From Seongchinamella unica (GTDB taxonomy: Bacteria; Pseudomonadota; Gammaproteobacteria; Pseudomonadales; Halieaceae), in the NCBI RefSeq assembly GCF_004354085.1, contig NZ_SMSE01000001.1, positions 797,724-861,723 of the forward strand: 64,000 nucleotides of DNA, given 5' to 3'. This document shows, one piece after another, positions 1 through 64,000 of the stretch. The notes under the pieces are model-generated. The model searched no databases. It was not told the origin of the DNA and was given only the letters and a program-made list of their open reading frames with translations. Every line of letters begins with the position of its first letter. The first letter of the stretch is position 1. The translations under genes were made by a program, and so were the position numbers.

Positions 1-14
1 TAGTCAGTTCAGGA

Positions 15-368
<354 letters not shown>

Positions 369-376
369 TTAATTGA

Positions 377-398
377 GGGGCGCCGCGGCGGACGCCCC
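377..398. other. Hairpin between torF and glnK
   Basis: GGGGCG and CGCCCC arms (6 bp) enclose a 10-nt loop in the 64-bp spacer between torF and glnK. No T-run follows on the minus strand, so this is not a convincing terminator. It could be an mRNA processing or stability element that gives unequal expression of the two genes. Confidence 0.35.
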
Positions 399-417
399 TG
401 GTCAGACTCTGGTGCGC

Positions 418-1137
418 TTACATGCTCTTGGCGATGGAAAAGACCACGGTGTCCTCACCCCAATCGGTGCCGAACACTTCGTCCTCATCCAGGGTGGTGC
501 CGACATAGGTGGCACCAAGGTCAACACCGAGCACGGTCCAGGTCAGACCCACGGAATAGTCGGTGTAAGAATCCTGGCCGTCAGACAAGAAAGTGGTGTC
601 ATCTTCCAGGTCGTTGTAACCCGCATGCAGGTCAAGGCTCCAGTTTTCACCGAAGCTGAAACTGTAGTCAGCGTAGTAGTAGAAGAACTTGTCGGTTTCA
701 CCGTAGTAGTCGTCGGAGTAAGCCATGCCCAGGGTCAGGTCGTGGAAGGAGAAACTGCCATAGATTTCCTGGTAATCGCCCTCGTCACCATCATCTCCGG
801 GGTAGTCGTAGTACAGGTAGCCCACGTCAATGGCGGAATTCTCGCCAATGTCCATGCCCCAGCCGACGTAGTAGTCCAGTTCCAGGGAACCGTCGAAGCC
901 GTCGATGCTGTCGAAATCGACGGTAGAGCCCCAGGTGCCGATGTAGATGCCGTTATCAAAACCCAGGTCAAAGCCGCCCTGGATGGCGATATCTTCGTCG
1001 GACTGGGAGATACCACGGAAGCGGTAGTCGCTCACCAGCGAAACGTTGGCGCTGATTTCAGCGGCCTGGGAGGTCGTTGCGGTAGCGCCAGCCAGGAGCG
1101 AAGCGGCTATCGCGGCAGGAAGTACTTTTTTCAACAT
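418..1137 (-). CDS. TorF family putative outer-membrane porin
   Basis: A 239-residue secreted protein with a typical signal peptide (LPAAIAASLLAGATATTSQA, cleavage near residue 25). The rest is a beta-barrel-like run of alternating aromatic and acidic segments beginning SANVSLVSDYRFRGIS, a start characteristic of the TorF/TIGR02001 family (about 230-250 residues). It ends in SIAKSM rather than the more usual terminal aromatic residue. The function is not established for the family; a porin role is inferred from the fold. It is co-directional with glnK, and its leader carries a GGAGAT ribosome site 8 nt before the ATG. The upstream sigma54-type promoter and NtrC-like palindrome suggest induction under nitrogen limitation, so it may admit a nitrogen-containing solute. 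Confidence 0.8.
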   Translation of the reverse strand: MLKKVLPAAIAASLLAGATATTSQAAEISANVSLVSDYRFRGISQSDEDIAIQGGFDLGFDNGIYIGTWGSTVDFDSIDGFDGSLELDYYVGWGMDIGENSAIDVGYLYYDYPGDDGDEGDYQEIYGSFSFHDLTLGMAYSDDYYGETDKFFYYYADYSFSFGENWSLDLHAGYNDLEDDTTFLSDGQDSYTDYSVGLTWTVLGVDLGATYVGTTLDEDEVFGTDWGEDTVVFSIAKSM

Positions 1138-1238
1138 GTCTCAAATCTCCATGATTTGTGTGGTCTAGGTGTCAGATATGTATTGCGTCATCTCGTAACG
1201 GGCGCATTGTGTGCGCTATACAGATCCGCCGGTAATAT

Positions 1239-1254
1239 TGCAGCCGATGTGCCA
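1239..1254 (-). promoter_or_regulatory. Sigma54 (RpoN) -24/-12 promoter for torF-glnK
   Basis: Read on the minus strand the sequence is TGGCACATCGGCTGCA. It has the -24 GG and -12 GC dinucleotides with exactly 10 nt between them, and matches the TGGCAC-N5-TTGCA consensus at all but one core base (C for the first T of TTGCA). It lies about 100 bp upstream of the torF start. The NtrC-like site at 1362-1376 is at a normal enhancer distance. Confidence 0.65.
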
Positions 1255-1361
1255 AAGTCACCTTTATGTAATAAAAACATAGAGATAGAGAGTTTCGCCT
1301 GCTGTTTCGCCAGCGCCTGTGCACCAATAGCGGGCCGCTCGGTGCACCCAAATGACCTCGG

Positions 1362-1376
1362 GCACCAGTTTGGTGC
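1362..1376. promoter_or_regulatory. NtrC-like enhancer palindrome
   Basis: GCACCAGTTTGGTGC is a perfect inverted repeat with the arm sequence and spacing (GCACC-N5-GGTGC) of the enterobacterial NtrC consensus. It is centred roughly 140 bp upstream of the start site predicted from the sigma54 element at 1239-1254. Binding by NtrC is inference. The 374-bp gap between torF and ubiK (1138-1511) holds this site and the promoter; I see no gene in it. Confidence 0.6.
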
Positions 1377-1511
1377 GTTTTTTCTGTGCCCTCCCCTTTC
1401 CCGCCCTGCCGTCCAGCGCGGTGGCCGAACCGGGAGCACTTCTGATCTGTGTAATGCCGACAAAAACAAGTAGACTTCTGTGCCTGTCACAGCATTGAAA
1501 GGTTGAGCACC

Positions 1512-1775
1512 ATGGCCATCAAACCACCGCCGCCCCCCTGGGACGTCCTGCAGCAGGTTAATGAACTGGTGGGTAACTCCGGCCTCAGGAACGAGGTCGA
1601 CAAGGGCGTAAGAGCCCTCGCCCAGTCCGCCCTGTCCCGCCTGGAGGTGGTCAGCCGCGAGGAGTTCGACACCCAGGCGGAAATCCTCAAGCGCACCCGC
1701 GAGCGGGTGGTTGCCCTGGAAGCTGAACTGGAAGAAATGACGAGGGAACTGGAAGCGCTCAGCAAAGAGAGCTGA
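1512..1775 (+). CDS. ubiK: UbiK family ubiquinone biosynthesis accessory factor
   Basis: A small protein (87 residues) of the YqiC/UbiK (BMFP) family, which assists aerobic ubiquinone biosynthesis together with UbiJ. Visible features are an amphipathic N-terminal half and a charged coiled-coil C-terminus rich in Glu and Arg (residues about 50-85). I chose ATG 1512 over the in-frame TTG at 1503, because the AAAGG site at about 1498 abuts the TTG but sits 9 nt from the ATG. It lies 37 bp upstream of comM, an arrangement like that in Pseudomonas. Confidence 0.82.
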   Translation: MAIKPPPPPWDVLQQVNELVGNSGLRNEVDKGVRALAQSALSRLEVVSREEFDTQAEILKRTRERVVALEAELEEMTRELEALSKES

Positions 1776-1812
1776 CGCCGGCCGCTGGCGGCCTTGTGCT
1801 CAGGGAAGAGCC

Positions 1813-3300
1813 ATGGAACTTTCAATCGTTCACAGCCGGGCGCTGTCCGGCCTGTCGGCACCACCGGTGCGGGTGGAAACCCACCTGTCCAACGGCCTAC
1901 CGGCATTCAATATTGTCGGCCTGCCGGAAACGGCGGTACGCGAGAGCAAGGAGCGGGTGCGCAGCGCCCTGCTCAATTCACATTTTGAATTTCCCGATCG
2001 ACGCATCACCATTAACCTGGCTCCGGCCGACCTGCCCAAGGAAGGGGGTCGTTTCGACCTGCCGATAGCCCTGGGCATCCTGCTGGCCTCCGGTCAGCTC
2101 GAGGAACGGCTCAGTGGCAAGCACGAATTTCTCGGCGAGCTGGCGCTGGACGGCAGTCTGCAGGCAGTACCGGGCGCCGTTTGCGCGGCACTGGCCGCCA
2201 GCGCCTGCGGCAACACCCTGGTGGTGCCAGAACCCAACCTTGGCAACGCCAGCCAGGTGCCCGACGCCTGTGTCCTGGGAGCATCCGACCTGCTGACACT
2301 GTGCGCCCACATCAATGGCGCGGCCAGGCTGGAAAGGGCCACAGTCGTTGCCGAACCCGCTGAACCCCACTACGAGGACCTCGGCGATGTTGTTGGCCAG
2401 GCAGCGGCCCGCCGGGCGCTGGAAATCGCCGCCGCCGGCGGCCACAACCTGCTCTTTATCGGCCCGCCCGGCACCGGCAAGACCATGCTGGCCAGTCGCC
2501 TCCCGGGTATACTGCCACCACCTTCTCGCGAGGAGTCACTGGTGACACTGGCGCTGCGGGACTTCCGGGGGCTGGACGCCGCCAGCGAGGCCTTGCGGCG
2601 CCCCTTCCGCAGCCCCCACCACAGCGCCACTGCCGCAGCACTGATCGGCGGTGGCAAGAACCCCCGCCCGGGGGAGGCCTCCCTGGCCCACGGCGGTGTG
2701 CTGTTCCTCGACGAACTACCTGAGTTCAACCGCCACTGCCTGGAGGCACTGCGGGAACCGCTGGAAAGCGGCCAGGTCACCCTGTCACGGGCCAGCTACA
2801 AGCAAACCTATCCCGCGGCTTTCCAGCTTGTTGCTGCCATGAATCCCTGTCCGTGTGGCTACCTGGGTGACCAGCAACGCCACTGCCGCTGCACGCCGGA
2901 GCAAATACAGCGCTACCGGGGCCGGGTTTCCGGTCCGCTACTGGATCGGATAGACCTGCACGTCCAGGTGCCGCGCCAGGCGCCGGAACTCCTGCTGAGG
3001 AAATCTGCCAGCGCCGAGTCTTCGGCCAACATTCGCCAGCGGGTCATTCGCTGCCGCCAGCGACAGCTGGCGCGCCAGCACTGCAGCAACGCGCGGCTTG
3101 GCGCCGAGGCACTGCTGGACATTTGCGCCCTCGACCAGCGCCAACGTGACCGGCTCGCCGAACTGGCAGCCCAACTGCAGCTCTCCGGCCGCGGTCTCCA
3201 TCGGACATTAAGGGTGGCGCGGACCCTTGCTGACATGGCAGGTCACGAGCAGATCAGCCACACCGACATCGCTGAAGCCCTCGCTTTCCGGGAATCCTGA
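1813..3300 (+). CDS. comM: ComM/YifB family Mg-chelatase-like AAA+ ATPase
   Basis: A 495-residue protein of normal family length. An N-terminal ribosomal-S5/Lon-like domain (residues about 1-170) precedes a Mg-chelatase AAA+ core with Walker A GPPGTGKTML near residue 217 and Walker B GGVLFLDELPEF near residue 297. The Cys-containing NPCPCGYLGD segment and a C-terminal Mg-chelatase domain follow. ComM is a hexameric helicase that promotes branch migration during natural transformation. The gene probably follows ubiK in one transcript. Confidence 0.93.
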   Translation: MELSIVHSRALSGLSAPPVRVETHLSNGLPAFNIVGLPETAVRESKERVRSALLNSHFEFPDRRITINLAPADLPKEGGRFDLPIALGILLASGQLEERLSGKHEFLGELALDGSLQAVPGAVCAALAASACGNTLVVPEPNLGNASQVPDACVLGASDLLTLCAHINGAARLERATVVAEPAEPHYEDLGDVVGQAAARRALEIAAAGGHNLLFIGPPGTGKTMLASRLPGILPPPSREESLVTLALRDFRGLDAASEALRRPFRSPHHSATAAALIGGGKNPRPGEASLAHGGVLFLDELPEFNRHCLEALREPLESGQVTLSRASYKQTYPAAFQLVAAMNPCPCGYLGDQQRHCRCTPEQIQRYRGRVSGPLLDRIDLHVQVPRQAPELLLRKSASAESSANIRQRVIRCRQRQLARQHCSNARLGAEALLDICALDQRQRDRLAELAAQLQLSGRGLHRTLRVARTLADMAGHEQISHTDIAEALAFRES

Positions 3301-3310
3301 ATCCGGTATG

Positions 3311-3721
3311 GGAGCCAATCAGGGTCCTTCGGTCCAGTTGGGAATACCGCCGCGGCTTTCACCGGGATACCTTACTGGTCAGCCACCCGAATGGAGGTGG
3401 TGGACTTCCTTTTCAAAAAACCGAAACTGAATTCTTCCATCGCCGGCTCCGTCTTTCCCTTGGAGTTGAATGAATCCACCGTGGAAATGTAGCAGAACAC
3501 CATCATTAACATGCCCCCAACCAGGTGGTCGCGTACAATACCTTTACTCTCAACCAGGGCGACTCCTGTAAAGCCAATTTACGCGAGCAGGCCATACAGA
3601 TGGTCAATGCAGTGACCAGCCACGGCGAGAGCCAGTTCGTTGCGGAGGTTGCGGCAGAACCGCCCCTGATCGTCATCCTGGAACTGCTCCGCGTGCCGCT
3701 ACAAGATCGCAGGCAGTGCCG
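3311..3721 (+). pseudogene. Decayed 5' fragment of a cytochrome P450, copy of the gene at 4692
   Basis: This stretch aligns with the intact P450 downstream. The frame reading GIPYWSATR then STVEM-stop-QNTIINM matches GVPYWAVTR then FTVEMQQNTIINM, with a CAG-to-TAG change at 3490-3492. After a frameshift near 3515 the match continues as EVAAEPPLIVILELLRVPL against EVAAELPLIAILELLGVPL, and stops near 3721. The heme and I-helix regions are absent. The second segment runs open into the 2OG oxygenase frame, so automatic callers will fuse the two. The 550 bp between comM and that oxygenase is otherwise empty apart from its leader. Confidence 0.85.
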
Positions 3722-3851
3722 GCCACGAAGCGCGATAACTGACCTCCAGCACGGTACCTCCGTGGTCGTTGAAATCGACTGCATGCTAGTATCCCTGAAC
3801 AAGGTCCCGACCCGATATCCTGAACAACTGACCCGAGGAAAGTGCGCCGCC

Positions 3852-4475
3852 ATGTTTAGCAAAGGTGAGATCAAAACGTTTTTTCCATCCTGCGTATGGA
3901 TCCATGAATTGCAGGAGTTCCGGGATATGAACGCCAGCATGATCGCCGAGCTCGGCGAGCTGAGGAAATCCACCGGCTATACCAATCCCGGCAACGGGGC
4001 ATGGCAAAGTCGCGGCAATCTTAACAAGCTGCCAACATTCGAACCGCTAATGGAATGCTTCACTGCCGGCTCCAGGCGTGTGCTGGAATTTCTGAAATAT
4101 GAGTTTGAAAACTTTGTCATCACCGACGCCTGGGCCAATATCAATCCACCCGGTCACAGTCACGTGATTCACACCCACCCCAACAACTTCCTGAGCGGGG
4201 TGTACTATCTCCAGGCTCCCGAGGGCTGCGGCGATATCGAATTTATTGACCCCAGGCAACAGGCCCTTGTATTGCAGCCGCGGGCAACAGTACAAACACC
4301 GCAGAACGCATGGAAACAACGCATTCCTCCCCGGGAAGGCCAGCTACTGATTTTCAATTCCTGGTTTCAACACCAGGTACAGGAAAACCGCAGCGACCAG
4401 GAAAGAATCAGCATCAGTTTCAACATCATGCTCAAGGGCAGTGTCGGGGTGGAATCTGCCGGCGCGCAGTTTTAA
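3852..4475 (+). CDS. Putative 2OG-Fe(II) oxygenase (TIGR02466-like)
   Basis: About 207 residues, starting at ATG 3852 with GAGGAAA 10 nt upstream. The longer open frame from 3525 is P450 pseudogene read-through and should not be used. The core has candidate metal ligands in HSHVIHTHPNNF and FQHQV, and a possible 2OG-binding Arg in RISISFN, within the double-stranded beta-helix pattern GVYYLQAP ... GQLLIFNSW. Members of this family are predicted non-heme iron oxygenases of unknown substrate. It sits between a dead and a live P450, so a role in the same oxidation is possible but unproven. Confidence 0.72.
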   Translation: MFSKGEIKTFFPSCVWIHELQEFRDMNASMIAELGELRKSTGYTNPGNGAWQSRGNLNKLPTFEPLMECFTAGSRRVLEFLKYEFENFVITDAWANINPPGHSHVIHTHPNNFLSGVYYLQAPEGCGDIEFIDPRQQALVLQPRATVQTPQNAWKQRIPPREGQLLIFNSWFQHQVQENRSDQERISISFNIMLKGSVGVESAGAQF

Positions 4476-4691
4476 CCGGCCTGCGCACTGACAAGCCCCG
4501 GGCGCTTGAGCAACCCTGTCCCGGCAACAGGCCCACGCGGCGCAGCGGTTTAGTCGCCGACCAGTCCAATTGATAAAACCCTGAAGTCTTTCTACGACGT
4601 GGCAGTTGTGCAAGAATGAACTAAATACTAGTAGTTATTAGTTCAGCGCCTGCCGGGTGATCTGAACGAGACCTAGCGCCGAGACAGAATC

Positions 4692-5945
4692 ATGAGCCAA
4701 TGCCCCTTTGCCAACCTGCTGGACCCGGATACCTACAAGGACGGCATGCCCTATCAGTCGCTCAGGGAAATCCGCGAGGCCGGGCCGGTAGTCCGCATGG
4801 AAGACCCGATTACCGGGGTGCCCTACTGGGCGGTGACCCGGATCAGGGAATTGGACTTTGTGTCCAAGAACCCGAAACTGTTTTCCTCCGCGGCCCGCTC
4901 CGCCTTTCCCATGGAAATGGATGAATTCACCGTGGAGATGCAGCAGAACACCATCATCAACATGGACCCGCCCCGTCACCAGAAGGTGCGCCGCATCGTG
5001 CGCAACGCCTTCACCCCCAAACGGGTGAACTCCTATGAAGCCAATTTCCGCAAGCATGCGAAACGCATCGTCGATTCGGTAGCCAGCCGCGGCGAATGCG
5101 AGTTTGTGGAAGAAGTGGCGGCGGAACTGCCCCTGATCGCGATCCTGGAACTGCTCGGGGTACCACTTGCCGACCGCAAGCAATTCTTCGACTGGACCAA
5201 CACCATGATCTTCGCCGATGACCCGGACATGTCCACCTCCGAGGAAGAGGCCCAGATTGCGGCCATGGAAGTGATCGGCTACGCCATGCAACTGGCACTC
5301 AAGCACCGCGAAGAGCCAATGAACAACATCACCAGCGCCCTGCTGGATGCCGAGCTCGACGGCGAACCTGTCTCCGAGGAAATGTTTGGCTGGATGTTCA
5401 TCCTGATCCTGGTAGGTGGCAACGAGTCCACTCGCACCGTTATCGCCCAAGGCATGCGCCTGCTGATGGAGCATCCCGAGCAGTTGCAGTACCTGGTGGA
5501 CAATCCCGACAGGATCAGCAACGCGGTGGAAGAGATCCTGCGCTACAACACCGCGTTCATTTCCATGCGGCGCACGGCCACCGAAGACGTGGAACTGGGT
5601 GGCGCCCTGATCAAAAAAGGGGACAAGGTGGTGCTGCATTACCACGCTGCCAACCACGACGAGGCCGTGTTCGGCGATACTGCCATGGATTTCGATGTGA
5701 CCCGCGCCGAGCGTATGCCGGACCTCTACAACCAGCTGCGCTCCTTCGGCATTGGCCAGCACTTCTGCATCGGCACCCACCTGGCCCGCCTGGAGCTGAA
5801 TGTGATGTTCGAGGAGATTATCCCCCGGCTGCGCAATCCCCGGTTCAGAGGGCAGCCCGAATACGTCCGCTCTTTCTTCGTCAACGCGATTAAGAAAATG
5901 TACATCAGCTTCGAGCCGGAAGCGGCCGGTGCCAACGCCGCCTGA
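4692..5945 (+). CDS. Cytochrome P450
   Basis: A complete 417-residue soluble bacterial P450. The I-helix GGNESTR replaces the usual AGxDT, the K-helix ExxR is EEILRY, and the heme loop is FGIGQHFCIGTHLARLEL with the proximal Cys. The length and the LPLIAILELLGVP segment recall bacterial P450s acting on steroids and terpenoids, but the substrate cannot be assigned. A degenerate duplicate of its 5' third lies 1 kb upstream, so the region went through duplication and loss. No ferredoxin gene is adjacent, so electrons must come from partners elsewhere. Confidence 0.92.
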   Translation: MSQCPFANLLDPDTYKDGMPYQSLREIREAGPVVRMEDPITGVPYWAVTRIRELDFVSKNPKLFSSAARSAFPMEMDEFTVEMQQNTIINMDPPRHQKVRRIVRNAFTPKRVNSYEANFRKHAKRIVDSVASRGECEFVEEVAAELPLIAILELLGVPLADRKQFFDWTNTMIFADDPDMSTSEEEAQIAAMEVIGYAMQLALKHREEPMNNITSALLDAELDGEPVSEEMFGWMFILILVGGNESTRTVIAQGMRLLMEHPEQLQYLVDNPDRISNAVEEILRYNTAFISMRRTATEDVELGGALIKKGDKVVLHYHAANHDEAVFGDTAMDFDVTRAERMPDLYNQLRSFGIGQHFCIGTHLARLELNVMFEEIIPRLRNPRFRGQPEYVRSFFVNAIKKMYISFEPEAAGANAA

Positions 5946-5975
5946 TTCAGCACCACAAACACGGCAAAACCGATT

Positions 5976-6009
5976 ATGATTCACTCTCTTTTTTTCGGGA
6001 GTGAATCAT
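5976..6009 (+). promoter_or_regulatory. Hairpin covering the start codon of the M32 gene
   Basis: ATGATTCACTC (5976-5986) pairs perfectly with GAGTGAATCAT (5999-6009). This gives an 11-bp stem with a 12-nt loop containing seven T residues. The distal arm includes the GGGAG ribosome site and the first two bases of the ATG at 6008. It could hide the translation start. It could also act as a weak terminator for the P450 gene, but the T-run lies in the loop, not after the stem. Confidence 0.55.
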
Positions 6010-7498
6010 GACCGCCTACAAATCCCTTGAGGCGCTGCGCAAGCGCGCCTCCGTACTCGGCAATGCTGTTGGTATCCTCCACTGGGACCAGGAAACCATG
6101 ATGCCCGAGGGTGTTGCCCCGGGCCGTGCCAGGGACCTGGCCGAGTTGAGCCTGATGATCCACGAGATCGAGACTGACGAGCGGCTGCCGGACCTGCTGG
6201 CAGAGGCCGAGGCACAACAGGATCAACTCAATCCCTGGCAGAAGGCCAATCTGCGGGAAATGCGCCACTATTATGTGCACGCCAACGCCACCCCGGCCGA
6301 GCTGGTAGAAAAGATCGTGATCGCCAGGTCCGACTCGGCAACCACCTGGAAGGAGGCGCGCTCTGCCAATGATTTCAAGCGGCTGGCGCCCAAGCTGGAG
6401 GTACTGTTCAACTTGCAGCGTGAGGTCGCCACTATCAAGTCCGAAGCGCTCGGGGTCACACTCTACGAGGCGTTACTGGATGAGTACGACCCTGGGCGGC
6501 GGGAAAAACAGATAGATGCACTGTTTGACGACCTGGCCGGGTTTCTGCCGGCTTTCACCCGGGAAGTCATGGATAAACAGGCCTGCGGCCCCGCTGTACT
6601 GCAGCCGCAAGGTCCATTCCCGATCGCCGTTCAGGAGAAACTGAGCCGCAGGGTCATGGAGATACTGGATTTTCCCTTCGACCGCGGCCGTCTCGACACC
6701 GCGGCGCACCCCTTCTCCGGGGGCGCCGAAGGCGACAACCGTATCACCACGCGCTACGAGGAAGACGACTTCACCAAAAGCCTGATGGCGGTTATCCACG
6801 AAACCGGCCACGCCCTCTACGAAGATGGCCGTCCCGGTGAATGGCGGGGCCAGCCGGTGGGCGAAAGCCGCGGCATGACCCTGCACGAGAGCCAGTCACT
6901 GTTGCTGGAAATGCAGGCGGCGCGCTCGGAAGAGTTCATTCGCTACCTGGCGCCCATCACCCGCGAGATTCTCGGCGGCAGCGGGCCGGCCTGGGAGGCG
7001 GACAACCTCCTGCGCCTGTACCGCAAGGTGGAACCGGGGCTGATCCGCGTCTATGCCGATGAGGTGACCTACCCCCTGCATGTGATCCTGCGCTACAAGC
7101 TGGAAAAGGCCATTGTCGCTGACGAAATCAGGGCCAATGATCTGCCCGCCGCCTGGAACGAGATGATGGAGAAATACCTGGGAATCACCCCGCCCAATGA
7201 CACCGACGGCGTGATGCAGGACGTACACTGGCCGGAGGGCCTGCTGGGGTACTTCCCCACCTATTCACTGGGCGCCCTGGCCGCCGCACAGATTTTTGCC
7301 GCGGCAACGGAGGCCGCACCCGACATTCTGCCCGGGCTGGCCGGCGGCAACTTCAAGCCGCTGTACGGCTGGCTCGATGACAACATTCGCAGCCTGGGGT
7401 GCCTGTACACGGCGGACGAGCTGATTGAGAAAGCGACCGGTGCGCCGCTGGGAACCGAGGCCTACAAAAAAGCGGTGCGGGCGCGCTACCTGGATTAG
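6008..7498 (+). CDS. M32 family metallocarboxypeptidase
   Basis: 496 residues, normal length for the cytosolic thermostable carboxypeptidase 1 (Taq) family, which removes C-terminal amino acids from peptides. The zinc motif HExxH is seen as AVIHETGHALYE (about residue 262), and the downstream MTLHESQSLLLE supplies the third ligand region. The N-terminus GILHWDQETMMP is characteristic of the family. There is no signal peptide. Its start codon lies inside the 5976-6009 hairpin. Confidence 0.92.
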   Translation: MTAYKSLEALRKRASVLGNAVGILHWDQETMMPEGVAPGRARDLAELSLMIHEIETDERLPDLLAEAEAQQDQLNPWQKANLREMRHYYVHANATPAELVEKIVIARSDSATTWKEARSANDFKRLAPKLEVLFNLQREVATIKSEALGVTLYEALLDEYDPGRREKQIDALFDDLAGFLPAFTREVMDKQACGPAVLQPQGPFPIAVQEKLSRRVMEILDFPFDRGRLDTAAHPFSGGAEGDNRITTRYEEDDFTKSLMAVIHETGHALYEDGRPGEWRGQPVGESRGMTLHESQSLLLEMQAARSEEFIRYLAPITREILGGSGPAWEADNLLRLYRKVEPGLIRVYADEVTYPLHVILRYKLEKAIVADEIRANDLPAAWNEMMEKYLGITPPNDTDGVMQDVHWPEGLLGYFPTYSLGALAAAQIFAAATEAAPDILPGLAGGNFKPLYGWLDDNIRSLGCLYTADELIEKATGAPLGTEAYKKAVRARYLD

Positions 7499-7503
7499 CC
7501 CCG

Positions 7504-9660
7504 CTAGCCGAACACGCGCCCGTCCTTCGCCATGTCCAGCAGCAACTGTGGCGGCTCAAAGGCCTCCCCATACCTGGCCGCCAGTTCCCTGGCCCTGGCG
7601 GCAAACGCCGCCACCCCGTAGGCGTTCACGCATTGGTATACGCCACCGGTATGGGGCGGGAACCCAATACCCATAATGGAGCCAATGTTGCCGTCTGCCA
7701 CCGAGGTAAGGACACCCTCTTCCATAATGCGAATCGCCTCCAGCACCTGGGAAAATAACAGGCGGTCTTTCACGTCCTGGTAAGGGATATCGGCATAGCC
7801 CTGGGGCGCAAACAGCTGTTTCAGGCCGGGCCAGGTCTGCACTTTCCTGCCCTTGTCGTCGTAGTCATAAAAGCCGGCCCCTTTGGCCTTTCCCGGGCGC
7901 CCAACCTCTTCCACCATGATCCGGATCACCTCGGACTCCGCACCGGGCTCCACGGTTTCGCCGCGGGCTCCGGCATCCGCCTGTTGCTGCCTGGCGGCGT
8001 GGTGCGCGGTTTCCAGGGAGATCGTGTCCAGGGTTTCCAGCGGCCCCATGGGTGACCCGTTAAAGGCCGCACCGTTTTCGATCAGGGCGGGATTGACACC
8101 CTCGGCGAGCATCCGCTGCCCCTGGGTGATGGTTTGCCCTATCACCCGGGTGGTAAAAAATCCCGGGGCGTCCTTCACGACAATGGGCTTCTTGCCCAGC
8201 TTCTGGGCCAGGTCGAAGGCACGGGCCAGGGCCGCGTCCGAGGTCTGCTCGCCAGTAATGATTTCCACCAGCGGCATCTTCTCCGCCGGCGAGAAAAAGT
8301 GCATGCCGATAAAGTACTGTGGCCGAGTGGATGCCTGCGCCAGCTCGGTGATAGGCAGTGCCGACGTATTGGAGGCGAACACGGTGGACTCGGCCAGAAC
8401 CGCTTCGGTTTCCCGGGTAACCGCAGCTTTGACCTCTCGGTTTTCAAATACCGCCTCAATCACCAGGTCACAATCCGCCAGGTCACCCAACTGTGCCGTG
8501 GGGTGAATCCGGGCCAGTATCTGCTTCGCCTGCGCCTCGTCGATCCGCCGGTGCTTGTCACAGGCCAATGCCGCATAGGCCTTGCCCTGGTCCGCATTCT
8601 CCTGGTTGAGGTCCTTGAGTACCACGTCGATACCCGCCCTGGCGGCGGCAAAGGCTATTCCCGCGCCCATCACCCCGGCGCCTAAAATACCCAGTTTTCT
8701 GACCTCGGTCTGGTCGATACCCTGCGGCCGCGAGGCCCCGGCGTCGAGCTGGTTCATCTGGACGAAGAAGGTGGTCATCATGTTGCGCGAGACCTGGTCC
8801 AGCAGCAGACGCTGGAAGTAGCGCGACTCGATCTTGTGGGCGGTAGCGTAATCGACCCGGGCGGTATCGATCACGGCGGCGATAATAACCTGGGGAGCGG
8901 TCATGTTGCCTTTGGTCTGATTCATCACGCTGACCGGGCCGAAGTAGGTCAAACCCTGGGTCGAATCATCGCCAGGCGCGCCGCCGGGAATACTGTAACC
9001 GGGTTCTTCCCAGGGTTGCCTGGCGTCCGGATTGGCCTTGATCCAGGCCCTGGCCCTGGCCGCCATTTGATCCTCGTCTGCCGCCAGTTCATGCACCAGT
9101 CCCTGCTCCAGCGCACCGGAGGCGTTCAATTGCTTACCCTGGGAAATCAGGGTCAACGCGTCCTGCATTCCCAGCATGCGCACCATGCGCACGATACCGC
9201 CGGCGCCAGGCAACAGGCCCAGCATGGCCTCGGGCAAGCCGATCTTCACCCCGGGCGAGTCCAGCGCAATACGGTAGTGGCAGGCCAGGGCGATTTCATA
9301 GCCGCCGCCCAGCGCCGGCCCGTTAATGCCCACCGCCACCGGCACCCCCAGGCGTTCTATCCGCGCCAGGGGCTCCTTGGCCGCCAGCAGGTCCCGGAAC
9401 ATGGCCTCCCGCTCTGCCTGGGGGGGATCCAGGTCCATTTCCAGCATCAGCGAAATATCGCCACCGGCGAAAAACTGGCCCGGTTTGCCCGAGCGGATAT
9501 ACAGGCCCTTGAGGGCATCACCCATGGCCTCCAGTTCATCGAGCGCGGCCGGCATGGCCTCGGCGTACTCATCGCCCATCACGTTGACTGACTTGCCCTG
9601 CTGATCAAAGATCAGCTCGACGATGCCATCGGCGTCTTTTTCCAGTCGAATGTAGCTCAT
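7504..9660 (-). CDS. FadJ-type bifunctional enoyl-CoA hydratase / 3-hydroxyacyl-CoA dehydrogenase
   Basis: 718 residues. The N-terminal crotonase domain (about 1-200) has the oxyanion loop [10 protein letters not shown] and the two expected glutamates in GGGYEIAL and GLPEAMLG. The dehydrogenase part starts near residue 325 with the NAD-binding [13 protein letters not shown] and includes [12 protein letters not shown]. The protein performs the middle two steps of beta-oxidation. It lies 27 bp downstream of a co-directional thiolase, forming a fadIJ/fadAB-like pair. The organisation suits straight-chain fatty acids, or the acyl-CoA products of the catabolic genes further right. Confidence 0.9.
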
Positions 9661-9687
9661 CTGCTTACTCCAATCCTGTCTCTCGTC

Positions 9688-10890
9688 TCACACGCGTTCA
9701 ATGATGGTGGCGATACCGATACCACCGCCGGCACACAGTGTTACCAGGCCGGTGGTGAGGTCACGGCGTTCCAGCTCATCCAGCAGCGTACCCAGCACAA
9801 TGGCGCCGGTAGCACCGATGGGATGCCCCATGGCGATGGCGCCACCATTGACGTTAATCCGGTCGTCATCCACACCCATCAGGCGCTGGTAGCGCAGCAC
9901 GACGGCAGCAAACGCCTCGTTCAGTTCAAACAGGTCGATGTCCTCTTTGCCCATGCCGGCGAGTTTCAGGGCCTTTTCCGAGGCGGGCGCAGGGCCCGCC
10001 AGCATGATGGTCGGCTCCGTGCCGGTCACTGCCATGGCACGGATACGCGCCCGGGGTTTGAGCCCCTGGTCCTCTCCCGCCTGCCGGTTACCCAGCAGTA
10101 CCAGTGAGGCGCCGTCCACCACCCCCGACGAATTACCCGGGGTGTGGATACATTCCACTTTTTCCACCTGGGGGTATTTGAACTTGAGGAAGTCGCCGTG
10201 ACCGAAGTCGTTGAACAAGGTGAACGAGGGATTGAGCTCTGCCAGTCCGGCGAGATCGGTGGGTCGGATCAGTTCGTCAGAATCAAGCACCGTGACCCCG
10301 TTGAGGTCCGTCACCGGCACCAGCGACTTATCGAAGTAACCGTTGTCACGGGCATGAGCCGCGCGGCGCTGGGACTCGCAGGCATAGCGATCCACATCCT
10401 CACGGGTAAAGCCATCCAGCCCGGCCATCAGGTCGGCGGCCAGCCCCTGGGAGATTCCGTAACTCTGCATGGCCACCCAGGCATCGCCAGCGGCGGCGCC
10501 GCTGGCACCAATCCCCAGGCGCGACATGCTCTCCACCCCTCCGGCCACGCCCATGGACTCCATGCCGGACATGATCTTCATGGCAATGTTATTGACCGCA
10601 TCCAGACCGCCGGCGCAGTAGCGATGCAGTTGCGCTCCGCTGACAGCATCGTCCCAGCTGGAGTAAACCAGGGCGGTTTTGGCAATATTCTGGCCCTGCT
10701 CATTCACCGGCTCGCCGGTGGCACAGATGAAGTCATCCACCTGCGAGGTGTCCAGATCGTGCCGGACCTTCATTTCCTCAAGCAGGTTGGTCACCAGGTC
10801 AATCGGTTTGACCTCATACAGGCCGCCGCCGGGCTTGCCCTTGCCACGCGGTGTGCGGATGGCATCGTAAATGAAGGCGTCTTGCGTCAT
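9688..10890 (-). CDS. Acetyl-CoA C-acyltransferase (thiolase)
   Basis: 400 residues with all thiolase landmarks: nucleophilic Cys in [11 protein letters not shown] (about residue 91), GHPIGATGA with the active-site His, and the C-terminal [10 protein letters not shown] with the second Cys. It catalyses the thiolytic last step of beta-oxidation. It is the first gene of a two-gene unit with the FadJ-type protein. Its 253-bp upstream gap to rep holds nothing I can identify beyond the divergent promoters. Confidence 0.92.
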
Positions 10891-11143
10891 GGTATACCCC
10901 GAATCCGGAAACTGTTGCGAGCGGCCAACATACCGGATGCGGGGTCGACCTCAAGCGCCGGCGCCTGATTACCAAAGCCTGTATGGGGATTTGAACTACG
11001 GCAGCGGTGGAACGGCACAAATCGGTCACAAGGCGATGACTATTTCTGCCATCGCGGAGGCCGTGACCTGCCAATTTCGTGTCAGCCTCCCGCCACTCTG
11101 CTAATATGGCCGGCCAGTAACACCACCCGGTTTATAAACGTCC

Positions 11144-13141
<1,998 letters not shown>

Positions 13142-13157
13142 CTAACGCCGGCGCCTG

Positions 13158-16100
13158 TCAGCCGGCCTTGTCAGACTGGTCGGCAACCGGCAGGCCGATT
13201 GCACCCTTGAGTTTCTCGCGCAGGCCCTGGACGATGGCATAGAAGCCGGGCACGAAATAAACCCCCACCAGCATCGCCGCCAGCATGCCGCCCAGTACCG
13301 TCATCCCCAGGGAGCGCTGGCCGAAGGCGCCGGCTCCGGTGGCCAGGGCCAGGGGCATGATGCCGAGGATGAACGAGATACCGGTCATACAGACTGCCCT
13401 GAAACGCAGTCTCGCCGCTTCCCTGGCGGCGACCAGAATGTCCTCATTCCACTGCTCACGCCGCTGGCGGGCAAATTCAACCACCAGGATCGCCGTTTTG
13501 GCGGACATGCCGATGAGCAGCACAATACCCACCTGGGCATAGAGGTTCAGGGCGATACCGCTGAGCACCAGGGCAAGAATGGCACCGCCAATCGCGATTG
13601 GCACCACCAGGATAATCGCCGCCGGAATTGACCAGCTCTCATACTGCGCTACCAGGAACAGGTAGACAAAGACCAGGGCGAGGAGATAGGCAAATACCGC
13701 CGTTTGCCCGGCCTCCCGTTCCTGGTAGGACATACCGGTCCATTCGTAGGCATAGCCGGCAGGCAGGGTGCGATCCGCCAGATCCTCGAAAATCGCCATG
13801 GCCTGGCCCGAGCTGTAGCCCGGCATGGCTGTCGCCCTCACTATTGCCGAACGAAACATGTTATAGCGAGCGGAGACATCGGGGCCGAGAATCGGCTGGG
13901 TGGTGACCAGGGTGCTCAGGGGGACCATGTCACCCGTGATGGACTTCAGGTAGAAATGGTCGAGGTCACCGAGATCAGCGCGGAACCGGGACTCGGCCTG
14001 CATGATCACCCGGTAGGTCTGGCCAAACTTGTTGAAGTCATTAATGTACAGCGAACCCATCTGGGCCTGCAGGGTGGCAAATATCTCGTCCAGGGCAACC
14101 CCCAGGTTTTTGGCCTTTACCCGGTCTACATCAACAAAATACTGTGGCACGTTGGCCCGGTAGGTGCTGAATACGTCGCTCAGGCCCGGCGTCTGGTTCG
14201 CGTCCACGATAATGTGATTCAGCGTGGCGGCCAACTCCTGGGGCGAGCGCGACAGGGTGTCCTGTAACACCAGTTCCAGGCCCCCCGCGACGCCCATACC
14301 GGATACCGCAGGCGGCGTTATTGCAAACACCTGGGCTTCCGGGACCTGGATGAAACCCCGGGCATTGAGGCGCTGGGCTACGCTGAACACAATATTGTCC
14401 GGATCCTTCCGCTCATCCCAGTGCCTGAGCACCACGAACAGGGTGCCACCATTACTGGCCATGGCGCCTGAGAGAATTGAAAACCCGGTGATCGCGGTGA
14501 CCGTTTCCACCGCCGGGTCCTCGGCAATGATCGCCGCCATCTTGTCCATCGCCGCCTTGGTCCGGCTCAATGACGAGGCGTCCGGCAGCTGCACGCTGAC
14601 CATCAGCGCGCCCTTGTCTTCGCTGGGCACAAACCCCGTGGGCGTGGTAACAAAGCCCAACAGCACCGCTGCGCTCCACACCAGGAACAGCACCGCCACC
14701 AGCCGCAGCCGGGCCAGCAAAAAGCCGACACCCTTGTCATAGGTGCGGGTCAGCCGGCCAAAACCGCCCAGGAACGCGGCGTACCAGCGGGCGTGCTGCT
14801 GTGCCCCCGGCTTGAGCAGCAGGCTGCACAGTGCCGGACTGAGGGTGAGCGCATTGACTGACGAAAACACCACGGCCACGCAGATGGTGATGGCGAACTG
14901 GCGATACATCACCCCGGTGATACCGGGCAGCAGGGCCACCGGTACAAAAACCGCCAGTAGCACCAGCGTCGTAGCGATGATGGCGCCGCCCACTTCCCGC
15001 ATGGTGATGATCGCCGCCTGCTTCGGCGTCAGCTCAGGATCCTCCCGCAGGTGCCGGTCGCAGTTCTCGATCACCAGGATGGCGTCGTCCACCACGATAC
15101 CGATGGCCAGGATCAAGGCGAACAGGGTCACGGTGTTGATGGTCATACCCATCGCCAGCAGCGCCGCGAAGGCAGAGAGCAGGGACACCGGTATGGCGAT
15201 CGCCGGCACCAGGGTGGCTCGCCAGCTACCCAGGAAGAGGAAGGTCACCGCCACCACCAGCACCACCGCCTGGAGCAGGGAAATCACCACCTGGCGCACG
15301 GCCGTGCTGACGTAGCGGGTGGTGTCGTAGCTGATCACATAGTCCATGCCCTGGGGGAAATGGCCGGCCATCTGCGCCACCAGCTGATCCACCGCCTCAC
15401 CCACCTCGAGTGCGTTGGCATCTGCCATCTTGTACACCGCGAGGTTGACCGCCGGGACACCATTGGTCTCCCCGTGGAAGTTGTAGCTGGCCTGGCCCAG
15501 TTCCACCCGGGCGACATCGCGCAGGTAGATGGCTGAACCATCGGCACGGGCGCGCAGCACAATATTTTCAAACTCGGATACCTCCTCCAGCCGGCCCTTG
15601 GTCCGCAGGGAGTATTCAGTCTGCAGCGCCCCGTCAAAAGGGGGAGCGCCAATCTTGCCTGCCGCCACCTGCACGTTCTGTTCCCGCAATGCGCTGTAAA
15701 CGTCATTGACCGACAGGCGATAGCTGGCCATTTTGTCCGGGTTCAGCCACAGGCGCATGGAATAGTCAGCCTCGCCGATGATCGAGGCCTCGGAAACCCC
15801 GTCCAGACGGGCAATGGTGTTCTGCAGGTTGATTTTTACGTAGTTGGAGATGAACTTGTAATCCAGCGACCTGTCCGGCGAAGTAAAGCTGATCAGCTTG
15901 AGCATATCCGGCGATCGCTCATCGATGTGCAATCCCCGCTGCGTCACTTCGGAAGGCAGTGACGGCTCCGCCAGCTTCACCCGGTTCTGCACCCGCACCA
16001 GCGCCATATCCGGATCCGCGCCCACCTCGAATGTGACCGTGAGGCTGTAACTGCCGTCATTGGCGCTCTTGGACGACATGTAAATCATGCCTTCCACCCC

Positions 16101-16313
16101 GTTGACCGCGTCTTCAATGGGCGTACCCACGGTTGCTTCCACGACTTCCGCAGAGGCTCCGGGATAACTGCCTGAGACAATAATATTGGGGGGCGAAATG
16201 GCCGGGTATTCATTCACCGGCAGGGTGTATATGGACAACAGACCGGCCAGGCTGAGAACGATGGCGATGACCATCGCGAACTTGGGGCGCTCGATGAAGA
16301 AGGCACTGAACAT
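13158..16313 (-). CDS. RND efflux transporter permease (HAE1 type)
   Basis: 1051 residues, the standard size for an AcrB/MexB-type inner-membrane drug/proton antiporter. It starts with the typical FIERPKFAMVIAIVLSLAG transmembrane segment. It contains the GIVVDDAILVIEN motif with the paired Asp residues in TM4 used for proton relay, and a second set of TMs ending AAMLVGVYFVPGFYAIVQ. It is preceded by its adaptor (11-bp gap) with no outer-membrane channel gene next to it, so it presumably uses a shared TolC. The substrate is unknown. Confidence 0.94.
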   Translation of the reverse strand: MFSAFFIERPKFAMVIAIVLSLAGLLSIYTLPVNEYPAISPPNIIVSGSYPGASAEVVEATVGTPIEDAVNGVEGMIYMSSKSANDGSYSLTVTFEVGADPDMALVRVQNRVKLAEPSLPSEVTQRGLHIDERSPDMLKLISFTSPDRSLDYKFISNYVKINLQNTIARLDGVSEASIIGEADYSMRLWLNPDKMASYRLSVNDVYSALREQNVQVAAGKIGAPPFDGALQTEYSLRTKGRLEEVSEFENIVLRARADGSAIYLRDVARVELGQASYNFHGETNGVPAVNLAVYKMADANALEVGEAVDQLVAQMAGHFPQGMDYVISYDTTRYVSTAVRQVVISLLQAVVLVVAVTFLFLGSWRATLVPAIAIPVSLLSAFAALLAMGMTINTVTLFALILAIGIVVDDAILVIENCDRHLREDPELTPKQAAIITMREVGGAIIATTLVLLAVFVPVALLPGITGVMYRQFAITICVAVVFSSVNALTLSPALCSLLLKPGAQQHARWYAAFLGGFGRLTRTYDKGVGFLLARLRLVAVLFLVWSAAVLLGFVTTPTGFVPSEDKGALMVSVQLPDASSLSRTKAAMDKMAAIIAEDPAVETVTAITGFSILSGAMASNGGTLFVVLRHWDERKDPDNIVFSVAQRLNARGFIQVPEAQVFAITPPAVSGMGVAGGLELVLQDTLSRSPQELAATLNHIIVDANQTPGLSDVFSTYRANVPQYFVDVDRVKAKNLGVALDEIFATLQAQMGSLYINDFNKFGQTYRVIMQAESRFRADLGDLDHFYLKSITGDMVPLSTLVTTQPILGPDVSARYNMFRSAIVRATAMPGYSSGQAMAIFEDLADRTLPAGYAYEWTGMSYQEREAGQTAVFAYLLALVFVYLFLVAQYESWSIPAAIILVVPIAIGGAILALVLSGIALNLYAQVGIVLLIGMSAKTAILVVEFARQRREQWNEDILVAAREAARLRFRAVCMTGISFILGIMPLALATGAGAFGQRSLGMTVLGGMLAAMLVGVYFVPGFYAIVQGLREKLKGAIGLPVADQSDKAG

Positions 16314-16324
16314 CTTCCGGGCGC

Positions 16325-17437
16325 CTATCCGGATTCGCCAAGGGTGTGAAACTTGACTGGCATTCCGGGCCTGACCTGCTGCAAACCGCGGACGATGACC
16401 ATGTCGCCCTCGTTAACCCCATCCAGCACCAGCACCTTGTCATCGAAGCGCTCGGCGAGGCTCACATTGCGGCGCACTACCGTGGAACCGGCATCCACAA
16501 CCAGCACGAAACTGCCCTGCTGGTCTGCCTGCACCGCGGCCTGGGGAAGGAACAGCCCCTCCAGCAGGTTGGTGTCATGCAGCAATACCCGCACGTATTG
16601 TCCCGGCACCAGAATGGAGTTGGGGTTGGGTATCGACGCCCGGGCCTCCAGGGTGCCGGTGGTCTCGTCCACCCGGTTGGAGAAATAGTCGACGTACCCG
16701 ACCTCCGGGTAGAGTGTGCCGTTGGTCAATTCCAGGGTCACTTCCAGCGAGCGCAGGTCGGACACGTCCAGGCCCTCGGTCATACGCTTCTTCATGGCTG
16801 CCACGTAGGTCGCCTCGCTCACCGCAAACAGCGCCTCGATAGGATCGATGGACACCAGCGTGGTCAGGTTGCCGGTATTGGGGCCCACCAGGTCGCCAAC
16901 GCTGGCGATGCTGCGGCCAATTCGTCCGGAGATCGGTGCGGTTATGGTGGTGTAGCTGAGATTGACCTGGGCGCTGGTTACCTGGGCCTGGGCGGCTTCA
17001 AGGCGGGCGTTTGCGTCCAGTGTCTTGGCGGTCAGTTCATCCATTGCCGACTGGGAGATCGCTCCCCTGGGCAGCAACTCCAGGCCGCGATTGTAATTGC
17101 GCTCAGCATTCACCTGGTTGGCCACCGCAGAGGCCAGGTCCGCCTCAGCCCGCGCCAGCGCGGCCTGGAACTCCGACGCATCGAGCGTGTAGAGGACATC
17201 GCCGGCTTCCACCCGATCTCCCTCGCGAAAGTCGCGAGTCAAAAGGTAACCGGTCACTTTCGCCTGAATGGCCACATCGTCCCGGGCTTCCAGTCGGCCG
17301 ACATATTCCTGCTCGGGCTGGTAGGGCTCCAGCACCACCGGTTCCACCACCACATCCACCATCGGTCGCTGGGGGACTTCTTCGGAACAGGCAGTGGCAA
17401 GGGCGACAAGCATGGCAGCCGAGGCAATGCGCATCAT
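16325..17437 (-). CDS. RND efflux periplasmic adaptor (MFP) lipoprotein
   Basis: About 370 residues from the ATG at 17437, which has GGAG 8 nt upstream. The open frame extends further upstream without a better start. The N-terminus MMRIASAAMLVALATACSEE carries a lipobox-like TAC. Then come the lipoyl-like half motifs AIQAKVTGYLL and INLSYTTITAPISGRIGRS flanking an alpha-hairpin, and the barrel and membrane-proximal domains. It links the RND permease to the outer-membrane channel and forms a two-gene operon with it. There is no adjacent regulator. Confidence 0.9.
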   Translation of the reverse strand: MMRIASAAMLVALATACSEEVPQRPMVDVVVEPVVLEPYQPEQEYVGRLEARDDVAIQAKVTGYLLTRDFREGDRVEAGDVLYTLDASEFQAALARAEADLASAVANQVNAERNYNRGLELLPRGAISQSAMDELTAKTLDANARLEAAQAQVTSAQVNLSYTTITAPISGRIGRSIASVGDLVGPNTGNLTTLVSIDPIEALFAVSEATYVAAMKKRMTEGLDVSDLRSLEVTLELTNGTLYPEVGYVDYFSNRVDETTGTLEARASIPNPNSILVPGQYVRVLLHDTNLLEGLFLPQAAVQADQQGSFVLVVDAGSTVVRRNVSLAERFDDKVLVLDGVNEGDMVIVRGLQQVRPGMPVKFHTLGESG

Positions 17438-17469
17438 CGGGAATACTCCAAAAGCGTTAGTCTTACTGT

Positions 17470-17494
17470 AGCAAGTTTTGTCCAGCAAGTTTTG
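17470..17494. repeat. Tandem 11-bp direct repeat upstream of the RND operon
   Basis: AGCAAGTTTTG occurs twice, at 17470-17480 and 17484-17494, with a 14-bp period. It lies 33 bp upstream of the adaptor start, where a promoter or regulator site would be. The regulator is not in the neighbourhood. Confidence 0.5.
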
Positions 17495-17525
17495 CCCGGC
17501 GCCGGAGAGCCGCCGGGCGGGATGG

Positions 17526-17562
17526 AAAAAAAAGGCCGCGACACTCACATGCCGCGGCCTTT
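17526..17562 (-). terminator. Rho-independent terminator of the cytochrome c5 gene
   Basis: On the minus strand a 10-bp stem (AAAGGCCGCG pairing with CGCGGCCTTT, 12-nt loop) is followed by a run of eight T. It begins 15 bp after the cytochrome stop codon and isolates that gene from the RND operon. Confidence 0.85.
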
Positions 17563-17577
17563 CCGGGGACGCTGTGC

Positions 17578-18003
17578 TTACTGGCTGCCGGCGACCATGT
17601 AGTCCACTGCCGCGTGAATTTCTTCATCGGAACAATTCATACAGCCACCCTTGGCAATCATGCCGGTACCGGGCACGCCATTAACACCGCTGGCATAAAG
17701 GACCTCGGCACCCTTGGCAATCCGGTCTGCCCAGGCAGCGACATCACCATACATGGGGGCGCCGCCGGCACCGGTGGTGTGGCAGGCCATGCAGGCGCTG
17801 TTGTAGACCTCTTCTCCGGAGCGCGGGCCGGCACTGGCGGTGGTCGCAGCGCCGCCGCAACTGGCGTCACCCTGCAGGCATACTTCTCCAACCGGCTTCA
17901 GCCGCTGTTCAATTTCCGCCCGCTGGGCGTCGCTCAGGTTTCCGGCGATGGCGCCAAACGCCAGGATCATGGCCACAAGGCCGAGGGCATATCGAATAAT
18001 CAC
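17578..18003 (-). CDS. Cytochrome c5 family protein
   Basis: About 141 residues from the GTG at 18003, which is preceded by GAGG 8 nt away. A start at 18042 would add residues before the signal peptide. An N-terminal hydrophobic segment (IIRYALGLVAMILAFGAIAG) exports a c-type cytochrome with heme motif CMACH near residue 70. Met ligand candidates lie in GTGMIAKGG, and CMNC near the end matches the c5-type disulfide pair. Cytochrome c5 is a small periplasmic electron carrier. A neighbouring rep gene is also seen in Pseudomonas. Confidence 0.86.
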   Translation of the reverse strand: MIIRYALGLVAMILAFGAIAGNLSDAQRAEIEQRLKPVGEVCLQGDASCGGAATTASAGPRSGEEVYNSACMACHTTGAGGAPMYGDVAAWADRIAKGAEVLYASGVNGVPGTGMIAKGGCMNCSDEEIHAAVDYMVAGSQ

Positions 18004-18159
18004 ATTGGGGTCCTCTGTCAGTCCGGCGCGCATTATAGCCACTTATCGGGTGGGGGAAAACTCATGGTGCAAGGGAAATGGGCCCCCAGCTCTGGCAGCA
18101 ATCGCCCGCTACGCCTAGTATTGTCACCCGAGCCCGCAATTGTTGAGGATTTGCCCACG

Positions 18160-18780
18160 ATGAAACTGTACACCTACGACCCCGCTCCCAGCCCCCAGCG
18201 CCTGGCCCTGTTCATGCGCTACAAGGGCATTGAAATCGATACGGAACAGGTGGACATGGCAGCGGGGGAGCATCTGGGAGCGGCCTACAAGGCCATGGTA
18301 CCGGACCAGACCGTGCCAGCCCTGATCCTGGAGGATGGCACCCAGTTGACCGAAGTTATCGGCATCGTGACCTATCTGGAGGCCCTGCACCCGGAAAAGC
18401 CGCTACTGGGCACCACGCCGCTGGAGAAAGGGCTGGTCACCAGCTGGAATTCAAAAATCTACAGCATGGTCTTTATGTCCATCGCAGAGGCGCTGCGCAA
18501 TGGCAGCCCGGGATTCAAGGGCCGCGCCCTGCCTGGCCCCCTGGACCTCGAGCAAATCCCGGAACTGGCCGAGCGGGGCAAAAAGCGCCTGGCCTGGGCC
18601 TGGGAGCAGATCGACCAGCGCCTGGCAGACCATACCTGGATTGCCGGTGACAATTTCTCATTTGCCGATATCGACCTGGTGGTCTGCGCCGGATTCTCCG
18701 GCTGGGTCAAATGTAACCCACCCGAAAACCTGGCCAATTTTCACGCCTACCTGGCCCGGGCACGGGCGGAAATCGGTTGA
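18160..18780 (+). CDS. Glutathione S-transferase family protein
   Basis: 206 residues starting at ATG 18160 with a TGAGGA site upstream. The thioredoxin-fold N-terminus MKLYTYDPAPSPQRLALFMR has Ser rather than Cys at the active position. The cis-Pro QTVPALILEDG and the C-terminal helical motif NFSFADIDL typical of GSTs are present. Its substrate cannot be assigned. It ends 4 bp before the LolA-like gene, so it may be co-transcribed with the ABC cassette without sharing its job. Confidence 0.85.
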   Translation: MKLYTYDPAPSPQRLALFMRYKGIEIDTEQVDMAAGEHLGAAYKAMVPDQTVPALILEDGTQLTEVIGIVTYLEALHPEKPLLGTTPLEKGLVTSWNSKIYSMVFMSIAEALRNGSPGFKGRALPGPLDLEQIPELAERGKKRLAWAWEQIDQRLADHTWIAGDNFSFADIDLVVCAGFSGWVKCNPPENLANFHAYLARARAEIG

Positions 18781-18784
18781 GCCG

Positions 18785-19543
18785 GTGAACCGGCTGGGCA
18801 GCGCCATCGCCATCGCGGCTGTGACCCTGATGCCGGCGCTGGCGCTGGCACAGGAGATCACCCCCGAGGACATTATTCGCAACGCCATGGATCACTGGCG
18901 CGGCACCACGTCCCAGGGCGAGATGACCATGATCATCCACCGGCCCGACTGGGAACGCTCCATGTCAATGCAGGTCTGGACCCAGGGCGACAAACATTCC
19001 CTGGTGCGGGTCACCGCACCGGTTCGGGACGCGGGCAATGGCACCCTGCTGCTGGACAACAACATGTGGACCTATTCGCCGAAGATCAACCGGGTGATCA
19101 AGGTCCCCTCCTCGATGATGAACCAGAGCTGGATGGGGTCAGACCTGTCCAACAAGGACATCAGCAAATCCACCGACATCATCGACCAGTACGATCACAC
19201 CCTGCTGGACTCCCGCGAGGTGGACGGCCACCAGGCCTGGGTCATCCAGTCCATTCCCCTCGAGGAGGCGGCCGTGGTCTGGGGGAAAGAGGTCTGGACC
19301 ATTCGCGATGACTACGTAATGCTGGAACAACAGTTCTGGGACCAGGACGGGGTGCTGGTAAAGACCTTCACGACCCTGGAAATAACGGTTATGGACGGCC
19401 GCACCGTGGCGTCGAGAATGCGCATGCAGGAGGTGGACAAGCCCGATGAATGGACCGAGATGCGGGTCGAAAGCACCCGCTTCAACGTGGAACTTCCCGC
19501 CAATCTGTTCACCCTGTCCAACCTGAGAAACCCGAGACAGTGA
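18785..19543 (+). CDS. LolA-like outer-membrane lipoprotein-sorting protein
   Basis: 252 residues from a GTG at 18785, giving a clear signal peptide (NRLGSAIAIAAVTLMPALALAQ). The remainder matches the LolA-like DUF found in putative outer membrane lipoprotein-sorting proteins: GEMTMIIHRPDWERSM, then DNNMWTYSPKINRVIKVPSS and MGSDLSNKDI. Such half-open beta-barrels bind acyl chains in the periplasm. The next gene overlaps it by 4 nt (GTGA), so it is part of the ABC unit. It is not canonical LolA, which is about 180 residues after processing. Lipid or lipoprotein carriage is inference. Confidence 0.82.
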   Translation: MNRLGSAIAIAAVTLMPALALAQEITPEDIIRNAMDHWRGTTSQGEMTMIIHRPDWERSMSMQVWTQGDKHSLVRVTAPVRDAGNGTLLLDNNMWTYSPKINRVIKVPSSMMNQSWMGSDLSNKDISKSTDIIDQYDHTLLDSREVDGHQAWVIQSIPLEEAAVVWGKEVWTIRDDYVMLEQQFWDQDGVLVKTFTTLEITVMDGRTVASRMRMQEVDKPDEWTEMRVESTRFNVELPANLFTLSNLRNPRQ

Positions 19544-20766
19544 GCGTGACCGAGCGCCTGGCCTGGCGCAATTTATGGCGCCATGGCCGGCGCACCTGGC
19601 TGACCGTTGGCGGCATGGTGTTCTGCAATGCCCTGCTGGTCTTCATGATTTCAATGCAGCTGGGCAGCTACGCGCTGATGATTGACGGCACCCTGAGTGT
19701 GCTTACCGGCCACCTTCAGGTACAGGACAAGCGCTACCGGGATGAACCACGCATGCGCTACACCGTGGCCGATGGCGCGACACTGGCGCAGCAACTGCGC
19801 GACGACACCGGCGTGGCCGCCATCGCCGCCAGGGGCAGCGCCTTTGCCCTGGCGTCCAGCGAGGACCGCTCCTTCGGCATCCAGATTCTCGGCGTGCAAC
19901 CGGCCTTCGAACCACAGGTGTCCACCCTGCCGGGACTGGTCACCCGGGGCCGCTACCTGCAGGACAATGACGCGGCGGAGATCGTGGTGGGGTCGGTGCT
20001 CGCGCGCAACCTGAAGATCGGCATCGGCGACGAAATCACCTTTCTCGGTTCCGGTCGCGATGACTCCTTCGCCGCCGGTGTCGCTACCGTGGTTGGTATT
20101 GTCGATTCGGGCATGACCGAACTGGATCGCTCGGTGGCGGAAATCCCCCTGGGTTATTTCCAGGTGATTTTTGCCATGGACACCGATGTCCACGCCATCG
20201 TGGTCAAGCTGGATGATCTGGCGGAAGTGGCGCCCCTGAAAACGACCATCCGGCAACGGTTGCCGCAGGCGAATACCACCGTACTGGACTGGGACCAGTT
20301 GCAGCCGGGCCTGCGCCAGGCCATCCAGGCGGACATGTTCAGCGCTTTTGTGATGTATGCCGTACTGATTGTGCTGGTCGCGTTCAGTGTACTGAACACC
20401 CAGCTGATGTCGGTGCTTGAGCGAACCCGGGAGTTCGGGGTGATGACCGCCCTGGGCGTCCGCCCGGGCCAGCTCGCCCGGCTGGTGCTGCTGGAAACCG
20501 CCATCATGTCACTGCTGGGCCTGGTGCTGGGCTGCCTGCTGGGCGGGCTGTTCACCGCCTGGCTGGGACAGGTCGGCTTTACCCTGGAGGGCATGGAGGA
20601 AGCGATGGAACGCTACAACCTCGAAGGCCGCATCTATCCACAGCTGTCGCTCATCAGTCTGCTGGGGGGGCCGCTGGTGGTTTTTCTCGGCGGTATGCTC
20701 GCTGCCGTTTATCCGGCCCTGCGCCTGCACGCCCTGCAGCCGGTCGAAGCCATGAGGGCGGTATAA
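19540..20766 (+). CDS. FtsX/LolC-like ABC transporter permease (first)
   Basis: About 408 residues from the GTG overlapping the preceding stop codon. There is one N-terminal TM (LTVGGMVFCNALLVFMISMQ), a large periplasmic domain (about 45-270), then three C-terminal TMs starting FVMYAVLIVLVAFSVLNTQL. The coupling region LERTREFGVMTALGVRPGQL is diagnostic of the MacB/LolCE permease fold. These proteins extrude lipoproteins or act as mechanotransmitters rather than moving small solutes through the membrane. The stop codon is immediately followed by the start of the second permease. Confidence 0.87.
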   Translation: MSVTERLAWRNLWRHGRRTWLTVGGMVFCNALLVFMISMQLGSYALMIDGTLSVLTGHLQVQDKRYRDEPRMRYTVADGATLAQQLRDDTGVAAIAARGSAFALASSEDRSFGIQILGVQPAFEPQVSTLPGLVTRGRYLQDNDAAEIVVGSVLARNLKIGIGDEITFLGSGRDDSFAAGVATVVGIVDSGMTELDRSVAEIPLGYFQVIFAMDTDVHAIVVKLDDLAEVAPLKTTIRQRLPQANTTVLDWDQLQPGLRQAIQADMFSAFVMYAVLIVLVAFSVLNTQLMSVLERTREFGVMTALGVRPGQLARLVLLETAIMSLLGLVLGCLLGGLFTAWLGQVGFTLEGMEEAMERYNLEGRIYPQLSLISLLGGPLVVFLGGMLAAVYPALRLHALQPVEAMRAV

Positions 20767-22008
20767 ATGGCAGCTACCCGGCTCTCGGCGAGCATACTGC
20801 TTACCCTCGCCTGGCGTAACCTGTGGCGCAATTACCGCCGCACCGGCATCATGCTGGTCGCGATCGTGGTCGGGGTGTGGGCCATGATCCTGTTCAGTGC
20901 CCTTATTTCCGGCATGGTCGATGAAATGGTCCGGGGCGGCTTGCGCACGCTCCCGGGTGAGGTCCAGGTCCACCATCCGGCCTACCGCGACGACCCCAGT
21001 GTCGCCAACAGCATCGACGCGCCCGAAGGCGCCCTGCTGGCGCTGCTCAACCAGTCCCCGGTCACCGGCTGGGCTGCGCGAATCAGGGTGCCGGCGATGA
21101 TATCCAGTGAACGCGACAACCGCGGTGTGCAACTGCTGGGGGTAGACCCGGCCCAGGAAATCAGCCTCGGCTTTGACCCGGCGGATGTCGTCCAGGGTCG
21201 CTTCCTGCAGGGGCCGGATGACAATGGCCTGGTGATCGGCCGCAAACTGGCGGAACAGCTGGAAACCGAACTCGACAAGCGGGTGGTGATCATGTCCCAG
21301 GACCCGGACAACAACGTTGCCGAGCGGGGTATCCGGGTCGTCGGGATTTACCGGGCACGATTACAATCCACCGAGGAACTGAATGTCTATGCCGGCAGGG
21401 CAACCGTACAGAAGCTGCTCGGGCTCGGCACCCGGGTCTCGGAAATTGCCATCACCGGCGACGACTTCCGCGCCGTTGGCGGCTGGTGGCGTACGATTGA
21501 ACAGGCCGCGGGGCCAGACCTGGAAACCCTGCCGTGGATGCAACTGGATGGCTACCTGGAATCGATGATGAACCTGCAGACCAGCTACAACGTGATCATC
21601 ATGGTGGTGATATTCCTGGCGCTGTCCTTCGGCCTGGTCAACACGCTGGTAATGGCGGTGTTCGAACGGGTCCGGGAGATCGGCCTGATGATGGCACTGG
21701 GCATGCGCCCCGGCTGGATCATGTATCAGATACTGCTGGAGAGCCTCATCCTGCTGGTCCTGGGACTTGTCATCGGCAACCTGCTGGCACTGGCGACCAT
21801 ACTGCCGATGGAGGATGGCATTGACATCTCCGCCGTCGCCGCCGGCCTCGAAATGGCAGGCATGGGCTCCACCCTTTACCCCACACTGGAACTGCAGCAC
21901 ATGCTGATGTCTACCGCCGTGGTGGTCGTGCTGGGGCTGCTGGCAAGCCTGATACCTGCCTGGCGAGCCTCCCGCTACAATCCCGTCCAGGCACTGGCCA
22001 GAACCTGA
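20767..22008 (+). CDS. FtsX/LolE-like ABC transporter permease (second)
   Basis: 413 residues with the same topology as the preceding gene: an N-terminal TM (GIMLVAIVVGVWAMILFSAL), a periplasmic domain, and three C-terminal TMs with FERVREIGLMMALGMRPGWI. The two permeases are similar but diverged, consistent with a LolC/LolE-like heterodimer. There is no intergenic gap to the first permease and 14 bp to the ATPase. Confidence 0.87.
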   Translation: MAATRLSASILLTLAWRNLWRNYRRTGIMLVAIVVGVWAMILFSALISGMVDEMVRGGLRTLPGEVQVHHPAYRDDPSVANSIDAPEGALLALLNQSPVTGWAARIRVPAMISSERDNRGVQLLGVDPAQEISLGFDPADVVQGRFLQGPDDNGLVIGRKLAEQLETELDKRVVIMSQDPDNNVAERGIRVVGIYRARLQSTEELNVYAGRATVQKLLGLGTRVSEIAITGDDFRAVGGWWRTIEQAAGPDLETLPWMQLDGYLESMMNLQTSYNVIIMVVIFLALSFGLVNTLVMAVFERVREIGLMMALGMRPGWIMYQILLESLILLVLGLVIGNLLALATILPMEDGIDISAVAAGLEMAGMGSTLYPTLELQHMLMSTAVVVVLGLLASLIPAWRASRYNPVQALART

Positions 22009-22022
22009 TACGGAACCGGATT

Positions 22023-22742
22023 ATGACTGCCATTCGCTGCACCCACCTCAACAAGACCTTCACCCAGGGTGAACAGGTGATTCGCGGGCTCGACGATGTC
22101 TGTATCGAAATCGAGGAGGGTTCCTTTGTCTGCCTTTCCGGACCCTCCGGCTCGGGCAAGACCACCCTGCTCAATGCCATGGGGGGACTGGACCAGCCCG
22201 ACAGCGGCGAAATCCTGGTAGGCGAAAGCCGGGTCGACCAGCTGGGCAAGAGCGCGCTGGCGGATATGCGCCTGCATAGCATCGGCTTTGTGTTCCAGGC
22301 CTTTAACCTCATCCCGGTGCTCACCGCCCGCGAGAATATCGAATTCGTCATGCAGATCCAGGGGCTGCCGGCCGCCGAGCGCAAGGCCAGGGCCATGGCC
22401 ATGCTCAGGGAAGTCGGTCTGGCCGACCACGAGGACCGCCTGCCCTCACAACTGTCCGGGGGGCAGCAGCAACGGGTGGCGGTCGCTCGCGCCATTGTCA
22501 GCAATCCCACGCTGGTGCTTGCGGACGAGCCCACTGCCAACCTCGACTCCGCCAGCGCCATCCAGCTGATCGAACTGTTTCGCAAGCTCAACCGGGAACG
22601 CGGTATCACCTTTGTCATCGCCACCCACGATACCCGGGTCATGGCCTATTGCCCGCGGCTGATTCGCATGGAGGACGGCAGGATCATCAGCGATGAACTG
22701 CAGTCAGGCATACCCGGGGAGCCGCCGGCGGCGGCGCAATGA
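22023..22742 (+). CDS. LolD/MacB-type ABC transporter ATP-binding protein
   Basis: 239 residues with Walker A GPSGSGKTTL, Q-loop FVFQAFNLIPVLT, signature LSGGQQQRVAVARA, Walker B LVLADEPTANLDS and switch His in IATHDTRV. FNLIP after the Q-loop and the overall length are typical of the LolD/MacB subgroup that powers FtsX-type permeases. It overlaps the next gene by 4 nt (ATGA). Confidence 0.92.
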   Translation: MTAIRCTHLNKTFTQGEQVIRGLDDVCIEIEEGSFVCLSGPSGSGKTTLLNAMGGLDQPDSGEILVGESRVDQLGKSALADMRLHSIGFVFQAFNLIPVLTARENIEFVMQIQGLPAAERKARAMAMLREVGLADHEDRLPSQLSGGQQQRVAVARAIVSNPTLVLADEPTANLDSASAIQLIELFRKLNRERGITFVIATHDTRVMAYCPRLIRMEDGRIISDELQSGIPGEPPAAAQ

Positions 22743-23980
22743 AGCGACTGCTGGGCGCCCTGTTAGTGGCAGCGAGCTGCAGCGCCAGCGCGCAACTGCT
22801 GCAGTTCCGTAGCGGCCACGCCAAGGGACAGTACCTGGTGACCAGCTACCCCCACGACAGCCTGTTGCGCACACTGGTGGGCACCCCCACCCACGACGTC
22901 AACGGCGACCTGCGTCTGCTGGTTGATGGCGACCGGGACCGTTTCAGCTGGCAGCTGGATTATCAGCTCGTGGCCCGCAGCGGTGACAGCCTGCAGCTGG
23001 GCCAGGCGCTGCAGGAGTCGGTTTTTGCGCCCGCCGGCAACCTCAACGACGACCGGCGCCTGCTGGACCTGACCCGGACCATTTCCGACCACGACGATTA
23101 TCGCCTGCTGCAACGACTGGATAGGCTGCACGCCGGTTACACCGGTGACAAGGCGGTCGTGCGTGTCGGCAGGCAGGCGATCAGCTGGGGCAACGGCCTG
23201 ATGTACAACCCGGTCGACTTTTTCAACCCCTTCGACCCCGCCGCGATCGACAGGGAATACAAAAGCGGCGATGACATGCTCTATGGCCAGTACCTGCAGG
23301 ACAGCGGTAACGATGTCGAGTTTGTCGCCGTCTGGCGTCGGGATGAAAACGGCGATACCGGCGGCGACGTGAACACCCAGACGCTCAAGTACCACGCTTT
23401 CATCGGCGCGGGTGAACTGGACCTGGTGGCTGCCCGCCACTACCGGGACACGATTCTCAGCGCTGGAGGGCTGGCCAGTATCGGTGGCGCCATCCTGCGC
23501 GGGGACGCCCTGCTGACCGACACCGATCTGGACACCTACGCCTCGGCCGTCATCAATCTCAGTTACTCCTGGCAGGCTTTCGGCAGGAACATGAGCGGTG
23601 TGGCCGAGTATTTTTTCAATGGCATGGGCCTGCGCCAGGACGATTACCCGCAACTGCTGCAACAGCCGGACCTGATTGCGCGCCTGCAACGCGGCGAGCT
23701 GTTCAGCGTCGGCCGGCACTATCTCGCCGCGGGCGTCACTATCGAGATGACCCCCCTGTTTATGCTCACCCCCAACCTGTTTTACAACCTCGGTGACAGC
23801 TCCGGCCTGTTCCAGCTGGTCACCCAATATGACCTGGCCCAGAACTGGCAGCTGTTGCTGGCGGCAAATCTCCCCTTTGGCAGCCGCGGTAGCGAATTCG
23901 GGGGACTGGATTCGCCGGTAGACGGACTGCAACTGGGCGCCGGACCGTCGCTGTTTGCCCAGCTTGCGTTCTACTTCTGA
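22739..23980 (+). CDS. Outer-membrane beta-barrel protein of the Lol-like ABC unit
   Basis: 413 residues with a short signal peptide (MKRLLGALLVAASCSASAQ). It continues with alternating strands, for example RFSWQLDYQLVAR, VRVGRQAISWGNGLMYNPVD and GVAEYFFNGMGL, and ends in LAFYF with the C-terminal Phe recognised by the BAM machinery. RQAISWGNG is seen in several outer-membrane porin-like families, but I cannot assign a named family with confidence. Translational coupling to the ATPase is strong evidence that it works with the ABC transporter, perhaps as an outer-membrane acceptor or conduit. Confidence 0.72.
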   Translation: MKRLLGALLVAASCSASAQLLQFRSGHAKGQYLVTSYPHDSLLRTLVGTPTHDVNGDLRLLVDGDRDRFSWQLDYQLVARSGDSLQLGQALQESVFAPAGNLNDDRRLLDLTRTISDHDDYRLLQRLDRLHAGYTGDKAVVRVGRQAISWGNGLMYNPVDFFNPFDPAAIDREYKSGDDMLYGQYLQDSGNDVEFVAVWRRDENGDTGGDVNTQTLKYHAFIGAGELDLVAARHYRDTILSAGGLASIGGAILRGDALLTDTDLDTYASAVINLSYSWQAFGRNMSGVAEYFFNGMGLRQDDYPQLLQQPDLIARLQRGELFSVGRHYLAAGVTIEMTPLFMLTPNLFYNLGDSSGLFQLVTQYDLAQNWQLLLAANLPFGSRGSEFGGLDSPVDGLQLGAGPSLFAQLAFYF

Positions 23981-24040
23981 TCATTCCCTGCGCGCATCAA
24001 TGATGAACCCTTTCGTGCGCAGCTTGTGTATAAGACCAGG

Positions 24041-25072
24041 ATGATGCGCTGTTTTACCCTTATCCTGCTGCTGCCATTGTTGACGAGCTGCACCGGCGAC
24101 AGCGTCGACGCCCCCTTCCAGCAGTACCTGCAACGGCTGGGCCGGACCCTGGATATCGCCACCGTGCCGCCCGCCCCCGACATCAGTGTGCCCAGGCTTG
24201 CCCGCCCCGGACAACTGCGGGTGGACATCGTCAGTGACAAGCTGGGCACCCTGGACTTCCTCGACCTGCGCGGCTGCGCGTTGCAGACCACGGTTGGCAA
24301 AAGCAACAGCAGCCTCGGCCGGATGGCCCGTGACTCCCAGCGACTGCTACTGGCGCTGGAGTTTATGCGCCTGGCGCCTGACTGCATCACGCTGCTGCAA
24401 TCCGACGGCGAACAGGCACTGGCCGCTACTCTGGCAAGGGCGCTGGAGAATAAACGCCGGCAACTCCCGGCGCTGGTCTTCAACGCCACCCTGGGAGGTG
24501 AAGAGTTCGCCGCGCTATGGCGTCCGGGCCGCCTGCAAGCACAGTATCCCGAAAACACCTCCAGCACGGTGATCACCGCGCTGGAGGGCATCACGGTGTC
24601 AGCGCAGCGCTGGCTGGCGGGGGACTACCGGGCGGATAACATGGACCTTGAATTGCAACTGAGCGCCGTGGCCCGGGGGGATGGCGGCCAGCTGTGGAAA
24701 GCGCTGGCCCACCAGGGACGGTGGCTGCAGCGGGCAAACGCCGCGCTGGAACTGCGACTGCAACGGGGTCCGCTGTGTCCGCCAGACCGGCGGCCGCAGG
24801 CTGCCGATATTTTGCCCAACGTCATCGGCAAGTTTTTTATCGAGGGTATCCAGCCACGAGCCGCGGCACTCGGGCGTCGTTACCACCAGCTTCTGCCACC
24901 GGTGGTGGAGCTGGAGACCTTGCTGCTGGCCGCCCTGCCGCCAGCGTACCGGCAATGGCAACAGCTGCGCGAGCAGGACCTGGCGCGACTGAGCCGGCAA
25001 CCCCGGGAACACGTCGACACGCTGCAGCACTTGCTGTCCAGCTGCCAGAGCCCCCGGAACGGAACCCTTTAA
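24041..25072 (+). CDS. DUF3080 family lipoprotein
   Basis: About 343 residues. ATG 24041 gives MMRCFTLILLLPLLTSCTGD with a clean lipobox (LLTSC); a GTG at 24026 would only add five residues. The mature protein is mostly alpha-helical and Arg/Leu-rich, with QQYLQRLGRTLDI at its start and GKFFIEGIQPRAAALGRRY near the end, typical of DUF3080 in Pseudomonas relatives. Function is unknown. It lies 60 bp after the outer-membrane barrel gene and may belong to the same unit. Confidence 0.75.
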   Translation: MMRCFTLILLLPLLTSCTGDSVDAPFQQYLQRLGRTLDIATVPPAPDISVPRLARPGQLRVDIVSDKLGTLDFLDLRGCALQTTVGKSNSSLGRMARDSQRLLLALEFMRLAPDCITLLQSDGEQALAATLARALENKRRQLPALVFNATLGGEEFAALWRPGRLQAQYPENTSSTVITALEGITVSAQRWLAGDYRADNMDLELQLSAVARGDGGQLWKALAHQGRWLQRANAALELRLQRGPLCPPDRRPQAADILPNVIGKFFIEGIQPRAAALGRRYHQLLPPVVELETLLLAALPPAYRQWQQLREQDLARLSRQPREHVDTLQHLLSSCQSPRNGTL

Positions 25073-25132
25073 GCTGCCAGGGGTCTCAAAAATGGATACA
25101 CTAGCGCCCAAACCAAGACCCTGGAGACCCCG

Positions 25133-25738
25133 ATGACTTCATTCACAAAGCGCCTGACCGCCACCCTGGGGCTGCTCTGCACCACCCTGTTACTGGGCGC
25201 CTGCGCCAGCACCCTCACCCCGGTGGTGGACTACAAGCAGGACTATGACTTCAGCGGCATCAGCAAGATCGGCTTTTACAAGCACTCCGGTGAGGTAACC
25301 GGCGATGACCCGATGACCCTGAGCGATTTCCAGAAAGACCGAATCGACAAAGCCCTGGCGCAGGAATTACAAAATCGGGGCCTGACCATGGTAGCCGATC
25401 CGGCGGACGCCGACCTGCTGATCAGCTGGCACCTGGGCACCCAGCACAAAACCGATGTGCGCACCTACCAGACACCCAGCTATGGCGCCGGTTACGGCTA
25501 CTACGGCGGCTACAACCGCTACAGCATGTACAGCTGCTGGAGCTGCACCAACACCGATGTCAGGGTCAGCAATTACACCGAGGGAACCTTCATCATCGAC
25601 ATGATCGATCCCACCCTGAAAAAGAGCGTGTGGCGCAGCGTGACCCAGTCCAAACTCAAGGGTAAGCGTGACGAGGACGAGCCTGGCGAAATCAACGAGG
25701 CCGCAGCGCTGGTACTGGACGGCTTCCCGCCCCGCTAA
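25133..25738 (+). CDS. DUF4136 domain lipoprotein
   Basis: 201 residues with a lipoprotein signal (GLLCTTLLLGACAS). The DUF4136 body includes DYDFSGISKIGFY, LISWHLGTQ and a Gly/Tyr-rich YGAGYGYYGGYNRYSMY loop, and ends with FIIDMIDPTLKKSVWRS. Such proteins are anchored to the outer membrane; their function is not known. It has a strong terminator 19 bp after its stop codon. Confidence 0.85.
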   Translation: MTSFTKRLTATLGLLCTTLLLGACASTLTPVVDYKQDYDFSGISKIGFYKHSGEVTGDDPMTLSDFQKDRIDKALAQELQNRGLTMVADPADADLLISWHLGTQHKTDVRTYQTPSYGAGYGYYGGYNRYSMYSCWSCTNTDVRVSNYTEGTFIIDMIDPTLKKSVWRSVTQSKLKGKRDEDEPGEINEAAALVLDGFPPR

Positions 25739-25757
25739 ACCCCTACCCGCGCAATCA

Positions 25758-25779
25758 CCCGGCTGCGGCCGGGTTTTTT
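25758..25779 (+). terminator. Rho-independent terminator after the DUF4136 gene
   Basis: CCCGGC (25758-25763) and GCCGGG (25768-25773) form a 6-bp GC stem with a 4-nt loop, followed by six T. It closes the transcript before the convergent GH3 gene. Confidence 0.85.
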
Positions 25780-25790
25780 GTGGCTGGCAT

Positions 25791-27473
25791 TCAGCGCGCG
25801 GACAGCCTCACCGGCAACCTCCCCCTGGGCTGGCTCCGGCCGCACAACAGCCGGGACAGCGCCCGGAAGGCAGGTCCCGGTTGGCCACCCACGCCCTCGG
25901 TGGCCCCGTCGTAGGTGGCCAGGACCGCCGTCGCCAGTCCCTCGAAACGGGCGGCAGGGTAAGGGGAATTGAGCAGTGCCACCACTGTCGGGACGTCACC
26001 GGCGGCAGCCAGCATGGCCCGCTGCACCGTTGCCGGTTGTTGATCCGGCAGATTCGGCAGGTCCTCCGCCCCGCCGGCAACCACCGCGCTGGTTGCCGGT
26101 TCGCTGACCCCGACAATGTAGCAGTCGGTTTGCTGCACATACTGCCGTTCGCGCCCCGCATGGAAATCATCAAGCCCCTGCCAACTGAGCTGCAGCGACG
26201 GTTCCACCGCCAGCAGGGCCAGGCTCAGGGCACGAGCGCTGGCGCAGTCGGGCATCAGCAGGTGCACCGCAGCGCCCGGGGACAGGGTGGGCAATTGCCC
26301 CGCGATCAGGGTCAGGCTTGACGCCGCGATGCGCTGTTCCAGGGCCAAGTGCTGCTCGCAGGCTATACAGTCCCGGCCGGTGTCGACAGCCGCATCACCG
26401 AACCGCGCCTGCAGCGCCAGGACCCTGGCGGCAGACGCCCGCAACTCATCTTCATCCAGCTCACCCCGGACCACGGCGTCCATCACCGCGGCGATAATGG
26501 CCTGGTAAGCTTCAAGGCTGGCTGGGGAGCGCAACCGCAAGGGCATCAGGGCAATGTCCACGCCGGCCCGGAAGCAGCCAATCACGGCCTCGGCGGGGCT
26601 GATGATGGCGCTGATGGCGCGCATATCCAGGGCATCAGTAATGATCACCCCCCGGTAACCCAGCTGTTCCCGTAACAGACCCGTCAGTATGGCCCGCGAC
26701 AGGGTGGCGGGCACCACCACATCGGTACCGGGAAGGGTCGACCCATCCAGCGCCGGGTACTGGATATGGGCCGTCATGACCATGGCCGGTGCGGAGCTTT
26801 CGATGACCCGGGAGAAAGGTGCGAGGTCGCTGGCCAGTGCCTGTTCCGCATCGCGGCTGACACAGGGTAGATCGGTATGGCTGTCCTGGCTGGTATCGCC
26901 ATGGCCGGGGAAGTGTTTCAGCGAACCCGCCACGCCTCCCCCCTGCAAACCCTCGAGCAAGGCCGCTCCCAGCGCCGCCACCCGGTCCGGGTCGTCGCCG
27001 AAGGAGCGCACGCCAATCACCGGGTTGTCGGGATTGCTGTTGACATCCAGGGAGGGGACAAAGTTGATGTTAATCCCCAGCGCCCGCAGCTCGGCGGCCT
27101 GGGCAGCGCCGGCCAGGAGAGCCAGTTGCTGCCCGTCCTCGCAGGCGGCGAGGGCCATATTCCCGCTGAAGCTGGTGCACTCCGCCCTCGGTAGCCGGGT
27201 CACCCGGCCACCTTCCTGATCCACACCGATCAGCGCCCGGGGTCCCAGACAGCGGCGGATCTCACCGGTCAACCGACGGATCTGCTCTACCGACGCCAGG
27301 TTTTCCCGAAACAGGATGACACCGCAGGGGTTGATAGCCCGCAGCCCGCGAGCCAGCTCGTCCGACAGCTCCAGCACCGGGGCCCGTCCGTCACCGCGGT
27401 CAAAGAAGCGGATATCCGGCATCAGTTTGAGGGCAATGCATTGTCTGAGGGTGGATGGGTCGCTGTTGCTCAT
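25791..27473 (-). CDS. Glycoside hydrolase family 3 protein (NagZ-like, extended)
   Basis: About 560 residues from the ATG at 27473 with a TGGAAG site; the longer open frame upstream is not needed. The GH3 barrel carries NagZ hallmarks: ALIGVDQEGGRVTRL, NINFVPSLDVN and the His/Asp loop KHFPGHGDTSQDSHTDLP. The nucleophile candidate is Asp in TDALDMRAI. NagZ proper has about 340 residues; here a C-terminal domain of about 200 residues follows, as in two-domain GH3 enzymes of some Gram-positives. No signal peptide is seen, so a cytosolic role in peptidoglycan recycling or oligosaccharide hydrolysis is likely. Confidence 0.85.
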   Translation of the reverse strand: MSNSDPSTLRQCIALKLMPDIRFFDRGDGRAPVLELSDELARGLRAINPCGVILFRENLASVEQIRRLTGEIRRCLGPRALIGVDQEGGRVTRLPRAECTSFSGNMALAACEDGQQLALLAGAAQAAELRALGININFVPSLDVNSNPDNPVIGVRSFGDDPDRVAALGAALLEGLQGGGVAGSLKHFPGHGDTSQDSHTDLPCVSRDAEQALASDLAPFSRVIESSAPAMVMTAHIQYPALDGSTLPGTDVVVPATLSRAILTGLLREQLGYRGVIITDALDMRAISAIISPAEAVIGCFRAGVDIALMPLRLRSPASLEAYQAIIAAVMDAVVRGELDEDELRASAARVLALQARFGDAAVDTGRDCIACEQHLALEQRIAASSLTLIAGQLPTLSPGAAVHLLMPDCASARALSLALLAVEPSLQLSWQGLDDFHAGRERQYVQQTDCYIVGVSEPATSAVVAGGAEDLPNLPDQQPATVQRAMLAAAGDVPTVVALLNSPYPAARFEGLATAVLATYDGATEGVGGQPGPAFRALSRLLCGRSQPRGRLPVRLSAR

Positions 27474-27647
27474 GAAAGCTTCCACTATTGGCTGCCGCCA
27501 CCATACCCCCTGTCGCAGGCGAGTGGAACCGCCGCCCAACGCCGTTCTGGAGGTTTATCCCGCGAGGATGAACTGCTACCCTAGCGCCCTTTCATCCCCC
27601 TCGCCAAAGTTGCCGGCTCCACGCCGGCGTTAACACCGGAGTTACAC

Positions 27648-28904
27648 TTGGATTCCATTATCGTCCGCGGCGGTCGTCGTCTCAACGGCACCGTCAATAC
27701 CAGCGGTTCCAAAAATGCCGCCCTGCCCATCCTCTTCGCCTCACTGCTGGCCGACGGGGAGCACCGCTTCGACAATGTGCCCTACCTCAGGGACATCGAA
27801 TCCACCCAGGCCCTGCTGCATTCACTGGGAGCGCAGAGTCACCGGGACGGGGATACCCTGGTGGTGAATGTCAGCCCGCCGGAAGCCCACGTGGCGGATT
27901 ACGAAATGGTGCGCAAAATGCGCGCCGGAATCCTCTGCCTGGGGCCCCTGCTGGCCCGCTACGGCGAGGCCAGGGTGAGTCTTCCCGGCGGCTGCGCCAT
28001 CGGGTCCCGGCCCATCGATCTCCATATCGAGACCATGCGCCGACTGGGGGCGGAGATATCCAGCGAGGGAGGCTATGTCATCGCCAGGGCACAGCGCCTG
28101 GTGGGTGATCGCATCCTGTTCGAAAAAGTAACGGTGGGTGGCACCGAAAACGCTCTGATGGCAGCGAGTATCGCCAGCGGCACCACGGTGATAGAAAATG
28201 CGGCCAAGGAACCCGAAGTCGTCGACCTGGCCAATTACCTGATCGCCATGGGTGCCCGCATCGAGGGCGCCGGCACCAGCGTGATTACCGTGGAGGGTGT
28301 GGACGAGCTCAGGCCCGCAACCCACAGCATCGTGCCCGATCGCATTGAGGCGGGCACCCTGCTGATTGCCGGCGCTATCACCGGCGGCACGGTGACCGTG
28401 GGGCAGTGCGTACCGGAGCACCTGCAATCGCTGGTGGAAAAAATGCGCGATGCCGGCTTCCGCATCGATGTGGGCGACAGCACCATCACCGTGCAGGCCA
28501 CCGACAGCTGGCGCAGTGTGGACATTGCCACCGCGCCTTATCCGGGTTTTCCCACCGACCTCCAGGCCCAGTTCATGGCACTGATGACCCAGGCCAGGGG
28601 CACGGCTGTGGTTACCGAGCACATCTTTGAAAACCGCTTTATGCACGTGCAGGAACTGGTCCGCCTGGGCGCCGACATCACTCCCATGACCCAGGTCGCG
28701 GTGGTGCGCGGCAAGCGCAACCAGCTGGGCGCCGCCCCGGTGATGGCCACCGACCTGCGCGCCAGCGCCAGCCTGGTACTGGCAGGTCTGGTTGCCTCCG
28801 GCGAAACTGAGGTCAGCCGGATTTACCACCTGGACCGCGGTTACGAACACCTGGAGGAAAAACTGGCGAGCCTGGGCGCAGACATCAAGCGCGTCGCCGC
28901 CTGA
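27648..28904 (+). CDS. murA: UDP-N-acetylglucosamine 1-carboxyvinyltransferase
   Basis: 418 residues, the first committed enzyme of peptidoglycan synthesis, transferring enolpyruvate from PEP to UDP-GlcNAc. The PEP-binding Cys lies in [15 protein letters not shown] (the fosfomycin target) and [12 protein letters not shown] is the N-terminal signature. The start is TTG 27648 with CGGAG 6 nt upstream; it is the only start that gives the family's N-terminus. It is divergent from the GH3 gene. Its usual neighbours ibaG/bolA and hisG are absent from this window. Confidence 0.95.
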
Positions 28905-28973
28905 CGGCGACTAATCCGCGTCGGTGGCAGGCGCGTAGCAAACAGCGTAGAAGACAGCCGCGAGGCCCTGACA

Positions 28974-29552
28974 ATGAAACGCATTTGCCTGGCCGTCCTG
29001 ACTTTGTTCCTGTGGAATCACGCGATGGCCGCCGACATTGAAGAACCGCAATGGACACTGGTAGACACCGTAGGCAAGGTCGAACTCCGTGAGTACGCCC
29101 CCAGCATCCGCGCCGTCACCCGCTTGCACAGTTCGGCAGAAACCACCTCCGGCTTCCAGCGACTGGCGGGCTTTATTTTCGGCGGCAACGACACCGGCCA
29201 GAAAATTGCCATGACCGCCCCGGTTGAAGAAACCCTCTATACCGACTCACCCGTCATGGCCTTCACCATGCCGTCTGAGTACGCCCTGGAAGACCTGCCC
29301 GACCCCAAAGATCACTCCGTGACCCTGCAGGAGATGCCCGGACGCACCATGGCGGCCATTCGTTTCTCCGGATGGGCCACCGGTGGCAAGGTCGACAGAA
29401 AGACCGATGAACTCATACAAACCCTGGCCCAGCATGGCATCGCGACCATCGGCGACCCGTCTCTGAACCAGTACAATCCGCCCTGGACGCCGCCGTTCCT
29501 GCGCCGCAATGAGATTATGGTGGAGATCAAGCTGCCTAGGGCAGACCGCTAA
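28974..29552 (+). CDS. SOUL family heme-binding protein
   Basis: 192 residues with a signal peptide (RICLAVLTLFLWNHAMA), then the SOUL domain beginning WTLVDTVGKVELREYAPSI and including KIAMTAPVEE and VMAFTMPSEY. It ends YNPPWTPPFLRRNEIMVEI, a typical family C-terminus. SOUL proteins bind heme or tetrapyrroles; the bacterial function is unclear, and the export signal points to the periplasm. It converges with a TonB-dependent receptor whose stop is 9 bp away. Confidence 0.87.
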   Translation: MKRICLAVLTLFLWNHAMAADIEEPQWTLVDTVGKVELREYAPSIRAVTRLHSSAETTSGFQRLAGFIFGGNDTGQKIAMTAPVEETLYTDSPVMAFTMPSEYALEDLPDPKDHSVTLQEMPGRTMAAIRFSGWATGGKVDRKTDELIQTLAQHGIATIGDPSLNQYNPPWTPPFLRRNEIMVEIKLPRADR

Positions 29553-29561
29553 TCAGCTCCC

Positions 29562-32171
29562 TCAGAAAAAGTTATACCTGAACTCCAGGCCGTACATGCG
29601 CGGCGGCCCCGACGTGGTCTGGAAGGCGCCGGTGGAATCAGCCACCGCCGCCGCGCCCATGTAGTAGAGTTCGTCGGTGGCATTGGCGACATACAGCGCG
29701 CCCTCGAAACGCGCGTCCGGACTCTGCCACCCCAGGCGCAGGTTCAGCAGGCCGAAATCATCGAAGGTGGACTGGCCCCGGTTCTGTCCGGAGCCGGCGT
29801 CAAGCCCCATGAAGATGTCATCCACGTAGCTGTAGTCGGCCCGCGGCACAAAGGTGCCCCAGCTGCTTTCCCAGGTGTACTGAATGGCCAGGCTGTAGGT
29901 CAGTTCCGGCACCTCGGCAAAGGGTTCATCACTGCGATCGACCACCGGCAGCGGCTGCTGGGCGAACAGGGCCCGGGTGCTGAACTGGGTTTCCTCGAAG
30001 TCCAGGTACTTGTAGTCGTTGTAACTGGCGGTAGCGAGCAGCAGCAGGCTGTCGCTGGCCGCCCATGACCATTCCAGTTCGCCGCCGACAATCCGGGTCT
30101 TGGACGCGTTATTCAGCACCACCCGGGGCGTGCCGCCACTGTCGAGTAGCACCTGGCGCAACTGCATGTCATCAAAATTGGTGCGGAATATGGCGCCATT
30201 GAGACGCATCCGTGAGCCCATGAAATCGAGCTTGAAGCCGAATTCGTAGTTGGCCACCAGTTCCGGCTCGACCGTGGCCTGACCGTCGACCCCGATGGGC
30301 TCGAAGGTACCGGATTTGAAGCCTTCGCCATAGGTCAGGTAGAGCATGGCTGAATCGACGCCGGTGTCAGCGAGCAGCGTGTCCGGCAACTGGTAGGCCA
30401 GGCTGACCATGGGGGTGACTTCGGTCCAGGTTTCATCCACATCGTCCTCGATATCCGGCACCAGTTGCTCGGCGGGAATGAGGTCGTAGACAAACTGGCC
30501 ATGGGCGTCGCGGGGAAACTGGTCGGCGATCAGCGAAAAAATATCCGCCGCCATCAGCGCATCCAGGTCGGTGATAATGCCAATACCCAGGTCCTGCAGG
30601 GGCAGGATACCCGGCACACCGGCGATGGCGTCAAAGGCAACATCCCTGAATGCGTTAACGTCGAGGAACTCGAGATCCACGCTCTGCTCGCGCTTCTCGC
30701 TGGTCCAGCGCAGGCCCGCGGTCAGTTCCAGGTTGTCGGTGAGGTCGTAGCTACCCTGGAAGAAGGCCGCGAAGGTGGTGTTTTCCAGCTCGTAGGTCTG
30801 GCGCTCCCCGCTGGGATCGTTGAACAGCATGATCGGGTTGGGCACGAACAGGATGGAACCGGAGGGCGCGGAAGAGGAGGTATCGGTGCCGTCGTCGATA
30901 TCCTCATTCATGGCAAACAGGCCGGCGGTATAGGTGAAGCGATCATCGAAAGCCGTGCCATTGAGCTGCAACTCCTGGCTGATGTGCTTGCGATCGCTGG
31001 ACGTACTGCCGGCGCGATAGCGGGATGAAATAACCAGCTCGGTGACCTCGTTGTCCGGGTTGCCGAAATTGCCGGACTTCTCCTGGTCCCCGTAGCCGGT
31101 AATACTCTTGAAGCTCAGGTCCTCACTGATTTCCCACTCCACGGTCAGGCCCAGCAGCAGATTTTCCAGTTTGAAATTAATCCGGTGCTCGGACGTCGTG
31201 CGGTAGTCATCATCGAGCGCCCTTGAGCGGGCGCAGGCATCCCCGAACACTTTACTCTGGGCGATGAAGCCGTCCCGCACCGGGGTGGCATCGTTGTTGT
31301 AGGCGTCCACCGGGATCAGGTCTCCCGGGAAGATCCGGTTGCCGAACAGCGAGTCTTCACCCTGGTAGCTGCTGCCAACCATAAAGCGGCAGTTGGTGGC
31401 CGGCTGGACCTCGTCCGTGTCGCCATAGTAGGCCAGCGCATCCAGGCTGAAACTGTCTCCCGGTAACCAGCGCAGCTGCAGGGCGGCGGACTTGCGATCC
31501 TCGGAAGCCTCGCGCTGGCCAGTGGTAACATTCTTCTGGTAGCCATCCCGGGAGATAGAGCCCAGGGTAACCTTCGATAACAGGGTATCGCCCACCAGCG
31601 GTACGTTTACCGTGGCCTTGAGGTCCTGGCGGTCGTAGTTGCCCAGCCGCGCATCGACAAAACCACCGAACTCCGCCTCCGGGCCATTGGTGGTCAACAC
31701 GATCGCCCCCGCGGTGGTGTTCTTGCCGAACAGCGTGCCCTGGGGTCCACGCAGGACCTGCACGCTCTGCACATCCAGCAGGTCCAGCAACTGGCCGTCC
31801 TTGCGCGGAATGTACAGCCCGTCAATGTACACCCCCACCGGCGCATCCACCCGGGAGCCGTCGTCCCGCTGGCCAATGCCCCGGATCCAGATCTGGGCGG
31901 CGCTGCTCTGGTCGATCTGCAGGCCCGGCGTTTGCAGGCCAAGGTCCTTGAGGTTGGTGACACCGGCATTGCGCAGCTGATTGCCGGTGAAGGCGGTGAC
32001 GGAGACCGGCACGTCCTGCATGGCCTCGGTGCGCTTGCGCGCGGTGACGATGACCTCCTCCAGTACCTGGGCACCAAGGCCGGGGCTGGCCAGCGAGGCT
32101 GCCGTGGCCGCGGCTGCCAGACAGGCGCCGGACAGTAAGAGAGAGTGAAGTTGCTGGATACGCGTTTGCAT
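29562..32171 (-). CDS. TonB-dependent receptor
   Basis: 869 residues. A signal peptide is followed by a TonB box region EEVIVTARKR and a plug domain with GLQTPGLQIDQSSAAQIWIRG and VQVLRGPQGTLFGKNTTAG. The 22-strand barrel ends in EFRYNFF with the C-terminal Phe. The plug sequence is of the large proteobacterial group that imports hydrophobic or plant- and algae-derived substrates as well as siderophores, so the ligand is uncertain. It precedes no transporter partner; the PhyH-type oxygenase lies upstream on the same strand. Confidence 0.92.
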   Translation of the reverse strand: MQTRIQQLHSLLLSGACLAAAATAASLASPGLGAQVLEEVIVTARKRTEAMQDVPVSVTAFTGNQLRNAGVTNLKDLGLQTPGLQIDQSSAAQIWIRGIGQRDDGSRVDAPVGVYIDGLYIPRKDGQLLDLLDVQSVQVLRGPQGTLFGKNTTAGAIVLTTNGPEAEFGGFVDARLGNYDRQDLKATVNVPLVGDTLLSKVTLGSISRDGYQKNVTTGQREASEDRKSAALQLRWLPGDSFSLDALAYYGDTDEVQPATNCRFMVGSSYQGEDSLFGNRIFPGDLIPVDAYNNDATPVRDGFIAQSKVFGDACARSRALDDDYRTTSEHRINFKLENLLLGLTVEWEISEDLSFKSITGYGDQEKSGNFGNPDNEVTELVISSRYRAGSTSSDRKHISQELQLNGTAFDDRFTYTAGLFAMNEDIDDGTDTSSSAPSGSILFVPNPIMLFNDPSGERQTYELENTTFAAFFQGSYDLTDNLELTAGLRWTSEKREQSVDLEFLDVNAFRDVAFDAIAGVPGILPLQDLGIGIITDLDALMAADIFSLIADQFPRDAHGQFVYDLIPAEQLVPDIEDDVDETWTEVTPMVSLAYQLPDTLLADTGVDSAMLYLTYGEGFKSGTFEPIGVDGQATVEPELVANYEFGFKLDFMGSRMRLNGAIFRTNFDDMQLRQVLLDSGGTPRVVLNNASKTRIVGGELEWSWAASDSLLLLATASYNDYKYLDFEETQFSTRALFAQQPLPVVDRSDEPFAEVPELTYSLAIQYTWESSWGTFVPRADYSYVDDIFMGLDAGSGQNRGQSTFDDFGLLNLRLGWQSPDARFEGALYVANATDELYYMGAAAVADSTGAFQTTSGPPRMYGLEFRYNFF

Positions 32172-32345
32172 GTCGAAACCACCCTTTGCTTGTAGTTATT
32201 GTCAGATCTTCAGGTTCTCGAGCGACGGTCTGCTGCCTGCAGCAGCGCCTGTGAGTAGCCGCCGTGCGCCGTGAACTATTGTAAGCCTATGTCAGCCCCG
32301 GCAGTTTGCCGCCCCATCGAGTACAAATAATCAGACCGAAAACCG

Positions 32346-33242
32346 CTACTGCTCTCCGCTATCGGGCAGTGCCCGCTTGGGGTGCATGCCGTTACACATG
32401 CCGGCAAAGGGCGGGTGAATGGAGTAGCCCAGCATGCGCCGAATATTTTCCGACACACTGGCGGCGGTCTCCCGGGACACCGAGAGAAAGAAGTTCTCCT
32501 GGGTCCGCAGCCAGGGTTCACAGTACTGCGCGGTGATCGCCAGCCGGCTGGCCCCGCTGTCGTTGGCCCCGCCGCCATGCCACAGGTTGCCCAGAAACAG
32601 GATGCAGGCACCGGCGGGCATGACGGCACTCACCCGAGGGTCATCTGCCCCGGGAACACGATCCTGGCCCCACTGGTGGCTGCCGGGTATGGCCACCGTG
32701 GCGCCGTTCCGCTCGGTAAAGTCATCGAGGGCAAACACCGTGGCCACCGACAGCGCCGGTCGCGGGCGCGGCCAGGGATAGAACCCGTCATCGATGTGCA
32801 GTGGCTGCGCCGGCGAGCCGTCGAGTATATTGATGACCTGGGCCTGGGACAGGAGGTAATTGGGCATCAGCAGCCGGTCGAGGTGGGCCAGCACCAGGGG
32901 GTGCTCGATAAAAGGGTCCGCCGCCCGGAGCTTCTCCGGTACGCCGTAAATGCGCTGGGTGCGCTCGCCCTCGAAGGAGTTGCGGCCCAATTTTTCCAGG
33001 TGCGGGCGGGACTGCTGCCGCAGGGCCCCTATCTGCTCGGGCGACGCCATATCGGGGAGGATGATAAACCCGTCACGCAGCAGTTGCCGGTGCTGGGTTT
33101 CCACCAGCTCGGGGTCCAGCCCGGCGGCCTCCTCACTGCGGGTGAAGCCATGGGTGCGGGCAAGATCGGCACCCACATAGTCGGCAAGGGAATCGATTTG
33201 CCGGAACCTGGGGTCGTCCCGTCCGCTGCGCTGCTTTTTCAT
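32346..33242 (-). CDS. Phytanoyl-CoA dioxygenase (PhyH) family protein
   Basis: About 298 residues from ATG 33242, which has GAGG about 9 nt upstream; in-frame starts at 33248 and 33281 are less well placed. The Fe(II) facial triad is visible as HIDDG and NLWHGGGAND, with a 2OG-binding Arg in SRLAITAQY. The family hydroxylates hydrophobic acids, their CoA esters or small alkaloid-like molecules. The gene lies between a TonB receptor and a DJ-1 protein without overlap, so its role is not set by context. Confidence 0.84.
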   Translation of the reverse strand: MKKQRSGRDDPRFRQIDSLADYVGADLARTHGFTRSEEAAGLDPELVETQHRQLLRDGFIILPDMASPEQIGALRQQSRPHLEKLGRNSFEGERTQRIYGVPEKLRAADPFIEHPLVLAHLDRLLMPNYLLSQAQVINILDGSPAQPLHIDDGFYPWPRPRPALSVATVFALDDFTERNGATVAIPGSHQWGQDRVPGADDPRVSAVMPAGACILFLGNLWHGGGANDSGASRLAITAQYCEPWLRTQENFFLSVSRETAASVSENIRRMLGYSIHPPFAGMCNGMHPKRALPDSGEQ

Positions 33243-33353
33243 AGCCATCGCCCTCATGCCGCATTGAGCAAATAATGCCATGTTAGCGGCTTACCGGCAC
33301 CTGCCGTGATTGTTATCCGCTGCCGGCGGGGACGCAGGCTTTGAGCTCCCGCC

Positions 33354-34037
33354 TCAGCGCGTGTTCAATAACTCCAGCAGGTGATCGGCTACCTGTTCCG
33401 AGGAGGCCGGGTTCTGGCCGGTCACCAGCTTGCCGTCGACCACCGCATGAGGCTGCCAGTCCGGCGCCGCGCTGTAGTGACCGCCCAGATCCTGCAGTTT
33501 ATCCTCCAGCAGGAAGGGGACCACCTCGCTGAGCCCCACCGCCGCCTCCTCGCTGTTGCTGAAACCGCTGACCACCCTGCCCTTGACCAGCGGCTGGCCG
33601 TCAGCGGATCGCGCGTTAACCAGCACCGCGGGCGCATGGCAAACCGCGGCAACCGGCTTACCGGCTGCAATGAACCGCTCGATCAGGCCGATGGAATCGG
33701 CATTGTTCGCAAGATCCCACAGCGGGCCGTGGCCGCCGGGATAAAAGACCGCGTCAAAGCCGTCAGGATCGACCTCGCTCAGCGGCACTGTACTGGCCAG
33801 CAGATCCTGGGCCTGCTTATCGTTCCTGAAGCGCTCCGTGGCTGACGTCTGGGCCTCCGGCGCATCACTCTTGGGGTCCAGCGGCGGCTGGCCACCGGCC
33901 GGTGAACTGAGGGTGATCTGCGCGCCGGCATCCAGCAGTCGATAGTAAGGCGCCGCGAACTCTTCCAGCCAGAATCCCGTTTTCTCGCCGGTGTCGCCCA
34001 GTTGATCGTGAGATGTTAAGACCATTAGTACTTTCAT
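33354..34037 (-). CDS. DJ-1/PfpI family protein (type 1 glutamine amidotransferase-like)
   Basis: 227 residues starting with MKVLMVLTSHDQLGDTGEKT at ATG 34037. Any start further upstream would run through the tRNA region and is rejected. The nucleophile Cys occurs in the elbow AAVCHAPAVL, with GFDAVFYPGGHGPLWDL before it. These features and ETGEKTG-like N-termini match the Hsp31-like/glyoxalase III subgroup that deals with methylglyoxal or protein glycation. It is the last gene before tRNA-Arg. Confidence 0.86.
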   Translation of the reverse strand: MKVLMVLTSHDQLGDTGEKTGFWLEEFAAPYYRLLDAGAQITLSSPAGGQPPLDPKSDAPEAQTSATERFRNDKQAQDLLASTVPLSEVDPDGFDAVFYPGGHGPLWDLANNADSIGLIERFIAAGKPVAAVCHAPAVLVNARSADGQPLVKGRVVSGFSNSEEAAVGLSEVVPFLLEDKLQDLGGHYSAAPDWQPHAVVDGKLVTGQNPASSEQVADHLLELLNTR

Positions 34038-34120
34038 CGACAGACACTCCGTATAAATGTTGAGAAAATGGGCAGCTACGTCACCGGCTTCTCGCCGGAT
34101 TGGCTGGGATCGCGAAAACC

Positions 34121-34148
34121 TTGAAAACGCGTTGCAGCTCACTATGGT
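34121..34148 (+). promoter_or_regulatory. Sigma70-type promoter of tRNA-Arg
   Basis: TTGAAA (34121-34126) and TATGGT (34143-34148) are 16 bp apart. They lie 51 bp upstream of the tRNA, in the only non-coding stretch available for its transcription. Confidence 0.5.
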
Positions 34149-34199
34149 AGCTGAGGGATGGACGGAATCCCACATGGCTGGTAGTATCCGCGCCTCAAA

Positions 34200-34276
<77 letters not shown>

Positions 34277-34288
34277 TCTTACAAAAAG

Positions 34289-34311
34289 CCCGGCCTCGCG
34301 CCGGGTTTTTT
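34289..34311 (+). terminator. Terminator of tRNA-Arg
   Basis: CCCGGC and GCCGGG arms (6 bp, 5-nt loop) are followed by six T. The flanking ACAAAAA before and TTTTTTGT after also pair, so it may work in both directions. Confidence 0.88.
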
Positions 34312-34350
34312 GTAAGACCGCCTGACTGAGGGCCAGATTCGGTTCTCCCA

Positions 34351-34381
34351 GGTTCGACAAATCGCGCCAGCGATTTGAACC
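34351..34381. repeat. Inverted repeat downstream of tRNA-Arg
   Basis: GGTTC-GAC-AAATCGC and GCGATTT-GAACC pair around a GCCA loop, giving a 12-bp stem with a 3-nt bulge. There is no T-run. It is part of the 353-bp gene-free stretch 34277-34629, which holds the terminator, this and the next inverted repeat and the partial tRNA copy. Confidence 0.65.
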
Positions 34382-34406
34382 GAGCCATAGGCGAGCCCGC
34401 AGGGCT

Positions 34407-34428
34407 GCAACACCCTGCAGGGTGTTGC
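34407..34428. repeat. 22-bp perfect palindrome
   Basis: GCAACACCCTG is followed directly by its reverse complement CAGGGTGTTGC. The palindrome abuts the partial tRNA copy that starts at 34434. Confidence 0.75.
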
Positions 34429-34433
34429 GGGTT

Positions 34434-34453
34434 AATCCTCTCAGGCGGGCCAT
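34434..34453 (+). repeat. Partial copy of the tRNA-Arg 3' end (possible att remnant)
   Basis: The 20 nt from AATCCTCTC to GGGCCAT match tRNA positions 34258-34277 at 19 of 20 bases (A for G at 34443). tRNA 3' ends are common integrase target sites, so this may be a relic attachment site. It may equally be the scar of a lost tandem tRNA gene or part of a repeat family. No integrase gene is in the window. Confidence 0.6.
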
Positions 34454-34629
34454 TCTCTCATTGACCCTTCCGGTCGGTTGGGAAACAGGCTCTCCCACAG
34501 TATTGGGGCCGGAATTCATCGGTTACCAATGCAAAAGAACTCCACCCGCAGTCGCCGGGCGCTCTCAACGGCGACTTCTTTAGCTCCCAACGAATCAGAC
34601 CAGCGGTATTAAACCAAACCCGCCTCTGA

Positions 34630-36465
34630 TTAATCTTCAGCCAGTTCGTACGCCAGCAGCACGTTGCCCGGCATATGGAAATAGATACCGTAACCGCTGT
34701 TCACGTAGAGCCGACGGCCCTTGAGCACCGGGCCAGTGCCGCCGCCGAAAGAGCCACCCCGGGCACGGGTGCCGCCAAGCGTGTCGTATTCAACCGCCGT
34801 ATCGATATCCCACAGCACCTTGCCGTCGGCCGCGCGGTAGGCGCGCAAGCGCCCATCCATCGCGCCGCCGAGCACGCCACCAGGAAACGCCGACGCGGGC
34901 GATGACAGCCCAGGCTGACAGAACTCTCGACCGTCACAGCGGTCCTCTGCCCGCTGGTACCAGAGCACTTTGCCGGTCATCAGGTCCAGTGCATACATAC
35001 CCGGATAGGGTTTGCCCGGCCAGCGCGCTCCACCGTCAAAGTCCGACATGGGGACATACACCGTATTACCGTCAACCGCCATGCCAAAATGAACGCCGCC
35101 CTGAATACCCCCGCGTCCCAGCTTCTGATGCCACAAAACCCGGCCGTTGGCATCCGGATCGAGGGCGTAGACATCGCCCGATTTTTGGCCCGCAATCAGC
35201 ACGTCACGGCCAGCAGCGGACTGCGCTATGATTACCGCGGCACCAAAGTCATAGTCCGGGCCGTCCTCCGGGGGGCAGTTGATCCTCTCTTCCGTTTCAC
35301 AGCCCATGTTCCAGGCGTCACCGCTGGTCATTTGCTGGTGCCACCGGATACTGCCATCTTTCATCTCCAGGGCAAGAATGGCATCGCTGGTGTCATTTGC
35401 CGGCGACGAATAATTGGTGCCGGTACCGACGTACATTACCCCGCGTTTGGGATCCAGGGCCGGAGTATTCCAGATGGGTGCGCCGGAGGGTGCGAGGCGC
35501 GCGGTGCCCACACTGTTTTCACCCACCTTGCGCGCCGGTTCATCGATACTGTGGGCTGTCCACAGCTTCTCCCCGCTTAGCGCATCATAAACGGCAACAC
35601 CGCCCCTGAACGTGCAGCAGGCATAGGAAGGGTCTGCAGCCGCTGTGACTTCCAGTGCCGAAAGCGGCACATACAAACGGCCCTCGTGCAGCGCCGGAGC
35701 AGCCGTCAGTGTCAGGCTGGGGTGATCACCTGCCCGGTCGCGCCAGGCCAGTTCACCGGTCACCGCACTCAGTGCGTACACGTTGCCCACCAGGTCGCCG
35801 AAATACACCAGCGGATGGCTGCGCTCACCGGCCTCCCAGGACGCCACCACGATACCCGTACGGACCTCGGCAACGGTGCTGAAGGCCCAGCGCAAACACC
35901 CGGTGTCCTCATCGAGCGCATATACCGTGCCGTTCTGGCTGCCAACGTAGAGCGCGCCGCCGGCAAAGGCGGGTTGGGACCTCGCACGCACTGCCTGCGG
36001 GTAGGCGAAAGCCCACTTCAGGCGCAGCTGCGCAACATTGCTCGCATCAATCTCCGTTAATGTGTCGTCAAACCGCCGCTGGTTATTAAGCTCAACGCCC
36101 CAACCCGCCATGTGTGGGGGCTGGCTATAATCGAACTCGGCAGCCGCTCCCTCGCAAACTGGCGGCAGGCTGACGGCGTCATCCTCCGCCATGCTGTGAC
36201 CGGTGAGGAACTCTGCCACCTGCTGACGCTGCCCGTCACTCAGTGCGCTGGCCTGCTCACGCATCACGCCGTCAGTCAGCGCACGATATATCGAACCTGC
36301 TGACATGACCTGAAGCAGGCTAAGCTGCGGGGCCTTGGCTACGTTCCCGCCATGGCACTGCTGGCAGTGCTGCTCATACAGCGCTTTACCAGGCTCGATA
36401 GCGGCGGCTTGCGCCAGGCCGGTAAACCACAGTCCAATCATGGCAACCGCGAATCCGGTTTTCAT
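34630..36465 (-). CDS. Quinohemoprotein (PQQ beta-propeller with N-terminal cytochrome c)
   Basis: 611 residues. A signal peptide (MKTGFAVAMIGLWFTGLAQA) and a small cytochrome c domain with CQQCH near residue 34 come first. A PQQ-type beta-propeller follows, with repeated blades such as GTVYALDEDTGCLRWAFS, GDVYALDPDANGRVLWHQK and MYALDLMTGKVLWYQ. The heme-first order and size resemble polyvinyl-alcohol dehydrogenase (cytochrome) rather than type II alcohol dehydrogenases, which have a C-terminal heme. It probably oxidises a primary or secondary alcohol in the periplasm. It overlaps the upstream GST gene by 4 nt. Confidence 0.85.
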   Translation of the reverse strand: MKTGFAVAMIGLWFTGLAQAAAIEPGKALYEQHCQQCHGGNVAKAPQLSLLQVMSAGSIYRALTDGVMREQASALSDGQRQQVAEFLTGHSMAEDDAVSLPPVCEGAAAEFDYSQPPHMAGWGVELNNQRRFDDTLTEIDASNVAQLRLKWAFAYPQAVRARSQPAFAGGALYVGSQNGTVYALDEDTGCLRWAFSTVAEVRTGIVVASWEAGERSHPLVYFGDLVGNVYALSAVTGELAWRDRAGDHPSLTLTAAPALHEGRLYVPLSALEVTAAADPSYACCTFRGGVAVYDALSGEKLWTAHSIDEPARKVGENSVGTARLAPSGAPIWNTPALDPKRGVMYVGTGTNYSSPANDTSDAILALEMKDGSIRWHQQMTSGDAWNMGCETEERINCPPEDGPDYDFGAAVIIAQSAAGRDVLIAGQKSGDVYALDPDANGRVLWHQKLGRGGIQGGVHFGMAVDGNTVYVPMSDFDGGARWPGKPYPGMYALDLMTGKVLWYQRAEDRCDGREFCQPGLSSPASAFPGGVLGGAMDGRLRAYRAADGKVLWDIDTAVEYDTLGGTRARGGSFGGGTGPVLKGRRLYVNSGYGIYFHMPGNVLLAYELAED

Positions 36466-37382
36466 AGTCCTTCCACCCTGTAACCCGCTCGCGGAAAATG
36501 CACCACCACCTCACCGGCCCGCTCGTCGCTTCGCGCGACTGCGACATCATACTGGCTTAACCTGACCAGCCGTCCTCGCACCGGTACGGCGCCATAATCC
36601 TCGGGCGTAACCGTCACCACCCTGTCGAGTTCAAGCTTCGGCCAGGCATCCACATCCAGCAAAGGCCTGGCCAGTGAGTGGGTGGAGCTGGAAATCTTGA
36701 GCGCCTCGCTTGCTTTCATCACCGTTGGCCGACCATGGCCGAAGGCCTTCATGCGCTGTTCCCAGGCTTCAAGAAGGGGCAGGTTTTTCATCAGCTCGTC
36801 GGCATGAGCAATGTTGCTACGACACATCCACACAGGTGCGTAACAGGATGCATCGGCCCAACTGACGGTGTCGCCCAGCAGGAACGAGCGCTCATCGGCA
36901 AGCATGTCCTCGATACGTTGCAGGCCCGCGCGAAACCGGGCAAACAGGCTGGGCAACTGTTGCGGCAAGGATTTTCGATCGAGAAAGTCGAAGAAGGCAA
37001 ACCTGTCGGCGAGAATCGCCTCGGGTAAATCCTGGTTAGTTCCCATCGCAAGGCCCGCCCCGGGGATGAACAGGGACGCGTCACTCCAGGCGGCAATCAC
37101 CGCGCAAAGGCCCTGGTTGTCGCCGGGGAAAAGCGACGGCCCCGCTCCCAGGTCATTCAACTCCGTGGCGATACGCTGGGTATCGCAGAACACATCGGCG
37201 CCGATTTGCATTACGGGAGTTTTGCGGTAACCGCCGGTTAACGCCGTCAGGTCTGGCTTGGGCATAACCATGGGTATCTCTACCGATCGCCAGGACAGCT
37301 CTTTTATACCCAGGGCGACTCTTACCTTCTCGGCGAAGGGAGACGCATCGAAGTGATGGAGGATTACTTCCTGGGACGACAT
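36462..37382 (-). CDS. Glutathione S-transferase-like protein, extended
   Basis: 306 residues. A GST N-terminal thioredoxin fold (ILHHFDASPFAEKVRVALG, TPVMQIGADVFCDT) and a helical domain (FLLGDTVSWADASCYAPVW) are followed by about 80 extra residues with a beta-rich tail (TPEDYGAVPVRGRLVRLS). The length is well above the usual 200-230. It is translationally coupled (ATGA overlap) to the quinohemoprotein, which suggests handling of a reactive aldehyde or epoxide product. That role is inference. Confidence 0.75.
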   Translation of the reverse strand: MSSQEVILHHFDASPFAEKVRVALGIKELSWRSVEIPMVMPKPDLTALTGGYRKTPVMQIGADVFCDTQRIATELNDLGAGPSLFPGDNQGLCAVIAAWSDASLFIPGAGLAMGTNQDLPEAILADRFAFFDFLDRKSLPQQLPSLFARFRAGLQRIEDMLADERSFLLGDTVSWADASCYAPVWMCRSNIAHADELMKNLPLLEAWEQRMKAFGHGRPTVMKASEALKISSSTHSLARPLLDVDAWPKLELDRVVTVTPEDYGAVPVRGRLVRLSQYDVAVARSDERAGEVVVHFPRAGYRVEGL

Positions 37383-37490
37383 AGGATCAACATGGGAGCT
37401 TCGCCCTGGTCGCGCACCATCTCATAGGCCAGGTTGATGTCCAGGTTCTCAGTGATTTGCCAGCTCTTGCGCTGCAATGTGATGCTCTTG
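37383..37490 (-). pseudogene. Probable remnant of a TonB-dependent receptor
   Basis: The minus strand translates in one frame as LQRKSWQITENLDINLAYEM and on to a stop just inside the GST gene. The KSWQITENLDI stretch looks like a barrel segment of TonB-dependent receptors (a phrase of the type SWQITDNLxLKY). No start, ribosome site or further homologous sequence was found in the rest of the 209-bp gap between GST and the Rieske gene. The short length keeps this tentative. Confidence 0.4.
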
Positions 37491-37591
37491 TTAATAATGA
37501 TTATGCTCCTGGTTTTTCATATCTTCGTTGTTAAAAATTATCCAACATTGGGCTCCCGACTTTTTTGCCCGGTAAACTCCCTGCTGTATTT

Positions 37592-38944
37592 TCAGCCCTG
37601 GAGCCGGCGCTCCAGCTCAACGTGAAAGTGACGCAGGCGCTGTTCCTGCTCGCCCCACAACTGACCCTTGAACCCCCGGCTGCGCATGCCTTTTTGCACG
37701 ACCGGAAGCAGTGCTGAGTCCTGGCTCAATACCAGCCCTAGCCCGGCGTCTTCCTCCAGCGTGTAGTGCTCCGTCGCCGGTCGCACCCGGCCGCTGACGT
37801 CGGTACCTTCTGGCAACCCCATCCAGGCGGGTGGACAGTAGCTGGGATCCTCCGCGGGCAGCAGCAGGGTCATGGTGTCGTAATAAAAACGTTCGGGATC
37901 TTTCTCGTGGGGCAGGAAGCGCATCAGGAAAACCGCTTCAGGGTGGCAGCCGATCTGTACATTGGGAAATATCCCCGTTGCCCAGCTGTCAGACAACTGC
38001 CCATCTTCGAACCGCTCATAGCCCAGGCCCAGTCGCTCGGAACGCTTTCGCTTGCCGAGTTGGATTGCACGTCGCACGTCAGCAGCGGTACCGTCGAACC
38101 CCTGCGGATCGATTCCGGCTTCCTGCAGCATCATCTGTAGCCCTTCATTAACGGTTTTCTGGTCAGCCACGCGTGGACTGGGCTGACCCAGTGGCACAAT
38201 CATTCGACTGGCACCGTTGGGATACAGGTCATACTGTACATTGAGATCGCCCATCACCCCGCGTGTTTCAGGGTGTACGGCGTGCAGGTGATAGCTCTCA
38301 TAAAACGCCTCCACACCGACCTTCCAGTTGGCGCCCCACTCGCTGCGGACGTGGCGCACTACCTTCATTTTGTCGATCTGGTAGGCTTCCAGGTATCCTT
38401 CTGGCAGTCCAATACTCTCCTGCAGCGACGGCGGATTATCGCCCATGTGAATAAACACAATACCCGCGTGCTCGGCCACGGCAACCGGGGTGAGCCCGGG
38501 GCGATGCGCGATTACCTCCGGGTGGAAGGTCTCCTCATCGGTAATGCGTCGCAATTCACCATCGTTCCTGAAGCTCCAGCTGTGGAAGGGACAGACAAAC
38601 ACCTTCCTGCGACCGCGTTCATCCCAGACCAGTTTGGCACCCCGGTGGGCGCACACATTGTAAAAGGCTTTTACGCCTTCTTCCGTGCGGGTGACGATGA
38701 TTGACTCATCGCCGATATCGAAAACAAAAAAATCGTTGACGTTTTCCAGGTCGGATGAGACGCCTGCGATCAACCATGTATCGGTCCATATGCGCTGCCA
38801 CTCCCGCGCCATGTAATCGCGGCTGAAATACCCCTCCTTGGAATAACACTCGGTGCCGTTATCGACAGGGGGCTGTTTCGCCTCCAGGGATTCCGGCGGT
38901 GCGTCGGGATTGATTATGGCAACGGGGATACTCGGACTATTCAT
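37592..38944 (-). CDS. Rieske non-heme iron oxygenase, large (alpha) subunit
   Basis: 450 residues. The Rieske [2Fe-2S] ligands are Cys98/His100 in CAHRGAK and Cys118/His121 in CPFHSW. The catalytic iron motif is ESYHLHAVH with His219 and His224. This is the oxygenase of a ring-hydroxylating or demethylating system. No ferredoxin, reductase or small subunit gene is next to it, so electron donors are elsewhere. It is the last gene of the operon that starts with the SDR at 44227, 16 bp after the DUF35 gene. Substrates of such stand-alone alpha-only enzymes include steroids, terpenoids and choline-like amines. Confidence 0.92.
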   Translation of the reverse strand: MNSPSIPVAIINPDAPPESLEAKQPPVDNGTECYSKEGYFSRDYMAREWQRIWTDTWLIAGVSSDLENVNDFFVFDIGDESIIVTRTEEGVKAFYNVCAHRGAKLVWDERGRRKVFVCPFHSWSFRNDGELRRITDEETFHPEVIAHRPGLTPVAVAEHAGIVFIHMGDNPPSLQESIGLPEGYLEAYQIDKMKVVRHVRSEWGANWKVGVEAFYESYHLHAVHPETRGVMGDLNVQYDLYPNGASRMIVPLGQPSPRVADQKTVNEGLQMMLQEAGIDPQGFDGTAADVRRAIQLGKRKRSERLGLGYERFEDGQLSDSWATGIFPNVQIGCHPEAVFLMRFLPHEKDPERFYYDTMTLLLPAEDPSYCPPAWMGLPEGTDVSGRVRPATEHYTLEEDAGLGLVLSQDSALLPVVQKGMRSRGFKGQLWGEQEQRLRHFHVELERRLQG

Positions 38945-38960
38945 ATTAACCTCGCTTGCA

Positions 38961-39380
38961 CTAACGGCTCACCTTATCCAATTCGAAAACCGGCATGACA
39001 TGGTCTGCACCCCAGGGCTGAAAGCCCACGATCACCGTGTCGCCCACCGCTACCGGCTGCGAATCGTCCACGATGATGTTGCTCATCATGCGCGGGCCCT
39101 CTTCCAGATCTATCAGCGCGACCACATAAGGTGCCGGATAGGCCGGCGAAATACCGCGCCGGACCACAGTAAAACTCGCGACCCGGCCGCGTCCGGACAC
39201 CGATCGCCAGGACAGTGACCTGCCGCCACACTCGCTGCACAGGATACGCGGGTAGAACTGAAAACGGTCACAATCACTGCAGTACTGCAGTCGCAACACC
39301 CCCTGCTTGCAGCCATCCCAGTACGGGCGTGAGATCTCCGTATCTGGTGGCATGATCCTGCTGGCTTGCGGTGCGTTCAT
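38961..39380 (-). CDS. DUF35 zinc-ribbon/OB-fold protein, Ltp2/ChsH2-C partner-like
   Basis: 139 residues starting at MNAPQ (ATG 39380); the upstream extension is not supported. A zinc ribbon with Cys34, Cys37, Cys48 and Cys51 (YCSDC, LCSEC) is followed by an OB fold (GRGRVASFTVVRRG, PYVVALIDLEEGPRM). DUF35 proteins pair with thiolase-fold enzymes; in actinobacterial sterol degradation the domain is the C-terminal half of ChsH2. Here it is a separate protein, and its ATG follows the thiolase-fold stop by one base. Confidence 0.88.
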   Translation of the reverse strand: MNAPQASRIMPPDTEISRPYWDGCKQGVLRLQYCSDCDRFQFYPRILCSECGGRSLSWRSVSGRGRVASFTVVRRGISPAYPAPYVVALIDLEEGPRMMSNIIVDDSQPVAVGDTVIVGFQPWGADHVMPVFELDKVSR

Positions 39381-39381
39381 A

Positions 39382-40563
39382 TCAGGCTGCCTCCCGCGAC
39401 AGAATAAGTGCAGTATGGGACGACATAATCCCCCCCTGTGCGTGGACCAGCCCGCAGCGAGCATCGGCCACCTGTCTGTCGCCGGCGCTGTGGCGCAACT
39501 GCCATACGGATTCGGTCAGAGCAAACATCGAACCCGGATTGCCAGGATGACAGTGGGACAGCAGGCCGCCGTGGGTATTCACCGGCAGTGCGCCACCCGG
39601 CGCCAGGGCACCACTGTCAACAAACGCGCCTCCCTCTCCCTTGGCACAAAATCCCAGGTCCTCAAGTTCGACCAGCACTGTCGGTGTAAAGCAGTCGTAG
39701 AGCTGCGCGAAATCCATATCCGAGGGCCCCAGGCCGGCCATGGCATAGGCGCGCTCACCGGCCTCGCGCGCAGCCGAGGTTGTCAGATTATGCGCCGCAC
39801 TGATGTGTTCGTGGTTATGTCCCTCACCCGCTCCCAGCAGATAGACGGGACTGTGGCGCAGGTCAGCGGCGCGCTCAGCACTGCAGAGCACGATGGCGGA
39901 ACCGCCATCTGACACCAGCGAACAATCCAGCAGATGCAGGGGATCGGCTATCAACCGCGAGGACAGGACATCGTCTACAGTGATCGGGTCGCGCATCTGC
40001 GCCGCGGGGTTGAGAGACGCGTGCTGGCGACAGGCCACGGCGATGCCGGCCAGCTGTTCGGGCGTGGTTCCAAACTCGGCCATATGGGCCTGTGCGATCA
40101 GCGCATAATAGGCCGGCACTGTGGGGCCATAGGGCTGCTCAAACTGCGGGTGACCAGTAGACGCCTGTACCTGCATCGCCTGATCGCGGGTCAGGCCGCT
40201 GCGCAGCGAATCCGCCATGGCGATAACGATAACGTCCGCCATTCCCGTGACGATGGCTGAAGCCGCGTGGTGAACAATGGAAAAGGTGGTCCCGCCTCCG
40301 GCACCCACGGAGAGACAATAGCGCGGGAATATCTGCAGATACTCCGCCATTGCCTCAGCGTGATACATATACGGCTGCGCCATGGCGTTACAGGTCAGCA
40401 AGCCATCGACATCCGACTTGTCCAGCCCCGCATCTGCTATTGCCGAGAGCGCTGCCTCAACGCACAGTTCCATCGGCGTCCGCCCCGGCAGCACGCCGAC
40501 GGCGGTGTCAGCACACCCCACAATAGCGACCTTGCCGCGCAACTGCTTACCAGTATTCGCCAA
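39382..40563 (-). CDS. Thiolase-fold protein, Ltp2/SCP-x-like, probable retro-aldolase
   Basis: About 393 residues from the TTG at 40563, inside the 3' end of the preceding gene; the start is not certain. The N-terminus GKVAIVGCADTAVGVLPGRT and the C-terminal THGGLLSHCHPGNPGS match the lipid-transfer-protein branch of thiolases. At the usual nucleophile position the sequence reads SVGAGGGTTFS with no Cys, so thiolysis is unlikely. Ltp2-type members of this branch perform retro-aldol cleavage of beta-hydroxyacyl-CoA, and the neighbouring DUF35 and hot-dog genes fit that role. The cluster position is strong support; the exact substrate is unknown. Confidence 0.82.
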   Translation of the reverse strand: MANTGKQLRGKVAIVGCADTAVGVLPGRTPMELCVEAALSAIADAGLDKSDVDGLLTCNAMAQPYMYHAEAMAEYLQIFPRYCLSVGAGGGTTFSIVHHAASAIVTGMADVIVIAMADSLRSGLTRDQAMQVQASTGHPQFEQPYGPTVPAYYALIAQAHMAEFGTTPEQLAGIAVACRQHASLNPAAQMRDPITVDDVLSSRLIADPLHLLDCSLVSDGGSAIVLCSAERAADLRHSPVYLLGAGEGHNHEHISAAHNLTTSAAREAGERAYAMAGLGPSDMDFAQLYDCFTPTVLVELEDLGFCAKGEGGAFVDSGALAPGGALPVNTHGGLLSHCHPGNPGSMFALTESVWQLRHSAGDRQVADARCGLVHAQGGIMSSHTALILSREAA

Positions 40564-40984
40564 AACGCACCACCACTTTCCCCGGGGCGACGACCTCACC
40601 CTCTGCATTCTTTATATGGACGTCGATATCCGCCTCGCTGTTCGTTGGCCGGAGAGCCGCTACGGTACCGCCAGAGGTGAGGGTCTCACCAACATAGCTG
40701 GCTACCCGGTTTGAATAGTCAATGGACAGGATCCGACCGTCCTCTCCCAACCACTCATCCACGCACTGGTGCAGCCAGTCGCCGAGCAGGGGGCCGGCGA
40801 GCACCAGCCCCGGGTAGCCTTCCACTTCCCGGGTATAGGGCTCATCGAAATGTATCCGATGGCCATTCCACAGAGCTGCGTTGTACAGCATCAGCTGCAC
40901 ATTGTCGCACTCAAAGTCCCGTTCCGGCAGACGATCGCCCACCTGGAGAAGGTCAAAACGCGCAGCGCCCTGTGCGGTCTTCAT
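40547..40984 (-). CDS. MaoC/HTD2-like hot-dog protein (ChsH1-like)
   Basis: 145 residues forming a single hot-dog domain with the NGHRIHFDEPYTRE motif of HTD2/MaoC hydratases, followed by GLVLAGPLLGDWL and the strand DVHIKNAEGEVVAPGK. Such proteins add water to enoyl-CoA, often as a heterodimer with a second, degenerate hot-dog. Both ends overlap neighbouring genes: 4 nt with the upstream hot-dog and about 17 nt with the thiolase-fold gene. Confidence 0.82.
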   Translation of the reverse strand: MKTAQGAARFDLLQVGDRLPERDFECDNVQLMLYNAALWNGHRIHFDEPYTREVEGYPGLVLAGPLLGDWLHQCVDEWLGEDGRILSIDYSNRVASYVGETLTSGGTVAALRPTNSEADIDVHIKNAEGEVVAPGKVVVRFGEYW

Positions 40985-41433
40985 CGCAGAATCCTCGTGG
41001 TTTTTTCACGAATCACCAGCGCCCCGTCGTCATCGACCACGTCCATGATCACCTCGTAAAAAATGAGTGGTCCCGAGCGCCCCTGCTTCTCGTAAATAGC
41101 ACTAAGTGTGCGCGTTGCGGTCAGCCAGTCGCCAGGGTAAATCGGCTTGTGGTATTCGATCTTCAAGCCACCCGCCATCGCCTTCTCCAGCGGGAACTTC
41201 GGGAGCAGAGTGTCGATCGACACACCGTCAGGCGAGAGCTGGTCCAGTTCAACCACGTCCCAGAACAGGGGCACATGAAACATCGGCGGCGCCTGGTCTC
41301 CCTGCAGGTACTTATCTTGCCGCGACCCGGTGGCGACCGCGTACTTGCGAATATCCCGACGGGTAACCAACTCCCTCCTGGGCTCGCTCTTGCGTCCGAT
41401 GTTGCCAAGTAGCTCTGGCGTAAGGAGGCTCAT
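40981..41433 (-). CDS. MaoC dehydratase N-domain protein (ChsH2-N-like hot-dog)
   Basis: 150 residues of the FAS1-like dehydratase/MaoC N-terminal domain family: RRDIRKYAVATGSRQDKY, then PPMFHVPLFWD and the central helix GGLKIEYHKPIYPGDWLTA. It lacks the HTD2 catalytic motif and is likely the structural half of a hydratase with the next gene. In ChsH2 this domain is fused to DUF35; here DUF35 is encoded two genes further on. It overlaps the acyl-CoA synthetase gene by 4 nt. Confidence 0.82.
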   Translation of the reverse strand: MSLLTPELLGNIGRKSEPRRELVTRRDIRKYAVATGSRQDKYLQGDQAPPMFHVPLFWDVVELDQLSPDGVSIDTLLPKFPLEKAMAGGLKIEYHKPIYPGDWLTATRTLSAIYEKQGRSGPLIFYEVIMDVVDDDGALVIREKTTRILR

Positions 41434-42995
41434 ACCTGCTTTCCTCCTGCCTGCCAGTAAACATCGCGCAACTGGCGCTTGAGAATCTTGCCTGTCGGCG
41501 CCTTGGGCAGGCTGTCAACAAAATCGACGGAACGGGGTTTTTGGTAGGAGGCGAGGTGCTGGGCAGCAACGTCGATAATTTCCTGCTCGGTTGCGCTCTC
41601 GCCAGGGCGCATCACCACCACCGCCTTCACGGACTCACCCCACTCGTCATCCGGAATGCCGAAGACCGCGGACTCCAGCACGCCGGGATGCTGGTGAATA
41701 GCCGCCTCCACCTGGGTGCTGAAAATGTTCTCGCCGCCAGAAATGATCATGTCCTTGGCGCGATCGACGATAAAGATGTAACCGTCTTCATCCCAGACGG
41801 CGATGTCGCCGGTACACATCCAGCCGTCGCGAATGGTCTCGGCGGTAAGGTCCGGGCGCTGCCAGTAGCCGACCATGTTTGCTTCCGAACGCACCAGGAT
41901 CTCGCCGGGAGTCCTGCTGTCGCGCGGCACCGTATTGCCCTCGGGATCGGCGAGGCGAATCTCGGTGATGAACCCCTCTCGTCCACAGGATCCCAGACGC
42001 TCAGGGTGGTCGCCATTGAGGGCCCGGATGTGATCTTCCTGGGAAAGAAAACTCATCGTCATGCCCTCGGTCTGGCCGTACCCCTGGATGATGGTGCAGG
42101 GAAACGCCTCCAGTGCCGCGGCGACCACAGTGCGGGGCATCGGGCCCCCGCCATACTGTATATTGCGCAGACTGCTGAGATCGAATTCGCTAAACTTCTC
42201 ATCGGCCATCATCCAGTTGAGCATCGTGGTGATACCGAGAAAGGCCGACACCCGCTCGCGCTCAATGGTCTCCAGCGCCAGCCGGGCCTCAAAGTTGATC
42301 AACACCAAGGGGCAACCATGGGCGTGGTAGTTCATGGCCAGGGCCACCGGGATATGGAACATCTGCCCGGTGAGCATGTAGACATCCGAGGGTACCACCC
42401 GTTCTGCAACCGTCTGATTGATCATGCCCATGAACAGGGTGCGATGGGTATGCAACGCGCCTTTGGACTGCCCTGTCGTACCGCCGGTATACAGGATCAG
42501 GGTTGGATCATCGCCGCCGACGCCGGCAGAGACCGCCGGCTCGTCGGCGGACGAGGCCGCGACCAGATGGTTGTAGGCGTCATCGCTGCCAGAGCCAAAC
42601 CCCAGCCAGTTGGGCACACTCACACAGTCCTGCAGTTCCCGCGCTGCCTCGATATACTCTCCCGAAAAAACAACCAGGGACGGCGCGCCATCCGCGAGAA
42701 TGCGGGCCATTTCCTCCACGCTCAGGCGCCAGTTCACCGGCTGGGCGATCATGCCGACCCGGGCACAGGCATAGTAGATTTCCATATACTCGATGCAATT
42801 CCTGGCCAGAATCGCGACGCGATCACCCTTGTTCAGGCCGAGCTCTCCCACCAGCGCATTGCCCAGGCGTCGCACCCTTTCATCGAGGTCACCAAAACAC
42901 ATACGGCGCCCGCTGTGCACATCGATCAGCGCCTCTCGCTGAGGGTCGAGTCGCGCTGTCTTGGCGGGTATAAAACCAATATTCACTGCTGCCAC
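41430..42995 (-). CDS. Acyl-CoA synthetase (AMP-binding, ANL superfamily), first
   Basis: 521 residues. P-loop LILYTGGTTGQSKGALHTHR, A5 motif IIQGYGQTEG, A7 MCTGDIAVWDEDGYIFIVDR and a C-terminal catalytic Lys region KAPTGKILKRQLRD are intact. It activates a carboxylic acid to its CoA thioester. Its place right before the hydratase and aldolase genes suggests the acid is a side chain or ring-opened product. Specificity is not evident from the sequence. Confidence 0.9.
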   Translation of the reverse strand: MAAVNIGFIPAKTARLDPQREALIDVHSGRRMCFGDLDERVRRLGNALVGELGLNKGDRVAILARNCIEYMEIYYACARVGMIAQPVNWRLSVEEMARILADGAPSLVVFSGEYIEAARELQDCVSVPNWLGFGSGSDDAYNHLVAASSADEPAVSAGVGGDDPTLILYTGGTTGQSKGALHTHRTLFMGMINQTVAERVVPSDVYMLTGQMFHIPVALAMNYHAHGCPLVLINFEARLALETIERERVSAFLGITTMLNWMMADEKFSEFDLSSLRNIQYGGGPMPRTVVAAALEAFPCTIIQGYGQTEGMTMSFLSQEDHIRALNGDHPERLGSCGREGFITEIRLADPEGNTVPRDSRTPGEILVRSEANMVGYWQRPDLTAETIRDGWMCTGDIAVWDEDGYIFIVDRAKDMIISGGENIFSTQVEAAIHQHPGVLESAVFGIPDDEWGESVKAVVVMRPGESATEQEIIDVAAQHLASYQKPRSVDFVDSLPKAPTGKILKRQLRDVYWQAGGKQV

Positions 42996-43415
42996 CTAGT
43001 ACGCGTTATCAAGATCAAGATGCCTGGCTGACAGGCGCCAGTTACCCGCCTCGTCCTGCACCACCGTGTCCTGGTAGACCCCGGTGGTCAGCAGCGCTGT
43101 CTGGCTATTCTCGGTGGCGATCAAGGTAAGAAAGGAATTGACCCTGATGCCGGCCGCGCCGGCCAGGAAAAAGAGATTGCTGACCACATGCCGGCGGACG
43201 TCCGTCTGCTGGGCCATGGAACCGGCCATCAGTTCCATAATCGCGTCACGACCCACGAACGGGCCGGCAAGTTCTCCGCCCGCAATGCGCATTGACATGG
43301 TGGCATCTTCGGCGAAACAACTCGCGAGCATGTCCGTATCGCGCGTGTCGTAGGCGTAAGAAGCTCGACTGAGCAGTTCATGAATTTCCAGTTTCTGTTC
43401 TGCGGTCAGGTTCAT
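42996..43415 (-). CDS. NTF2-like/SnoaL family protein (first of three)
   Basis: 139 residues from ATG 43415, overlapping the SDR stop by 4 nt. A helical N-terminus EIHELLSRASYAYDTRDTDM leads into a curved sheet with GPFVGRDAIMELMAG and ends YQDTVVQDEAGNWRLSARHL. The fold is used by ketosteroid isomerases, SnoaL cyclases and small hydratases, but also by many non-enzymes. The stop codon is adjacent to the synthetase ATG. Confidence 0.8.
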   Translation of the reverse strand: MNLTAEQKLEIHELLSRASYAYDTRDTDMLASCFAEDATMSMRIAGGELAGPFVGRDAIMELMAGSMAQQTDVRRHVVSNLFFLAGAAGIRVNSFLTLIATENSQTALLTTGVYQDTVVQDEAGNWRLSARHLDLDNAY

Positions 43416-44227
43416 GCCTGCACCTCCATTCCAAGTACGTCGAGGGTGCCACGCCAAGCGAGCGAACCTCCGTCGATGGTCCAAACAGCGCCGTTGACAA
43501 ACCGGGATTCAGGGCTGGCGAGAAAACAGACAAGTTCGGCGACGTCCGAGGGTTGGCCCATTCGCGGTACCAGGTGAGTCTGGGTCATGGTATTGAGCAT
43601 TGCCTGCGGGTCCGGCGCGGCCGCCAGGAACTTGTCCACAATCTGGGTGTGGATGGAGCCAGGGCAGTAGCAGTTGACCCGAATTCCATCCGGGGCGAGG
43701 TCCACTGCAAGCATCTTGCTCAACTGCATCACCGCGCCCTTACTGGCCCCGTAAGCCTGACATTGGGGGTAACCGGATAGCGAACTGGTGGAGCCCGCAT
43801 TGATAATGGACGCGTTGTCGCTCTCTCTCAGGTGCGGCAGGGCATGCTTGGCGCAAAGCCAGACACCGGTGACATTTACCCCCATGACTTTCTCGAAGGT
43901 ATCAAGGGACATGGTCTCCAGAGTCAGCTCCGTAGACAACATACTTTCATGGATGCCGGCATTATTATGCAGGATATCGATACCGCCGAAGGCTTCCGCC
44001 GCGGCAGCCATCAGCGCAACCACCTGCTGCTCGTTGGTCACGTCGCAGTGCTGGTACATAGCCTCGCCGCCCTGCGCGCGAATCTCTTCCACCAGGGCCA
44101 GGCCGGATTGATCGTCTATATCCGCGACCACCACCCTGGCCCCGCGACTGGCCGCCAGACGGGAAGTACCCGCGCCAATACCCACGGCCCCGCCAGTGAT
44201 CACAAAACGCAGCCCTTCAACGCCCAT
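43412..44227 (-). CDS. Short-chain dehydrogenase/reductase
   Basis: 271 residues, a classical SDR with GGAVGIGAG (cofactor loop), VVADID supporting NAD preference, NNAG, catalytic Ser in NAGSTSSLSG and the YGASK pair. It oxidises or reduces an alcohol/ketone. It is the first gene of the 8-gene operon running to the Rieske oxygenase and faces the TetR gene across a 111-bp gap with a perfect palindrome. Confidence 0.9.
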   Translation of the reverse strand: MGVEGLRFVITGGAVGIGAGTSRLAASRGARVVVADIDDQSGLALVEEIRAQGGEAMYQHCDVTNEQQVVALMAAAAEAFGGIDILHNNAGIHESMLSTELTLETMSLDTFEKVMGVNVTGVWLCAKHALPHLRESDNASIINAGSTSSLSGYPQCQAYGASKGAVMQLSKMLAVDLAPDGIRVNCYCPGSIHTQIVDKFLAAAPDPQAMLNTMTQTHLVPRMGQPSDVAELVCFLASPESRFVNGAVWTIDGGSLAWRGTLDVLGMEVQA

Positions 44228-44270
44228 GCAGGAATCCTCATTTATTGTTGTCTGGTCATACTAGGCGCAT

Positions 44271-44287
44271 CTTGAATTTAATTCAAG
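44271..44287. promoter_or_regulatory. 17-bp palindromic operator between SDR and tetR
   Basis: CTTGAATTTAATTCAAG is a perfect 8-1-8 inverted repeat in the only intergenic space between the divergent SDR operon and tetR genes. TetR-family regulators usually bind such sites next to their own gene and control both directions. Binding is inference. Confidence 0.65.
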
Positions 44288-44338
44288 AAAAGATGTATAA
44301 CTCCCCACAACCCCTCAGCCGTGATAAGGTTGCGCGCC

Positions 44339-44947
44339 ATGCCAAAAGCCACTCAACAGAAACGCTCGCAGCGCGCCGGCAGTCGCGGGGACCAGCGACG
44401 CCGACGTATTTTCAAGTCACTGCACGACTGCATTCTCGCCCAGGGCTATGTCAAGACAACACTGGCCGATATCGCCAACGGCGCCGACATGTCCGCCAGC
44501 CATCTGCTGTACTACTTCAAGGGCAAGGAGGCGATTCTCGAGCAGTACTTTGAGAATGTTTCGGTGCGTTTTCTGGAAGAATTAGACGAGTTCAGCCAGC
44601 AGCCGCCAGAGCAACAGATTCTCTCCCTCGCCGACTTCTGGTTCCGCGGTGAAGCCAGCACTATCAAGGAAATCGGGTTTATGCTGGAATGCTTCGGAGC
44701 CGCCGTGAACGATGACGTCCTCAAGGTCACCAAGGCAGAGTTCGACGTCCACTGCAAAGCCCACCTCGCCCGTATTTTCGATAGCTGCCCCTCCATTTTC
44801 ATGGGCGACAGCAAGGACGCGGCGGAGGTCGGCTACGGCTTGATGATCGGACTGCGCTCAGCGGTCTATTTCGATGATGACATCGATCTCGAGGACGCCC
44901 ACCGCCTTTTTGTTGACAGCATGCAGACCATGGGTGGCTTGAAATAA
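44339..44947 (+). CDS. TetR/AcrR family transcriptional regulator (divergent)
   Basis: About 202 residues from ATG 44339, with AAGG upstream; a GTG at 44321 is a weaker alternative. The N-terminal HTH reads RRIFKSLHDCILAQGYVKTT followed by LADIANGADMSASHLLYYFKGKEAIL. The C-terminal ligand domain has no family I can name. It is divergent from the SDR-to-Rieske operon and probably regulates it through 44271-44287. It ends one base before the convergent LLM gene. Confidence 0.88.
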   Translation: MPKATQQKRSQRAGSRGDQRRRRIFKSLHDCILAQGYVKTTLADIANGADMSASHLLYYFKGKEAILEQYFENVSVRFLEELDEFSQQPPEQQILSLADFWFRGEASTIKEIGFMLECFGAAVNDDVLKVTKAEFDVHCKAHLARIFDSCPSIFMGDSKDAAEVGYGLMIGLRSAVYFDDDIDLEDAHRLFVDSMQTMGGLK

Positions 44948-44948
44948 A

Positions 44949-45947
44949 TCAGCCCAGTCTCGGCAGCACCTTATCGGCGATATAGCGCAAGCGTGCATCG
45001 CCAGAGGCAACCGATTCACCCGGAAACTGCGCCCAGAAATGAATATCGCGAATATTGGGGTAGTTGGCCAACAGCTTGTTGATTTCAGTGACCGCCATGT
45101 CGGCATCCCACAGCTCGTACAAGCCATTTTCAATCGCCGCCGCGGCATTTTCATACAGGGGCACGCTGCCCGGTGGCCCGAAGGCTCCCCACTTGATGTA
45201 CTCGTTTGCCTGGTAAAGGATGTGCTCGCCGATTTTCGCTGCTTCAGCTTCCGGGTCCTCGGCGATGATAGCCCAACAGCCGAGGATAACATCACCATCC
45301 TGCACCGACTTGCCCTGCTGCTCCAGCGCGGCATTGTACATATCGATACCGATCCCCCCGGTACACAGAAAACCATCGGCAACACGCGCGGCACGCTGGA
45401 TGGCAGGCTCGACCATACCCCCGAGATATATCTTCGGCCTGGTCTGCGGCACCGGCGTGACCCGCAGGTCGCCCACTTCAAAGCGCTTGCCGCTGAAGTT
45501 CACAGCCTCACCACTCCAACTGCGTCGCAGTATCTCGATGCCCTCTTCTACCAAACTGGGACGGTGTGACAGTTTGCGCTGAAAGTAATCGAACTCCAGC
45601 TGCCGATAGCCGATACCCACCCCCAGGTCGAAACGCCCACCGCTCACCAGGGACAGGGTTGCCGCGTCCTCCGCCACCCGCACCGGATCGTGCAGCGGTA
45701 ACAGCATCAGGTTAGTACCCAGACGCATCTGTTCCGTACGCGAGGCGATTGCCGACGCCAGCAGCAGCGGCGAGGGCGTATAACCATCGTCGCAAAAGTG
45801 GTGCTCAGTCAGCCAGCAGGAGCGGAATCCCATCGTCTCTGCACGGGAAATCTGCGCCAGACGCTCGGCATAGAATGCCTCATAGGGCTGCTGCCATTGC
45901 GGCGGGTTACGGAAGTCGTACCATAAACCGATATTAACCTTGTTCAC
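44949..45947 (-). CDS. LLM class flavin-dependent oxidoreductase
   Basis: 332 residues of the bacterial luciferase-like family: NIGLWYDFRNPPQW, GFRSCWLTEHHF, LLLPLHDPVRVAEDAATL and FDLGVGIGYRQLEF. It uses FMN (or F420 in other phyla) for monooxygenation or hydride transfer. In a gammaproteobacterium FMN is more likely. The start overlaps the alpha/beta hydrolase stop by 4 nt, and it is the last gene of its operon. Confidence 0.9.
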   Translation of the reverse strand: MNKVNIGLWYDFRNPPQWQQPYEAFYAERLAQISRAETMGFRSCWLTEHHFCDDGYTPSPLLLASAIASRTEQMRLGTNLMLLPLHDPVRVAEDAATLSLVSGGRFDLGVGIGYRQLEFDYFQRKLSHRPSLVEEGIEILRRSWSGEAVNFSGKRFEVGDLRVTPVPQTRPKIYLGGMVEPAIQRAARVADGFLCTGGIGIDMYNAALEQQGKSVQDGDVILGCWAIIAEDPEAEAAKIGEHILYQANEYIKWGAFGPPGSVPLYENAAAAIENGLYELWDADMAVTEINKLLANYPNIRDIHFWAQFPGESVASGDARLRYIADKVLPRLG

Positions 45948-46765
45948 GCACCACCTCCTTGCAGGTTGCCTTGCAGGAAGTCGAGTAACTCACGCTGGTA
46001 CAGCTCGCTCTCCTCGATAAACGGGGCATGCCCCGAACCGGCACATTCAACCAGCCTCACATTGGCGGCGTAATCCACCACCGAGCGACAGACTGCTGGA
46101 TCCACCACCGCATCCTGGCTGCCTGCATAGGTCAGGATCGGCACTGCCAGGTTTTTTAACACGGCCCGCTGGTCCAGTGGCCCCAACGCCGCCAGCGAAC
46201 GCGCCGCCAGCGGGGAAGATTGCAGAAACATACCCCACATCCAGTCCGTCACCTGTTGGCTGACCTCGCTGGCACAAACCCCCGCAGACAGCGCGGCGAG
46301 AAAATTGACCCGGTCGGCCGACATCGCCGCCAGTGTTTCGGCGAGCGCCTCATCAGTCCCACCGTGGGGATAATCTGGCTTCTGCAGATAGCAGGGCGTG
46401 GCGCCGCAGGTCAGCACCAATCCGGAGCAGCGCGCGCCCAGTGATTCTGCGGCGGCGACCGCTACAGCACCACCCAGCGACCACCCATTCAACACGACGC
46501 GCTCCAGTCCGAGATGGTCCACCAGCGCGGCGACATCACCGGCGATGGCCTCGATGCTCATGTCGGCAAAGTCCTTGTCGGATTGACCACAACCCCGATG
46601 ATCCAGCAGCACCACCCTGTAACCGGCATCGGTCAAGGCCGGCAGCGTGTAATCCCAGGCGCGCACGCTGGTGCCCCAGCCATGGATCAGGATGACTGCG
46701 GTGTTGCCAGCACCATAATCCTCGTAATAGACCTGCTTCCCTTCTTCCCTTGCCATGCTACTCAT
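45944..46765 (-). CDS. Alpha/beta hydrolase
   Basis: 273 residues from ATG 46765 (8-nt overlap with the TetR stop); a second ATG at 46756 is possible. The nucleophile elbow is NGWSLGGAV, the oxyanion loop LIHGWGTS, the acid probably Asp in GSQDAVVD, and the His is in GSGHAPFIE. It has the fold of C-C or ester hydrolases. After a Baeyer-Villiger monooxygenase a lactone or ester hydrolase would be needed, and this is a candidate. Confidence 0.87.
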   Translation of the reverse strand: MSSMAREEGKQVYYEDYGAGNTAVILIHGWGTSVRAWDYTLPALTDAGYRVVLLDHRGCGQSDKDFADMSIEAIAGDVAALVDHLGLERVVLNGWSLGGAVAVAAAESLGARCSGLVLTCGATPCYLQKPDYPHGGTDEALAETLAAMSADRVNFLAALSAGVCASEVSQQVTDWMWGMFLQSSPLAARSLAALGPLDQRAVLKNLAVPILTYAGSQDAVVDPAVCRSVVDYAANVRLVECAGSGHAPFIEESELYQRELLDFLQGNLQGGGA

Positions 46766-47423
46766 CTGCGGTCTCCTCAAACTGGTTCGGGTTAGCCAAA
46801 TTGGCGATAGTACTGTCGATATAACTGTCGAACACGGCGTCAAGGTCGAGCGCCTCCGCGTTGACCAGCCACTGATAGACGATGCCGAATACAAATGCAC
46901 AGTAGTGAGTGGCGGCCTGGGCCGCGTCAACTTCGGGGCGCACAGCGCCCGATGCGATACCCTGCTCTATCCAGCGTCGCGCATCAGCGCGATAGACATC
47001 ATGGTGTTGAGCCAGCGCTCGACGCATCTCGGTATCATGGCCGAGGCATTCGTACCAGAGCAGGTACATCGCACGCATATAGCTGGACTCCTTCTTGAGA
47101 AAATCCCGTAAGGCGCAAGCTGCCTGCTGCAGGGCGTCCAACCCCTGACGCCCGGCGACGTAATTCTCGAGATGCTCTTTCCAGACGCTGTCGAACTGCT
47201 CGAACAACTCCATCATCAGGCCGTCCTTGGAACCAAAGCGATAATTGGCCAGACCTCGACTATAACCCGCGCGCTCACCGATCTCCTTGAGCGTTGTCTT
47301 TTGCGTACCGCGCTCGTTGATCAACTCAATCGCCGCCTTGAACATGCGGCGGTCGGAAAGCGCCGTGCGCTCCGCCTGAGTCATGCGCCCCTCGGCGCGG
47401 CTACCACCCTTGGTGTCGTTCAT
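46758..47423 (-). CDS. TetR family transcriptional regulator (embedded in operon)
   Basis: 221 residues. HTH region DRRMFKAAIELINERGTQKT, then LKEIGERAGYSRGLANYRFGSKDGLMMELF. The long helical C-terminal domain includes RAMYLLWYECLG. Overlaps of 4 nt with the synthetase before it and 8 nt with the hydrolase after it show that it is translated as part of the catabolic message. It may bind the tandem repeat at 50792-50844. Confidence 0.88.
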   Translation of the reverse strand: MNDTKGGSRAEGRMTQAERTALSDRRMFKAAIELINERGTQKTTLKEIGERAGYSRGLANYRFGSKDGLMMELFEQFDSVWKEHLENYVAGRQGLDALQQAACALRDFLKKESSYMRAMYLLWYECLGHDTEMRRALAQHHDVYRADARRWIEQGIASGAVRPEVDAAQAATHYCAFVFGIVYQWLVNAEALDLDAVFDSYIDSTIANLANPNQFEETADE

Positions 47424-49039
47424 CGCTGCACTTCCTCTATGCTCAGTTCACCTGCCTCGTTCATTTGCCGCAGGCGTTTCTTGTCCATTTTACCCACACT
47501 GGTCTTGGGTATCTCATCGACGAAGGCCCAAAACTCCGGCAACCAGAAACGGGCTACCTTGTCACGCAGGAATTCCCGCAGTTCACCCAGGTCCACCTCA
47601 GGCCGGTCACCGACAACAATCACCAGCGGCCGCTCCTGCCAGCGCTCATCGGGCGTGGCAATCACCGCCACCTCACGCACATCCGGGTGCCCGGCCAGTA
47701 TATTTTCCAGGTCCACCGAGGAAATCCACTCACCCCCGGACTTGATCACATCCTTGGTGCGATCAGTCAACTGCACATAGTGACGCGTATCAATATGACC
47801 GACATCGCCGGTGCGCAACCAGCCATCTTCAGTCTGGGAGTCCTGAGACTCACCGCGATGGTAACCGCCGGTTATCCACGGCCCCCGAAGCTGTAGCTCC
47901 CCTACCGATTCGCCATCGTGGGGCAGGACCGATCCGTCCTCGCCGACCACCCGCACCTGAACCCCGGGTACGGGACGCCCACTTTTGGCACGCCAAACCG
48001 TCTCGCCCGCCCCGTGAGCATCGCGGGGCGGATGCGACAGGGCGCATAACGGACTGGTTTCGGTCATGCCCCAGCCCTGTAATACAGGCACCCCCCAGCG
48101 ATCCCTGGCGGCATCGATCATCGCCGGCGGCACTGCCGAACCGCCGCAAACCAGCATGCGGAAACAGCTCATGTCCAGGTCCTGTGCGTCAGCGTGCAGC
48201 AGGTCACCAAGTATGGTCGGCACTGTTGCAGTGAAGGTGGGACGATCAAGGGCGATCATGCGCTTGATGCCTTCAGGCTGCAGGTGCGGCCCGGGCAGGG
48301 TAAAGTCACTGCCGCTGAGCCAGCCGCTATAGGGCAGGCCCCAGGCATTGGCATGAAACATCGCCGGCAGCAGCAGGATGCGGTCGCGCTCACAAATACC
48401 GAAGGTGTCGGTTGCCCGCGACGCCAGCGAGTGCACGAAGGTCGTGCGGTGGCTGTACACTACACCCTTGGGGTTACCTGTGGTGCCACTGGTGTAACAG
48501 ACGGCGGCCGCCGCAGTTTCATCCAGCTCCGGCCACGTCTCGCAGGGCGCATGTTCGGCCAGGTGAGCGCGATAGTCGAGCGTCAATATATCAGTTTGTA
48601 GCTCGCCCTCCCCAATCAGCAGGATGTGCTCGACGCTCTGCAGCAACGGCAGCACCGGCGCGAACAGCTCAATCAGGCTGGCATCCAGCAACACCACCTT
48701 ATCCTCGGCATGGTTGATGATATAGGCGATGTGCTCGGGCGAGAGACGAATGTTGACCGTATGAATAATTGCCCCCATGGAGGGCACCCCCAGGTAAGCC
48801 TCCATGTGCGCGGTGTTATTCCAGCTGAACGTCGCCACCCGGTTGCCCGGCTTCACGCCGATCGCATGCAACGCCGCAGCGAGCTGTCCGGCACTGTCTG
48901 CAATCTGGCGGTAACTGGTGTACGCCATGGACTCGCCATCGAAGGTACCGACCTGCGATTCCGGGAACACGTCGCGGCCATGGGCAAGGATCATTTGCAC
49001 CGTCATCGGCATGTGCATCATCGTGGACTGCATTACCAT
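47420..49039 (-). CDS. Acyl-CoA synthetase (long/medium-chain type), second
   Basis: 539 residues with P-loop VCYTSGTTGNPKGVVYSHR, A5 GWGMTETSPLC, A7 LRTGDVGHIDTRHYVQLTDR and C-terminal KTSVGKMDKKRL. The N-terminus (MTVQMILAHGRDVFPES) places it near the AlkK/long-chain fatty-acid ligase group. It is a second CoA-activating enzyme in the region, with clearly different sequence from the one at 41430-42995, so the two likely act on different acids of one pathway. Confidence 0.9.
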   Translation of the reverse strand: MVMQSTMMHMPMTVQMILAHGRDVFPESQVGTFDGESMAYTSYRQIADSAGQLAAALHAIGVKPGNRVATFSWNNTAHMEAYLGVPSMGAIIHTVNIRLSPEHIAYIINHAEDKVVLLDASLIELFAPVLPLLQSVEHILLIGEGELQTDILTLDYRAHLAEHAPCETWPELDETAAAAVCYTSGTTGNPKGVVYSHRTTFVHSLASRATDTFGICERDRILLLPAMFHANAWGLPYSGWLSGSDFTLPGPHLQPEGIKRMIALDRPTFTATVPTILGDLLHADAQDLDMSCFRMLVCGGSAVPPAMIDAARDRWGVPVLQGWGMTETSPLCALSHPPRDAHGAGETVWRAKSGRPVPGVQVRVVGEDGSVLPHDGESVGELQLRGPWITGGYHRGESQDSQTEDGWLRTGDVGHIDTRHYVQLTDRTKDVIKSGGEWISSVDLENILAGHPDVREVAVIATPDERWQERPLVIVVGDRPEVDLGELREFLRDKVARFWLPEFWAFVDEIPKTSVGKMDKKRLRQMNEAGELSIEEVQR

Positions 49040-50046
49040 TCTCCCTGCGCTGCCAGCCTGGCTTCATCCAATAATGCGGGGACATCGTACTCCAGCCCCC
49101 TGGCGTAATCCGTGTCTACCTTACCTGCCAGATACAGGCCGTAGGCACCCTCGACGATCGCCGCCAGGCGCCAGAAAGCGAAGCAGAGGTAGAACTCCAT
49201 GTTGGGCAACGGCATCCCGCTGGACGCCGACCAGGCCTGGGCCAGTTCGCGGCGGCTGACCACCCCTTCGCGACGGGATACTGCCTGGATATGGGCGAAT
49301 CCGGGAGGTGACACCTTCCGCGGCCCCCAGAACATCAACAGCAGACCCAGGTCGACCAGCGGATCGCCGATGGTACCCATCTCCCAATCTATCACCGCCA
49401 ATAATTCCGGGCGCTGTCGATGGCACAGCGTATTGTCGAGATGATAATCACCATGGACAATACCCACGGGGCCCTCAGCCGGAAGGTTTTCCAGCAACCA
49501 GCTGCCCAGGCTTTCGAGCTCGGGGAGATCACGCGTGGGCTGCTGTTTCCGCACCTGCAACCAGCGCTCAACCTGTCGTTGCAGGAATCCCTGCGGCCGC
49601 CCCATATCGGCCAGTCCCAGCTCCTGCCAGGGAGCGCTGGCGATTTTACCCAGGGCCTGGGCCAATTGCAGTCCGAGTTCACTGACCGCCGCGTCGTTGT
49701 CATAGGCGGGCGGCAGGCTGTCGGTCAGGGAAAGGCCGTCGATAAATTCAACCAGCGCAAACGGCTGGCCCGCCACTGAACTGTCCTCGCACCAGGCCAT
49801 CACCTGCGGCACAGGCGCATGACCGGACAGCGCGGCCATGAAGGCCGATTCGCGCTGCACGCCCAAATGCGCCTTGGGGGAAATGGTGTTTTGAGGCGCA
49901 GAGCGCATCACCAGCCTGCCTTCATCATGCACAACCATGCGGGTCAGGTTGGAATTGCCGCCGCTGAGCTCGCCGTCAATATGCGCATTGCGCAGCCCCA
50001 GCTCACCCTCCGCCCAAAGGCTGAACGCGTCCGCCTGAACGCTCAT
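49033..50046 (-). CDS. APH-fold phosphotransferase (ACAD10/11 N-domain type)
   Basis: 337 residues of the aminoglycoside-phosphotransferase/choline-kinase fold: SGGNSNLTRMVV near the start, Brenner loop HGDYHLDNTL and metal-binding VIDWEMGTIGDPLVDLG. The same domain precedes the acyl-CoA dehydrogenase in animal ACAD10/ACAD11, where it phosphorylates 4-hydroxyacyl-CoAs. Here an acyl-CoA dehydrogenase gene is divergently encoded 1 kb away. A 4-hydroxyacid catabolism role is plausible; drug resistance is not. Confidence 0.85.
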   Translation of the reverse strand: MSVQADAFSLWAEGELGLRNAHIDGELSGGNSNLTRMVVHDEGRLVMRSAPQNTISPKAHLGVQRESAFMAALSGHAPVPQVMAWCEDSSVAGQPFALVEFIDGLSLTDSLPPAYDNDAAVSELGLQLAQALGKIASAPWQELGLADMGRPQGFLQRQVERWLQVRKQQPTRDLPELESLGSWLLENLPAEGPVGIVHGDYHLDNTLCHRQRPELLAVIDWEMGTIGDPLVDLGLLLMFWGPRKVSPPGFAHIQAVSRREGVVSRRELAQAWSASSGMPLPNMEFYLCFAFWRLAAIVEGAYGLYLAGKVDTDYARGLEYDVPALLDEARLAAQGEW

Positions 50047-50774
50047 CCTGGCGTTCCAAAGCTGGACAGCAGGCCGCCATCAACGGGTACGAATGCCCCG
50101 GTCATATAGCGTGAACGTGCAACCCACTCTATGACTTCGGCTATCTCGTCCGCTTCCCCGTAACGGCCCATGGGAATGGTGCGGCACATCGCTTCAAGCG
50201 CCTTTTCTGACAGTGCGCCGGTCATTTCCGTCAGCACCAGGCCGGGAATCACCAGGTTTACCCGAATCGCAGCTGGTGCCAGTTCGATAGCCAGGGCACG
50301 GGTGAGACCGGCAAGGCCCGCCTTGGATGCGGCGTAGGCCGCGTCACCGGGAAAGCCACGAAAGCCGACCACCGCACCCACGTTGATAATCGCACTGCCC
50401 GCCTGCAGTGCCGGGCGCGCACTGCTGATCACATTGAGCGCACCGGTCAGGTTGGTATCCAGTACCGCCTGCCAGTCTTCCGCGGCCAGGCGGCCGACTT
50501 TGCCGCCGCGGTGCAGGCCCGCATTGTTAACCACGACGTCAATGCGACCCCAGCGTCCCAGCACGGCGTCCACTGCGCCCCAAACCGCAGTTGCATCGGA
50601 AATGTCTGCCTGCACCCCCATGGCGTTATCACCCATGGCCTCGGCGACCCCCAAAACGGCTTCGCCACGGGCCACCAGGGCCACACGGTCACCGGCATCC
50701 GCCACCCGCTTGGCCAGCGCGTGACCAATACCTCGAGAGGCCCCGGTGATCAGCCAGACTTTTTCTTGCTCCAT
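50043..50774 (-). CDS. SDR family oxidoreductase with catalytic Ser replaced by Ala
   Basis: 243 residues from ATG 50774 with GGGAG upstream; the TTG at 50792 is less likely. It has GASRGIGHA, NNAG and YAASKAG, but the residue 13 positions before the Tyr is Ala (INVGAVVGF, codon GCG) where classical SDRs have Ser (ITIGSVVG in FabG). The other motifs are intact. It may have reduced or altered activity. It is the first gene of the 50.8-44.9 kb operon, and its stop overlaps the APH-fold ATG by 4 nt. Confidence 0.87.
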   Translation of the reverse strand: MEQEKVWLITGASRGIGHALAKRVADAGDRVALVARGEAVLGVAEAMGDNAMGVQADISDATAVWGAVDAVLGRWGRIDVVVNNAGLHRGGKVGRLAAEDWQAVLDTNLTGALNVISSARPALQAGSAIINVGAVVGFRGFPGDAAYAASKAGLAGLTRALAIELAPAAIRVNLVIPGLVLTEMTGALSEKALEAMCRTIPMGRYGEADEIAEVIEWVARSRYMTGAFVPVDGGLLSSFGTPG

Positions 50775-50791
50775 ATATGGATTTTCTCCCA

Positions 50792-50844
50792 AACTTTATT
50801 CACAATACGCTTGTTTCTGAACTTTATTCAAAATATGCTTGTTT
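50792..50844. promoter_or_regulatory. 25-bp tandem repeat overlapping a divergent promoter
   Basis: Two copies of a 25-bp unit (AACTTTATTCA ... GCTTGTTT), at 50792-50816 and 50820-50844, agree at 23 of 25 bases. On the minus strand TTGAAT (50826-50831) and TATTGT (50802-50807) form a sigma70-like promoter with an 18-bp spacer for the SDR operon. Copy 1 covers the -10 and copy 2 the -35, as expected of a repressor site. The acyl-CoA dehydrogenase gene starts 62 bp further on in the other direction. Confidence 0.65.
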
Positions 50845-50906
50845 GAGTCTAGCAAGTATAGCCGGAGGGTAGCTTCCGGTAAACCATAATTATAGGAGCG
50901 CATCCA

Positions 50907-52208
50907 GTGAGTTGGAGTTTTGAGACGGATCCCGATTTCCAGGAACGCCTGGACTGGATCGACACGTTTACCCGGGAAGAAATCGAACCGCTGGATCTCG
51001 TATTTCGAGGACCAGGCGATCCCTGGGATCCCGAGTCGCCTGCGGCGAAAGCCATGGAGCCCCTGAAGAAAATCGTCAAGGAAAAGCGGCTCTGGGCCTG
51101 CCATATTGGCCCGGAACTTGGTGGCGAGGGCTATGGCCAGGTCAAACTCGGCCTGATGAACGAAATACTCGGCCGCAGCCGCTTTGGCCCCAGTGTTTTC
51201 GGCTGCCAGGCACCCGACTCCGGCAATGCCGAGATTCTCGCCCACTTTGGCACGCCGGAACAGAAGGCGAAGTACCTGCAGCCGCTACTGGATGGCAAGA
51301 TCGCTTCCTGCTACTCCATGACCGAACCCCAGGCCGGCGCCGATCCCGCGGAATTCACCTGCACGGCCGTACGTGATGGCGACGAATGGGTTATCAACGG
51401 CGAGAAGTGGTTCGCTTCCCACGCACGCTTTTCTGAATTCCTGTTGGTGATGGTAGTGACCAATCCCCACGTCCCCATCCACGAAGGGGCCTCCATCATC
51501 CTGGTAGAAAAAGGCACACCGGGGATGGAGATCCTGCGCAACTCCGCCGTCGGGCCCTACGTTGAACAGGGTGACGGAGTCCACGGCTATATTCGTTTCA
51601 GCGACTGCCGTGTCCCGGCAGAGAACCTGCTCGGCGAAGAAGGCAAGGGCTTCCTGGTCGCACAAACCCGCCTCGGCGGCGGCCGGGTACACCACGCCAT
51701 GCGCAGTGTCGGCAAATTGAAAAAAGCGATGGACATGATGTGCGAACGTGCCCTGAGCAGGACTACAAAGGGAGAGCTGCTGTCGCAGAAACAATTCACC
51801 CAGGAAAAAATAGCCGACAGCTACACTCAGATCATGCAGTATCGACTCCACGTGCTGTATACGGCCTGGCTCATTGACAAGCACAAGGAATACAACCGCG
51901 AGGTGCGCAAGGAAATCGCCGCGATAAAGGCGGCTACACCGAGAGTGCTGCAGGACGTGGTGTATCGCGCCATGCACCTGCACGGCAGCCTTGGCATGTC
52001 CGATGAAATCCCGCTCATGTACATGTGGGCTGACATTCCCGAACTTGGCGTGGTAGACGGACCGACAGAAGTACATAAGGTGACGGTGGCGCGCACAGTG
52101 CTGCGCGACTATGAAGCAGCCCCGGGGCTGTTCCCCACCTACCACACTCCCACCCAGCGCGCCAAAGCGCTGGAAAAATACGGACACTACCTGCAAGAAA
52201 ACGACTGA
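50907..52208 (+). CDS. Acyl-CoA dehydrogenase
   Basis: 433 residues from GTG 50907 with AGGAG 9 nt upstream. Flavin-binding features include SMTEPQAGADPAEFTC, VINGEKWFASHA, GGGRVHHAMRSVG and LHGSLGMSDEIPLM, all typical of the family (closest in style to ACAD11-like enzymes for longer or hydroxylated acyl chains). It introduces the 2,3-double bond into an acyl-CoA and would feed the hydratase pair. It is followed 44 bp later by the BVMO gene. Confidence 0.92.
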   Translation: MSWSFETDPDFQERLDWIDTFTREEIEPLDLVFRGPGDPWDPESPAAKAMEPLKKIVKEKRLWACHIGPELGGEGYGQVKLGLMNEILGRSRFGPSVFGCQAPDSGNAEILAHFGTPEQKAKYLQPLLDGKIASCYSMTEPQAGADPAEFTCTAVRDGDEWVINGEKWFASHARFSEFLLVMVVTNPHVPIHEGASIILVEKGTPGMEILRNSAVGPYVEQGDGVHGYIRFSDCRVPAENLLGEEGKGFLVAQTRLGGGRVHHAMRSVGKLKKAMDMMCERALSRTTKGELLSQKQFTQEKIADSYTQIMQYRLHVLYTAWLIDKHKEYNREVRKEIAAIKAATPRVLQDVVYRAMHLHGSLGMSDEIPLMYMWADIPELGVVDGPTEVHKVTVARTVLRDYEAAPGLFPTYHTPTQRAKALEKYGHYLQEND

Positions 52209-52252
52209 TACATCTACTTGGTTAAGCCAAGCCTGAGACAAGGAGAACGATA

Positions 52253-53884
52253 ATGACTGCTCAGCAAAAACCGGACTTTGACGCAATCGCCGTTGGCGCC
52301 GGCTTTGCCGGCCTCGCCCTGATCCACTACCTGCGTGAGGCAGGGCTGTCTATTCGCGTCATCGACCGCGCGGCAGACATCGGTGGCACATGGACCTGGA
52401 ACCGGTACCCGGGAGCGATGACTGACAGCGAAAGCTACTATTACTGCCTTACCTTTTCCAAGGAGCTGTTACAGGAATGGTCCTGGACACGGCGCTATCC
52501 GGATTGGGAGGAAACTCACCGCTACATGCACTTCGTGGCGGACAAGATCGGCGCCTGGCCGCATATCCAGCTCAACACGGAAGTCGTCAGTGCCGACTAC
52601 CAGGAGGACACCGGTTACTGGCTGGTCACCACCAGCGACGGTAACACCAGCACCTGCAAGTATTTCGTCAGCGCAATGGGCATGATTTCCGAGCCTGTCA
52701 TTCCGAAAATTGACGGCATGGACAAATTCAAGGGCCCCCTGTTCCATTCCTCCCGCTGGCCCCAGGAGGGACTGGACTACGCCGGCAAACGGGTCGGCAT
52801 TATCGGTGCCGGTGCAACCACCGTGCAGATGACACCGGTAATGGCGAAAGACGCGGAAAGCGTTACCGTTTTCCAGCGCACGCCCAACTTCATTCTGCCG
52901 GCGATGCAGAAGCCGATGACCCCCGAATGGGAAAAGGAGATCAAGGAGAATTACGACGAGATTGTTGCCAAGTGCCGCAACCACGTTTTCGGTATGGCCT
53001 TTGACAGCCCGGTAGGTCGCAATGTGGCCGATACGCCGCCGGAAGAGGTGCAACGCATTTTCGAGGAGAACTGGACGGGGAGTTTCCGCTGGGTATTCGA
53101 AACCTTCGATGACCTGCTGTCCAATCCCGAGGCGAACCGGGCAGCGTCGCAATTTATCATCGATAAGATGAAAGAGCGCGTCGACGATCCGGAAATCGCC
53201 GAGCTGTTAACGCCGTCGACTGACGATTACCCGCTGTTCGCCAAGCGCCCTCCGCTGGACCATGGCTATCTGGAAGCCTTCAACCGCGACAATGTCCATC
53301 TTGTCGATATCAAGGACCGCGAGCCCATCGTTGAAATCACCGAGACCGGCGTACGCACCAGCAAAAATCTCTACGAGTTTGACATCATTGTGCTCGCCAC
53401 CGGCTTCAGGGCCTACACCGGCGCCCTGGAGGCCTTCCCGATTCGCGGCAAGAGCGGCCAGACGCTGGCGGAGAAGTGGCAGAAAACCTCCAATTCCATT
53501 ATGGGGGTCTGCGTTGCGGACTTCCCCAACTTGTTTACGATCACCGGACCCCAGGCTCCCTTCGCCAACCTGCCAACCTCCATTGAGCAGAACGCGATCT
53601 GGATTGCGGACTGCATCAAAAAGATGGAAAACGAGGACTACGATGTCTGTGCGCCCCGTCAGGACGCCGAAGACGAATGGTCTGCCCATGTTGCGGAGGT
53701 CCACGAACAGACCCTGATGGCCGAGGGTGACAAGGTACACTCATGGATGATGGGCGCCAACATCGAGAACCACAAACCGCGGGTACTGATCTACTTCGGC
53801 GGCGCCAACGTCTACTACGACAAACTGCGGGAGTCCGTGGAAGCCGGCTTCCCGGAACTGGAGTTTCAGCGCCTGGCCAGCTGA
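52253..53884 (+). CDS. Flavin-containing Baeyer-Villiger-type monooxygenase
   Basis: 543 residues with two Rossmann motifs (VGAGFAGLA near 14 and IIGAGATTVQM near 182) and the BVMO fingerprint FxGxxxHxxxWP as FKGPLFHSSRWP. GGTWTWNRYPG after the first motif is also characteristic. It inserts oxygen next to a ketone using NADPH and FAD, giving an ester or lactone. Placed with an acyl-CoA dehydrogenase, SDRs and hydrolases, it suggests cleavage of a cyclic or branched ketone. Confidence 0.93.
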   Translation: MTAQQKPDFDAIAVGAGFAGLALIHYLREAGLSIRVIDRAADIGGTWTWNRYPGAMTDSESYYYCLTFSKELLQEWSWTRRYPDWEETHRYMHFVADKIGAWPHIQLNTEVVSADYQEDTGYWLVTTSDGNTSTCKYFVSAMGMISEPVIPKIDGMDKFKGPLFHSSRWPQEGLDYAGKRVGIIGAGATTVQMTPVMAKDAESVTVFQRTPNFILPAMQKPMTPEWEKEIKENYDEIVAKCRNHVFGMAFDSPVGRNVADTPPEEVQRIFEENWTGSFRWVFETFDDLLSNPEANRAASQFIIDKMKERVDDPEIAELLTPSTDDYPLFAKRPPLDHGYLEAFNRDNVHLVDIKDREPIVEITETGVRTSKNLYEFDIIVLATGFRAYTGALEAFPIRGKSGQTLAEKWQKTSNSIMGVCVADFPNLFTITGPQAPFANLPTSIEQNAIWIADCIKKMENEDYDVCAPRQDAEDEWSAHVAEVHEQTLMAEGDKVHSWMMGANIENHKPRVLIYFGGANVYYDKLRESVEAGFPELEFQRLAS

Positions 53885-53917
53885 ACAGGGGACAACAGCG
53901 TTCCAGCTGTGCCTTGA

Positions 53918-53949
53918 CCGGCAGCGTCGTGCATCTGACACGCTGCCGG
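53918..53949. other. Hairpin between convergent BVMO and SDR genes
   Basis: CCGGCAGCGT and ACGCTGCCGG form a perfect 10-bp stem with a 12-nt loop, 34 bp after the BVMO stop. No T-run follows, so termination would need Rho or another factor. Confidence 0.5.
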
Positions 53950-54023
53950 CGCAACAGTATCGGCATAGCGGAGCGCCGTGCCGACAAGCTTCATCTCACC
54001 CCGGGAGCGCGAGCACGACCGGC

Positions 54024-54046
54024 GTAAGGCTGCGGAGCAGCCTTAC
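54024..54046. terminator. Hairpin overlapping the SDR stop codon
   Basis: GTAAGGCTGC and GCAGCCTTAC (10 bp, GGA loop) span the last codons of the minus-strand SDR. It could end either convergent transcript, but it lacks a downstream T-run. Confidence 0.45.
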
Positions 54047-54879
54047 TCGTCCAGCCCGGCTTTTCCTGCCTCACGAATAATCGGACTATACTCCGCGAAT
54101 TCGGGTCCCTCTGGGGTGGCACCGACAGTAATGCCGGCGTCAGTCGTCAGCGTGTGGCCGGTCGTGTAGCCGGACTCGTCACTGGCCAACCAGAGCACGG
54201 CGTTGGCCACGTCCTCCGGCAGTCCGGGTCGCCCACGCAGTGGCGAGGCCTCCGCCAGTTTCGCCTTGGCACCTTCGATATCATTGGGATCACCCGTAAG
54301 CACATTCGCCACCATCGGGGTGGCCATGCTCGCCGCGGCAATCGCGTTCACCCTGACACCGTGGCCGGCGAGTTCAGCCGCCACGTTTTTGGTCAGACCG
54401 ACCACAGCGTGCTTGGCTGCGGCATAGGCATGGGGGCCCAACCCTCCCATCAGGCCGGCGGTGCTGGCCATGGTAATGATTGACCCGCTGCGGCGGGGCG
54501 TCATTACCCTGGCTGCATGCTTCATTGCGTAAAAGGTGCCGTTGAGCAGTACATCGATACTGAAACGCCATTCAGCGCCGGGCGTAGTCGCCAACGGACC
54601 CACTGCGCCGACAATGCCCGCGCTATGGAACAGGATATCCAGTTGACCAAAGCGTTCCACGGTCTCATCAACGGCCGCAGCGAGATCCTCTTCACGCGTC
54701 ACATCGCAGCGGATGAAAAAAGCGTCATCGCCCAGGCTGGCGGCGAGTGCCTCGCCGGCGTCCTCCTGGATATCACCCAGGCAAATGCGGCAACCCTCCT
54801 GGCTCATCCGCGCCACCGCAGCTGCGCCCAGGCCACTGGCGGCACCTGTAATCAATGCTGTTTTTCCGGCAAGCCGCAT
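54043..54879 (-). CDS. Short-chain dehydrogenase/reductase
   Basis: 278 residues, classical: GAASGLGAAA, LGDIQED (NAD-type acidic end), NN-like HSAGIVG, Ser in MASTAGLMGG and YAAAK. Its sequence recalls hydroxysteroid or cyclohexanol-type dehydrogenases. It could supply the ketone for the neighbouring BVMO. It is the last gene of the NTF2 - TonB receptor - NTF2 - SDR series and has a palindrome just before its start. Confidence 0.9.
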   Translation of the reverse strand: MRLAGKTALITGAASGLGAAAVARMSQEGCRICLGDIQEDAGEALAASLGDDAFFIRCDVTREEDLAAAVDETVERFGQLDILFHSAGIVGAVGPLATTPGAEWRFSIDVLLNGTFYAMKHAARVMTPRRSGSIITMASTAGLMGGLGPHAYAAAKHAVVGLTKNVAAELAGHGVRVNAIAAASMATPMVANVLTGDPNDIEGAKAKLAEASPLRGRPGLPEDVANAVLWLASDESGYTTGHTLTTDAGITVGATPEGPEFAEYSPIIREAGKAGLDE

Positions 54880-54891
54880 CGGCTATCCCCT

Positions 54892-54905
54892 ATTCAATTT
54901 TGAAT
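54892..54905. promoter_or_regulatory. 14-bp palindrome before the SDR start
   Basis: ATTCAATTTTGAAT is a perfect 6-2-6 inverted repeat 12 bp upstream of the SDR ATG, between it and the NTF2-like gene. Its half-sites (ATTCAA/TTGAAT) are the ones in the palindrome at 44271-44287, but in the opposite order. Confidence 0.45.
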
Positions 54906-54937
54906 GTATCCCCAGGCACGACGGGTGCCGGCACCTT

Positions 54938-55513
54938 TCACTGGTCTCGATGCCTGTATATGAAATCGTCGGGACTGCGGCGTCCCAGAGTCTCCGCATC
55001 GATACCAAAGAAACCCTGCGATACAGGTGCTTCCATCCTGGTCCAGTCGGTCATTCCGGTGCGCGCCGTGATTTTCCAGCACCCGTCACGCAAGGCGAAG
55101 CTGTCAATGTAACGGCCGCCCACAAAATAATCCATTTCCGTATCGAATGCGCCCGGCCCCGCCAGCGGATCACTGGCAGCGCGCAGACGGTGGAAGGCAG
55201 TAAAGTAGGTTTCTGCGTAAGCCCTGTCGTCGCCCTCCAGCTCGATCAGCGGAATCCCCATCTGGTGATGAGTGCGACTGGATACGCCCAGTTCGTCGAA
55301 TGCGAAGGCTACGAAGTCACCCGGCTGTCCTGGCGATGAGGGAGCATCCGGGTCGGAGGACGGCCCTTCATAGAAGTGCCGATGGCGGGAACCGGGATGG
55401 AAGACACTGCGCAGCAACGCCTCATCCAGGCGATCGATCGCCCGCGCATAGCGCGCGATCACCTCGCTGATTTCCTGTTTCGCCGCCAGTTGCTCCAGTG
55501 CATCCATAGCCAT
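54938..55513 (-). CDS. NTF2-like/SnoaL family protein (second of three)
   Basis: About 191 residues from ATG 55513, which has GAGG 8 nt upstream; an upstream TTG would overlap the TonB receptor gene. The SnoaL_4-type pattern is EISEVIARYARAIDRLDEAL, HPGSRHRHFYEG and GRYIDSFALRDGCWKITAR. It is typical of small proteins associated with aromatic or steroid degradation, including putative dehydratases. The function is not provable from sequence. Confidence 0.8.
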   Translation of the reverse strand: MAMDALEQLAAKQEISEVIARYARAIDRLDEALLRSVFHPGSRHRHFYEGPSSDPDAPSSPGQPGDFVAFAFDELGVSSRTHHQMGIPLIELEGDDRAYAETYFTAFHRLRAASDPLAGPGAFDTEMDYFVGGRYIDSFALRDGCWKITARTGMTDWTRMEAPVSQGFFGIDAETLGRRSPDDFIYRHRDQ

Positions 55514-55532
55514 TCGCTCGACCTCTGCGCTG

Positions 55533-57803
55533 TCACTCGCCAAAGTTGTAGATCATCTCAAAGCCATAGGTGCGCGGCGGACGTGTTGCCGCGTAGGACC
55601 AAAGCCCCGCCACGTCATAGCCGTGAATGTAACCGTCCTCGTCGGTCAGGTTGCGACCAAAGAGGCTGAAAGTGAAACTGTTTATCGAGTAGTTCACTGA
55701 GGCATCGAGCAGGTTCTGTGCATCGTTTTCCAGTTCCGGTGCGTTGGTCACATTGACGAAGTTTTCGCCAATGTAGTGATAGGCACCGCGAACCCAGGCG
55801 GTACCGCCGGCCATATCCCACTCATAGGTGGCGTCCAGCGAAGCCGTTAGATCAGGAGCGCGACGAAACTCCAGGCCGGACAAGTCGACAATACCGCCAG
55901 CCAGGTCGGTATACTGGAAGTCATCGTATTCGGAGTCGAGGTAACCCAGGTTGGCACGCAGGCTCAGCCCCTCACCGATAAAGGCCTGGATATCCAGCTC
56001 TACGCCCTGCAGGGTAGCGCTGGCCGCATTCGTCACCACCGTCTTCTGCCCGGTGTCGTTATCATCCGGGAGCTGCAATTCTTCCTGCTTGTCGTCGTAC
56101 TCGATGTAGAAAACATTGGCGTTGACGCGCAGGCGGTTGTCCAGCCACTCGGACTTGATGCCAAGTTCAAAGTTGTCGACCGTTTCCGGGTCATAGGGCT
56201 CCCGCGCCTCCGCCAGGTTAGCCACCCGACCATTGAATCCGCCACTGCGGTAACCATTGGAGTAGGTGGCGAAGAGCATGACGTCATCGTTGAGGGTGTA
56301 GCTGACGCCAACTCGCGGTGTGAACTCGTCCCACTCGTCGTCCGGGTGGTCGCTGAATTCGCCGCTGATTGTATTGACGATACCGTACTGCCGGCTCTCT
56401 TTCTCGTCTTCGGTGTAGCGCCCGCCCAGGGTAATGGACAGGGCGTCGGTCAGCTTGTAATCCGCCTCAAAGAACAGCGCCCGGGAATCGGTTTCCTGGC
56501 TGGAATACTGGTAGATATCCAGAAACTGACCAGGAAAATCCGGGTTAAAACCAATGTAGCTGTTCAGATCGATGGAATACTCGGAGTTCCACAGATAGGC
56601 GCCGGCGACGAAGGTCAGCCGCCCACCCGCATCGTAGGTGAGGCGAAGTTCATGGCTGTCCTGCTCGTAATCCGCGGGTCGGTCGGTCCCGTAGAGGAGC
56701 TCCGGCGTTCCGTCCCAGTTTGACAGGATAGTCTCCTCCGACTCCCACCGGCCGTAGAGGTAGTCCACGCGGTATTTCTCGTTGAGGTCCCAACGCAGCT
56801 CGAAGGTGTGGGCGTCGGTATCGAAGGTGGCCTCCATCGGCACTGATGCCACCTGGTCAGGGTTCAGCACCACAAAGGGATTATTGCGGTTGGCGAGCTT
56901 GCCCGCGGGGCGATAACCGGTCTGTGCTATCTTGCGTCGGTCGCCGGTAATCGGCTTGTCCAGTGAGGGAGAACAGTAGCCGAATCCCGAGCAGAACGCG
57001 TGCCGCGGCTGCGCGGTGTTCAGCAGTGGCGGTGTATCCTGGTCCGTCTCCTCGTTCTTGTAGGTGTACTCCAGTGCCAGGTTATCGGTGGCTTCCCACA
57101 ACAGGTTCACGCCCCAGGAGCGGTAATCGTTGCGGCCCGCGTCTTTGTTGAGGGTTACATTGTCGTAATACCCTTCCCGCTGATCTCGTTTCGCCAGACT
57201 GATCTTGGCGGCAAAATCCTCACCGATACCAAAGTTGAAGATGCCATCCGCGTAGTAGGTGTCGTAATTCTCAAAGCCCAGGCGAAGCTTCGCCCCCGGC
57301 TCGCCGGTGGGCTGGGTGGTAGTGATATTGATCAGGCCACCAATGGTGTTGCGACCGAACAGGGTACCCTGGGGCCCACGCAGCACCTCGATGCCTGCCA
57401 GGTCGATGCTACGCAGAAGCGAACCGGCGTTGGCGCCGATAAATATGCCGTCGACGACCACACCGACCGCCGGATCAAAGTTTTTCTCCACGTCGGCAAC
57501 GCCGATACCCCGGATGAATATGGCGGCCACACCACCGGGGCCCTGAGCCGTGTCATCGATAATCAGGTTGGGTGAAACACTGGCCAGGTCGGAAATGTCA
57601 CGAGCGAAGCTCCGCTCTATTTCCGTCTTGCTCAGGGCGCTCACGGCCAGACCCACGTTCTGCATACTCTCCTCACGTTTCCGGGCTGTAACCACGATTT
57701 CTTCCAGTGCGCCGTCGGCGGCAAATACACTGGGCGACGTTGCGAGTCCAGCTGCGGTGGCAATGGCAAGGGACAGTGCGGTGCTTTGGGTTTTAATGCT
57801 CAT
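55533..57803 (-). CDS. TonB-dependent receptor (catabolic cluster)
   Basis: 756 residues from ATG 57803 (MSIKTQ); an earlier in-frame start adds five residues. Signal peptide to about residue 29, TonB-box region EEIVVTARKREE, plug with VSPNLIIDDTAQGPG and IEVLRGPQGTLFGRNTIGG, then the barrel ending FEMIYNFGE. It lies between NTF2-like genes in the catabolic unit, so it probably imports the growth substrate. It is distinct from the receptor at 29562-32171. Confidence 0.92.
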   Translation of the reverse strand: MSIKTQSTALSLAIATAAGLATSPSVFAADGALEEIVVTARKREESMQNVGLAVSALSKTEIERSFARDISDLASVSPNLIIDDTAQGPGGVAAIFIRGIGVADVEKNFDPAVGVVVDGIFIGANAGSLLRSIDLAGIEVLRGPQGTLFGRNTIGGLINITTTQPTGEPGAKLRLGFENYDTYYADGIFNFGIGEDFAAKISLAKRDQREGYYDNVTLNKDAGRNDYRSWGVNLLWEATDNLALEYTYKNEETDQDTPPLLNTAQPRHAFCSGFGYCSPSLDKPITGDRRKIAQTGYRPAGKLANRNNPFVVLNPDQVASVPMEATFDTDAHTFELRWDLNEKYRVDYLYGRWESEETILSNWDGTPELLYGTDRPADYEQDSHELRLTYDAGGRLTFVAGAYLWNSEYSIDLNSYIGFNPDFPGQFLDIYQYSSQETDSRALFFEADYKLTDALSITLGGRYTEDEKESRQYGIVNTISGEFSDHPDDEWDEFTPRVGVSYTLNDDVMLFATYSNGYRSGGFNGRVANLAEAREPYDPETVDNFELGIKSEWLDNRLRVNANVFYIEYDDKQEELQLPDDNDTGQKTVVTNAASATLQGVELDIQAFIGEGLSLRANLGYLDSEYDDFQYTDLAGGIVDLSGLEFRRAPDLTASLDATYEWDMAGGTAWVRGAYHYIGENFVNVTNAPELENDAQNLLDASVNYSINSFTFSLFGRNLTDEDGYIHGYDVAGLWSYAATRPPRTYGFEMIYNFGE

Positions 57804-57860
57804 AGTCGGTGCTCTCACTCTGCTTATGTTGTCGATTAATCGGGTGTTACTTACCGTGCA

Positions 57861-58349
57861 TCATGAACTTGCGGGTGACGCCAGACGGGTGCCTGGCACG
57901 GGGTTGAAATAATGAATGCGAACGTCACGTTCGCGGATTTTCCAGGTGCCCTGGCGACGCTGCAGGGTGTCGTAATAGGTTGCCCCGACTATCTGGCAGA
58001 CGTCTTCGTCAACCAGGGTGCCGACGCAGTCCACGTCGCACACGGCGGTGGCGTTGTCGGCGTCGAGAAAGCGGATGGTATGGTTCGTAGCCAGGTGGTG
58101 ACTCTCCTGCCAGGCTGGCCAGAGCACGTCGTGGATCGCGACGCGAATCCCCTCATGCCCCTCAAAACGACCGAACGGCGGGCCAATATCCCACACGCAG
58201 TCATGCCACCAGATGGCCAGGAATCGCTCGTAATCGCGCTTGTCAAAACCGTGGCAGTAATCCGACGCCAGATCCCGGATTGCGATCCGGCTCTCCAGTT
58301 CGTCGATACGGTCGAGCAGCTTTTCAATTACCGCTTCTGTATTTCCCAT
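57861..58349 (-). CDS. NTF2-like/SnoaL family protein (third of three)
   Basis: 162 residues from the MGNTEAV start (ATG 58349). Pattern: RIAIRDLASDYCHGFDKRDY, WHDCVWDIGPPFGRFEGHEG and GTWKIRERDVRIHYFNPVPG. It resembles the second member at 54938 in architecture. It lies 57 bp upstream of the TonB receptor gene and has the palindrome 58424-58438 in its upstream region. Confidence 0.8.
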   Translation of the reverse strand: MGNTEAVIEKLLDRIDELESRIAIRDLASDYCHGFDKRDYERFLAIWWHDCVWDIGPPFGRFEGHEGIRVAIHDVLWPAWQESHHLATNHTIRFLDADNATAVCDVDCVGTLVDEDVCQIVGATYYDTLQRRQGTWKIRERDVRIHYFNPVPGTRLASPASS

Positions 58350-58423
58350 ACCCCAGATCCAGACTCTTGGCTCATTGCAGGTCACTGCCCTCACCGGCAC
58401 CACCCTGCTGTTGTCACTATTAT

Positions 58424-58438
58424 CTTGTTTTGAACAAG
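58424..58438. promoter_or_regulatory. Palindrome CTTGTT-TTG-AACAAG
   Basis: A 15-bp perfect inverted repeat with a 3-nt centre, in the 165-bp space upstream of the NTF2-like gene at 57861. It is nearly identical to the palindrome at 60638-60652, and its CTTGTTT half recurs in the tandem repeat at 50792-50844. It is a likely regulator site. Confidence 0.55.
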
Positions 58439-58514
58439 CAAGTTAAATGGAAACTATTCGCAAGTCAACACTTCGGCAGCGGTCATGGGGCTCCTCGTCG
58501 TGCCGCTGTCCAGC

Positions 58515-60620
58515 TTACTCAGGCAAGGCAAAGACATACAGCGCCTGCCCATTGGTGGGTTGGTAGATTTCCGGACTGACCGTCGCCGTCAGGGCCCGAA
58601 ACACACCGATACCCGTCGGTACCGCTATGTACTGCCGGCCCGCCACGCTGTAACTGATCGGGTAGCCGTGCAGGGGAGCCCCCAGGCGCGTGCGCCAGAG
58701 GCGTTCGCCACTGTTGACATCGAAGGCGCTGAAGTAGCGATCCACGTCGCCAATAAACGCCAGCTCACCTGCCGTGGTCAGCGCGCCGGTCAGAAACATC
58801 GCTCGCTGCTCCACGCTCCAGCGCTCCTGCAGCGTCTCCACATCCCAGGCCGCCAATCGGCCCAGATTACCTTCGACACCGGGCATCTCGTAAGTACGCG
58901 AGTCGCCACCGTAGCCTCCGGCACCCAGCGCGATATCCACTTTGCGCCCGACGAGATCAGAACACAGCTGGTGCAGTGGGATGATGAGGGAGCGCGTCTC
59001 CGGGCTGTAGGCCGTAGCCTGCCAGTTATGCCCCCCATAAATACCCGGACAGGCCTGAATGGTATCGCCGATACCCGCATCGAGGATGTCCTGGCGATAA
59101 TTGACCCGTCCAGCCACCTTGTCCACGCTGGCGTATATGTTTTGCGCCAGGGTTTCCGCGAGCCCGATAAATTCGCCGGTGGCGGCATCCAGTTGCCAGA
59201 GCACACCGTCCTTGCCGATAGTGTACAGGCGCTTTTTCCCGCCCACCTCGATCAGCACACGCTCAAAACCCACCTCCATGTCAATGGTCTCGCCGGGTAT
59301 ATGCTGGAAGTACCAGGCGATCTCGCCCGTGCGGGGACGTATTGCCAGCGTGGAATTGGTGTAAAGTGCGGCATCCCGGGCGGACATCCCGCGACTCGCA
59401 GCCACCCAGGGCTTGGCCTGAGACGTGCCGATAAAAAACAGGTCCAGTTCGGCGTCGTAACTCCCGGCGATCCAGCTGTCTGCACCGGCCCTGAGTTCGG
59501 GGGGCAGTCCCGCCCAGGATGCATTGCCAGGAGACCCCGGCAGTGCGATGGTCGAGGTACGCCACAATTCCTTGCCCGTCTGCGGGTCGTGGCCAGTGAT
59601 GAAGCAGCCCGCTTCAGTATAAAGTTCACAGCCGTTGATGCCGCTCAGTACGACACCACCACCGACGATAGGCCCCGCGGTATGGGTGTAGGCCTGCCGA
59701 TAGTCAGCTTTCGGGGTCCGCCAGACCTGCTCGCCGGTGCGGGCATCAATGGCCACGATGGCCGCATCGTAGGTCGCGAGAAAAATCTTGTCCTCGTACA
59801 GGGCTATATTGCGTACCGGCCCACCCAGGGTACGGGCCTCTGGTGGAAAACGATATTGATATTCCCAGATGACCGTGCCCGTGTCGGCCGCCACGGCCTG
59901 CACCTTGTTCCCCGGATGGGTGAGATACATCACCCCGTCATGTACCAGAGGCGTGACCTGGTTACTGCCATCCGCCATGGCCAGCGACCAGACCAGGGTC
60001 AGGTCATCCACATTGCGCCGGTTGACCTGGTCAAGGGGACTGTAACCCCAACCATCCCGGGTGCGGCGCCAACTCAACCAGTCGGCGGCCGCAGGGTTAT
60101 CCAGTTCTTCCTCGGTGACCGGAGTGAAGGCGGGCAAGGGCCGGTTGCTGAAACCCGATTTGCTTCGAGCGGCGGCATCAATGGTATCGGCCGAGCCCCA
60201 GCTCTCCAATGCCTGCCCCGCTTCGATCTCCAGCGGTTCCCCGCTGGCAATGGATAGCGGGGCCTCGGCACTGAGCACTGCCGGCAAGGCCAGGTCATTA
60301 CTGCTGAGCAGGTAGGCGACGATAGCGAGATGCTGCTCCTCGTCCAGGCCGGCGCCTTGCCCGGGGGGCATATTGGCCTGGTTGAAGCGCAGCAGCGCCG
60401 TGGAATTGCGATCGCCCCACCGATCCATAAAAGCCGTTCCGCTCAGCGCGGTACCGTGGGCGGAACCGCGCAAGGTCATGGAGTGACACTGCGAACAGTT
60501 GGCGTTATACAACGCCTTGCCGGTTTGTAACTGCAGGGCGAGCCCACCGTCCTGTGCGCCAACGGCGATGGTCGAGAGCAGCGAATACAAGGATACAAGG
60601 CCAACCAGGGTAAATTTCAA
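58515..60620 (-). CDS. PQQ-dependent quinohemoprotein dehydrogenase with N-terminal heme
   Basis: About 701 residues from the TTG at 60620 with GGAG 8 nt upstream; it yields the signal peptide [21 protein letters not shown]. An upstream ATG would precede it with 63 unconvincing residues. A cytochrome c domain (CSQCH near residue 40) is followed by an eight-bladed PQQ propeller starting [20 protein letters not shown] and with [17 protein letters not shown] and [19 protein letters not shown]. It oxidises an alcohol in the periplasm. The heme-first order is shared with the quinohemoprotein at 34630-36465. Confidence 0.88.
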
Positions 60621-60637
60621 GACGGCATCTCCAGTTA

Positions 60638-60652
60638 CTTGTTTAAAACAAG
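60638..60652. promoter_or_regulatory. Palindrome CTTGTTTAAAACAAG at the quinohemoprotein promoter
   Basis: A perfect 7-1-7 inverted repeat. A -10 like TATCAT (minus strand, 60661-60666) lies just upstream, so a protein bound here would cover the transcription start. It is 17 bp before the TTG start. Confidence 0.6.
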
Positions 60653-60985
60653 GAAATGCAATGATAGCAGCCGGGGCCGGAACATCGCCACCACTATTGC
60701 GATGCTCAACTACGACCGAACGGACGTTCAGGATGCTTTCTGCTGCCGCGGGAGGCAAACCGGCGTTGACTGGATATGATCGCTGGCCGCTGTGGAGCAG
60801 CGCATCCAATATTGCCCACCAGCCTGTGTTACCACTGGCAGAGACCTGTGCCCGGCAATAAACTCCGCATAAAAGACCGCTCTGCTGTTGCCATTGAACG
60901 CGTCTCTGGCGGCATTTTTACCACCCATGATGCTGTCCAATTGCATTACCCAACTACAGTCGGCTCCGCCCCACCTTCGCCACTT
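60653..60985. other. Intergenic region without a supported gene
   Basis: About 330 bp between the quinohemoprotein leader and the M14 gene. It contains a 72-codon open frame on the minus strand at 60728-60946 with no recognised motif or good ribosome site. I see no RNA gene or repeat. Confidence 0.4.
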
Positions 60986-62410
60986 TCACTCATCATACTC
61001 AGGCTCATCCACCGGCGATTCCAGCACCGGCTGCTGTTCCGCGTCGGTGTCGTCGGCCACCGGTGAGTCCAGTGATGTCTCCTCCCCGGTGTGCTCTGGC
61101 GGCGTGCTGGTGGGCTGGTCTGAATCATGGATGGGAAGCTCTTCTATCGGTGCATTGATGCCAATGTGGTAGGCGGCATAGCCGGGCATGACCACCTGGT
61201 CGTAGGCCATGCCCAGGACGCGACCGGGGAACGGCGAAAGAATACTGGTGCTGACATTGGTAATGGGGTTGATCACCGTGCCCAGCAGTTCATCCTGGTC
61301 TACCCGCTCACCCAGCTTGACCACGCTCTGCAGAATGCCGCCGGAGTCAGCGCGCACCCAGCGCGATTCGTAATACACCGGCTCCCTGGCACCCCAGGTG
61401 CGCCTCCGGTCGACCATGCCCAGGTGGTTCATCAATGTCTTGATGCTTTTCACGCTGTGGCTGATCGCCTCTTCCTGCAAGCGAATGGGGCCCCCGGCCT
61501 CGATGGTGACGGCCGGAATACCGTGCTCCGTCGCCGAGCGGCGCAGGGTGCCCACGGCGCCCGCACTGTGCAGGATCGTGGTGGCACCAAAGCCCTGGGT
61601 GAGGTCCAGCACCGCCTGGTTGGACAGATCGGCGCGTAACTGCGGCAGGTTGGTCCGGTCGAAGGAGCCGGTATGCAGGTCGATCAGCGCACTGCAGTGC
61701 TGGATAACTTCATTGAAAAAGGAGAAGGCTATGCGGGCGGCGGCACTGCCGTTTTCATACCCGGGGAAGTAGCGGTTGAGGTCACGGCGATCCGGCAGGT
61801 AGCGTGATCCGCGCTGGAAGCCCTGCATATTGACGATAGGCACACCGATAACCGAGCCGCTCAGTTCTTCCGGGGCGATTGCGTACAGGACCCTGCGCAC
61901 AATTTCCACGCCGTTGATTTCATCGCCATGCAGTGCCGCGGTGAGACACAGGGCGGGGCCGGGTTTGGCGCCATGGACCACCAGCACGGACGTGGGGCTG
62001 GCCAGTCCCTCGAAGGACTGTGCCGGCGACCAGGACAAGCGGGTCGCGGTGCTGGGCCGTACTTCCTTGCCCAGCAGAATCAGTGGCGGCGTTTCTGCGA
62101 CCTCAGCTTCCGCGGGGATGACCTCCCGTGGTGGCTCTGGTTGCGCTACCGCCGGCCGCGGCGGCTCGGGCTCCTCGGGGGAAACGGGATCACCCAGGTC
62201 GACGCTCTCTGCCTGGGGCAGGTGATCAGGCTGATCGGGGAGTGGTGATGCCGGTTCCTCGCCGGCAGGCGCGGTTACCTCGCTCACCGTCTCAACCGCT
62301 GAGGTTTCCGTTGCGGCAGCCGTTGCTGTCCCGAGCGCGATGGACAGGGCAAGCGAGATGATTAACCCGCCCCTGGTACCGGTTGTTGCGTTCGTTTGCA
62401 TCACATCCAT
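60986..62410 (-). CDS. Secreted succinylglutamate desuccinylase/aspartoacylase (M14-like) protein
   Basis: 474 residues. An N-terminal export segment (GLIISLALSIALGTATAAA) is followed by an unusual Pro/Glu-rich stretch (residues about 40-105). The AstE/AspA domain shows zinc ligands in LHGDEINGVE and IDLHTGSF. The C-terminal extension includes MPGYAAYHIGINAPIE and a strongly acidic tail. Family members deacylate N-acyl amino acids or amides. Export and the low-complexity flanks suggest a periplasmic or cell-surface enzyme with flexible linkers. It is 37 bp downstream of folA on the same strand. Confidence 0.85.
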   Translation of the reverse strand: MDVMQTNATTGTRGGLIISLALSIALGTATAAATETSAVETVSEVTAPAGEEPASPLPDQPDHLPQAESVDLGDPVSPEEPEPPRPAVAQPEPPREVIPAEAEVAETPPLILLGKEVRPSTATRLSWSPAQSFEGLASPTSVLVVHGAKPGPALCLTAALHGDEINGVEIVRRVLYAIAPEELSGSVIGVPIVNMQGFQRGSRYLPDRRDLNRYFPGYENGSAAARIAFSFFNEVIQHCSALIDLHTGSFDRTNLPQLRADLSNQAVLDLTQGFGATTILHSAGAVGTLRRSATEHGIPAVTIEAGGPIRLQEEAISHSVKSIKTLMNHLGMVDRRRTWGAREPVYYESRWVRADSGGILQSVVKLGERVDQDELLGTVINPITNVSTSILSPFPGRVLGMAYDQVVMPGYAAYHIGINAPIEELPIHDSDQPTSTPPEHTGEETSLDSPVADDTDAEQQPVLESPVDEPEYDE

Positions 62411-62447
62411 TTCACATATCTCACTATCGCAATTCGCAGCGGGTCTT

Positions 62448-62963
62448 TCACTCCGACTGACCAGCGGTCACCCGGCTTCGGCGATGCCGGAAAACAGTAA
62501 ACGCAAAGGCGTGGCTGGCATCCACACCGTGAGTCTTTACCTGCTCCGTGGTCCACTCGGTAAAGTCAAAGGCGTCAATATAGGTGTCACCTTCCAGGTC
62601 GGCCATGACCACCGTCTCGTATACCTCCTGTGCCTTGGGCAATGCCTCCCGGTAAAGACTGACTCCCCCGATCACGAATACTTTGTCCGCCAGATCAACA
62701 CACAGCGAGAGTGCCTCCGGCAGTGACCCGGCTCGTGAAACATTGGCCGGCAGGACCAGCTTATCACTGCGGGAAACCACAATATTCCGGCAGCCCTGCA
62801 ACTCGCTGTTATTTTCCTCATAGGTCCTGCGGCCCATAATCACCGCATTGCCACGGGTGACGCGGAGGAAATGGGCATATTCCTCCGGCAGTTTCCAGGG
62901 AAGCTGCCCATCACGGCCTATACAGTGGTTCTCGGACCGTGCGTATATCAGGGAGATCTTCAC
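62448..62963 (-). CDS. folA: Dihydrofolate reductase
   Basis: 171 residues, the NADPH-dependent reduction of dihydrofolate. Landmarks: MKISLIYARSENHCIGRDGQ, LPWKLPEEYAHF with Glu in the place of E. coli Asp27, VIMGRRTYEE and VFVIGGVSLY. The usual partner thyA is not in the window. The TetR remnant next to it on the upstream side ends 39 bp away. Confidence 0.93.
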   Translation of the reverse strand: MKISLIYARSENHCIGRDGQLPWKLPEEYAHFLRVTRGNAVIMGRRTYEENNSELQGCRNIVVSRSDKLVLPANVSRAGSLPEALSLCVDLADKVFVIGGVSLYREALPKAQEVYETVVMADLEGDTYIDAFDFTEWTTEQVKTHGVDASHAFAFTVFRHRRSRVTAGQSE

Positions 62964-63002
62964 CAGCTGCCACTCCGAGCGGTCACTGCGGCAACCTCAC
63001 TC

Positions 63003-63325
63003 TCACCAATGTCCCAGTCCCTGTTCATGATTTGTCCTGATTTCTTCCAGTAAACCCGGCCCCAACATCCTGGCCAGCGCTGGCTGAACCAACACCCGCT
63101 CCTCCAGATGCCGGGCGGAATCCAGATCACCGTTCGGTATTTCCCGGATAGTCGCCTGCCGTTGCCGGGCCACGCGCAGCAGCACTTCGCTGTACAGCTT
63201 CTCCTTGTTGCCGAAATGATGCAACAGCGCCTGCCTGTCAGCCCGAGCTCGGTGGAGAAAGCCCTTACGCCGTGACCCGGCGCCCACCGGGATGGCGAGG
63301 CGACGCGGATGCAACGTCCTCTGGC
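63003..63325 (-). pseudogene. Frameshifted TetR-family regulator remnant
   Basis: In one frame the minus strand reads HGVRAFSTELGLTG. In the next frame it continues as ADRQALLHHFGNKEKLYSEV and on to a stop at 63003. Together these rebuild an incomplete TetR HTH (cf. AGLTRQALLHHFGNKEKLY) with a frameshift near 63250. The first helix and most of the ligand-binding domain are missing. It lies between folA and the cupin gene and may once have controlled the latter. Confidence 0.7.
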
Positions 63326-63447
63326 TCCGGGCACTATTCGTGTTTTATCAAATTTGCTTCGGGAAAGGCCAAGTTACCTTCACGCCCCCCCACTATAGTG
63401 CGAACTGGTTTTTTCACCGAACCCGATAACAACACGAGGACATCACC

Positions 63448-63951
63448 ATGGCACTGCCCGAAACGATCAATCACCAGGACTTCCTGCTGACCCTGGACAC
63501 CAGCACCCTGCCGCTGGTCAAAAACGCCCTCCCCGGCGTGCACATCTGGCCCCTGTTCCTGGACGCCGAGAATGGCGTCTGGGTCATCCGGGCGAAATTT
63601 GAACCCGGTGTCGTGCTGCCCAAGCACTTCCACACCGGCACCGTACACTTCTACACCACTGCCGGCAGCTGGCACTACCTGGAGTATCCGGACCAGCCGC
63701 AGACCGCGGGCTCCTACCTTTACGAGCCGGGCGGCTCGGTGCACACCTTCGCCACCGACGCCGACGGTGAGGGCGCGGACGGCTTCATGGTCATCCAGGG
63801 TTGTAACGTGAACTTCGATGAAGACGGAAACTTCATCAATATCATGGATGCCGGCTGGATCGAGATGATGGTCCTGGAAGCCGCCAGGGCCCAGGGCCTG
63901 GGCGTGCCGAAATACATCAAGCCGGGCGCCGATGCGGGGTATTCAAGCTAA
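63448..63951 (+). CDS. Cupin-type dioxygenase, 2,4'-dihydroxyacetophenone dioxygenase-like
   Basis: 167 residues, a single cupin with His ligands in PKHFHTGTVHFYT and the second motif GSYLYEPGGSVHTF. The pattern matches ChrR/2,4'-dihydroxyacetophenone dioxygenase-like cupins, which cleave C-C bonds in hydroxyketones. AGGA lies 7 nt before the ATG. Substrate is inference. The remaining 49 bp of the window contain nothing I recognise. Confidence 0.8.
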   Translation: MALPETINHQDFLLTLDTSTLPLVKNALPGVHIWPLFLDAENGVWVIRAKFEPGVVLPKHFHTGTVHFYTTAGSWHYLEYPDQPQTAGSYLYEPGGSVHTFATDADGEGADGFMVIQGCNVNFDEDGNFINIMDAGWIEMMVLEAARAQGLGVPKYIKPGADAGYSS

Positions 63952-64000
63952 CAGCCCGCAACGCGGCGTCACGCCTGGTGACGCTGCTGCCACTGCCGCG

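Follow-up and report, generated by a model that had tools for sequence, protein, structure and literature searches.

Several described systems offer a frame of reference for the locus considered here. In the Sal/Shy bile-acid aldolase and hydratase, hydration is followed by retro-aldol cleavage, and Tyr302 and Cys304 of the aldolase CtSal are essential, as judged from mutants (PMC12329534). In the ChsH1–ChsH2–Ltp2 system, a DUF35 domain is fused to the first hot-dog protein, ChsH2. A free DUF35 protein beside an aldolase of this kind is already known from Atf1–ChsH4 as outlined in PMC10398937, from IpfD–IpfE of the ibuprofen cluster, for which propionyl-CoA release is outlined in PMC9195938, and from the Rhodococcus clusters L144 and L146. 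In the open-licence PMC literature, judged by title and abstract opening, we found no description of the four-gene cassette reported below.

Gene organization and conservation

The window, that is, the whole stretch of 64,000 nt of the Seongchinamella unica genome that was analysed, contains four consecutive genes, here called HD1, HD2, THL and DUF35 (Table 1). The open reading frames and domain scans agree with the original prediction on the gene order (hot-dog, HTD2-type hot-dog, Cys-less thiolase fold, DUF35, at 41433–38961 on the minus strand), on the adjoining Rieske oxygenase and acyl-CoA synthetase, and on the gammaproteobacterial host, a member of the marine Halieaceae. As had also been predicted, DUF35 is unfused and placed after the aldolase in an otherwise igr-type operon order; HD1 and HD2 overlap by 4 nt, HD2 and THL by 17 nt if THL starts at TTG (a longer alternative frame has an ATG at 40608), and 1 nt separates THL from DUF35.

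Table 1. Features of the cassette and its neighbours (window coordinates)
Feature	Position	Strand	Description
HD1	41433-40981	-	150 aa; hot-dog (FAS1_DH_region); presumed non-catalytic partner of HD2
HD2	40984-40547	-	145 aa; Htd2/itaconyl-CoA-hydratase-type hot-dog; predicted catalytic hydratase subunit; motif N-G-H-R-I-H-F-D
THL	40563-39382	-	393 aa, TTG start; Cys-less thiolase fold; predicted retro-aldolase
DUF35	39380-38961	-	139 aa, ATG start; free-standing zinc-ribbon/OB protein, C-x2-C-x10-C-x2-C
ACS	41430..42995	-	acyl-CoA synthetase; 4-nt overlap with HD1
SnoaL_4/NTF2-fold protein	42996..43415	-	predicted lyase (dehydratase/isomerase); invariant Asp and His
SDR1	43412..44227	-	short-chain dehydrogenase; in only part of the cassettes
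Rieske oxygenase alpha subunit	37592..38944	-	nearest type: carnitine/glycine-betaine monooxygenase
THL Gly90 codon	40294..40296	-	place of thiolase nucleophile Cys
THL Tyr289 codon	39697..39699	-	YDCF motif, numbering from 40563; CtSal Tyr302 equivalent (PMC12329534)
THL Cys291 codon	39691..39693	-	CtSal Cys304 equivalent (PMC12329534)
THL His339 codon	39547..39549	-	place of Ltp2 Tyr344, Sal Gln352 and thiolase His

An HD1-seeded scan, in which 80 of 113 relatives were kept, showed HD1 followed by HD2 on the same strand in 80/80 loci, HD2 by THL in 72/80 and THL by DUF35 in 67/80, contig ends being scored as misses; because this adjacency recurs over 80 loci, the grouping of the genes is not due to chance. 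Eight genomes have an HD1–HD2 locus without an adjacent THL, and in seven of them a THL (59–75% identity) lies elsewhere. Related cassettes are found in other Proteobacteria and in four Bacillales. The search for TRAP transporter genes covered the Bacillales clusters and the neighbouring genes in the window: DctP and DctM genes are present in all four Bacillales clusters, and none were seen among the window neighbours scanned, where no acyl-CoA dehydrogenase or aldehyde dehydrogenase was found either.

A role of the SnoaL protein as Rieske beta subunit, a family to which single-sequence scans gave weak matches, was considered and rejected: a profile search of solved structures returned no dioxygenase beta subunit up to E 0.01, the matches being LinA, Rv3472, a putative scytalone dehydratase and two uncharacterised proteins. 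The SnoaL profile did not match the NTF2 protein of Rhodococcus DMU1.

The thiolase-fold protein and DUF35

THL is assigned to Thiolase_C_1 by Pfam scan (217 bits), with Gly90 in place of the thiolase nucleophile. We aligned the window protein with those of 67 loci whose THL frame passed thresholds of 55% identity and 360 aa, drawn from 73 loci with a THL match; this Gly, the YDCF motif and two His residues are kept in 68/68. The hallmarks of Sal, Tyr302 and Cys304 of the YDC motif together with the Gly, are thus present in THL, while Gln352 of Sal is absent, its place being taken by His339. Weak malonyl-CoA decarboxylation has been reported for TbSLP, which likewise has YDCF. Of the two catalytic tyrosines of Ltp2 proposed for checking, the first, the base in its YDHF motif, is present in THL and the second (Tyr344) is His in 68/68. 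In the alignment this is the His of thiolases, kept in THL and lost in both Sal and Ltp2.

In a phylogenetic tree that included 19 of the 68 THL sequences, hand-picked for spread, THL formed its own clade (support 100/99) within a Cys-less group (100/99) that takes in the steroid aldolases Sal and Ltp2, THL lying in the clade of neither; thiolases with the Cys fell outside this group with full support. A position among the Cys thiolases had been named in advance as an outcome that would refute the original prediction; on this point the tree came out in favour of the prediction. The description of the protein as Ltp2-like did not hold: THL is not an Ltp2, since it lacks the second catalytic Tyr and forms its own clade, and its score with the Ltp2 model PRK07855 (283 bits) is below the cut-off of 469. 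The NCBIfam model PRK06158, 'acetyl-CoA acetyltransferase', places the window THL 2 bits above its cut-off and a Bacillales protein (L131) 2 bits below; the name is probably wrong for proteins that lack the catalytic Cys. A role of THL as a thiolase of Claisen type or as a decarboxylase of acyl-CoAs, instead of an aldolase, would be in keeping with the thiolase and acetyltransferase names given by Pfam and NCBIfam and with the retained His339, but in view of the invariant Gly and the position of THL in the tree we regard this as the least probable of the alternatives. The structure model of THL was poor (pLDDT 57) and was set aside as a search query.

The DUF35 protein has zf-ChsH2 and OB_ChsH2_C domains (Pfam) and a C4 zinc site, whereas the DUF35 of the Sal partner has Cys3His1. 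Fusion to the first hot-dog protein, the ChsH2 trait, is absent here and is seen at L049.

The frequent position of the Rieske gene beside DUF35 (49/80 loci) raises a further possibility, that the Rieske enzyme forms a ring diol on an aryl-acyl-CoA and THL–DUF35 then cleaves off the side chain, in the manner suggested for ibuprofen. Plasmid pIBU218 holds the same types of component (Rieske alpha and beta, IpfD, IpfE and CoA ligase, the ipf names being assigned here from gene order and the paper). However, such a route would leave the hydratase pair without a role, the window Rieske protein is only 24% alike to IpfA, and no adjacent Rieske match was found, despite room for one, in up to 15 of the 80 loci (16 more could not be judged); in L115 the gene lies upstream. 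An ibuprofen-like route is highly improbable and was rejected on the position of IpfD, which falls on the Ltp2 side in both tree (94/96, on a long branch) and alignment, with Tyr in the place of His339.

The hydratase pair

HD1 belongs to FAS1_DH_region (Pfam), as does the ChsH2 of this genome, and HD2 had no Pfam match in the domain scan. The two match the N and C halves, respectively, of itaconyl-CoA hydratase (E about 1e-10 to 1e-15), and HD2 carries the NGHRIH motif common to that family; the HD1 and HD2 profiles score only 12 and 18 bits with this genome's ChsH2 and ChsH1. By sequence, a split itaconyl-CoA hydratase is far closer than ChsH1/ChsH2. A structure search with the HD2 model gave the (R)-hydratase fold, with chains of the ChsH1–ChsH2 complex ranking second, fourth and fifth. 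The sequences are only remotely of the ChsH type that had been predicted for the hot-dog pair, though the fold of HD2 does match that complex. The prediction of a hydratase pair encoded together with a Cys-less thiolase-fold protein and DUF35 is borne out as a gene set.

Relation to steroid degradation

One alternative is that the cassette is a steroid side-chain machine of the Halieaceae, for example that it fills the place of a missing counterpart of Sal/Shy acting on C5 side chains. THL, which has the Sal dyad, matches CtSal better (38%) than any other protein of this genome does (next, 31%), and among the seven DUF35 matches of the genome the only open frame long enough for a Shy-type fusion is a ChsH2-type one of 321 aa. 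A cholesterol degrader exists among the Halieaceae, as outlined in PMC5790920. HsaC-like genes, named by inference and counted above a threshold of 200 bits chosen here (the curated cut-off of the family is 366), occur in 11/12 cassette-bearing relatives and 13/26 others (two-sided P 0.027; 0.18 within the family), and in 12/16 further carriers. An Ltp2 over the cut-off is present in 9/12 cassette-bearing relatives and 10/26 others (two-sided P 0.079). Neither count decides a steroid identity by co-occurrence. The higher frequency of HsaC-like genes in relatives with the cassette is a mild co-occurrence that favours some steroid link in the Halieaceae.

Against a steroid machine, THL lies outside the Sal clade, the hydratase sequences are not of ChsH type, and a Vibrio Shy-type protein matched neither the HD1 nor the HD2 profile. 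A true ChsH2–ChsH1–Ltp2 operon is found elsewhere in the same genome, the cassette being on contig C1 and the HsaC-like gene and ChsH2-linked Ltp2 on C3, and the cassette is absent from 13 HsaC-positive relatives. The search for HsaC was extended to 22 hand-picked carriers beyond the relatives, mostly outside the Halieaceae; HsaC-like genes are missing in 11 of the 34 carriers searched, including G020 and the four Bacillales; some of the remaining genomes in this set are incomplete. Six searched carriers outside the Halieaceae are without an HsaC-type gene, four of them the Bacillales with TRAP genes in the cluster. We therefore consider a steroid machine unlikely. The proposal of a distinct form of side-chain cleavage machinery is supported in part: THL forms its own clade, and the true operon elsewhere and the six carriers speak against the steroid reading.

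Proposed function

Our working hypothesis, which on the comparisons above we consider reasonably probable, is that the cassette encodes a CoA-dependent hydratase/retro-aldolase module of the steroid side-chain type, on a separate branch and with a substrate likelier to be an organic acid than a sterol. A water-soluble organic acid is the more likely because of the Bacillales clusters, with their TRAP genes in genomes without an HsaC-type gene. ACS, judging from its family, would form the CoA thioester of a carboxylic acid. HD1/HD2, by family, motif and HD2 fold, would act as a heteromeric (R)-hydratase that hydrates an enoyl-CoA at its alpha,beta double bond. Since the scan of the window neighbours revealed no acyl-CoA dehydrogenase, the substrate may already contain this double bond, or the SnoaL-type lyase may introduce it. 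THL, bound by DUF35, would then cleave the 3-hydroxyacyl-CoA by retro-aldol reaction, with a short acyl-CoA and either an aldehyde or a ketone as products, and in consuming the hydrated product would pull the hydration. By residue identity with the sites mutated in CtSal, Tyr289 may serve as base and Cys291 as acid, and His339 may provide an extra group, which neither Sal nor Ltp2 has.

Counted against such a module were the lack of an aldehyde dehydrogenase nearby, the kept thiolase His, the decarboxylation by TbSLP and the HsaC co-occurrence.

A broader proposal, on which we find the case evenly balanced, is that a further aldolase clade with a Tyr-Cys-His active site and a split itaconyl-CoA-hydratase-type enzyme form a CoA-dependent pathway that shortens the carbon chain of a non-steroid organic acid taken up by the cell; this pathway would be widespread in Halieaceae of the ocean and present also in Bacillales. 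If so, the DUF35-linked thiolase-fold aldolase would be a general carbon–carbon cutter rather than a steroid speciality, and the cassette gives marine bacteria a set of genes open to experimental testing.

Comparison with known systems

The cassette shares with Sal/Shy (CtSal, PDB 9myr) a Cys-less thiolase fold with DUF35, the Tyr-Asp-Cys motif and, as its predicted activity, hydration followed by retro-aldol cleavage; it differs in the clade of THL, in YDCF/His versus the YDCY/Gln of Sal, in a C4 DUF35 that is free and not fused to MaoC, and in its split itaconyl-CoA-hydratase-type pair. With ChsH1–ChsH2–Ltp2 (TcLtp2, PDB 6ok1; ChsH1–ChsH2, PDB 4w78) it has in common the order hot-dog, hot-dog, aldolase, the Pfam domain of HD1 and the fold of HD2, and differs in its free DUF35, the missing second catalytic Tyr and the low profile scores. 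HD1 and HD2 correspond to the halves of itaconyl-CoA hydratase (PDB 8khg, 8huc), NGHRIH motif included, but lie in two genes, next to a thiolase-fold protein and not a citramalyl-CoA lyase. SCP2/acetoacetyl-CoA thiolase has the nucleophilic Cys that THL lacks, and IpfD is 36% identical to THL. Atf1–ChsH4 of Mycolicibacterium neoaurum likewise combines, in one operon, an aldolase (of Sal type) with a free-standing DUF35 of 138 aa; the operon as outlined in PMC10398937 is without a hydratase pair and has a steroid substrate. The Rhodococcus plasmid clusters L144 and L146 (the latter also with a ligase and an aldehyde dehydrogenase) carry HD1, HD2, aldolase and DUF35 as free genes, in L144 in the same order, but their aldolases, at 52% and 50% to CtSal, belong to the Sal clade and their hot-dog proteins are only profile relatives of HD1 and HD2 (54–117 bits).

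Results

A cassette of four genes had been predicted at this locus, and this was borne out: the two hot-dog subunits (HD1, HD2), the Cys-less thiolase-fold protein (THL, a predicted retro-aldolase) and the free-standing zinc-ribbon/OB protein (DUF35) are all real ORFs, each with the uneven base composition by codon position of a coding-like frame. Genes for an acyl-CoA synthetase (ACS), a SnoaL_4 protein and a short-chain dehydrogenase (SDR) lie upstream in the same direction, and one for a Rieske oxygenase alpha subunit, whose nearest solved structure is carnitine monooxygenase, lies downstream. A true ChsH2-ChsH1-Ltp2 operon is present on another contig of the genome, and the cassette is thus a second, different system. 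On contig C3 (~933-937 kb), two thiolase-like proteins with motifs YVPF and YAPF and two DUF35 genes adjoin an HsaC-like gene.

Cassette genes and the ChsH2-ChsH1-Ltp2 operon of the same genome
Feature	Position	Strand	Start or length	Domains or match
HD1	41433-40981	minus		Pfam FAS1_DH_region
HD2	40984-40547	minus		Pfam: no match
THL	40563-39382	minus	TTG start (alternative ATG 40608)	Pfam Thiolase_C_1
DUF35	39380-38961	minus		Pfam zf-ChsH2 + OB_ChsH2_C
ChsH2-type protein	other contig		318 aa	FAS1_DH + zinc ribbon + OB
ChsH1-type protein	other contig		160 aa	MaoC
Ltp2-type lipid-transfer protein	other contig			542 bits to PRK07855

HD1 was matched in 14 of 38 relatives' genomes at E ≤ 0.001 and in 12, counting this genome, at ≤ 1e-60. 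The order SnoaL-ACS-HD1-HD2-THL-DUF35 was present in 11 of the 12 loci taken from relatives, nine of them with the Rieske gene as well; the twelfth (L047) had remote HD1 and HD2 only (32-37 %), and no THL was found in that locus. Scanning named genomes with the HD1 alignment gave 113 relatives, of which 80 were kept. By our count 39 of these 80 loci name Halieaceae or one of its genera in their titles (Haliea, Halioglobus, Luminiphilus, Pseudohaliea, Pseudohalioglobus, Kineobactrum, Litorirhabdus); the others include Porticoccaceae, Chromatiales, Lysobacterales, Emcibacter, unclassified Gammaproteobacteria and four Bacillales, and the Planctomycetaceae and Flavobacteriaceae titles (L076, L094) belong to MAG contigs that may be misbinned. 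With contig ends scored as misses, same-strand adjacency held for HD1>HD2 in 80/80 loci, HD2>THL in 72, ACS>HD1 in 71, THL>DUF35 in 67, SnoaL>ACS in 59 and DUF35>Rieske in 49. No THL adjoined the cassette in eight loci; seven of those genomes carry one of 59-75 % identity elsewhere (best in the eighth, 39 %), and in three Bacillales THL and cassette share a contig, about 8-13 kb apart as estimated from match coordinates and contig extents.

In the marine gammaproteobacterium HTCC2148 (L033, L044, L127), HD1 comes out as two overlapping matches, of which one contains stop codons, which means that the gene there is broken or misread. In one cluster of a Luminiphilus MAG (L118), THL is matched four times and DUF35 and Rieske twice each, perhaps through duplication. 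Some loci continue beyond the cassette with the block that lies here at 44949-50792 (luciferase-like monooxygenase, alpha/beta hydrolase, TetR, second CoA ligase, phosphotransferase-family protein, SDR); remote matches included, the monooxygenase was found in 31 of the 80, the hydrolase in 27 and the ligase in 20.

In a tree of 45 rows, the 19 cassette THLs form a single clade (100/99) within a Cys-less group of 39 rows (100/99) that also holds the steroid side-chain aldolases Sal and Ltp2, the 4u4e group and an Achromobacter/Celeribacter/Salipiger group; Cys thiolases fall outside, and the tree settles no branching order among the Cys-less groups. All 68 aligned cassette THLs have Gly for the thiolase nucleophile, YDCF at the HDCF place and the thiolase His, whereas Sal rows have YDCY and Gln, and TcLtp2 has YDHF and Tyr. 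Tyr302 and Cys304 of CtSal are both reported as essential (PMC12329534), and THL thus joins the Sal dyad to a His of neither steroid aldolase. The Achromobacter, Celeribacter and Salipiger rows of the alignment also retain this His.

HD1 and HD2 each match one half of itaconyl-CoA hydratase. Against profiles built from all 80 members, pairs from Rhodococcus plasmids scored 63 + 117 bits (L144) and 54 + 101 bits (L146) and a fused Mesorhizobium protein 57 + 60; ChsH2 and ChsH1 of the present genome scored only 12 + 18. By fold, in contrast, the best match of the HD2 model (pLDDT 83) was an Aeromonas (R)-hydratase, and ranks 2, 4 and 5 went to chains from the M. tuberculosis ChsH1-ChsH2 complex, taken from their length to be ChsH1; fold by itself does not tell an itaconyl type from a ChsH type. 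The HD2 motif, N-[GA]-H-R-I-H-x-D, has no counterpart of the Asp found in the common hydratase-2 motif.

Discussion

What was observed is the set of genes, how well they are conserved and which residues are identical; from this we infer every reaction of the following scheme: ACS would form a CoA thioester, the SnoaL-type protein may provide a double bond, HD1/HD2 would add water to it, and THL-DUF35 would cut the hydrated product. The SnoaL-type protein has LinA and a putative scytalone dehydratase as kin among solved structures, and its Asp24 and His77 (numbered from 43418) are kept here and in 62 loci. For Ltp2, the aldolase step is described as pulling an unfavourable hydration (PMC8399759).

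That the substrate in Halieaceae is a steroid seems unlikely to us. The family is reported to contain a cholesterol degrader (PMC5790920), and steroid-type HsaC-like genes (matches over 200 bits) occur in 11 of 12 cassette relatives versus 13 of 26 others. They occur in 12 of 16 further carriers and in none of the six genomes of the four Bacillales, Chromatiales L103 and Emcibacter L115, hence in 23 of 34 carriers overall, the 22 beyond the relatives being hand-picked from the 80 and several genomes incomplete. The association is mild (p 0.18 within the family) and may reflect shared ancestry. The Bacillales clusters encode components of TRAP transporters (DctP and DctM in 4/4, DctQ shown in 2/4), which favours a soluble organic acid. 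Extra genes of these clusters (L121, 5039-6581; L161, 7252-8929 and 16091-17236) include an amidohydrolase-2 protein and a small Rieske protein in both and a CoA-transferase III in L161. On alphaproteobacterial plasmids (L148-L150), genes for DUF35, a MaoC hydratase and an aldolase related to Sal (about 42 % to CtSal) neighbour one annotated as acetoacetate-CoA ligase, likely another non-steroid use.

Our literature search found no published description of the THL clade, its Tyr-Cys-His site or its pairing with an itaconyl-CoA-hydratase-type pair. A free DUF35 sharing an operon with a Sal-type aldolase is already known, Atf1-ChsH4 being reported as such a pair (PMC10398937), and the MaoC and DUF35 domains of Comamonas ORF40 are reported to retain both activities when expressed apart (PMC12502768). 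The two Rhodococcus plasmids have four unfused genes, as in the cassette, but their aldolases belong to the Sal clade.
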